From the IMG/VR virus record IMGVR_UViG_3300006919_000253, positions 1-31,086 of that record: a stretch of DNA of 31,086 bases. One strand, given 5' to 3'. Under the pieces are notes generated by a model that did not search any database, was not told the DNA's origin, and was given only the letters and a program-made list of their open reading frames with translations. How positions within the stretch are numbered: the stretch's first letter is position 1; each line of letters starts with the position of its first letter. The DNA comes from a virus. The translations under genes and the position numbers were made by a program. Of the stretch, positions 1 through 31,086 are shown one piece after another.

Positions 1-1
1 T

Positions 2-1321
2 AGTGGTAACTCTGGAACTGATTTATATTTTAGAACAATTAGTGGTGGTAGTAATACTACAATCACAACCGTAGGTGATATAATAAAGATAGATTCTACT
101 GGTGGAGGTGGTGATAACTTCTATGTCACAGGATTCACATATAATGACGCTAACACACTTACAATATCAAGAAATGGTGGTTTAATTGATTTAACATCGA
201 CAATAAACACTATGACAGGATTGACTGTTAATGGTGTGTTATCCGCATCAACATATACTGGAATAACATTAGATGCTATAGATGATGTAACAACAGGAAT
301 ACCAACAACACCAGATAATTCATATCAAGGAAGGCAGTTATACTTTGACGTTGTGTCTAATGAGTTTATCTCATCACAAGAATATGGCTCAACAGGAACT
401 GTTACAATATGGGGTAAAAAAGGAAGTGCTGGAACAATAGATAAAGGTCTACCAGTTTATATTGTCGGATTTGATGATGATATACACGAAGTAGAATTGG
501 CAAACGCTACAACCGCAACTACAATGCCTGTGATTGGGTTTACAGGTGAGGATTTTGATAATACAACAACAAACCCAATTATTACTTTTGGTAGAATTAC
601 TGGTTTAAATACTACAAGTACAGTATCAACACTTAACCCTAATGGTGAAACTTGGGTAGTAAATGATGTATTATATATGAATACAACTGATGGTGGTTTA
701 ACTAAAAACAGACCAACAGGTTCTAATACACAAATACAAAGAATTGCTAAGATATTAAAAGTTGATGCAACAGCTGGTCAATTATTTATATTTAACACAG
801 CCAGAACTGCTGGTTTACCAAACTTAACAACTGATTATGTATGGTTAGGTAATGGTAATGACACACCACAAGAAGTTATTAAAACTGATTTAGGTGTAAG
901 TGTCACTGGTTTCTCATATAATAACAATAACACATTTACAATAACTGACGATAATAGTGGTTCATATACTGCAACTATTAATCAAGTTAGTGGTTTAACT
1001 GTAAATGGAACGTTAACACTTAATAGTGTTGGTGGTACAACTTCAGTTACTAACTTAGGTGTAGATGCTAGTGGTAATATTGTTAGTGGTGATACTGGTG
1101 GAGATACTTACAGTATTAATGTAACACAAGATGGTGATAATGTTGATTTAACATTAGACGCTGCTTCTGGTAGTGATTCAGTTGTACAGTTAACTGCTGG
1201 TAGTAATATAACATTAACTAGAAATAGTGCAAATGAAGTTACTATAGCATCTAGTGGCGGTGGTGGTTCTGGAGTTAGTGATGCTAATAAGATATTTAGT
1301 TGGTATATGAATGTAACGTAA
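2..1321 (+). CDS. Phage tail fibre / virion structural protein, 5'-truncated by the window edge
   Basis: The reading frame is open from the first base, so the true start lies upstream; the ATG at 212 is internal. The visible 439 codons are rich in Gly, Thr, Ser and Asn with almost no Cys, as expected of beta-structured fibre proteins. Two related segments occur, near bases 130-270 and 905-1035. Each has the pattern GF(T/S)Y-N-N-(T)-T-I followed by GLTVNG, so the protein is built from repeated beta modules. Between them lies a middle domain (around TVTIWGKKGSAG and the VYIVGFDDD stretch) of a type I recall from marine phage fibres. The C-terminus is a Gly-rich linker and a short tail ending in WYMNVT. 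The next gene starts one base after the stop, so translation is probably coupled. Likely role: distal tail fibre or adhesin. The family assignment is by style of sequence, not by a specific catalytic motif. Confidence 0.75.
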   Translation, partial: SGNSGTDLYFRTISGGSNTTITTVGDIIKIDSTGGGGDNFYVTGFTYNDANTLTISRNGGLIDLTSTINTMTGLTVNGVLSASTYTGITLDAIDDVTTGIPTTPDNSYQGRQLYFDVVSNEFISSQEYGSTGTVTIWGKKGSAGTIDKGLPVYIVGFDDDIHEVELANATTATTMPVIGFTGEDFDNTTTNPIITFGRITGLNTTSTVSTLNPNGETWVVNDVLYMNTTDGGLTKNRPTGSNTQIQRIAKILKVDATAGQLFIFNTARTAGLPNLTTDYVWLGNGNDTPQEVIKTDLGVSVTGFSYNNNNTFTITDDNSGSYTATINQVSGLTVNGTLTLNSVGGTTSVTNLGVDASGNIVSGDTGGDTYSINVTQDGDNVDLTLDAASGSDSVVQLTAGSNITLTRNSANEVTIASSGGGGSGVSDANKIFSWYMNVT

Positions 1322-1322
1322 T

Positions 1323-2150
1323 ATGGGATTAAGTTCATTAAAAGGAAATAGTGGTTATCTAGGTATTGATAAGAGGTCTGAGGTTGGTAGTACGGGAACC
1401 ACAGGTAATATGTCTGTACGTAAAGTTTATTTAGAAAGAAGAAGTGGTAATCTTGAACCTATATCACCAACACCAAGTAATATTTTATTTGAGGATGATT
1501 TTGCGTCTGGTGATTTATCTAAATGGACAGTATATAATGGTTCAGAACCAAGTGAATGGGAAGTTAATACTTATACAGCTTGTTTAAATAGTTCTGGAGT
1601 TGCACAAACAATACCTTCTGGTAGTACATATGCGGCATTTATATCTAATGATAATGGTAACTCTAATGATTACAGTAACTATAGTGACCCTCATATGGTG
1701 TTTGAGTTTACGATACCTTCTGATGTTACTGTATCTAGTTTAACACTTACTTTTGATTGGATGTGTTTTGGTGAAAGGTCTAGCGGTTTAGGTAGTTATG
1801 ATTATGGATATTTAGATTATATAGACCCATCATCATTTACACCTAATGCTGGTACTGAGTATTCCACTAGCAGTAGTACAGGTAGAGAAAGAATAATAGG
1901 TACAAATGTTAACCCTAATACTGATAGTGGTAAGTTTACTGGAGATGGTAGTAGTAGTAGGAATAATAGCGCTAGTGCTGGTTGGGTTACAGAAAATATA
2001 ACTATAGATTCTAGTGAGATTACTAGGAGTGGTCTATGGTGTAACAATGATTGTACAAGAGGTATAATGTTTAGTTGGGCATCTGATAGTAGTGTTATAG
2101 ATAACCCAGCGTGGACAATTGCAAATATAAAATTAATATATAACGTATAA
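1323..2150 (+). CDS. Putative receptor-binding protein with a cleaved-adhesin / choice-of-anchor J-like jelly-roll domain
   Basis: 275 aa. Residues 1 to about 48 form a short module (GNSGYLGIDKR ... YLERRSGNLEPISPTP) that recurs in the next gene and probably attaches both proteins to the same virion site. From about residue 55 the sequence (LFEDDFASGDLSKW, AAFISNDNG, LTFDWMCFGE, YGYLDYIDPS, GIMFSWASDSS, PAWTIANIKL) has the order and spacing of the cleaved-adhesin / choice-of-anchor J fold, a beta jelly-roll frequent in secreted Bacteroidota proteins. This suggests binding of a surface glycan or protein and perhaps recruitment from a host. The stop overlaps the next start in TAATG. The fold call comes from pattern recognition and could be checked by structure prediction. 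Confidence 0.65.
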   Translation: MGLSSLKGNSGYLGIDKRSEVGSTGTTGNMSVRKVYLERRSGNLEPISPTPSNILFEDDFASGDLSKWTVYNGSEPSEWEVNTYTACLNSSGVAQTIPSGSTYAAFISNDNGNSNDYSNYSDPHMVFEFTIPSDVTVSSLTLTFDWMCFGERSSGLGSYDYGYLDYIDPSSFTPNAGTEYSTSSSTGRERIIGTNVNPNTDSGKFTGDGSSSRNNSASAGWVTENITIDSSEITRSGLWCNNDCTRGIMFSWASDSSVIDNPAWTIANIKLIYNV

Positions 2151-3001
2151 TGAGTATTAGAGGAAATAATGGATTTATAGATGTTGATAGGAGGTTTGGT
2201 TCTACGACTGGTGATACTAAAGGTATAACCGCTAGAGAACAACATTTTTTAGAAAGAACTCAAGGTAGATTTATACCTTTAAGTTCAGACTTACTACCCC
2301 CAACACCAACGGTATGGTATGATGCTAACTCAGATTATATTACAACACAAGGTAGTCCTGTTCGTGTAGACCAATGGGATGATAGAACTTCAAATGGTAT
2401 TAATGCTACGGGTCCAGGCGGTTCGGCTGACCCTATATATAATACAAGTGATTCTGATTTTAATAGTTTACCTTCAGTTAAATTTGAGAGTAATGATTAC
2501 TTGGAGAGTGCTGATGATGCTTTATTAGATGCCACTGATGGATTTACAGTTTATCTTGTTGTAAATATGGACTCTTTCCCATCTACATTTAGTTTTCTAC
2601 TAGGTTTTACAAATGGTACTTCTTGGACACAGGGTTGGGGTATGTATTATTACGCTGGAACTTGGAGATGGTTTGTTAATGATTGGAATACTTCTTCTCA
2701 AAGAGTAGAGATGGGTAGTTGGTCTGATTTTACTAATACAAACATTTTTAAATTTTCTTATGATAGAGCATATATTTGTGGAGAGATATATGGACCTTCC
2801 GCTGTGGCCGAAGAAAAACAAGCCTATAGTAGCGCATTACAGATACCTTCTAGTGAAGGTATAACGTTTTGTTATGGTGGTAGTTCATCATATGATGGTA
2901 ATGCAACAATAGGTGAAATGTTATTTTATAATTCCCCACTTAGTTCTGCCGAAGAATCACAGGCTTTGGACTATTTAAAAGATAAATATAATATAAGTTA
3001 A
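2150..3001 (+). CDS. Putative receptor-binding protein with a LamG / concanavalin A-like lectin domain
   Basis: 283 aa. Residues 1 to about 48 (RGNNGFIDVDRR ... HFLERTQGRFIPL) align with the N-terminus of the preceding gene. The remainder is a LamG-like jelly-roll: it begins with PTPTVWYDANSDYI, continues through VDQWDDRTSNGINAT, LPSVKFESNDYLES and GFTVYLVVNM, and ends with IGEMLFYNSPLSSAEE and DYLKDKYNIS. That ending is the characteristic closing strand and helix of phage and secreted LamG-like domains. Expected function is carbohydrate recognition at the tail tip or head surface. It overlaps the upstream stop by one base, so the two paralogous proteins are made in tandem. The shared adaptor with unrelated binding domains suggests modular exchange. 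Confidence 0.75.
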   Translation: MSIRGNNGFIDVDRRFGSTTGDTKGITAREQHFLERTQGRFIPLSSDLLPPTPTVWYDANSDYITTQGSPVRVDQWDDRTSNGINATGPGGSADPIYNTSDSDFNSLPSVKFESNDYLESADDALLDATDGFTVYLVVNMDSFPSTFSFLLGFTNGTSWTQGWGMYYYAGTWRWFVNDWNTSSQRVEMGSWSDFTNTNIFKFSYDRAYICGEIYGPSAVAEEKQAYSSALQIPSSEGITFCYGGSSSYDGNATIGEMLFYNSPLSSAEESQALDYLKDKYNIS

Positions 3002-3013
3002 AAAATATAAATT

Positions 3014-3613
3014 ATGAGTTATTTAAAAATAGGTAAATATTATGGGTCAGACCCGAATCCAGTTATATATCAAATAAAAGAAGTTTTAGATGCTAACTAT
3101 GCTGATATTACTAGTGTTTATAATTGGATTAATTTAAGAGATGAATTAGGTAAAGATTTTTTATATTGTAAAGACAATGCCACAATTTTTATAGAACAAA
3201 CAACTGGTTTTAGTGGTTTAGACCAATTAGATAAAGAATGTGCTGCACAAAATTTTTGTGTTAATAAAACTGATAGAGATACTATCTATACAGATTCGGA
3301 ACAAGAGGGTTATTGGACTCAATTTGTTATAAATTCTAAAGACGCTAGGTCGTTAAGATGGAATAAAACTAAATTATATGTTTCTTTTAGATTATCAAAG
3401 GCTGATTCAAGTGATTTAGCAGTTGACACGCTTGTTTTGAACGAGAGATATGTAGAGTATGGTATTATGTCATTTGCGTTAGATGGTCAAGAAGGTTTAT
3501 ATGATTGGATAAATGGTACTAGTAGTTATACTGATGGTGGATTCCCTACTAAATCTTACTATACGTTAGATTTGAAAAATGAAGTTTTAGATAGACTTAA
3601 CGGTTTACAATAA
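3014..3613 (+). CDS. Unrecognised structural-module protein, 199 aa
   Basis: I do not recognise this family. The product is a soluble mixed alpha/beta protein with no signal peptide or membrane segment. It has four Cys (CKDN, KECAAQNFC, with spacing CX5C for the last two) and many aromatic residues (YNWINLRDELG, GYWTQFVIN, YDWINGTSS). It starts 12 bases after the lectin-like gene without a promoter motif or terminator between them, so it is co-transcribed with the adhesins. It could be a fibre-associated or neck/baseplate protein. The ATG at 3014 is the first in frame after the upstream stop region and gives a product whose N-terminus (MSYLKIGKYYG) looks natural. Confidence 0.7.
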   Translation: MSYLKIGKYYGSDPNPVIYQIKEVLDANYADITSVYNWINLRDELGKDFLYCKDNATIFIEQTTGFSGLDQLDKECAAQNFCVNKTDRDTIYTDSEQEGYWTQFVINSKDARSLRWNKTKLYVSFRLSKADSSDLAVDTLVLNERYVEYGIMSFALDGQEGLYDWINGTSSYTDGGFPTKSYYTLDLKNEVLDRLNGLQ

Positions 3614-3620
3614 TAATAAG

Positions 3621-3628
3621 ATATTTAT
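3621..3628 (+). promoter_or_regulatory. Candidate late-promoter octamer ATATTTAT upstream of the 111-aa gene
   Basis: ATATTTAT followed by AATTAAAA, ending 12 bases before the ATG at 3641. It matches the motif found before most structural genes of the window. The short distance implies a very short leader. Confidence 0.5.
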
Positions 3629-3640
3629 AATTAAAAAGAT

Positions 3641-3976
3641 ATGGAATATTTAAATACTGGTTCAAATTTAGGTACTGGATACACAACGGTTCTTAGTGCC
3701 ACATCAACAACTAAATTATTAGTTAAAACTGCGCATGCATGTAATGCTTTTAGTGCTGACACTTCATTCTACCTACAATGGTATGATAGTAGTGAATCAT
3801 CTACTTATAGTTTATCAAGCAATGTAACAATACCAACAGCTTCATCTTTTCAAGCTTTAGATGGTACATTTGTTTTAGATAATAACGATTATATTAAAGC
3901 TAAATGTGGTATCGTAACTGGTACTTCAGTAGACTTGACATTATCTTATATGGAAATAACAAATTCTGAGGGATAA
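3641..3976 (+). CDS. Small beta-rich virion protein, 111 aa, function unknown
   Basis: A short Thr/Ser-rich protein of alternating hydrophobic strands (LLVKTAHACNAF, TSFYLQWYDSS, TFVLDNNDYIKAKCG, VDLTLSYMEI) with no signal peptide. The pattern is that of a single beta-sandwich domain, similar in style to small head-decoration or fibre-tip proteins of T4-like phages. It has its own candidate promoter (3621) and is followed after one base by the patatin gene, so the two are likely co-translated. Two Cys (HACNAF, KAKCG) could pair. No specific function can be supported. Confidence 0.65.
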   Translation: MEYLNTGSNLGTGYTTVLSATSTTKLLVKTAHACNAFSADTSFYLQWYDSSESSTYSLSSNVTIPTASSFQALDGTFVLDNNDYIKAKCGIVTGTSVDLTLSYMEITNSEG

Positions 3977-3977
3977 T

Positions 3978-4970
3978 ATGAAAGCTTTAGTTATAAGTGG
4001 TGGTGGTTCTAAAGGTGCGTTTGCTGGTGGTATAGTAGATTACCTAACAAATGTTAAAAATAGAGATTATGAATTATATGTTTCTTCATCAACTGGTACA
4101 CTTGTTCAACTATTAGTAGCATCCGACAATATAGATAAATTAAAAGAAGGTTATACAACTGTTAAGAACGAAGATATATGGAGAATAAATCCATTTAAAG
4201 TTAAAACAAATCTTAACGGTAAAGTTAAAATGCAATTAAATTGGTTTAATGTTATTAGGAATTTATTACCAACCATAACCATTAAAAATTTAAATAAATT
4301 TCCATATTTTAAAATAAATAAAATTAATGGTAAGTTAAGTTTTGGTGATTCTAGCAATTTAATAAAATTAATTAAAAAGTTTTTATCTTTAAAAGAATAT
4401 TTAAGAATCAAAGAAGAACTTAATAAAGAATTAGTTGTTTGTGTTGTAAATGCAACACTTAAAGAAATTGAATATAAATCTTCAAACGATTGGGGTTATG
4501 ATGATTTTTGTGATTGGACACATGCATCATGTAGTGCATACCCATTTATGAGTCCTATAATCAAAAATGATTACCAATACATGGATGGTGCTATTTTAGA
4601 AACTGTACCTATACAAGAAGCTATTAATAGAGGTGCTACTGAGATAGATATTATTATTCTTAAAGAGGAAGAACCAAAAAAAGAAATAGAATATATTAGG
4701 AATTTAGTTCATGGTTTAATAACAGAGATTGATATGATGTATACAGAATTATCTAAAAATGATATTGTCATTGGTAAATTAAAAGCTAAAGACGAAGATA
4801 TTATTCTTAATTTTTATTATACACCTAGAAGATTGACTAATAACAGTCTAATATTTGATAAAGAGATTATGTCTAATTGGTGGGCTGAAGGTTATAATTA
4901 TGCTAAAGATAAAAATAATAAAACATATAAAATGGTTAAGGGTAGAAAAACTAAGTTGTTAAAAAATTAA
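3978..4970 (+). CDS. Patatin-like phospholipase
   Basis: 330 aa. The N-terminus has the glycine-rich oxyanion loop GGGSKGAFAGG (residues 8-18). The nucleophile elbow is SSSTG (36-40), with Ser38 at the position of the catalytic serine of GxSxG; the first Gly is replaced by Ser. The block ASCSAYPFMSP (183-193) matches the conserved A-S-x-A-x-P segment of patatins. DGA with catalytic Asp203 follows, then VPIQEAINRGATEIDIIIL. Both members of the Ser-Asp dyad are therefore present. Patatins are lipid acyl hydrolases; in a phage tail operon this one could act on host membrane lipids during lysis, entry or superinfection exclusion (inference). It lacks a signal peptide. The ATG lies one base after the previous stop. 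The next gene is convergent with a 3-base gap. Confidence 0.88.
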   Translation: MKALVISGGGSKGAFAGGIVDYLTNVKNRDYELYVSSSTGTLVQLLVASDNIDKLKEGYTTVKNEDIWRINPFKVKTNLNGKVKMQLNWFNVIRNLLPTITIKNLNKFPYFKINKINGKLSFGDSSNLIKLIKKFLSLKEYLRIKEELNKELVVCVVNATLKEIEYKSSNDWGYDDFCDWTHASCSAYPFMSPIIKNDYQYMDGAILETVPIQEAINRGATEIDIIILKEEEPKKEIEYIRNLVHGLITEIDMMYTELSKNDIVIGKLKAKDEDIILNFYYTPRRLTNNSLIFDKEIMSNWWAEGYNYAKDKNNKTYKMVKGRKTKLLKN

Positions 4971-4973
4971 AAC

Positions 4974-5129
4974 TTATTCACCATATAGGTCTGTAGGTTT
5001 TTTGCATGCTTCTTTGATTAACTTTTCAACAAATGCAAACATCTTAAGACCATTTTCTCTACAATACTCTTTAAGTATTTTATGTGTTGTAGGGGTTATT
5101 TTAAGGTTTTTAGTGCGTTTTATGGGCAT
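4974..5129 (-). CDS. Small ribbon-helix-helix (Arc/CopG-like) DNA-binding protein, 51 aa
   Basis: The minus strand encodes MPIKRTKNLKITPTTHKIL, then KEYCRENGLKMFAFVEKLIKEAC and KKPTDLYGE. This is the ribbon-helix-helix plan: a short beta strand with polar residues (KNLKIT), helix 1 (PTTHKILKEYCREN), a turn at GLKM, and helix 2 (FAFVEKLIKEA). Such proteins bind operators as dimers through the paired strands and are common small phage regulators. The gene is convergent with the patatin gene (3 bases apart) and divergent from the tail sheath gene. The upstream region holds a TAnnTTTG-type box and two inverted repeats, so autoregulation is plausible. A regulator on the minus strand of a late module is out of place and suggests independent expression. 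Confidence 0.8.
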   Translation of the reverse strand: MPIKRTKNLKITPTTHKILKEYCRENGLKMFAFVEKLIKEACKKPTDLYGE

Positions 5130-5157
5130 ATCTTTATAGTTATATATATAAGTATGA

Positions 5158-5165
5158 CAAAAGTA
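5158..5165 (-). promoter_or_regulatory. Candidate host-type -7 box for the ribbon-helix-helix gene
   Basis: Read on the minus strand the sequence is TACTTTTG, matching the Bacteroidota -7 element TAnnTTTG. It lies 28 bases before the start codon at 5129. No clear -33 TTTG is present at the expected spacing; an inverted repeat (5184-5206) occupies that position instead. Confidence 0.45.
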
Positions 5166-5180
5166 AGAAAAAAGTCTTAC
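5163..5180. promoter_or_regulatory. Inverted repeat overlapping the -7 box of the regulator gene (possible operator)
   Basis: gtaaga and tcttac (6-bp arms, 6-base spacer) overlap the candidate -7 element at 5158-5165. A repressor bound here would block the minus-strand promoter. The arms are short, so this alone would be weak evidence. Confidence 0.35.
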
Positions 5181-5183
5181 TAA

Positions 5184-5206
5184 TTATGGTCTTTTTAAGA
5201 CCATAA
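5184..5206. promoter_or_regulatory. Perfect 10-bp inverted repeat (possible operator or hairpin)
   Basis: ttatggtctt and aagaccataa are exact inverted copies separated by ttt. The repeat lies between the divergent regulator and sheath genes, at the -33 position of the regulator promoter. There is no T-run of terminator type on either side that would make it a strong intrinsic terminator for a neighbouring gene. An operator for the ribbon-helix-helix protein is the favoured reading. A terminator or processing hairpin is the alternative. Confidence 0.45.
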
Positions 5207-5229
5207 AAATTCTTTTGCGTTTTCTGAAC

Positions 5230-5237
5230 ATATTTAT
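5230..5237 (+). promoter_or_regulatory. Candidate late-promoter octamer upstream of the tail sheath gene
   Basis: ATATTTAT followed by TATTAAAT, ending 44 bases before the sheath ATG. It is part of the shared late-motif set. Confidence 0.5.
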
Positions 5238-5281
5238 TATTAAATAACTGAAAATAATAATAAATTTAAAATAAGTAAAGA

Positions 5282-8128
5282 ATGGCTGATAAGGTATTTG
5301 TAAGTCCTGGTGTATATACTTCAGAAAAAGACTTAACTTTCGTAACACGACAAGTTGGTGTGACAACACTTGGTTTAGTAGGTGAAACTACTATTGGACC
5401 AGCGTTTCAACCAATATTCGTGTCAAACTATGACGAGTTCACATCGTTTTTTGGTGGACTTAACGCAACAAAAATAAAAGATACTGGGGCACCAAAATAT
5501 GAGCTGCCTTACATTGCTAAATCTTATCTTTCTCAGACAAATCAACTATTCGTTTCCAGAATACTTGGTTTTTCTGGTTATGATGCTGGTTTAGCTTGGG
5601 GAATCACCCTTGATGCTGCATTAGATGGTACTACATCTGGTGCTACTGGTGGTGGTGGAGCTAACGCTTCATTAATCTCATTTACCGCATCTACTGGTAC
5701 TAGTGTCGCAATAACAAGTTTATCATCAACTGACCCTCTTGTTCAATCTCTTTGGGATGCTGGATTATTAACTAGTCAATTAGCATATCTAGCTGCTGCT
5801 GCAACTGGAACTACTGCATCTATAGGACCTGTATTTGAAAAGAATGGTAACACATTTAGTGGTTTAACTTTAACTAACACGCTTTCTACTAAGAGTAACT
5901 CTGGTGGTGCAGCGATTGGTGTTTGTTCTGGTGTTACAACTCATTACTCTGGTACTGGATATTCTAATATAGAGAATAAGATAGTTTCATTGCTAAGAAG
6001 TAGAGGTACTGTTGATTCTGATGAAATAATGAGACATGAATTGACTGGATTCACTAATGTAGGTTTTAACACAAATGTTACAGCTGCTGCTACTGACCCT
6101 AAAGGAGACTTTGGGTTAACTGGTACTTCTACATCACAAGGTGCATTTACATATTCATTATCTTTTGATAAAACAAAGAAAAATTACTTACCTAGAGTAC
6201 TTGGTACAGGAGCTCAAGATGGTCAAACAGCATTATATGTTGAAGAAATGTTTGATAACATGTTTGAGGATTACGTAACTGATGAAAAAGTTAGAGGTAT
6301 TAATATCGATGCACTTATAAATTATAGTGATGATTTCGATGATTACTTAACAGAATACCAACCAGCGGTTACTCCATGGGTTGTTTCTGAATTAAGAGGT
6401 AGTAACTTACTTAGATTGTTCAGATTATGGACAATTTCTGATGGTAACGCTGCTAATAAACAATTTAAAATATCTATTAAGAATATTAAATTGGATGATA
6501 AAGAATTTGATGTTGAGATTAGAGCATATGGTGATACAGATGCTAAACCTGTAGTGCTTGAGAGATTTACAAGGTTAACTATGGACCCAACATCTAATAA
6601 CTATATTGCTAAGAGAATTGGTACTTTAGATGGTGATTTTGCTTCACGTTCTACATATGTATTAGTTGAATTAGAGGAAGAGTCAGATACTTCAGACGCA
6701 TTCCCAGGTGGTTTCTTAGGTTTCCCTATTAGAGATTACCAAACAAATTCAAATAGTACTGTTCAGTCTCCATCAATTGAGTATAAGCAAACTTATGGTA
6801 CTTTTGAAAATAAAAGAAAATTTTATTTAGGTTTATCTGATACTAAGGGTATCGACCAAGATTTCTTTGATTACAAAGGTGTTCCAGAAAATGATGACTT
6901 ATCAATGTGGACTGGTCTTACTAATGGTTTCCATATGGATATCGGAGCTACTGGTGCGACAATTGATAATGTAGAAATAGTAATTAATTCAACAGGTGGT
7001 ACTTATAGTCCAGTTTATGAATTTGATACTGGTTCTTGGGCTTTTAGAACCGAATCTGATGTTGTGGGAGGACCATACGAAAAGGTTTATGCTAGAAAAT
7101 TCACATTCGCACCATACGGTGGTTTTGATGGATGGGATATCTATAGAACTAAAAGAACAAATACTGATAGATACACAATAAATGGTACTAGAGGTAAAGA
7201 TGGTTTACTTAGTGGTGTATTTGCTAATAGAGCACTTACAAATGGTGATGCTGGGATTAATTCAGATTACTATGCTTACTTAGAAGGAATTTGGACTTTC
7301 CAAAACCCAGAGGCTACAAATATTAATGTATTCTCTACACCAGGTATTGATACAACATATAATACTAACTTAGTAGAAGAGGCTATTGAGATGGTAGAAC
7401 AAGATAGAGCGGATTCACTTTATATTGTTACTACTCCAGATACAGATGCTTCGGGTGATGTTATGTTACCAGAAGATGTTGTTGACCAATTAGATGGCCA
7501 ATTTGATTCTAACTACACGGCTACTTACTGGCCTTGGGTTCAAATTAATGATGCTGAGAATAATGTTTACATCTATGTTCCACCTACAAGGGATGTAGTA
7601 AGAAATATTGCTCTTACAGATAACATTTCATTCCCATGGTTCGCAGTTGCTGGTGTACAAAGAGGTGATGTTCAAGCTATTAAAGCTAGAAAGAAACTTA
7701 CACTTGCTGAAAGAGATACTCTTTATGATGGAAGAATTAACCCAATCGCTACTTTCGCTTCTGAAGGTATTAAGATTTGGGGTAACAAAACCCTTCAAGT
7801 TAAAGACACTGCTCTTAATAGAATCAATGTAAGAAGACTATTGTTACAAGCTAGAAAATTAATTTCTGCTGTTTCTATTAGATTATTATTCGAACAAAAC
7901 GATGATGTAGTAAGAAATCAATTCTTATCACTTGTAAACCCAATCTTAGATAATATACGTTCTGAGAGAGGTCTTACAGACTTTAGAGTTGTTCTTGACG
8001 AATCTCCAGAGTTAATTGACCAAAACACTCTTTGTGGTAAAATATTCTTAAAACCAACAAGAGCGTTAGAATTCATATGTGTTGAGTTTAACATTATGAA
8101 CACTGGTGCAAGTTTCGATGATATTTAA
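5282..8128 (+). CDS. Contractile tail sheath protein (T4 gp18-like)
   Basis: 948 aa. The N-terminus MADKVFVSPGVYTSEKD carries the PGVY segment typical of phage tail sheaths, followed by GLVGETTIGPAF and FGG/YLSQTNQLFVSRIL. The C-terminal 170 residues hold the most conserved sheath block: WFAVAGVQRGDV, LYDGRINPIATF, GIKIWGNKTLQ, NVRRLLLQARKLI, LFEQND, and the final FICVEFNIMNT. The protein forms the contractile outer tube that drives the inner tube through the cell envelope. It is much longer than T4 gp18 (about 660 aa). The extra length is in the Gly/Thr/Ser-rich section after residue about 115 and in the mid-protein domains, which probably form surface-exposed insertions. A candidate late promoter precedes it and a strong terminator follows, so it can be transcribed as a single-gene unit, as fits a high-copy virion protein. 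Confidence 0.95.
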   Translation: MADKVFVSPGVYTSEKDLTFVTRQVGVTTLGLVGETTIGPAFQPIFVSNYDEFTSFFGGLNATKIKDTGAPKYELPYIAKSYLSQTNQLFVSRILGFSGYDAGLAWGITLDAALDGTTSGATGGGGANASLISFTASTGTSVAITSLSSTDPLVQSLWDAGLLTSQLAYLAAAATGTTASIGPVFEKNGNTFSGLTLTNTLSTKSNSGGAAIGVCSGVTTHYSGTGYSNIENKIVSLLRSRGTVDSDEIMRHELTGFTNVGFNTNVTAAATDPKGDFGLTGTSTSQGAFTYSLSFDKTKKNYLPRVLGTGAQDGQTALYVEEMFDNMFEDYVTDEKVRGINIDALINYSDDFDDYLTEYQPAVTPWVVSELRGSNLLRLFRLWTISDGNAANKQFKISIKNIKLDDKEFDVEIRAYGDTDAKPVVLERFTRLTMDPTSNNYIAKRIGTLDGDFASRSTYVLVELEEESDTSDAFPGGFLGFPIRDYQTNSNSTVQSPSIEYKQTYGTFENKRKFYLGLSDTKGIDQDFFDYKGVPENDDLSMWTGLTNGFHMDIGATGATIDNVEIVINSTGGTYSPVYEFDTGSWAFRTESDVVGGPYEKVYARKFTFAPYGGFDGWDIYRTKRTNTDRYTINGTRGKDGLLSGVFANRALTNGDAGINSDYYAYLEGIWTFQNPEATNINVFSTPGIDTTYNTNLVEEAIEMVEQDRADSLYIVTTPDTDASGDVMLPEDVVDQLDGQFDSNYTATYWPWVQINDAENNVYIYVPPTRDVVRNIALTDNISFPWFAVAGVQRGDVQAIKARKKLTLAERDTLYDGRINPIATFASEGIKIWGNKTLQVKDTALNRINVRRLLLQARKLISAVSIRLLFEQNDDVVRNQFLSLVNPILDNIRSERGLTDFRVVLDESPELIDQNTLCGKIFLKPTRALEFICVEFNIMNTGASFDDI

Positions 8129-8150
8129 TCGATATAATATACAAAACATC

Positions 8151-8177
8151 AAAGCCTCCAAATATGGGGGCTTTTTT
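8151..8177 (+). terminator. Intrinsic terminator after the sheath gene
   Basis: aaagcctcc pairs with the arm at 8166-8174 (9 bp including one G-U) around a 6-base loop and runs into a T tract. It isolates the sheath transcript from the next gene. Confidence 0.85.
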
Positions 8178-8188
8178 GTTTTTTAAGG

Positions 8189-8196
8189 ATATTTAT
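8189..8196 (+). promoter_or_regulatory. Candidate late-promoter octamer upstream of the OmpA-like gene
   Basis: ATATTTAT followed by TAATAAAA, ending 14 bases before the ATG at 8211 and directly after the sheath terminator, which is where a new transcript would be expected to start. Confidence 0.55.
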
Positions 8197-8210
8197 TAAT
8201 AAAAGACAAT

Positions 8211-9344
8211 ATGCGTAAGAAAGTATTAATTAGTGAACACCAATTATCAGCATTAGTTGAGTATATAAAAGAAAACGAAGACCAAATAATAATTAGAGAA
8301 GAATTATTAGAAGAAGGTATCAAAACTTGGGTTTTGGGTGCAGCTCTTGCATTGGGATTAAACATTGGTAACGCTCAAGAGAAAGGTGACATCATATTGC
8401 AAAACGATAGCATTAGAAATCAAATAGAAAAGACATTACAAAACGATGAAGGTATTGAAGATTTGGCTAGTGAACTTAGAGTTGATGCTGACCAACTTAA
8501 ATCATATATGGTAAAAAATGCCGAGCAAATTAATAATACTTTTGATAACTACGATAAAAAGAAAAATTTAAATATTAATGTTAAACAGGGTGATAAAAAG
8601 TATAGTATCAAAGCCATGCTTAATAAATTTAAACTTAACGGTTATGCAATCACAAATATTGAAACAATATATGATACTATAGTTAATTATCCAGAAGCGC
8701 CAGTCGTAATGTCTGATACTTTATCTCTAATGATACCATCAATAGAAAAACATGATACTTTTAACCATAAATTACCAACAGAAACTGTTGAAAACATACA
8801 AAATTTATTAAAAACAATAAAAGAAAGTGGTGGTAATGTAACTTCTATAACTATAAGGTCTAAAACTGACGCTGAGAGAGTTCCTAGTTATATAAGTGAC
8901 GATGACCCTACTGGTAACTATACGTTAGCTAAAAAACGTGCTGAGGAAGCTATTAAAGCTATTAAAGGGTCTGGTATAGACCTTGGTGGTGTTAGTATGC
9001 AGATTGATGATAGTAGCGCTGTTAATAGTGGTCTTAATCAAGATTCTAAAGAATTAAAGATAGCTCAAGACGAATTTAATAAGGATAGAAGTGGTTCTAG
9101 AGAAAAATATAGTGATGATAGAGGAGTTGATATAGTAATAAACTACGAATATAACTCAAAAAAAGCTGATGATTCTAATCCAGAAGTTATTGTAGAAAAA
9201 ATTGTAAACATATCTTATGTTAAAGCTTATGTTTATAAAAAAACAAGTAATAAATATAAAGGTGGTGGTAGCATTACTTTTAATAAAGATAAATGCAAGG
9301 TTAAAATAGGTAAGATTGATACCCTTAAGTGCCCTACTTGGTAG
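8211..9344 (+). CDS. Divergent OmpA-like-domain phage protein, possible internal or tail-associated protein
   Basis: 377 aa. It begins with VLISEHQLSALVE (residues 5-17), a motif also seen twice at the start of the 566-aa gene at 12249. A hydrophobic stretch follows at about 39-55 (TWVLGAALALGLNIGNA), which could be a membrane segment or a buried helix. Residues about 175-275 resemble an OmpA/MotB peptidoglycan-binding fold: a helix (VENIQNLLKTIKESG), a strand (VTSITIRSKTDAE) and the closing NYTLAKKRAEEAIKAIKGSGI, which resembles the N-x-x-L-(S/A)-x-x-R-A helix. The usual G-H-T-D is replaced by S-K-T-D. The gene has its own candidate promoter and ends 3 bases from the convergent CAP-like gene. 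Role unknown; peptidoglycan contact during entry or lysis is an inference. Confidence 0.65.
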   Translation: MRKKVLISEHQLSALVEYIKENEDQIIIREELLEEGIKTWVLGAALALGLNIGNAQEKGDIILQNDSIRNQIEKTLQNDEGIEDLASELRVDADQLKSYMVKNAEQINNTFDNYDKKKNLNINVKQGDKKYSIKAMLNKFKLNGYAITNIETIYDTIVNYPEAPVVMSDTLSLMIPSIEKHDTFNHKLPTETVENIQNLLKTIKESGGNVTSITIRSKTDAERVPSYISDDDPTGNYTLAKKRAEEAIKAIKGSGIDLGGVSMQIDDSSAVNSGLNQDSKELKIAQDEFNKDRSGSREKYSDDRGVDIVINYEYNSKKADDSNPEVIVEKIVNISYVKAYVYKKTSNKYKGGGSITFNKDKCKVKIGKIDTLKCPTW

Positions 9345-9347
9345 TAT

Positions 9348-10010
9348 TTATTCACCGAAATTTTGAACACAAACCTTTTCGCTAATATATACTGAAATAT
9401 ACTTTTTATTTGGGTCTAGTAGATTTTTTCTATGACCTCTTGACTCTATAAATGAATCAATTAATAAATCTAATATTAATTTACTAAAATCTTTATTTTG
9501 GTATTCCGTAATACTCATTTTTATAACATTCTCAGTAACTATTTTTTTTGTTTTTTCAAATCTTTGATACACTCTTTCACCATTTGGTCCAAAGTGTCCA
9601 ATAGTATTGGTGCTATCTAAAAAAACGCCATGACTATCAGTTATTAAGTTCATATTATGATTATAAGTTAATTTATTTAGTGGTTCCGTATTTTTTAAAA
9701 CATTAATTAGTTCTTCAGCTGTTTTAATTTTAATATTAATCACATCTATTCCACTATAACTTTTTTCAGACACCATATTATTATATTTATCCATATTACC
9801 AGTATTTGCAGATATTGCAACAACTTGAGAATTACTAATAAGTCTTATGACTTTTTTTTGTGAATAAATGTATTTATCTACTAATGGTATGTAAGATTTA
9901 GGATTCTCTCTTAAATTATTTATTTGGTTAATCATAATACTATCTAATTCAGATTGTGAAAATGAAGTAAATGATGATATAAATAATGTTATTATTAAAA
10001 AAAATTTCAT
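9348..10010 (-). CDS. Secreted CAP/SCP-like (YkwD-type) protein on the opposite strand
   Basis: 220 aa. The N-terminus is a clear signal peptide: MK, hydrophobic FFLIITLFISSF, then a polar cleavage zone around TSFSQ (15-19). The mature part begins with IMINQINNLRENPKSYIPL, the opening helix of bacterial CAP domains. LTYNHNMNLITDSHGVF (114-130, His127) follows, then IGHFGPNGERVYQRF (137-151, His139), TENV (Glu160-Asn161) and ESRGHRKNLLDP (189-200, His193). This order of H, E-N and GHR matches the CAP/PR-1 cavity motifs. CAP proteins are secreted in all domains of life, and bacterial YkwD types are of uncertain function. The gene stands alone on the minus strand inside the late module, so it looks like a separately expressed cargo gene that could modify the host surface or periplasm. 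No convincing promoter was identified for it. Confidence 0.8.
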   Translation of the reverse strand: MKFFLIITLFISSFTSFSQSELDSIMINQINNLRENPKSYIPLVDKYIYSQKKVIRLISNSQVVAISANTGNMDKYNNMVSEKSYSGIDVINIKIKTAEELINVLKNTEPLNKLTYNHNMNLITDSHGVFLDSTNTIGHFGPNGERVYQRFEKTKKIVTENVIKMSITEYQNKDFSKLILDLLIDSFIESRGHRKNLLDPNKKYISVYISEKVCVQNFGE

Positions 10011-10088
10011 ATTTAATATTTTATTATGCTAATATAAGAATAATATTTAAATTAAACAAATAAAATATACTTTTTTTGTATTTAGCTA

Positions 10089-10096
10089 ATATTTAT
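10089..10096 (+). promoter_or_regulatory. Upstream copy of the late-promoter octamer before the tail tube gene
   Basis: ATATTTAT at 96 bases before the tube ATG. Its downstream flank (TAGTACAT) lacks the usual A-rich run, so it is the weakest of the exact copies. A second copy lies at 10147. Confidence 0.3.
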
Positions 10097-10146
10097 TAGT
10101 ACATGTGGTTTTAGAAGACAATTTTTTAAAAAAAACTAAAACTCAC

Positions 10147-10154
10147 ATATTTAT
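10147..10154 (+). promoter_or_regulatory. Candidate late-promoter octamer upstream of the tail tube gene
   Basis: ATATTTAT followed by AATTAAAA, nearly the same 16 bases as before the gene at 3641. It ends 38 bases before the tube ATG. Confidence 0.55.
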
Positions 10155-10192
10155 AATTAAAACAATAAAGAAAATTTTAAAACTTATACAAC

Positions 10193-10681
10193 ATGGCTGA
10201 TTTATTAATGAAAATGCCCGTACCTTACGAACCAAAGAAAAAGAATAGGTTCCTTTTAAGGTTTCCAGCGGATTTAGGTATTCAAGAGTGGTGGTTAGCT
10301 TCTGCCTCTAGACCATCTATCACACAAAACGAAGTTGAGATTCCTTTTCTTAACACATCTACTTGGGTAATTGGTAGGTTTAACTGGGAATCAATTTCAG
10401 TTACATTTAGAGACCCTATTGGTCCTTCTGCTTCTCAAGCTATTATGGAGTGGGTTCGTTTACAATCAGAGTCTATTACTGGTAGACAAGGTTATGCTGC
10501 TGGTTATAAGAAAGATGTTGAATTAGAAATGCTTGACCCAACTGGTGTAGTTATTGAAAAGTGGGTTCTTCAAGGAACAATGCTTACAAATGTTAACTTT
10601 GGTGACTTATCAATGGATGATGACGCTATCGCTGACATCACTGCCGATTTGAGATTTGATAGAGCAATTTTATTATTCTAA
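10193..10681 (+). CDS. Tail tube protein (T4 gp19-like)
   Basis: 162 aa, essentially the length of T4 gp19. It opens with MADLLMKMPVPYEPKKKNRFLLRFP, where N-R-F and the following strand are typical of the tube fold, and continues with FLNTSTWVIGRFNWESISVTFRDPIG, the tail-tube beta-sandwich signature. It ends with an acidic section and DITADLRFDRAILLF. Subunits stack as hexameric rings to form the inner tail tube on which the sheath polymerises. It sits between candidate late promoters and a perfect-palindrome terminator, so it is an independent high-expression unit like the sheath. There is no Shine-Dalgarno sequence before the ATG. Confidence 0.93.
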   Translation: MADLLMKMPVPYEPKKKNRFLLRFPADLGIQEWWLASASRPSITQNEVEIPFLNTSTWVIGRFNWESISVTFRDPIGPSASQAIMEWVRLQSESITGRQGYAAGYKKDVELEMLDPTGVVIEKWVLQGTMLTNVNFGDLSMDDDAIADITADLRFDRAILLF

Positions 10682-10709
10682 TAATCAATAAAAAATTATA
10701 TAAAACTAT

Positions 10710-10735
10710 AAAAAGACCTCATATGAGGTCTTTTT
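10710..10735. terminator. Strong (bidirectional-type) intrinsic terminator after the tail tube gene
   Basis: A perfect 26-base palindrome: 13-base arms of aaaaagacctcat and its inverse, flanked by A on the left and T on the right. It can therefore terminate in both directions. Confidence 0.9.
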
Positions 10736-10758
10736 GTGTTTTAAAAACTTTACTTATG

Positions 10759-10766
10759 ATATTTAT
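10759..10766 (+). promoter_or_regulatory. Candidate late-promoter octamer upstream of the gp26-like gene
   Basis: ATATTTAT ending 43 bases before the ATG at 10810 and just downstream of the tube terminator. The following flank is TTAGTAGA, a weaker match than most. Confidence 0.45.
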
Positions 10767-10809
10767 TTAGTAGATTAGAAAATATAATAGTTTTAAAATT
10801 TAATTAAAT

Positions 10810-11940
10810 ATGAGTGATAAAAGACCTAATGTGTTTCCTACACAAGAACAAATCTCACAAGCAAACGAAACTGGTGAAAAAATTGCAAATCAATTAGCCG
10901 AACAAGAAAATGTTCAACAAGTATACGGTTCTGAACAAGAGCAGAAAGCTGCTGAAGAAATGAGGAGGAGAACTGAAGAGCAAATAAAAATGAGAGAAGA
11001 GCAATTAAGGAAAAATGAAGAGATTGCTAGACAAATGGATGAGAGAAGAAGTAGACAATCTAAAGAAACTCTACCATATGTTCAGCAACCAGTTAAATCT
11101 GAACCACCTAATGTTCCACCTGTTGACCCTCCTAATTTTAATAATAACGACAACTCTGATGATAAACCTAAAAAGGTTGACGATAGTTATATAAGAAGTA
11201 TTAGTCAACCTCAAATGAATCAACCATTTGACGTTATACCATTACCTTCAGAAGGTAAATTATATCCTAGAAGAAACAAAACAGTAAAGGTTTCATTTAT
11301 GACTACTGCTGATGAGAATATTCTTACATCACCAAACTTAATGGAAAGTGGTGAATTTTTAGAAATACTAATTAATAGAAAACTACTTGAACCAGATTTA
11401 AGATATAAAGATTTATTACCAGGTGATAGAAATGCTATTATGATTTGGCTTAGAGCTACTGGTTACGGTGAAATGTATCCTATATTAGTTTATGATGAGA
11501 AAGAAGAAGTTTTTGAAACTGAGGTTAATCTATCAGACTTAAAACAAATACCATTAAATGTTGAGCCTAATTCTGAAGGGATGTTTGATTTTCAATTACC
11601 AATATCAAAATCTAATATAGTATTTAAAATGTTAACAGTTGGTGAACTGGAAGAGCTAGGAAAGAAGGTTGAAGCTACTAAAGATTTACCTGTTAATGAA
11701 GAAGCTACGTTAATATTAGAAGCTCAAATTGTAGCTGTTGACGGAAATAGAGACAGAGATTTTATTAAAAACTTTGTTAGAAATATGAGAGTGGGTGATG
11801 CCCAAAAATTAAGAGATTACTTTGATAAAATTGAGTGCGGTGTTGATATGAACCTAACAGTTAGGACTCCTGGAGGTGGGTCCGTTGAAACGTTTCTTCC
11901 CTTTACACCAAAGTTTTTTTGGCCTAACTCAGAAATATAA
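10810..11940 (+). CDS. T4 gp26-like baseplate hub / tail-assembly protein
   Basis: 376 aa. Residues 1 to about 130 are a charged Q/E/R-rich helix (for example EEMRRRTEEQIKMREEQLRK) and a Pro-rich linker. From about 140 the domain matches the T4 gp26-type baseplate family: FDVIPLPSEGKLYP, VSFMTTADENILTSPNLMESG, LLPGDRNAIMIWLRATGYG, then VAVDGNRDRDFIKNFV and the C-terminal TFLPFTPKFFWP. It lies between the tube and tape-measure genes, the position held by the lambda G/GT tape-measure chaperones. The last codons contain a run of seven T after which a downstream frame continues (see 11914-11921). The N-terminal coiled-coil extension is longer than in T4 gp26 (about 208 aa in total). Confidence 0.85.
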   Translation: MSDKRPNVFPTQEQISQANETGEKIANQLAEQENVQQVYGSEQEQKAAEEMRRRTEEQIKMREEQLRKNEEIARQMDERRSRQSKETLPYVQQPVKSEPPNVPPVDPPNFNNNDNSDDKPKKVDDSYIRSISQPQMNQPFDVIPLPSEGKLYPRRNKTVKVSFMTTADENILTSPNLMESGEFLEILINRKLLEPDLRYKDLLPGDRNAIMIWLRATGYGEMYPILVYDEKEEVFETEVNLSDLKQIPLNVEPNSEGMFDFQLPISKSNIVFKMLTVGELEELGKKVEATKDLPVNEEATLILEAQIVAVDGNRDRDFIKNFVRNMRVGDAQKLRDYFDKIECGVDMNLTVRTPGGGSVETFLPFTPKFFWPNSEI

Positions 11941-12193
11941 AGAATCTCTTTTAGAAGAAATATATGTTTGTATAAAACACTTAGGAATGACGTATCAAGA
12001 TGTGTTATCCGCACCAACATACGAAAGAAGATACTACCTAAGTAGTCTTATAAATGAACATAAGAAAAAAGAAGAGTTATATGATGAAAGAATGTCAGAA
12101 AGTAAAAATAGTAATGCTAGAGGTAGCAGAACTAGTAGGGTAAGTGGGGACCAATTAAAATCAAAAATAAAGAGTGGAGAGATACCTAGCTAA
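11876..12193 (+). CDS. Downstream chaperone-like ORF, probably expressed as a frameshift extension of the gp26-like protein
   Basis: The open frame from ATG 11876 encodes 105 aa. Its first 15 residues lie wholly over the end of the gp26-like gene and look like a frame shadow. The part that resembles a real protein starts at the overlap: GLTQKYKESLLEEIYVCIKHLG, then MTYQDVLSAPTYERRYYLSSL and INEHKKKEEL. I recall small T4-like phage proteins with this plan (F-F-G-L-x-x-x-Y, Y-x-D-V, P-x-x-x-R). The frame is +1 relative to the gene before it. Ribosome slippage at 11914-11921 would give a fusion of about 460 aa (370 + 90). Independent initiation at 11876 cannot be excluded. The C-terminal 25 residues are polar and low-complexity. 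A terminator hairpin includes the stop codon. Confidence 0.7.
   Translation: MGPLKRFFPLHQSFFGLTQKYKESLLEEIYVCIKHLGMTYQDVLSAPTYERRYYLSSLINEHKKKEELYDERMSESKNSNARGSRTSRVSGDQLKSKIKSGEIPS
11914..11921 (+). other. Candidate programmed frameshift site (T7-G slippery run)
   Basis: Frame of the gp26-like gene: AAG TTT TTT TGG. After pairing with TTT the P-site tRNA can re-pair with TTT by moving +1 (or by moving back 2), and decoding then continues GGC CTA ACT in the downstream frame. A -1 slip would reach a stop within three codons, so only +1 or -2 is productive. Seven codons separate the run from the zero-frame stop. Confidence 0.55.
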
Positions 12194-12211
12194 TTTTAGT
12201 TAGGTATTTTT
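12182..12211 (+). terminator. Intrinsic terminator after the frameshift ORF
   Basis: atacctagct pairs with agttaggtat (10 bp with one G-U, loop aatttt) and is followed by a T tract. The stop codon at 12191-12193 lies in the stem and loop. Confidence 0.75.
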
Positions 12212-12222
12212 CTATATACGTG

Positions 12223-12230
12223 ATATTTAT
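12223..12230 (+). promoter_or_regulatory. Candidate late-promoter octamer upstream of the 566-aa gene
   Basis: ATATTTAT followed by ATTAAAAG, ending 18 bases before the ATG at 12249 and a few bases after the terminator. Confidence 0.5.
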
Positions 12231-12248
12231 ATTAAAAGATACGTTAAA

Positions 12249-13949
12249 ATGAAGTTAATAATCACAGAGCATCAATATGAAAAACTTTTTAATAATAAAA
12301 AAAGAAAACTAATTGTTACTGAAAGTCAATACAGTAAAATATTATCAGAAGATAATGTTACAAAAGCACTTAATAATATTAAAGATGGTCAAGCTATAAA
12401 ATTAACTGACGCTAAAGGAAGTGAAATGTATTTCAAGGTTCTTGGTGTTTTAGATAATGCCATTACTGTTATTAATTGTAACCCAGGTAGTGTTTATGTT
12501 AACACATTCTTTCGTATACATAGAAATGATATTCAAAATGGTGATGTTGGATACACATCAAAAAATAGAAAGTATATAAAAATAGATGTTTTAGATAAAG
12601 AAACTGGTGGTAAATACAAAACACTTGATGATATTGAAAAAGCTAATAAAGCTAAAAAGCTCGATGATGCTGAATTTAAAAGATTATTTGAATTATTTAA
12701 TAAAGAAATACTAAAAATTAATCCTGGATTTATCGCTAATGATATATCTAAGAATAAAGATACTTGGAAGTCTAGTACTTTTAAAAATGTAAAATTAAGT
12801 GTATTTGATGATAGTGGTAGTGGTCTTAAGTGTAAGTTAAGTCCATCTTCAGAACCTAAATTTACTATTGATACTGGGTCTAAAAAAGATAAAGACGGTT
12901 TTGATGGAGGTGCTGAAGGTAAAGAAAATGATAAACAATTAATAATTAAAAATTTATTATCTTTTAAAAGAGATTCTGGAATTGTTTTTAATTTAAAAGG
13001 TGGTTCTAAACTATTCGGTATTGTTTTAGATAAAAAAGATAAAAAATCTATTTCAATAGAAGTGATGAATTTTGAAGGTTCTGTAGGAAAAGGTTTTGAA
13101 ATAGGTAATTTAATAAAATTTGAGTCTGACCCAAAGAATGTTAATGTAAGGGGAGAGGGTGAAGATGAATTATTTGATTTGAGATTTAAAGCATACGTTG
13201 GTGATTATGACCGAAAGACTAAAGACACTAAAACTAAAGATGTTTATTTAAAAAATATTATGGAAATAGACATTGCAAATGTAGAAGATAAAGATGGTGA
13301 TATAAAAGTTACCGATATGATTGAAAAAGAAATAGGTGAGTTGACTGATGAAGAAATGGATGAGTTAATTAAATCAATTACATCTGGTAATAAAAATGTT
13401 GTTAACGCAATGTGGAAAAAACCAAACTGGTTTTCAGAATTGCTTCTTTTATCTAAAGAGAGAGGTATTATACCAGCCGAAAGTAAATTAGGTGAAAAAA
13501 TACAGGGTGCATTATCAGAATTTTCTCAATTTAAAGAAAATAGTATTGGTACTGTAAGATTTAGTTCTTTAAGATTAGATGGTAATAAACTTCAAGAAGC
13601 ACTTAGTGAAATTAAAAATAGAGAAGATAAAAGTAAAAATTACAATAAACCAGGTAATCCAACTAAAAACGTTGCTTTTAAAACAATAGCTAAAATAAAT
13701 AATAGAGGTGACAATACACCAATGGTTGAAACTAATTTTAAAGATAAGATTGGAAAAGAAGAAAAATTATACTTTAGATTATATTTAGTTAAGAAGGTAA
13801 AAGAAACTGATAAAGTTTCTCAGTATGAATGTGAAGTGTACTATAAAACTAAGGAGAAGAGCGATAATATCAAATTAGGTGATGCTGTGCTTGATGTTGT
13901 AAGAAGAGATGAAAAGAAAGATAAGGATAAAAAAAAGGAGAATAAATAA
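12249..13949 (+). CDS. Unrecognised 566-aa Lys/Asp-rich structural-module protein with tandem N-terminal motif
   Basis: I do not recognise the family. The N-terminus has a tandem motif: KLIITEHQYEKLF (residues 2-14) and KLIVTESQYSKIL (20-32). A related motif starts the OmpA-like gene at 8211. I-x-E is the type of site cut by T4-like prohead proteases, so these could be targeting or processing sequences (inference). The rest is highly charged with many Lys and Asp (KKDKDGFDGG, VLDKKDKKSISIEV, the C-terminus KKDKDKKKENK) and alternating strands, without signal peptide or membrane segment. It is preceded by its own candidate late promoter. Its stop overlaps the tape-measure start in TAATG, and the AGGAG inside its last codons is one of the few Shine-Dalgarno-like sequences in the window. 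This coupling suggests a role in tail assembly or an association with the tape measure. Confidence 0.7.
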   Translation: MKLIITEHQYEKLFNNKKRKLIVTESQYSKILSEDNVTKALNNIKDGQAIKLTDAKGSEMYFKVLGVLDNAITVINCNPGSVYVNTFFRIHRNDIQNGDVGYTSKNRKYIKIDVLDKETGGKYKTLDDIEKANKAKKLDDAEFKRLFELFNKEILKINPGFIANDISKNKDTWKSSTFKNVKLSVFDDSGSGLKCKLSPSSEPKFTIDTGSKKDKDGFDGGAEGKENDKQLIIKNLLSFKRDSGIVFNLKGGSKLFGIVLDKKDKKSISIEVMNFEGSVGKGFEIGNLIKFESDPKNVNVRGEGEDELFDLRFKAYVGDYDRKTKDTKTKDVYLKNIMEIDIANVEDKDGDIKVTDMIEKEIGELTDEEMDELIKSITSGNKNVVNAMWKKPNWFSELLLLSKERGIIPAESKLGEKIQGALSEFSQFKENSIGTVRFSSLRLDGNKLQEALSEIKNREDKSKNYNKPGNPTKNVAFKTIAKINNRGDNTPMVETNFKDKIGKEEKLYFRLYLVKKVKETDKVSQYECEVYYKTKEKSDNIKLGDAVLDVVRRDEKKDKDKKKENK

Positions 13950-16597
13950 TGGCTGACGAATTCGAAAAAAGACGTAAAGAGGTAGAGAATCTTAAATCCA
14001 GTTTAGAGAACCAAAGAGCCTTACAAAAAGAGCTTGCAACTGGGCTAGATAGCTATTATAAAACCCTTAAACAAATTAGTGGGCTACAGAAAGATATTGC
14101 CCAAATTAAAGCTTCAGAAAAAAAAGAATTAAATGAAATAGTCGCTCTAGAGCAAGAAGAGAAAAAACTTTTAGATAAGAAGAAGAGAGATGCTAGGTCG
14201 TTAACAGAAGAAGATAAAAAAAGACTTAAGATACTTAAGGCTGAAATCCCTTTACGTAGAGAAAATTTAAAATATTTTAAAGAACAAACTGATGAGCTTG
14301 AAAAGCAAACTGCTGAACTAAAAAAATCAGTTAGAGAAGCCAACTTATTAAAAGCTAGTTTTAGAAGTGCTGGTAAGGTAATAGGTTGGGGTGTTGGTAA
14401 GATTAAAGAATCGGGTATCTTTGAAATGGATAAAGAAATCCGTGCTGCTGCCCAGAGTATGGGTATTGGTAATAGGCAATATAAAGCCTTTGCTGACAAT
14501 ATGATGTCAGCTGCTGATACAACTACAATGATGGGTGCTGATATTAAAGATTTAGCTAAATTACAAAGAGGTTATAGTGAAGAAATAGGTAGGTCAGTAA
14601 GACTTAGTCAGAAAGGTCTTGTAGCTATGGCTGGATTGTCTGAAGGTACTGGTCTAGGAGCTGAATTTGCAGCACAAATGGCTGGTTCAGCTGATGATTT
14701 CGGAATGAGTGTGGAGTCAGCTGCTAGTTTAGTAGAGGATACTATGAATATCGCTAGTGAAATGGGTGTTAATTCATCAAAAGCTGCTTCAGTACTTCAG
14801 AAGAATTTAAAAATGGCTCAAAAATACGGGTTTAAAGGTGGTGTAAAAGCTATGGGTAGAATGGCTGCTGACGCACTTAGACTTAAATTAGACATGGATG
14901 GTATTGCTGGTATGGCTGAGAAAGTATTTAGACCAGAAGGTGCTATTGAAATGGCGGCTCAGTTATCTGTAATGGGTGGTGAGTTTGCTAAATTAGGTAA
15001 TCCTATGGAACTTATGTTTAAAGCTAGAAATGACTTTGAAGGATTTGCTAAAGATATTGGTAAAGCGGCTGGAGAATTTGTCACACTTAACAAAGAGACT
15101 GGTGTATTTGAGGTTTCTGGTGGTCTTGCTAGAGATAGAATAAGAGAGATATCTAAAATTACTGGTATTGGTGTTGAAGAGTTAACTAAAATGGCTGAAG
15201 CTCAAAAGAAAATAGAGGCTGTTGGTGCGGTATCTCCTATTAACATGAATGAAAAAGATAAAGAGTTAGTATCTAGTCTTGCTGAGTTTAATAAAGATAC
15301 TGGTCAATTTGAAATTAACGTTGGTACTTTTAGTAAAGACGTTAAAGACCTTAAAGAAAGTGATTTAGAATCCATTAGAGCTCAAAAACAATCACTAGCT
15401 GAAAGAGCTGAACAAGCAAAAACTTTTGATGAGACTATAATGAATGTGATAGAAACAATTAAACAAACATTACTACCTTTCGCTATAGAATTAAAAGAAG
15501 GTTTGGGTGATACACTTAAAAACTTTACAAGTTATTTAAAAGAAAAGAAAGTATTAGCTGGTCTTAGAAGTTTTGCTAAAAGTGCTGGTGAGTTAGCTGT
15601 TGGTGTTGTTAAATTCATAGCTGAAAATCCATTTAAAGTTCTATTAGGTGTTTTAGGTGGTTGGGCAGCATTAAAGGCTGCTACATGGTTTGCTAATGGT
15701 ATGACATTAGGTCTTGGATTTAATAGAACTGCTAACGTTGGTGGAGGTGGTGGTAGTCCACTGGATATGATTGGTGGTAAGGGTGGTAAATTTGGGAGAG
15801 CTATGAAAAAAGGTGGTTTTTCTAGGAATGCTGCTGGTAGACTTACTAAGAGCGGTAAAGGTCTTGGTAGAACTGGTAACTTTATGAGAAAGGCTGGTAA
15901 ATTTGGTGGTAATATCTTTGGTAAAGGTGGTGGAATGAATTTAGGTAAATCACTAGCTAAAGGTGGAAAAGCTTTTACTGGTTTAGGTGCAATAGCAATA
16001 GGTGCTGATATTGGTAGAAGTTTTATGGATGATAAAGATAGTAATTTAGGTAAATCTATTGGTGTTGCTGGTAAAGCTGCTGAATATGCTGGATACGGTG
16101 CTTTATTAGGTAGTGTGATACCTGGTGTTGGTAACGTTGTAGGTGGTGTTGTAGGTGGTCTTATAGGTGGTGGTATGGGTATATACGATGAATTTTTTGC
16201 TGATAAAAATAAACGTGGTAAAGGTAGTAGTAATTTAAACTTTACAGGAGTTAATGATGGTGTCATTTTCAACCCAAAAGATAAATTCTTGCAAATGGAT
16301 GATGGTGCATTGATAGCTGGAACTAATATTAATGGTAATAGAGCTTTAGCACAAGAAATAGCTGCTTTGAATGGTGGTGGAGGTTCATCTACTGTTGAGC
16401 ATAAACATGGTAAACAAGTTGTAGAACATAAGGTTTCAGTAGATAACATTGATTCTGATTTTGCATTATATTTAACTAAATCTATAGCTAAAAATCCAGA
16501 AGCTAGAGAAACATTGGCTACAGCTAATGTAGATACTACGAAGGTAACTGGACAATACGGAAAACTAACACCAAACCCTAGTATGAATTTGATGTAA
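13949..16597 (+). CDS. Tail tape-measure protein
   Basis: 882 aa. Residues about 5-130 form a long charged coiled coil (EKRRKEVENLKSSLENQR, KKLLDKKKRDARSL). A long Ala/Met/Gly-rich helical region follows (MAADALRLKLDMDGIAGMAEK, MAAQLSVMGGEFAKLG). There is a hydrophobic section at about 546-590 (VGVVKFI, VLLGVLGGWAALKA), then a basic Gly-rich stretch. A second very hydrophobic Gly-rich segment lies at about 714-747 (YGALLGSVIPGVGNVVGGVV). This combination of coiled coil plus membrane-active segments in one long protein next to the assembly-chaperone genes is typical of tape measures, which set tail length and help form the DNA channel in the inner membrane. Its start overlaps the previous stop. 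A large minus-strand ORF opposite the Gly-rich part is a shadow of GGT codons. Confidence 0.85.
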   Translation: MADEFEKRRKEVENLKSSLENQRALQKELATGLDSYYKTLKQISGLQKDIAQIKASEKKELNEIVALEQEEKKLLDKKKRDARSLTEEDKKRLKILKAEIPLRRENLKYFKEQTDELEKQTAELKKSVREANLLKASFRSAGKVIGWGVGKIKESGIFEMDKEIRAAAQSMGIGNRQYKAFADNMMSAADTTTMMGADIKDLAKLQRGYSEEIGRSVRLSQKGLVAMAGLSEGTGLGAEFAAQMAGSADDFGMSVESAASLVEDTMNIASEMGVNSSKAASVLQKNLKMAQKYGFKGGVKAMGRMAADALRLKLDMDGIAGMAEKVFRPEGAIEMAAQLSVMGGEFAKLGNPMELMFKARNDFEGFAKDIGKAAGEFVTLNKETGVFEVSGGLARDRIREISKITGIGVEELTKMAEAQKKIEAVGAVSPINMNEKDKELVSSLAEFNKDTGQFEINVGTFSKDVKDLKESDLESIRAQKQSLAERAEQAKTFDETIMNVIETIKQTLLPFAIELKEGLGDTLKNFTSYLKEKKVLAGLRSFAKSAGELAVGVVKFIAENPFKVLLGVLGGWAALKAATWFANGMTLGLGFNRTANVGGGGGSPLDMIGGKGGKFGRAMKKGGFSRNAAGRLTKSGKGLGRTGNFMRKAGKFGGNIFGKGGGMNLGKSLAKGGKAFTGLGAIAIGADIGRSFMDDKDSNLGKSIGVAGKAAEYAGYGALLGSVIPGVGNVVGGVVGGLIGGGMGIYDEFFADKNKRGKGSSNLNFTGVNDGVIFNPKDKFLQMDDGALIAGTNINGNRALAQEIAALNGGGGSSTVEHKHGKQVVEHKVSVDNIDSDFALYLTKSIAKNPEARETLATANVDTTKVTGQYGKLTPNPSMNLM

Positions 16598-16621
16598 TTA
16601 AAAAAATATTAAAAAAAAAGA

Positions 16622-16660
16622 TACATTTACTTGACAAGCTAATCAAAATGTAGTTTTTTT
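16622..16660 (+). terminator. Probable weak intrinsic terminator after the tape-measure gene
   Basis: tacattt (16622-16628) pairs with aaatgta (16646-16652) around a 17-base loop, followed by G and seven T. The short AT-rich stem makes it weaker than the other terminators here. Confidence 0.45.
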
Positions 16661-16808
16661 GTATTATAATAATAATATATAGTATATAATTAATAATATA
16701 TAATAGTTAATATAAATAATAATATATAAATAATAATATATAATAGTTAATATAAATAATATTATATATAATAATAGTAATATAATATAATCAATATTAT
16801 ATTTTTTA
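16661..16808. repeat. Nearly GC-free repeat region with two 30-bp direct repeats
   Basis: About 150 bases made almost only of A and T. A 30-base unit starting taataatatataatag occurs at 16691-16720 and again at 16731-16760, so the period is 40. Shorter versions of the same words (aataatatata, taatagttaatata) surround them. The block is enclosed by an exact 10-bp inverted repeat, gctaatcaaa at 16638-16647 and tttgattagc at 16838-16847. It codes for nothing. An easily melted region with repeats could be an origin, a recombination or packaging site, or simply slippage-generated filler. Confidence 0.7.
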
Positions 16809-16850
16809 CTTTATTGAAGTATTTATTTTATCAAAAATTTGATTAGCATA

Positions 16851-16858
16851 GTATTTAT
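16851..16858 (+). promoter_or_regulatory. Variant late-promoter octamer upstream of the 1396-aa baseplate gene
   Basis: GTATTTAT followed by AATAAAAG, one mismatch from the common octamer, ending 15 bases before the ATG. A similar GTATTTAT lies at 16819. Confidence 0.4.
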
Positions 16859-16873
16859 AATAAAAGAATTATT

Positions 16874-19800
16874 ATGCCAAATGGAATAAATACATTATCA
16901 CCAGACTTTAGGGACTTTTTATTAAATAGGAATTTAATATCAGACACTATTCAAAATAATGGATTAGAGCCACTATTATTAGGCATAGGGTTACCAACAG
17001 AAATAAGTCACACACCATTAGCGGTACAAGCATCAACAGATATAGAAGTTGATGGAGTTTTTTATAAAGATTTAAATATTATACTAAATAAGTATCAAGG
17101 CCAAGATGATGATTATGAAAAAATAAGTATTGATTACTTACCAGCAACAACTAATTCAAATATAGGTCCAGCTGGTGGCGCACCATATACTTCTCAACAA
17201 ACCTTTTTAATTAATAATAGTTCAGATGATTTAGAGTTTAATACTAGTAAGAACTATTATGTAGACGCATCTCAACAATTACCAGCTGATATTATTTATA
17301 AAGCACCACTATTTCAAACAGGTGCTTATTTAGATGAAAACAATAATCTTAATTTAGGTGGACCTTCAACACAACCTTTAGATATTATAGGTAGTTTATT
17401 AACTGGTGGTGGTATTGGTTTTGACCCTAACGGAGGTGTTGCTTCAAATTTTGATGTTAGAAGTTCATTAGCTGGTAGAGTACTAACAGCAACTGGTGTT
17501 ATTAATGATACAAGGTTAGGTCAAGAAAGTGTTGGGTTTTTAGCTAAAGCTATTGGTAATAACGTAGCGTTTAACTTACAAGAAGAAACTATTGGTAGGA
17601 TTAATACAAATATTCGTAGCCTTTTAACAGGTGGAGATATTATAGTACCAAATTATAATATTACAGTAGCCAAGGGTACTTTAGGTACAGCTATTGACTT
17701 ATTAGAAAGAATGAGTGGGTTCCAAGTCCCAGTTTCATTATTAGAAAAATCATCTTCAATATTTAATGTTGATTTCCCAGTTTCAAATATTGAAAGGGCA
17801 AATAGTATGATTGAAAATTCTGGTAAGGGTCAAGTATTAGCATTATTTTCAAATGTAAATGAAAATGTAATGGTTAACCAAGCTGAACCTAGTAATCTTA
17901 GACAAGGATATGCACCAAACTATACTGACCCTAGAATAAATAAGGGTGCAAACACTGGGGATGGTATAAACTTTAATCTATACGCTTATGAAGACTTCGG
18001 ATATATTACTGATTTATTAAACGGAAAGGCTAATAACCCAATCTCTAGAAGTAATTATACAAAAGAAACAGATGCAGAAGGAAATAAATTTAATTATGAT
18101 TTAATTGATGCTAAACTACCAGCAACAAAAGGTGGTGTAGCTAACTTTTCTTGGGGTGATGATGTAACGAATAAAGAAGCTACTGAAGTTTTCGGTGAAA
18201 AATATCAAGATAGGCTTTTTGGTGAAAATGATACTCAAGCTAAAAAAAGTATCCTTTATAAAACCAAAGAATTATTTAAGACCAACAATATGAAGACTAT
18301 TGTATCTGGTTACGGTGGTAAAGCACTTAAGAGTGGTATTCAAGGAGGTGTTAGAGGTAAAGGTGAACCAGGTGCTGAATTAATATCTAAGGGTTCTGGT
18401 GTATTAAGTTCAAAAAACTTTAATAGAAGTAATGACCCAAATTTTGAAGCACCAACGGATGCTGGAGATGTTTTTTGTAGAACATGGTCAACTTTTGATA
18501 GATATGATAGTATTGGTGATTTAGTTAGACATTCTGATTTAAAAGATGGTGAGGGTTATTCTAGAAATCCATTAAGTGATTTAAAGTCTTCAGTATTAGA
18601 AGATAACGGATTAGTTAGAATAGCACCATATAAGGGTGACGTTGATAAAGGTAAGATAAAAAGATTTATGTTTTCAATTGAAAATCTTGCTTGGGCTGAC
18701 GATTTAACCAAATTAAGACCATGTGAAACAGGTCCTGGAGACCCATTAAGTGGTACTAAGGGTAGAATAATGTGGTTCCCACCTTATGACATGACTTTTA
18801 ACGAAAATGTTACTGTAAGTTGGGATAAAACTAACTTTATAGGTAGAGGAGAACCTATACACACATATAATAATACTGAAAGAACTGGAACACTTTCATG
18901 GAAGGTTATAATTGACCACCCGAACTATGCAAATTTCTTCCCAGATAATTATAGTAATGATGAAATAGCATCATTTTTTGCTGGATGTCTTGAAGATGAG
19001 GGTGTTAAAGACAGTGTATTAAGCCAAGATGAAAAAGATAAAATAGCTGTAAAAGAAAATACAAAAGCTAAAGAAAAGGTAGATGATGAAATTCCACCAA
19101 AAGTTAGCTTTAAAATATATTTCCCTAATGATGAATCCGCTGTACCTATCAACTATGAAAATGGTTTATCATCTGGACAATATGATTTAGTTACAAATAG
19201 AATACCACTGACAGGTATGACACAACAAACAGGCACTACTACTGGTAACGGTACTGTTGGTAGTGGAAGATTTGTTTACCCAAATAATACTAATTTTGGT
19301 TTAAACGGGTATACAAAACCTATAGATATTGCTGGTTCTACTATTGAAGGTGGATGGTTAACTGATGCTGATTTCTTTGCAGATTTGAATACTTTTATGA
19401 TAGAAAAGTGTCAATATTGTAAAGTAAAAGTAGAAGGGTTTGCTAGTACTCAAGGTAGCCAAAGTGCTAGTAGTAGTACGAATAATAAGAATAATCAAAA
19501 GTTGTCTAAAATGAGAGCTGATAATGTTGTAACTTGGTTTAAATCACAAGTTATGACACAAGTAACTATAACACCAGGTGTTGGTGGTTCTGTATATAAA
19601 GACCCAGTAGAAGCTGAAAGATACGAATCTAGTGGTGCTGGTTCAGTTAGTGTCGGTGATGGATGCTCTGGTGAAAACGGACAAGATAGACTTGGTTGTA
19701 AAGAAGCGAGATATGCTGAAGTAACAATAGAATATGACCCAGCATTAAAAGAATTAGTTGAACCAGATGATGTACCAGTTGAAGAAGAGGAGGTTGAAAA

Positions 19801-21064
19801 TATTGCCACTTCATCTATACCTGTATCAAGGTTTTTTACTGAATGTGATTATTTTGAAAAATTAGCGGCTGATAATGATGATGGTGGTGGTAAATTTGTA
19901 TTTGATAAGATATCAGATAAAATTAAATATTTTCATCCGTCATTCCATAGTATAACACCAGAAGGTTTTAACTCTAGACTTAATTTTTTACATCAGTGTA
20001 CTAGACAAGGCCCAACTAAGAATGATGATGGAAACCCACAAAACTTAGCTTTTGGTAGACCACCAGTTTGTATCCTTAGAGTTGGTGATTTTTATCATAC
20101 TAAGATTGTTATTGATAGTTTAACTATAGATTATGAACCACTAGTTTGGGATTTAAATCCAGAAGGTGTTGGGGTTCAACCAATGATAGCCAATGTTAGT
20201 ATAAATTTTGCCTTTATAGGTGGTTCAAGTTTAAATGGTCCAGTAAATAAATTACAAAATGCTATATCATATAACTTTTTTGCTAATACTGAGGTATACG
20301 ATTCTAGAAGTGATAGAATTGAAATTAAACAAGAACCAGGTACCGTGGGTGAAGCTAAACTAGTAGATGGTATATACCCAGATAGTCCAAACGCATCACT
20401 ACCAAGTGATGAAAAACCAGGTGCTAATGATGGTAATACTAATACAGTAAACGATAATCAAGAGGGTGTTGCTGATGCTGAAGCTAATAAAGAGGCGGCT
20501 GGTGCGGAACCAGAAGAAAGTGAAGACGTTAAACTTCTTAAGAATACTGTAAATGTTAACTTCTTTTCAGATAATGATGATAAACTTATAAGCTTTTTAG
20601 CTACTGATATTGACTTACTTAGTGATGGTTGGAGTTGGAAGTTTGGTTTATGGAAAGACGGAACTACAATAGATTTCGAAAATAAACTTATAAATTCTGA
20701 TGAATTAACAGATAGTGGTAAACTAGAAATAAAAACAGGTGTAAAATGCTCTACTGTTATGAATGCTACTAATGGGTATAAAACTACTAAAACACTTAAA
20801 CAGTATTATGATAATGGTGAGATTGACCCATCATTAACATGTTATAGTGCGAATACTAGTAGTTTAACCATTCCATCTGCTTATCTGGTTGTTAGTTTCT
20901 ATAAAGATGGTGAAACAACAGTAGTAAAAAGTAAGTTTGATACTGGATATACTTACTTTTATGAATGTGATAGTATAGATGAAGATGATGATATAAAAAG
21001 AAATACTATTGCTGGCAGTCTTTATATGGCAGAACTAAATAAATTAGATTGTTTAAGTTGTTAA
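16874..21064 (+). CDS. Large baseplate protein with tube-cap-like and OmpA-like domains
   Basis: 1396 aa. The first 600 residues are soluble and Asn/Asp-rich without a recognised domain. At about 615-690 comes GRIMWFPPYDMTFNENVTVSW, then FIGRGEPIHTYNNTERTGTLSWKVIIDHP, which resembles the tube-related domains of baseplate cap proteins. At about 755-960 an OmpA-like peptidoglycan-binding domain is visible: VSFKIYFPNDESAV, VKVEGFASTQGS, NQKLSKMRADNVVTWFKS, and closing KEARYAEVTIEY. At about 1075-1135 there is a second tube-like block (PPVCILRVGDFYHTKIVIDSL, LVWDLNPEGVGVQPMIANVSI). An acidic linker and a C-terminal domain (VNVNFFSDNDDKLISF) follow. Position before a gp53-like gene and the hub gene supports a baseplate role. 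OmpA fused into a baseplate protein suggests contact with peptidoglycan at injection. Exact T4 equivalent uncertain. Confidence 0.75.
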   Translation: MPNGINTLSPDFRDFLLNRNLISDTIQNNGLEPLLLGIGLPTEISHTPLAVQASTDIEVDGVFYKDLNIILNKYQGQDDDYEKISIDYLPATTNSNIGPAGGAPYTSQQTFLINNSSDDLEFNTSKNYYVDASQQLPADIIYKAPLFQTGAYLDENNNLNLGGPSTQPLDIIGSLLTGGGIGFDPNGGVASNFDVRSSLAGRVLTATGVINDTRLGQESVGFLAKAIGNNVAFNLQEETIGRINTNIRSLLTGGDIIVPNYNITVAKGTLGTAIDLLERMSGFQVPVSLLEKSSSIFNVDFPVSNIERANSMIENSGKGQVLALFSNVNENVMVNQAEPSNLRQGYAPNYTDPRINKGANTGDGINFNLYAYEDFGYITDLLNGKANNPISRSNYTKETDAEGNKFNYDLIDAKLPATKGGVANFSWGDDVTNKEATEVFGEKYQDRLFGENDTQAKKSILYKTKELFKTNNMKTIVSGYGGKALKSGIQGGVRGKGEPGAELISKGSGVLSSKNFNRSNDPNFEAPTDAGDVFCRTWSTFDRYDSIGDLVRHSDLKDGEGYSRNPLSDLKSSVLEDNGLVRIAPYKGDVDKGKIKRFMFSIENLAWADDLTKLRPCETGPGDPLSGTKGRIMWFPPYDMTFNENVTVSWDKTNFIGRGEPIHTYNNTERTGTLSWKVIIDHPNYANFFPDNYSNDEIASFFAGCLEDEGVKDSVLSQDEKDKIAVKENTKAKEKVDDEIPPKVSFKIYFPNDESAVPINYENGLSSGQYDLVTNRIPLTGMTQQTGTTTGNGTVGSGRFVYPNNTNFGLNGYTKPIDIAGSTIEGGWLTDADFFADLNTFMIEKCQYCKVKVEGFASTQGSQSASSSTNNKNNQKLSKMRADNVVTWFKSQVMTQVTITPGVGGSVYKDPVEAERYESSGAGSVSVGDGCSGENGQDRLGCKEARYAEVTIEYDPALKELVEPDDVPVEEEEVENIATSSIPVSRFFTECDYFEKLAADNDDGGGKFVFDKISDKIKYFHPSFHSITPEGFNSRLNFLHQCTRQGPTKNDDGNPQNLAFGRPPVCILRVGDFYHTKIVIDSLTIDYEPLVWDLNPEGVGVQPMIANVSINFAFIGGSSLNGPVNKLQNAISYNFFANTEVYDSRSDRIEIKQEPGTVGEAKLVDGIYPDSPNASLPSDEKPGANDGNTNTVNDNQEGVADAEANKEAAGAEPEESEDVKLLKNTVNVNFFSDNDDKLISFLATDIDLLSDGWSWKFGLWKDGTTIDFENKLINSDELTDSGKLEIKTGVKCSTVMNATNGYKTTKTLKQYYDNGEIDPSLTCYSANTSSLTIPSAYLVVSFYKDGETTVVKSKFDTGYTYFYECDSIDEDDDIKRNTIAGSLYMAELNKLDCLSC

Positions 21065-21077
21065 AAATTAATTAATT

Positions 21078-21398
21078 ATGTCACAATATTTCAATAGATA
21101 TGAAAAATTTACTACTGATGGAAATGTAAAACCAATTCCAGGTATTAAGATACCAGTTTTTACTAGTGATAAGTCAACAGTATACAAATTAGGTGATACA
21201 AGACTTGACATTTTAAGTCAAAAGTATTATAATAATCCATATCATGGTTATTTAATCATGTTAGCTAACCCTCAATATGGTGGGCTGGAGTTTAATATAA
21301 AAGATAATGACGTTATAAGAATACCATACCCTTTTGAAACAGCAATTGAAAGGTATTTAAATTCCGTTCAAATGTACAAACAGTTATACGGTGAATAA
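21078..21398 (+). CDS. LysM-like baseplate protein (T4 gp53-like)
   Basis: 106 aa. The core YKLGDTRLDILSQKYYNNPY, then HGYLIMLANP and DNDVIRIPYPFETAIERYL, is a LysM-like fold: strand, helix (DILSQKYY), helix (YLIMLANP) and closing strand (VIRIPYP). This matches the way T4 gp53 and P2 gpX-type baseplate proteins carry LysM. In such proteins LysM acts as a structural clamp in the wedge or around the tube, more than as a peptidoglycan binder. It lies 13 bases after the 1396-aa gene and 2 bases before the hub gene, so it is co-transcribed with both. There is no terminator or promoter motif between them. Confidence 0.8.
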   Translation: MSQYFNRYEKFTTDGNVKPIPGIKIPVFTSDKSTVYKLGDTRLDILSQKYYNNPYHGYLIMLANPQYGGLEFNIKDNDVIRIPYPFETAIERYLNSVQMYKQLYGE

Positions 21399-21400
21399 TT

Positions 21401-24400
21401 ATGGGTAATAGTATAAAACAAAACATAAATAGATTATTAGTATTTGAACCAAATCCACAAGATAATCAACTAATACCTAATGAAGATTTATCAATATTAG
21501 TTGAGTTAGAAACTTTTAGTAAAGGTAGAAGTTCATTGTTGTCTAAACAAAAAGGACAAGGTTATATAGGTAATAATCAAAAAGACGGTACTAAGATAGT
21601 TAAATTTATTGGTGGTACTAGAACTGGTGGTAAAGATGAAAACGGTAATCCAATAACTAATTTAACAACTAACTATACTGAAATATCTAGTACGTTTGAC
21701 CCAGTTGACCCAAATAGAGATAAAGAAGCTTTAGGTATTGAGAGTATAGATATTTCTTTTGGTACTGATTATTCACCAGTAATTAAAATTAAATTTTTAG
21801 ATATTAGAGGTGGTTCTATACTAACTCAAGGTAATAGTTCTAAGTATTCTGTATTTTTTGAATTACCATATCCCATATTCCAATTGACTGTTAAAGGGTT
21901 TTACGGTAAGCCAGTAAAATATTGTTTACACTTAATGAAGTGGAATGCAAGTTTTAACGCTGAAACAGGTAATTTTGAGATTAATGCAGAATTTATAGGG
22001 TACACTTATGCTTTATTAACTGACATGCTTTTAGGGTTAATTAGAGCAAACATAGACACACCAGAAGGAAAACCATTTTGGGATGAAGCAGTAAAAGAAT
22101 ACGCTGATGTTGGGATTAATTTAAGAAGTATTGATGAATTCCGTAAGGATGTTCAAAATGTAGCTGATGAATTTGCAAAACTAACTAAAAATGATTCAGA
22201 CGTAGAAGAATTAGCAATAGCTAAGGATTCTAGGAAAGCTAATGAATCAATAAAAAACGCACTAGTTGCATTGATGAATGACATAGTTGGTGATGGTGAC
22301 GAATACTTTAATAATAAAGAAGGTGTTTTAGGTGTTCCGTTAAAAACAATAGAAAAAGTAGTCCAGGTATCACCTAGTATACAAAAATCCATTAATACAT
22401 ACACAGAAAGAATTGATAAATTTTTTAGTGGTGAAGATAATTTTAATGATAAGATAAAAGATAAAGATAGTAAATATAAGGTTGAAGAATTAAAATTTTA
22501 TAGGAAACTAAACCCTATTAAATTTAAAGAATGTAAAGATGATAGTACTTTAACAAATATAATCATATCTGGTAACACAGAATATACACAAGAAGATGAT
22601 GATAATGGAGAAGTAAAAGTTTATAAAAAAGCTAAAACTTTAGCTAAAGATGTTAAAAATAATATTTCATATATTAAAGGAAAACCAGATGATACTGAGT
22701 TAGTTATTTATGATTTTAGGTCTCCATTTGCTGAGCTTGAAAGAATTATAGATAAGATAGAGGATAACGATAAGGAATTAAAATCAAAAGTTGCTAATAA
22801 ATTAGCTAGTAAATCAAAATCAGAATTAGGGTTTAACCCAACAATAAGAAGTATAACCAGAATGATGACCACACATTGTGAGGTGTTTTTGAGAACTATT
22901 AGTGAGGTTGCAGCAACTGCTGAAAAGTCTACCAGTAGAAAAACTACTTTAAATAAAGTTGCGGATGGTTTAGATGTTGTAAACAAAAACACTACTTCTG
23001 ATGATATTGATATTTGGCCTTTCCCAGAATATAAAGAAGAAAAAACAGATAGAGAGGGTAATAATTATTTTGAAGAAAGTTGGATAGGTAAACCACAAAA
23101 TAAAGTAGATACTAGTGGTGTACAGGAAGTACAGTATATTGAACATCTTTTAGAATCATTATTAAAATTAGTTAAAGAAGATAATGAGATAATAGAGACA
23201 AATCAACGTAATCAAAATGGTCCCCAGTTTTATCCAGTATCACCGATAGATACTAATGTTGGTAGCGGATTTAATATGGGACTTAATCCATATGAAACAG
23301 CGTTAAATAGTTCTAGCAGTAGAAATACGGTTGAAGAAGCAATGAGGTGTCTTATGACTAGACTTTTTATAGGGTTAGGTGTTAATGCTAGAAATGATAT
23401 CTATAGTGTAAGACTAGACCCAGATAATTTACAAAGTATGGGTGCATTTGAAGCTTCAAATTTATTTGAAGCTTTAATAGGTATGGATAATAAAATTAAA
23501 GTAGGTGAATTAGTAGACCAAATAATGGTTAGATATACTGATTTAAAACCAGTTGAATCAGCTAATAAATTAGTAAAAGAGTGGCAAGAAGGTTATGATG
23601 AAGGTGTTATAGACAATCCATTAGGTAAAAAACAACCATTTATTACTTCATATGAATTTGGGACCATTGATGATGATTATTGGACTTATGAATATATTGT
23701 AGATACTGAAGCGGCTATTGGACCTTTTGGCCCAGAAAATAGAAAATCTTTCATACCTATTAATAATAATTTTAATGGTAAAATATTTTACGATGATAAT
23801 GGTAATATAAAAAGTAATAAGGAATTATCGTTTTTAACTAGTGGAACAAATTTTGTGACTAATAATGATAACACATTACGAAATTTACCAGCATTTTACT
23901 CTTTATATAAGGATAGAATTAAAACCGACCCAAATGAGGACGATGGAGCAAATCCTTTTAGTTATTACTATAAGTATAGATTTAATATTGCAGTAATTGC
24001 TGCTCTTTCTGACGGACCAAACCAAGTAAATACACCATTTTATCACTATGATACTGTAAGTGATTATTTTAAAATTATTAGTGCTACAGAATATGAAGGG
24101 ACATCTATGAGTCCAGAATATGACGCAGAAACTCTTACTGCGGTTATAGAAAATAAAAAAGATAGTACCTATATTGACACTGGTACTTTAAAAGCTATTA
24201 CATATAACAAAGACCTAGATACCGCTAGAGTAGAAAGTATTGCCCCTTATGCGTACCCTAACTTAGCTCTTGAAATTTCAGATGTTATATATAATGGTTT
24301 GACTGGTGATGCTGATAAAGATAGTTTCAAATTTGAAAAACAAAATAGTGCACAAGGTGAATCTAGTGTTTTATGTGCTTACTGGCATCAAGATAGAGAT

Positions 24401-27400
24401 ATTGAGAGAAAAAGTGATGGTGGTACTTATCTAGCCTTGGATGATTGGTCTGATAGTAGTATTGGAGACGCACAATATAGAGTACAATACCAATTTACCC
24501 CAGAATCAAAAGATAATGATGTAATCATACCCATATATACTACTAGTAATAAGGTTAGAATCCTACCAAAAGATTTTGGTAAACAAAGAGAGTTGATAGG
24601 TAATTTATTAGGGACTTCAACTACAGCTGGAGACGATATAGCTAAAACATACACACCTTTTATAGAGTTCTCAATATCAAAACATGAAGATTATTCAAAA
24701 AACTATTTCAGTCTTTTCGGTAGTAGATTTTATTACGAACAAGAGACCATACAGGCTAGAGCATTTTTATTTTTACATTGTTTTGCTTGGAATGGATTAA
24801 TAGGTGATTCTTTAGATGTTTTAGATAAATCAGATACAACAGACGTTTCTTTATTTGATGTAACTGAAGGTGATGAGACAGCTGATTTTTATGAACAAGA
24901 TGACACACCAACTATTAAAGGTTTATTCCAAAATCATGGGTCATTTATTAGAGCACCTAAATTATGGATTTATTTCATAGGTGGTTTATTATATAGACTT
25001 GAATATCCATGGTCTGCTAGAAAATCTTTAATTAAATACGATGAAGGTACATATGGTACTGATTTCTTACCATATTGTGATAATAGTAGAAGATTTGGTA
25101 ACAGTTATGGTGATAGTGGGGATGTAGACGATATTTCATATGTGCCTAGTGAATTACATTTATTACATGATAGAAGAGCTCAATCTAATTTCGGTATAAA
25201 TTTTATGTTTGATGCTGGAGAGACTGATAGAGATGATGAACCATCAGAAGTACAATACTCTCAATTAGAATATAGTATATTAGGTTTACCTACAGTTGTT
25301 AAAAGAGCTTTTATTGATAAGTTTGTTGAATTTTCTAGAGGAGATTTTGAATCTATAAGAAAAGAATTTGAACTTCAGTATAGTGAAAAACAAAAAGATG
25401 AATCTATAAAGTTTGATGGTGGAAGATTTAAAACAGAATTTAATAAAGTCGATTTCGATTTCTCCCAATGGAAAAATACATGGAATGATTTTAAAGGAAG
25501 GTTTAAATATTCCAGTGAAAGCGGTAGTACAGTTAACAACCCATTTTCTAATGATAGTGAAGAAACAGAAGATTGGGAGTATTTTTATACGGTAACATAT
25601 AAAGATATAAAAGAGGTGTTTGGAAGTGATTCTAATGTAATTAAAACATACACTAATATATCTACAGTTGATAACGGATTTGGAACTTGGAAATCAACAT
25701 TAAAAGGTGGAAGTACAAGCGGTATAAAAAATTCTAACCCATATCAATGGACATTACAAATAAGAAATGGTTCATTAGGTTCTAATAAATTAAATGAACT
25801 CATTGTTGGTTATGATTATATTGTTAATGGACAACCTAATGTATTTAGAAATACTGTCTCCAAAACTACAGACTCTAGTGGTGCAGTAATTAATAGTGAT
25901 ACCGATGAATATACTGATATTCAAGTTAATAAAGAAGATTTAAAAATAGTATTACAAGCATTTTTTAATAAATTAAAACCAAAATTAGATACTTGGAAAG
26001 AAGTGGTTGGTAACGAAGAAGATGAATTACAACAACAAATTTTTAACACCATTGATAATGACAAGATAAAATTACAACTATATAGAACAGTATCTTCTAT
26101 TTACAGTAAATGGTGTTCAGAAGCTGGTGATGATGCTTTCCAACAGTGTTCCGTAAGTACTTTAGATACCAAAATAGCTCAAGATGAAGGTAGAAAAAAA
26201 CCTAGATTAATAGACTCTTTTAGGTTTGTTGATAGAGCTCACAGAGATATAGGTGATGATTTTTATATAAACCCATTTTTAGTTCAAGATTTAATATTAG
26301 GTAATTATAACTCAAGTTTCTTTCAATTTATGGATGCATTACTTAGGAATAATAATTTTAATTTTATACCATTACCTACTTTTGTAAACTACAGTGATGT
26401 AGAAGAATTAGCTAATGTCTTTAAACCTTATACGTATAAAGATTTTGAATCTGGAGCATATACTAGTGGACCATCATTTGTCTGTTCTTATGCTGGTCAA
26501 GGTTCTACAAATTTAGATTTAGGTGAGAATGCTACATATAATGATGACGGTGTTGTTATAAACGTTGATTCAAATGGAAATATAATTCCAGGTGCAGCAC
26601 TACCAAAAGACTTTACAGCACCCAAACCCAATAAGAAAGGTGGGGGGTTAAAAGAAGATGGAACACTTAATATACCATTTTTCATGGTTAGTTATGGTAG
26701 GCAAAATCAATCATTTTTTAAATCTCTTAAACTTGACCAATCAGAATTTGCTGAAACAGATGAATCACTACAAATTATTGAAGATATAAGTCAACAAGGT
26801 GACACTAGACAACCAGTCTACAATGGTCAAAATTTATTTAATGTGTATTCTAGGAGAGCTTACACTGCTCATGTAGAAATGATGGGTAGTCCTATGATTC
26901 AACCAATGATGTATTTCCAATTAGATGATATACCAATGTTTAGAGGTGCTTATCAAATATATAAAGTTAATCACACTATCACACCTCATAACATGACAAC
27001 TAAATTTACTGGTACTAGAGTTAAAAGAACTAAAACACCATTAATAACTGCTGAAGATTTATTTACTAGTCTACTCGGTACATTAGATAGTATTGGTAAT
27101 ATAGATGGTAATGGTATAAGACAAGCTGGTATTGGTAGAAAAACACCTAACCTTGATGTTGTTAATGATTCTGGAGGATTTTTTGTTGAATCTAGTGGTA
27201 ATTTATATATAGCTAATAGAAGTAATGGATTGGCTGGATTAACATTAAGAGAATTTATGAAAGATTTAGGTGACTATTTAGCAGCTGAATTACCAGATAA
27301 AAACCTAGGTTTAGCATCTAATGGTATTACAAGAAGTTTACAAGCAACAGTCGCTGGTGGACCAAATAGGTCTTCAACATCAAAACATGGTTCTGGTTTA

Positions 27401-27949
27401 GCGATAGATGTTGTTTACACAGGTAATTATAATGGTAATGATTTAGGTAACCCATACATTAAAACAGATACTAGACCATCATATGGATACAAAAAAGGTA
27501 ATTTTACAGTATCTAAAGACCACGCTGTAATGACTAAGATAAGACAATTTTTAAATACAACCACTAAAAGTAGTACTGGACAGGAAAACGGAACACCACT
27601 TAAATGGTCAGAAGTGATTAAATGGGGTGGAGACTTCACAGGTACTGGTGGCGGTGGAAGAGAAGAAGTTACTTCAACTGTAGATACAATACCAGATTTC
27701 AGTATTAAAATAAATGAAATGCATCACTTTGAAATTAGAGACGAATATATGGCTCAGTTTTTCACTAAGTATGAATCTAAATTAAAAGAATTAGGTCTAA
27801 CACCACCAAAGGTTCAGAATGATTTAGCTAACATTTATGCGGCAGCATTTGGTGATTACGAAAAAGATAAAACTTTAGTTAATCAAGAATTGAAAGATGA
27901 TAAAACTGAAGGTGATGAAGTTAATCAGAATTCAAATATTGATACTTAA
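21401..27949 (+). CDS. Giant baseplate hub protein with C-terminal M15 peptidoglycan peptidase
   Basis: 2182 aa, the largest gene in the window. The N-terminal ~230 residues include IESIDISFGTDYSPVIKIKFLD, FFELPYPIFQLTVKGFYGKP and MKWNASFNAETGNFEINAEF, which look like a baseplate beta domain. At about 1816-1880 a hub-like section (VEMMGSPMIQPMMYFQLDDIPMF, GAYQIYKVNHTITPHNMTTKFTG) resembles the C-terminal part of gp27/gpD hubs. At about 1935-2115 an M15 metallopeptidase is visible: STSKHGSGLAIDVVY (S-x-H-x6-D, ligands His1996 and Asp2003), then WGGDF and EMHHFE (Glu2106 as likely catalytic base, His2109 as third ligand). M15 enzymes cut peptide stems of peptidoglycan. It would do the job of the T4 gp5 lysozyme, opening the wall during infection. 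The C-terminal 70 residues are charged and helical. Confidence 0.85.
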   Translation: MGNSIKQNINRLLVFEPNPQDNQLIPNEDLSILVELETFSKGRSSLLSKQKGQGYIGNNQKDGTKIVKFIGGTRTGGKDENGNPITNLTTNYTEISSTFDPVDPNRDKEALGIESIDISFGTDYSPVIKIKFLDIRGGSILTQGNSSKYSVFFELPYPIFQLTVKGFYGKPVKYCLHLMKWNASFNAETGNFEINAEFIGYTYALLTDMLLGLIRANIDTPEGKPFWDEAVKEYADVGINLRSIDEFRKDVQNVADEFAKLTKNDSDVEELAIAKDSRKANESIKNALVALMNDIVGDGDEYFNNKEGVLGVPLKTIEKVVQVSPSIQKSINTYTERIDKFFSGEDNFNDKIKDKDSKYKVEELKFYRKLNPIKFKECKDDSTLTNIIISGNTEYTQEDDDNGEVKVYKKAKTLAKDVKNNISYIKGKPDDTELVIYDFRSPFAELERIIDKIEDNDKELKSKVANKLASKSKSELGFNPTIRSITRMMTTHCEVFLRTISEVAATAEKSTSRKTTLNKVADGLDVVNKNTTSDDIDIWPFPEYKEEKTDREGNNYFEESWIGKPQNKVDTSGVQEVQYIEHLLESLLKLVKEDNEIIETNQRNQNGPQFYPVSPIDTNVGSGFNMGLNPYETALNSSSSRNTVEEAMRCLMTRLFIGLGVNARNDIYSVRLDPDNLQSMGAFEASNLFEALIGMDNKIKVGELVDQIMVRYTDLKPVESANKLVKEWQEGYDEGVIDNPLGKKQPFITSYEFGTIDDDYWTYEYIVDTEAAIGPFGPENRKSFIPINNNFNGKIFYDDNGNIKSNKELSFLTSGTNFVTNNDNTLRNLPAFYSLYKDRIKTDPNEDDGANPFSYYYKYRFNIAVIAALSDGPNQVNTPFYHYDTVSDYFKIISATEYEGTSMSPEYDAETLTAVIENKKDSTYIDTGTLKAITYNKDLDTARVESIAPYAYPNLALEISDVIYNGLTGDADKDSFKFEKQNSAQGESSVLCAYWHQDRDIERKSDGGTYLALDDWSDSSIGDAQYRVQYQFTPESKDNDVIIPIYTTSNKVRILPKDFGKQRELIGNLLGTSTTAGDDIAKTYTPFIEFSISKHEDYSKNYFSLFGSRFYYEQETIQARAFLFLHCFAWNGLIGDSLDVLDKSDTTDVSLFDVTEGDETADFYEQDDTPTIKGLFQNHGSFIRAPKLWIYFIGGLLYRLEYPWSARKSLIKYDEGTYGTDFLPYCDNSRRFGNSYGDSGDVDDISYVPSELHLLHDRRAQSNFGINFMFDAGETDRDDEPSEVQYSQLEYSILGLPTVVKRAFIDKFVEFSRGDFESIRKEFELQYSEKQKDESIKFDGGRFKTEFNKVDFDFSQWKNTWNDFKGRFKYSSESGSTVNNPFSNDSEETEDWEYFYTVTYKDIKEVFGSDSNVIKTYTNISTVDNGFGTWKSTLKGGSTSGIKNSNPYQWTLQIRNGSLGSNKLNELIVGYDYIVNGQPNVFRNTVSKTTDSSGAVINSDTDEYTDIQVNKEDLKIVLQAFFNKLKPKLDTWKEVVGNEEDELQQQIFNTIDNDKIKLQLYRTVSSIYSKWCSEAGDDAFQQCSVSTLDTKIAQDEGRKKPRLIDSFRFVDRAHRDIGDDFYINPFLVQDLILGNYNSSFFQFMDALLRNNNFNFIPLPTFVNYSDVEELANVFKPYTYKDFESGAYTSGPSFVCSYAGQGSTNLDLGENATYNDDGVVINVDSNGNIIPGAALPKDFTAPKPNKKGGGLKEDGTLNIPFFMVSYGRQNQSFFKSLKLDQSEFAETDESLQIIEDISQQGDTRQPVYNGQNLFNVYSRRAYTAHVEMMGSPMIQPMMYFQLDDIPMFRGAYQIYKVNHTITPHNMTTKFTGTRVKRTKTPLITAEDLFTSLLGTLDSIGNIDGNGIRQAGIGRKTPNLDVVNDSGGFFVESSGNLYIANRSNGLAGLTLREFMKDLGDYLAAELPDKNLGLASNGITRSLQATVAGGPNRSSTSKHGSGLAIDVVYTGNYNGNDLGNPYIKTDTRPSYGYKKGNFTVSKDHAVMTKIRQFLNTTTKSSTGQENGTPLKWSEVIKWGGDFTGTGGGGREEVTSTVDTIPDFSIKINEMHHFEIRDEYMAQFFTKYESKLKELGLTPPKVQNDLANIYAAAFGDYEKDKTLVNQELKDDKTEGDEVNQNSNIDT

Positions 27950-27950
27950 A

Positions 27951-27982
27951 TTTGTATTTTAGGTTATTTTTATTTATATTTG
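27951..27982 (+). promoter_or_regulatory. Host-type (Bacteroidota) promoter before the 198-aa gene
   Basis: TTTG at 27951-27954 and TATATTTG at 27975-27982 with a 20-base spacer match the -33 / -7 consensus TTTG / TAnnTTTG of Bacteroidota primary sigma factors. The -7 box ends only 4 bases before the ATG at 27987, so the transcript would be leaderless or nearly so. Confidence 0.65.
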
Positions 27983-27986
27983 CAAT

Positions 27987-28583
27987 ATGATAGGTAATAT
28001 TATATCGTCTAATGAGCTAAAAGTTGATGAGAATTTCAACGTTGTTGATTCTATGGATAAAGCTATAGATGGCTTACCTACACTTATAATTGGTTTAGAT
28101 AATGTAAGAAAGATAGAGACTGATTTAAATTTTGTTGATAGAAAATTAAGTGACAATACCTATTGGACATTTAATAAACAAGAAAGAAGAGTTCTTTTCG
28201 AAGAAGACTTATTCTATTTTATAGAAAATTCATATAAATTTATAAAAGAAAATATTGAATATATATTCATTGATTTTGTTTTGTTTAGTGATAATAAAAT
28301 TAATAAAGTATTCAACAGAATAAAAGAATCTAATAATAATATATCATTTTTACATAATAAAATGATATATATTTACACTAATGATTTTATTTTTGGTATT
28401 GATTTAAGACAGATAGAGTTTATGGGGTACAATGTAGATTCTTTCTTAAAAAAAATCAAAAACCTTTCGAAGGTCTTTTTAGATAATGACGAGATACTTA
28501 TAGAATATAAAAATAAACTAGGGATGCTTGAAGATGAAGTGAAATATGTCCCTTTATTATATTCTATAAATAAAAATGAATAA
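27987..28583 (+). CDS. Unrecognised protein, 198 aa, under a host-type promoter
   Basis: I do not recognise the family. The sequence is a mixed alpha/beta soluble protein: LPTLIIGLDNVRKIE, YWTFNKQERRVLFEEDLFYFIEN, YIFIDFVLFSD, MIYIYTNDFIFGIDLRQIEFMGY. It is rich in Phe/Tyr/Ile with no signal peptide. It is the first gene after the baseplate operon and has a host-type promoter instead of the late octamer, so it probably belongs to an early or middle transcription unit. The annotated ATG is the first possible start after the promoter; the next in-frame Met is residue 23. Its stop overlaps the start of the following gene by 8 bases, indicating translational coupling. Confidence 0.75.
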   Translation: MIGNIISSNELKVDENFNVVDSMDKAIDGLPTLIIGLDNVRKIETDLNFVDRKLSDNTYWTFNKQERRVLFEEDLFYFIENSYKFIKENIEYIFIDFVLFSDNKINKVFNRIKESNNNISFLHNKMIYIYTNDFIFGIDLRQIEFMGYNVDSFLKKIKNLSKVFLDNDEILIEYKNKLGMLEDEVKYVPLLYSINKNE

Positions 28584-28977
28584 AACAATTTTACTTGCTT
28601 CATTTATTTTTCCAGAAAGACTAGATTGGTTTTTAGATTATTTGGATAGTAAGTTTGGTATTAAAAAAGATAAGGTTTTCGCCTTTAAAAACTTAGATGA
28701 TGAATCTAAGGTAATTGTAACCTTTAAATTTGTGATTAGAAACGGTAAAAGAGTAAACTTAAAAAGTTTATTTCCTAACGCAATTCCTATACATAAAAAG
28801 GGTACAGCAATTTATACGATAAATGCTTTAAATAAATTAATAGAAACTAATGGTTCTGGAGACTTGGGTAATATTGATTATAAATCAGTAAAAATTAATT
28901 GGGATGACTACCAGGACAAAATACTTTTATATAACAATGATAAGTTGAATATATCTACAATTCAGCGTATTTTTTAG
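28576..28977 (+). CDS. Unrecognised protein, 133 aa, coupled to the preceding gene
   Basis: Basic, soluble, mixed alpha/beta. Visible segments are TILLASFIFPERLDWFLDYLDSK, KDKVFAFKNLDDESKVIVTFKF, VIRNGKRVNLKSLFPNAIPIHKKG, and the final LNISTIQRIF. There is no signal peptide or membrane segment. It overlaps the upstream gene by 8 bases and so is likely made with it. The well-ordered C-terminus and the positively charged middle (RNGKRVNLKS, HKKG) could allow nucleic-acid binding, but there is no recognisable motif, so no function is assigned. Confidence 0.75.
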   Translation: MNKTILLASFIFPERLDWFLDYLDSKFGIKKDKVFAFKNLDDESKVIVTFKFVIRNGKRVNLKSLFPNAIPIHKKGTAIYTINALNKLIETNGSGDLGNIDYKSVKINWDDYQDKILLYNNDKLNISTIQRIF

Positions 28978-28987
28978 TTATTTCTAT

Positions 28988-28995
28988 ATATTTAT
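28988..28995 (+). promoter_or_regulatory. Candidate late-promoter octamer upstream of the 63-aa gene
   Basis: ATATTTAT followed by TAATATAA, ending 28 bases before the ATG at 29024. Confidence 0.5.
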
Positions 28996-29023
28996 TAATA
29001 TAACGAGTAATAAAATATGTATT

Positions 29024-29215
29024 ATGAGCGATAAAAAGAATTTAGAAAACAGTTTGAATGATTTTCTTTCTGAAGAAGAAAAGCAAAAACAAATGGAGAA
29101 CGACCCAAATATGGATTGTAGTTCTGGTGTTTGTATTATCAAAGGAGATAAGTCTCTAGTTGAGAGAATTAATAAAAAAATAATTACAGAAGACGGTAGA
29201 CAACTTCTCTTCTAA
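29024..29215 (+). CDS. Small unrecognised protein, 63 aa, with a CX4C pair
   Basis: MSDKKNLENSLNDFLSEEEK begins a polar helix. A Cys pair (CSSGVC, spacing CX4C) follows at residues 32-37, then a C-terminal segment ERINKKIITEDGRQLLF. The IITE word recalls the IITE/IVTE/ISE words at the starts of the 566-aa and 377-aa proteins. One metal site from a single Cys pair is unlikely unless the protein dimerises. It has its own candidate late promoter and is followed after 14 bases by the acidic gene. Codon use and the clean start support a real gene; function unknown. Confidence 0.65.
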   Translation: MSDKKNLENSLNDFLSEEEKQKQMENDPNMDCSSGVCIIKGDKSLVERINKKIITEDGRQLLF

Positions 29216-29229
29216 AAAAATAAACTAAA

Positions 29230-29943
29230 ATGAGAAGAAAAAAAGAATTAAACAAAGATTTACTTAATGAGGAATTAAATAAATTTAAGCTAATGTCTGA
29301 ATATGCGTTCTATGAAGATAGAGATGATAAGTTAATTTTAGGTGATGATAAAGTGTTAGAGGCAGAAGGTGATGAAGAAGAAGCAGATATTGAATTACCT
29401 TTCGGTAGTGAGGATGTAACAGATTCAGAAGCTGAAGAGACAGCTGATGAGGAATCAGATGAGCCAGCGGAAGAAGAGCAAGAAGAAATTGAAGAGCCAA
29501 TTGAAGAACCAGCTGAAGAAGGTGGTGAAGTTGAATTAGACGTTACTCAATTAGTTAAAGGTTCAGAAGAAGCTAAAGAATCAGCTGATGCTGCAAATGA
29601 AAAGATAGACCAATTAATGCAAATGGTATCTAAGTTAGAAGACGCAACTAGTAATATGGATATTATTACAGATAAGATTGATAATTTAGAAAGTGAGATA
29701 GAGAAAAGAAATCCAACAGAGGATGAGAAACTTGAAATGCGTTCATTAAGTTCAGCACCATATAATTTAAAATTAACAGATTTCTGGAAAGACCAAGAAG
29801 GTATATATGATGTGATGGGTACTGATGATGAAGAAAAAGAATATGTATTAACTAAAGACGATGTGGATGGTGAGTATAATGAACTAGATATTAAAAATAG
29901 TTTTGAAGTTGATGAAGATTCATACGAGGTAGATGATATTTAA
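29230..29943 (+). CDS. Highly acidic protein, 237 aa, possible structural or scaffold-like protein
   Basis: After a basic start (MRRKKELNKDLLNEELNKF) residues about 45-105 are almost continuous Glu/Asp with Ala and Pro (EEQEEIEEPIEEPAEEGG). A helical coiled-coil-like stretch follows at about 115-165 (ANEKIDQLMQMVSKLE, DKIDNLESEIEK), then a small domain (APYNLKLTDFW, EYVLTKDDVDGEYN) ending in another acidic tail. No enzymatic motif is present. Such acidic coiled-coil proteins are found among head-core or scaffolding proteins, but also among DNA mimics, so function is open. It is co-transcribed with the 63-aa gene and followed by a strong terminator. Confidence 0.7.
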   Translation: MRRKKELNKDLLNEELNKFKLMSEYAFYEDRDDKLILGDDKVLEAEGDEEEADIELPFGSEDVTDSEAEETADEESDEPAEEEQEEIEEPIEEPAEEGGEVELDVTQLVKGSEEAKESADAANEKIDQLMQMVSKLEDATSNMDIITDKIDNLESEIEKRNPTEDEKLEMRSLSSAPYNLKLTDFWKDQEGIYDVMGTDDEEKEYVLTKDDVDGEYNELDIKNSFEVDEDSYEVDDI

Positions 29944-29966
29944 CTAAAAAATACATTATAAATTAT

Positions 29967-29997
29967 AAGAGGATGCGTTAGTATCCTCTTTTTTTTT
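29967..29997 (+). terminator. Intrinsic terminator closing the late region
   Basis: aagaggat (29967-29974) pairs with atcctctt (29983-29990) around an 8-base loop and runs into a long T tract. It separates the late module from the gp32-like gene. Confidence 0.88.
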
Positions 29998-30006
29998 GCA
30001 TTAAAC

Positions 30007-30037
30007 TTGCGTAATCAAAAAAAATAATATATATTTG
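30007..30037 (+). promoter_or_regulatory. Host-type promoter P1 upstream of the gp32-like gene
   Basis: TTG at 30007-30009, a 20-base spacer, and TATATTTG at 30030-30037. It matches the Bacteroidota -33/-7 architecture. Confidence 0.6.
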
Positions 30038-30067
30038 CATAAACAATTTAAAAATACTTAAAAGTAC

Positions 30068-30097
30068 TTGACTTTTTAAAAAAATATAGTATCTTTG
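30068..30097 (+). promoter_or_regulatory. Host-type promoter P2 upstream of the gp32-like gene
   Basis: TTG at 30068-30070, a 19-base spacer, and TATCTTTG at 30090-30097. It is the best promoter match in the window. Transcription would start near 30102, leaving a leader of about 150 bases before the ATG at 30256. Confidence 0.7.
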
Positions 30098-30101
30098 TAG
30101 T

Positions 30102-30255
30102 ATCAAAAATGTTGCTAATTTTGCAAACAATATTTTATGAATTTTACATTATGAATTTTACTTTACGAATACAATTTAATTAAAAAAAAATACGAATATT
30201 ACGCACTATTAGGACAACTATTAATAACAATTATAAATTTTAAAAAAAGAAAATT
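30102..30255 (+). promoter_or_regulatory. Long A/T-rich leader of the gp32-like gene
   Basis: About 150 untranslated bases with a 13-base direct repeat (ttatgaattttac at 30135-30147 and 30149-30161) and A-runs, with no strong hairpin visible. In T4, gp32 represses its own translation by binding an unstructured leader next to a pseudoknot. A long unstructured leader would suit the same control here. The rest of the 29944-30255 interval holds only the terminator and promoters P1 and P2. Confidence 0.4.
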
Positions 30256-31086
30256 ATGAGTAACGTTTTTGAAGCAATGATGAATCAGTATGAAAATGCT
30301 GGAAACACTACTACAAACACTAGTAGTAAAAAGTACGATTTAAAAAATTATTTCAGTACTTATCTAAAAGAAGGTGTCAATTCAGCCACCAAACAAATAA
30401 GAATCTTACCACCATCGGAAGGAGAAACAACACCATTTACAGTAATGTGGGGTCACAAGGCTAAAGTTGATGGTTCATGGAAAACTTTCCCATGTCTTAA
30501 ACATGAAGAAGGTGAAGCATGCCCATTTTGTGAAGCTAGACAAGCATTATTAGCTACTGGTAAAGAAAGTGATAAAGAGCTTGCTAAAAAGTATTCAGCT
30601 AGAATGATGTACGTTGTTAAGGTGATTGACAGAGATAATCCACATGAAGGTGTTAAGTTCTGGAGATTTAACCACAATTACAAAAAAGATGGTATCTTGG
30701 ATAAGATTATGGGAGCTGTAAAAGCAGCACAACATGATATTACAGACCCAGAAAGTGGTAGAGATATCTCTCTAGATATTCAAAGAGACCCTACAAATGG
30801 GATTCCTGGTGTTAAATCTGTTAATAATGTAATGCAACAAACTCCTTTATCTGATGACCCAGAACAAATGAAAACTTGGTTAGATGACAATAGAACTTGG
30901 AGAGATGTATATTCTACAAGACCATATGATTATTTAGCTATTGTTGTTGGTGGAGAAACACCAATGTGGGATAAAGAGAAAGAAAAGTATGTTTCAAAAG
31001 AGTCTAAAGAAAGAGAGTCAGAGCAAACACAAACTGATGAACTTGATTCTGAATTAACTATGGGTATGCAGACAGAAACAGAAACA
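30256..31086 (+). CDS. Single-stranded DNA-binding protein, T4 gp32-like (3' end outside the window)
   Basis: 277 codons are visible and the frame is open at the edge. The zinc site is H-x12-C-x8-C-x2-C: His67 (MWGHKAK), Cys80 (FPCLKH), Cys89 and Cys92 (ACPFCE). T4 gp32 uses H64, C77, C87 and C90, so spacing and location are nearly the same. The basic N-terminus (SSKKYDLKNYF) precedes the core, and MMYVVKVIDRDNPHEGVKFWRF and YDYLAIVVGG follow as OB-fold strands. The visible C-terminus turns acidic (ESEQTQTDELDSEL), as the gp32 partner-binding tail does. The protein coats single-stranded DNA in replication, recombination and repair. It is transcribed from tandem host-type promoters, consistent with early or middle expression. 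Confidence 0.93.
   Translation, partial: MSNVFEAMMNQYENAGNTTTNTSSKKYDLKNYFSTYLKEGVNSATKQIRILPPSEGETTPFTVMWGHKAKVDGSWKTFPCLKHEEGEACPFCEARQALLATGKESDKELAKKYSARMMYVVKVIDRDNPHEGVKFWRFNHNYKKDGILDKIMGAVKAAQHDITDPESGRDISLDIQRDPTNGIPGVKSVNNVMQQTPLSDDPEQMKTWLDDNRTWRDVYSTRPYDYLAIVVGGETPMWDKEKEKYVSKESKERESEQTQTDELDSELTMGMQTETET

Follow-up and report, generated by a model that had tools for sequence, protein, structure and literature searches.

A gp26-like gene of a bacterial virus has a run of thymines near its end, and the +1 frame remains open across its stop codon. Is this second frame entered by programmed frameshifting, and what would that mean for phage T4? Atkins et al. 2016 (PMC5009743) describe G-T frameshifting as widely conserved among long-tailed phages, T4 excepted. 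The T4 proteins gp26 and gp51 have been described as hub assembly chaperones, the second being essential but without a known function (Leiman et al. 2010, PMC3004832); gp26 is reported both as a hub component and as a chaperone, and gp51 is required, yet absent from the particle (PMC3004832). The window analysed here is the whole 31,086-nt stretch of the bacterial virus record IMGVR_UViG_3300006919_000253 (positions 1-31,086). We consider it very probable that a programmed +1 ribosomal frameshift in this locus yields two tail-assembly (tape-measure) chaperones, G and G-T.

The locus and its slip site

The following features were assigned:

10810-11940, + strand: G, gp26-like protein of 376 aa (PF12322 / phrog_150), standard decoding
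11914-11922, + strand: slip site TTT TTT TGG, with Phe UUU in the P site and Trp UGG in the A site, followed by CCT
11921-12193, + strand: T, a largely helical domain in the +1 frame (90 aa and a stop codon), accessible only through the slip
10810-12193, + strand: G-T, predicted frameshift product of 460 aa (370 in frame 0, 90 in frame +1), deduced from G and T

Frame 0 of G closes with AAG TTT TTT TGG CCT AAC TCA GAA ATA TAA, leaving six sense codons between the second TTT and the stop, and the +1 frame is open as far as 12193 (post-slip reading FF/GLTQKYKESLLEEIYVCIKHLGMTYQDV..., likewise given as FF/GLTQKYKESLLEEIYVCIKHLGMTYQDVLSAPTYERRYYLSSLINE..., the slash marking the slip). An earlier, sequence-only reading of the window had placed a T7 run at 11914-11920 with a G at 11921, called a -1 slip a dead end and estimated a product of about 460 aa; the positions are correct, the -1 frame stops after two codons, and the +1 fusion has the estimated length. 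The codon it had taken for an ATG in the +1 frame upstream of the slip is a GTG; this part of the frame contains no ATG, its start-like codons being a GTG at 11876 and a TTG.

The N-terminus of G is of low complexity, and its C-terminal domain is related to T4 gp26. In profile comparisons, G matched phrog_150 (baseplate hub) with an E-value of 4e-8 and PF12322 with an E-value of 4e-5 at 23.8 bits, just below the gathering score of 24.5; relatives score above this cut-off (SP-15 with 94 bits, L114 with 60 bits). T matched DUF6760 (PF20546) weakly, at 21.9 bits and an E-value of 1.8e-4, which does not reach the Pfam cut-off of 27; a literature search on DUF6760 returned no paper. An Erf-like PHROG match of T (E 0.18) was discarded as chance. 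Phage searches with the DNA, and tblastn against phages with T alone as query, gave zero matches.

Conservation of the junction

Relatives were collected from IMG/VR with the T segment as query (15 loci, all with the same junction) and with a gp26 profile, a search blind to the junction (80 loci; in 77/77 of those analysed, the +1 frame runs on through the gp26 stop). Ten genome-assembly loci and six phage records agree with this. The comparison set comprises 97 non-redundant loci, namely the window and 96 relatives, most of them found by the gp26 profile; LR756508 was left out. Aligning the junction in relatives had been proposed in the sequence-only reading as a check, and the result bears it out: the overlap lies at the C-terminal Phe-Phe and the +1 frame is kept in 97/97 loci. 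TTT occupies the P site in 94 of them and CTT in 3, and the A-site codon is TGG in 58, CGN in 28, TAC in 6, TTT/TTC in 3, AGT in 1 and CAC in 1, so that slip variants such as CTT TGG and TTT CGT are present among the relatives. Past the frame-0 stop, the median open length is 66 codons in the +1 frame, with a minimum of 39, and 10 codons in the -1 frame.

The nucleotides of the junction are constrained as well. Counted on both strands of 545 kb of loci, TTTTTTTGGCC occurs 54 times, each time at the junction (54/54). The Phe-Phe pair is written TTTTTT in 92/94 cases, with 56 expected from codon usage, and the first Gly codon is GGC in 54/55 loci of the TGG class, compared with 25% across T overall. 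As a sequence pattern, this arrangement is far beyond chance. The slip site is less obvious in LIS04 (TTT TTT AGT). In the 484-kb phage genome LR756508 (L022), a +1 T domain is likewise accompanied by a less obvious site, TTT CTA TTC CCT.

Proposed mechanism and direction of the slip

We infer that the fusion protein would be made by a +1 slip in the P site. Most ribosomes would read the gp26-like gene through to its stop and release G. A minority would stall while peptidyl-tRNA(Phe) occupies UUU and the A site holds a codon that is decoded slowly (UGG in the window, CGN or UAC in relatives); the P-site tRNA would then move one base forward, from UUU to UUU/UUC, and decoding would restart at GGC, extending the gp26 sequence by the T domain. 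A slow A-site codon beside a P-site codon able to re-pair one base on is the standard setting of +1 slippage. The A-site codons are unusual for these genes: Trp accounts for 24 of 13,254 residues elsewhere in TGG-class G, and CGN for 20 of 215 Arg codons (9%) elsewhere in CGN-class genes. In the CGN class, the Gly at -9 is encoded by GGG in 25/27 loci, versus 31/293 elsewhere (P 1.5e-19), which puts GGGGTGGAG 3 nt before the P-site codon. The bacterial RF2 site has the same 3-nt spacing from its SD-like element to the P-site codon.

A downstream RNA structure was considered as stimulator and gave no clear signal (mean fold z -0.5 to -0.9). SD-like GGAGG motifs are enriched 25-45 nt upstream; we claim no role for them, because they track a Gly/Glu turn of the protein and vary in position.

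The sequence-only reading had left the direction at +1 or -2. Slippage by -2 on the T run would lead into that frame too, and a -2 shift is what phage Mu employs in its equivalent gene (PMC5009743). The sites TTC TTT CGG and TTC TTT CGT (L076, L080, L025) speak against it, since a -2 slip would there require re-pairing from UUU to UCU, while a +1 slip requires UUU to UUC; the direction is therefore narrowed to +1. The SD-like spacing of the CGN class also fits +1, and we regard a -2 slip as unlikely.

Frameshifting or an independent start of T

Alternatively, T could be a separate gene with its own start or with re-initiation, the overlap being ordinary gene packing. Judged by the window alone, internal initiation would be possible at the GTG or TTG upstream in the +1 frame. 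The GenBank records of several phages assign T, or an internal piece of it, its own start, and in 57/75 T sequences of the cyanophage type a Met follows the slip within 12 residues. In Cygsa01, where T lies in the -1 frame but a clear slip site is missing, the junction reads TAATG. Against this stand the loci in which such a start is missing: from the preceding stop of the +1 frame to the slip, 36/97 contain no ATG, GTG or TTG and 86/97 no ATG. In the closest relatives of the window, T has to be read 23 codons into the conserved domain before the first internal ATG is reached. The conserved +1 sequence starts precisely at the slip, and the slip nucleotides are conserved beyond usual codon choice.

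The substitution pattern of eight close relatives changes frame across the junction. Before the slip, substitutions amount to 0.18, 0.16 and 0.42 (0.418) at frame-0 codon positions 1, 2 and 3; after the frame-0 stop they amount to 0.43 (0.433), 0.23 and 0.12 in frame-0 order, the excess falling on the +1 wobble position. The slip itself is nearly invariant. Together with the 36/97 and 86/97 loci lacking a start, this frame switch and the invariant slip argue for frameshifting rather than a separate start, which we consider quite improbable. In the same alignments, synonymous divergence is reduced over about 60 bases upstream of the slip (about 11855-11912 and the corresponding positions of relatives), beyond the effect of the slip site itself.

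A frameshift near the 3' end of G into T is thus what the 97/97 loci, the slip codons and the frame switch of substitutions indicate at the sequence level. With the junction in 97/97 loci, and with many loci unable to start T alone, the proposal of the sequence-only reading that a programmed +1 or -2 frameshift joins the gp26-like protein to a chaperone-like domain is supported, and so is its proposal that the lineage has the missing G/GT analogue, with gp26 as its base.

Transcriptional slippage on the T run, giving mRNAs in the +1 frame, is very improbable. T7 runs are slippage-prone in AT-rich genomes, and the window has such a run; yet the arrangement persists where only T6 is left (TTTTTTCG) or the run is broken (TTTCTTTGG, TTCTTTCGG, TTCTTTCGT), and the conserved slow or rare A-site codons implicate the ribosome. 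A homopolymer sequencing or assembly error in one continuous gene, suggested by a T run one base off an in-frame fusion, is refuted in practice, because the +1 relation recurs among relatives whose slip sequences differ, both on independent contigs and in cultured phages.

Tail module and structure models

The neighbouring tail genes of the window are:

5282-8128, + strand: tail sheath (phrog_23, E 4e-59)
10193-10681, + strand: tail tube protein, upstream neighbour of G (phrog_4542, E 5e-28)
13949-16597, + strand: probable tape measure protein of 882 aa, assigned by position and length with a weak match to phrog_1047 (E 5e-5)

Sheath, tube, G, T and tape measure follow one another in the window and in relatives as they do in lambda-type tail modules, with G lying between tube and tape measure, and the position of the probable tape measure gene agrees with the annotated tape measure genes of the cultured Flavobacterium phage immuto, of LIS04 and of the cultured Bacillus phage SP-15. 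In the window, T and the probable tape measure gene are separated by one ORF of 566 aa.

Other ORFs of the window were noted in passing. Two of them, 8211-9344 and 12249-13949, resemble each other in their opening motif (KVLISEHQLSAL / KLIITEHQYEKL), which may be a tag for targeting or assembly that they share; the second sits downstream of T and ahead of the probable tape measure gene. The ORF at 9348-10010 on the minus strand, within the tail module, has a signal-peptide-like start, and the ORF at 3978-4970, beginning MKALVISGGGSKGAFAGG, looks patatin-like by eye.

AlphaFold models were obtained for G residues 141-376 (mean pLDDT 91.5) and for T, which is modelled as helical (mean pLDDT 85.9). 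Among solved structures, VIA ranks the HK97 tail assembly chaperone 2OB9 first for the G model, with a Z-score of 4.3 over 95/104 residues and an rmsd of 4.3, the next match reaching 2.5; by the yardstick of the tool this is weak. A Foldseek search of the G model against the PDB gave no significant match. For the T model, the best BFVD match has an E-value of 0.08, and several weak matches are annotated as tail or tape-measure chaperones or as cyanophage gp51; as small helical domains match easily, these are only suggestive.

T4 gp26 and gp51 and the cyanophage-type relatives

Both T4 proteins match PF12322, gp26 (208 aa) with an E-value of 9e-64 and gp51 (249 aa) with an E-value of 4e-52, and their genes lie on opposite strands. 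T4 gp26 consists of PF12322 alone; gp51 consists of PF12322 and an additional C-terminus, the T domain. The T profile was aligned to this C-terminus with hhalign at an E-value of 5.6e-6; 0/200 column shuffles scored as well, and the reversed control was negative. The cyanophage 'gp51' is a small protein made of T only. It links the two more firmly, with E-values of 4e-8 between T and cyanophage T and of 9e-12 between cyanophage T and the gp51 C-terminus, shuffles falling far below. By profile comparison, these alignments show the T domain to be homologous to the gp51 C-terminus.

In T4-like loci of the cyanophage type, a canonical -1 heptamer, T TTT TTC, lies at the same place, with T in the -1 frame (77/77 usable loci, IMG/VR). 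Among individually read cyanophage-type and related records, 8/10 show a T run immediately ahead of the gp26 stop codon and, behind this run, T in the -1 frame. The gp26-'gp51' junction of T4-like cyanophages and pelagiphages is, from its sequence, likely a canonical -1 frameshift.

In T4-like cyanophages, pelagiphages and related phages (L149-L228, L129, L130, L143-L148), gp26 terminates with T TTT TTC or T TTT TTT. The small 'gp51' gene occupies the -1 frame, and two genes are annotated in the records. In the cyanophage S-SCSM1 (L128), T is in the +1 frame despite the same TTTTTTC run, which reflects either a change of direction or a sequencing error.

In the injection-system-like loci L123 and L124, G and T are in one frame. 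Across three Bacteroidota loci (L123, L124, L125), gp26-like and DUF6760-like parts share one frame with no recoding. In another injection-system-like locus (L122, G073:C54), a DUF6760 protein with no clear start lies in the -1 frame and overlaps the upstream gene at TCG GGG GAA TCA TAG, possibly a -1 frameshift outside phages.

In the gene tree, gp26 and gp51 of the Straboviridae (the T4 family) group together, apart from the frameshift lineages, with a moderate support of 0.84, and gp26 of RB43 groups with gp51. The sequences make a gp26/gp51 duplication in the T4 family likely; it is likely rather than proven because of the moderate support and the placement of RB43 gp26.

The sequence-only reading had noted that T4 is usually cited as an exception. 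This can now be explained: T4, which has no frameshift here, probably carries G (gp26) and G+T (gp51) as separate paralogous genes. T4 would make by two paralogous genes (26 for G, 51 for G+T) the pair that the cyanophage type would make by a -1 slip on T TTT TTC. We think it probable that T4 is no exception to the G/GT rule and that the whole T4 gp26 superfamily makes its pair by a +1 shift (the lineage of the window), a -1 shift (cyanophage type), in-frame fusion (some contractile injection systems) or duplication (T4 26/51), the recoding direction having been replaced in evolution and the protein pair kept.

Significance

If this is correct, the T4 exception to the rule of tail-chaperone frameshifting (PMC5009743) is removed, and T4 gp26 and gp51, with their unclear role in hub assembly (PMC3004832), gain a concrete mechanism that can be tested with classical T4 mutants. 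As a natural +1 frameshift family of large size, in which TGG, CGN or TAC in the A site define several slip-site classes, the junctions would be useful for studies of +1 recoding, a field with few known conserved signals. Their annotation is possible immediately; at present, public records overlook or split them. A literature search for recoding in gp26, with subscription papers outside its coverage, found no description of it, nor did the literature searched describe the slip sites of the present family.

Comparison with known systems

As in lambda gpG/gpGT, the gene lies between tube and tape measure, the predicted slip is near the 3' end of G and T is in the new frame (PMC5009743). Lambda uses -1 slippage, whereas the lineage of the window would use +1; G of this lineage is a PF12322 (T4 gp26) protein, and its likeness to lambda comes from gene order and frameshift layout. 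By analogy with lambda, G would coat the tape measure and T would recruit tail tube subunits, so that we infer a role of G and G-T as tape-measure chaperones. The tail chaperone frameshift of Mu is -2 and that of the haloarchaeal myovirus HSTV-2 very likely +1, and both are contractile-tailed viruses that reach the +1 frame at the equivalent gene (PMC5009743). With T4 gp26 and gp51 the lineage shares the PF12322 domain and, in gp51, the C-terminal T domain; T4 differs in having two genes on opposite strands and no frameshift.

Outside tails, the bacterial prfB (RF2) +1 site is CUU UGA and that of influenza PA-X is UUU CGU. In both, as proposed here, a P-site codon re-pairs one base on beside a slow A-site codon, and the CGN class shares with prfB an SD-like element (GGGG..) 3 nt before the P codon. 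RF2 differs in having a stop codon in its A site, where the gp26-type sites have a sense codon, and its function is unrelated.
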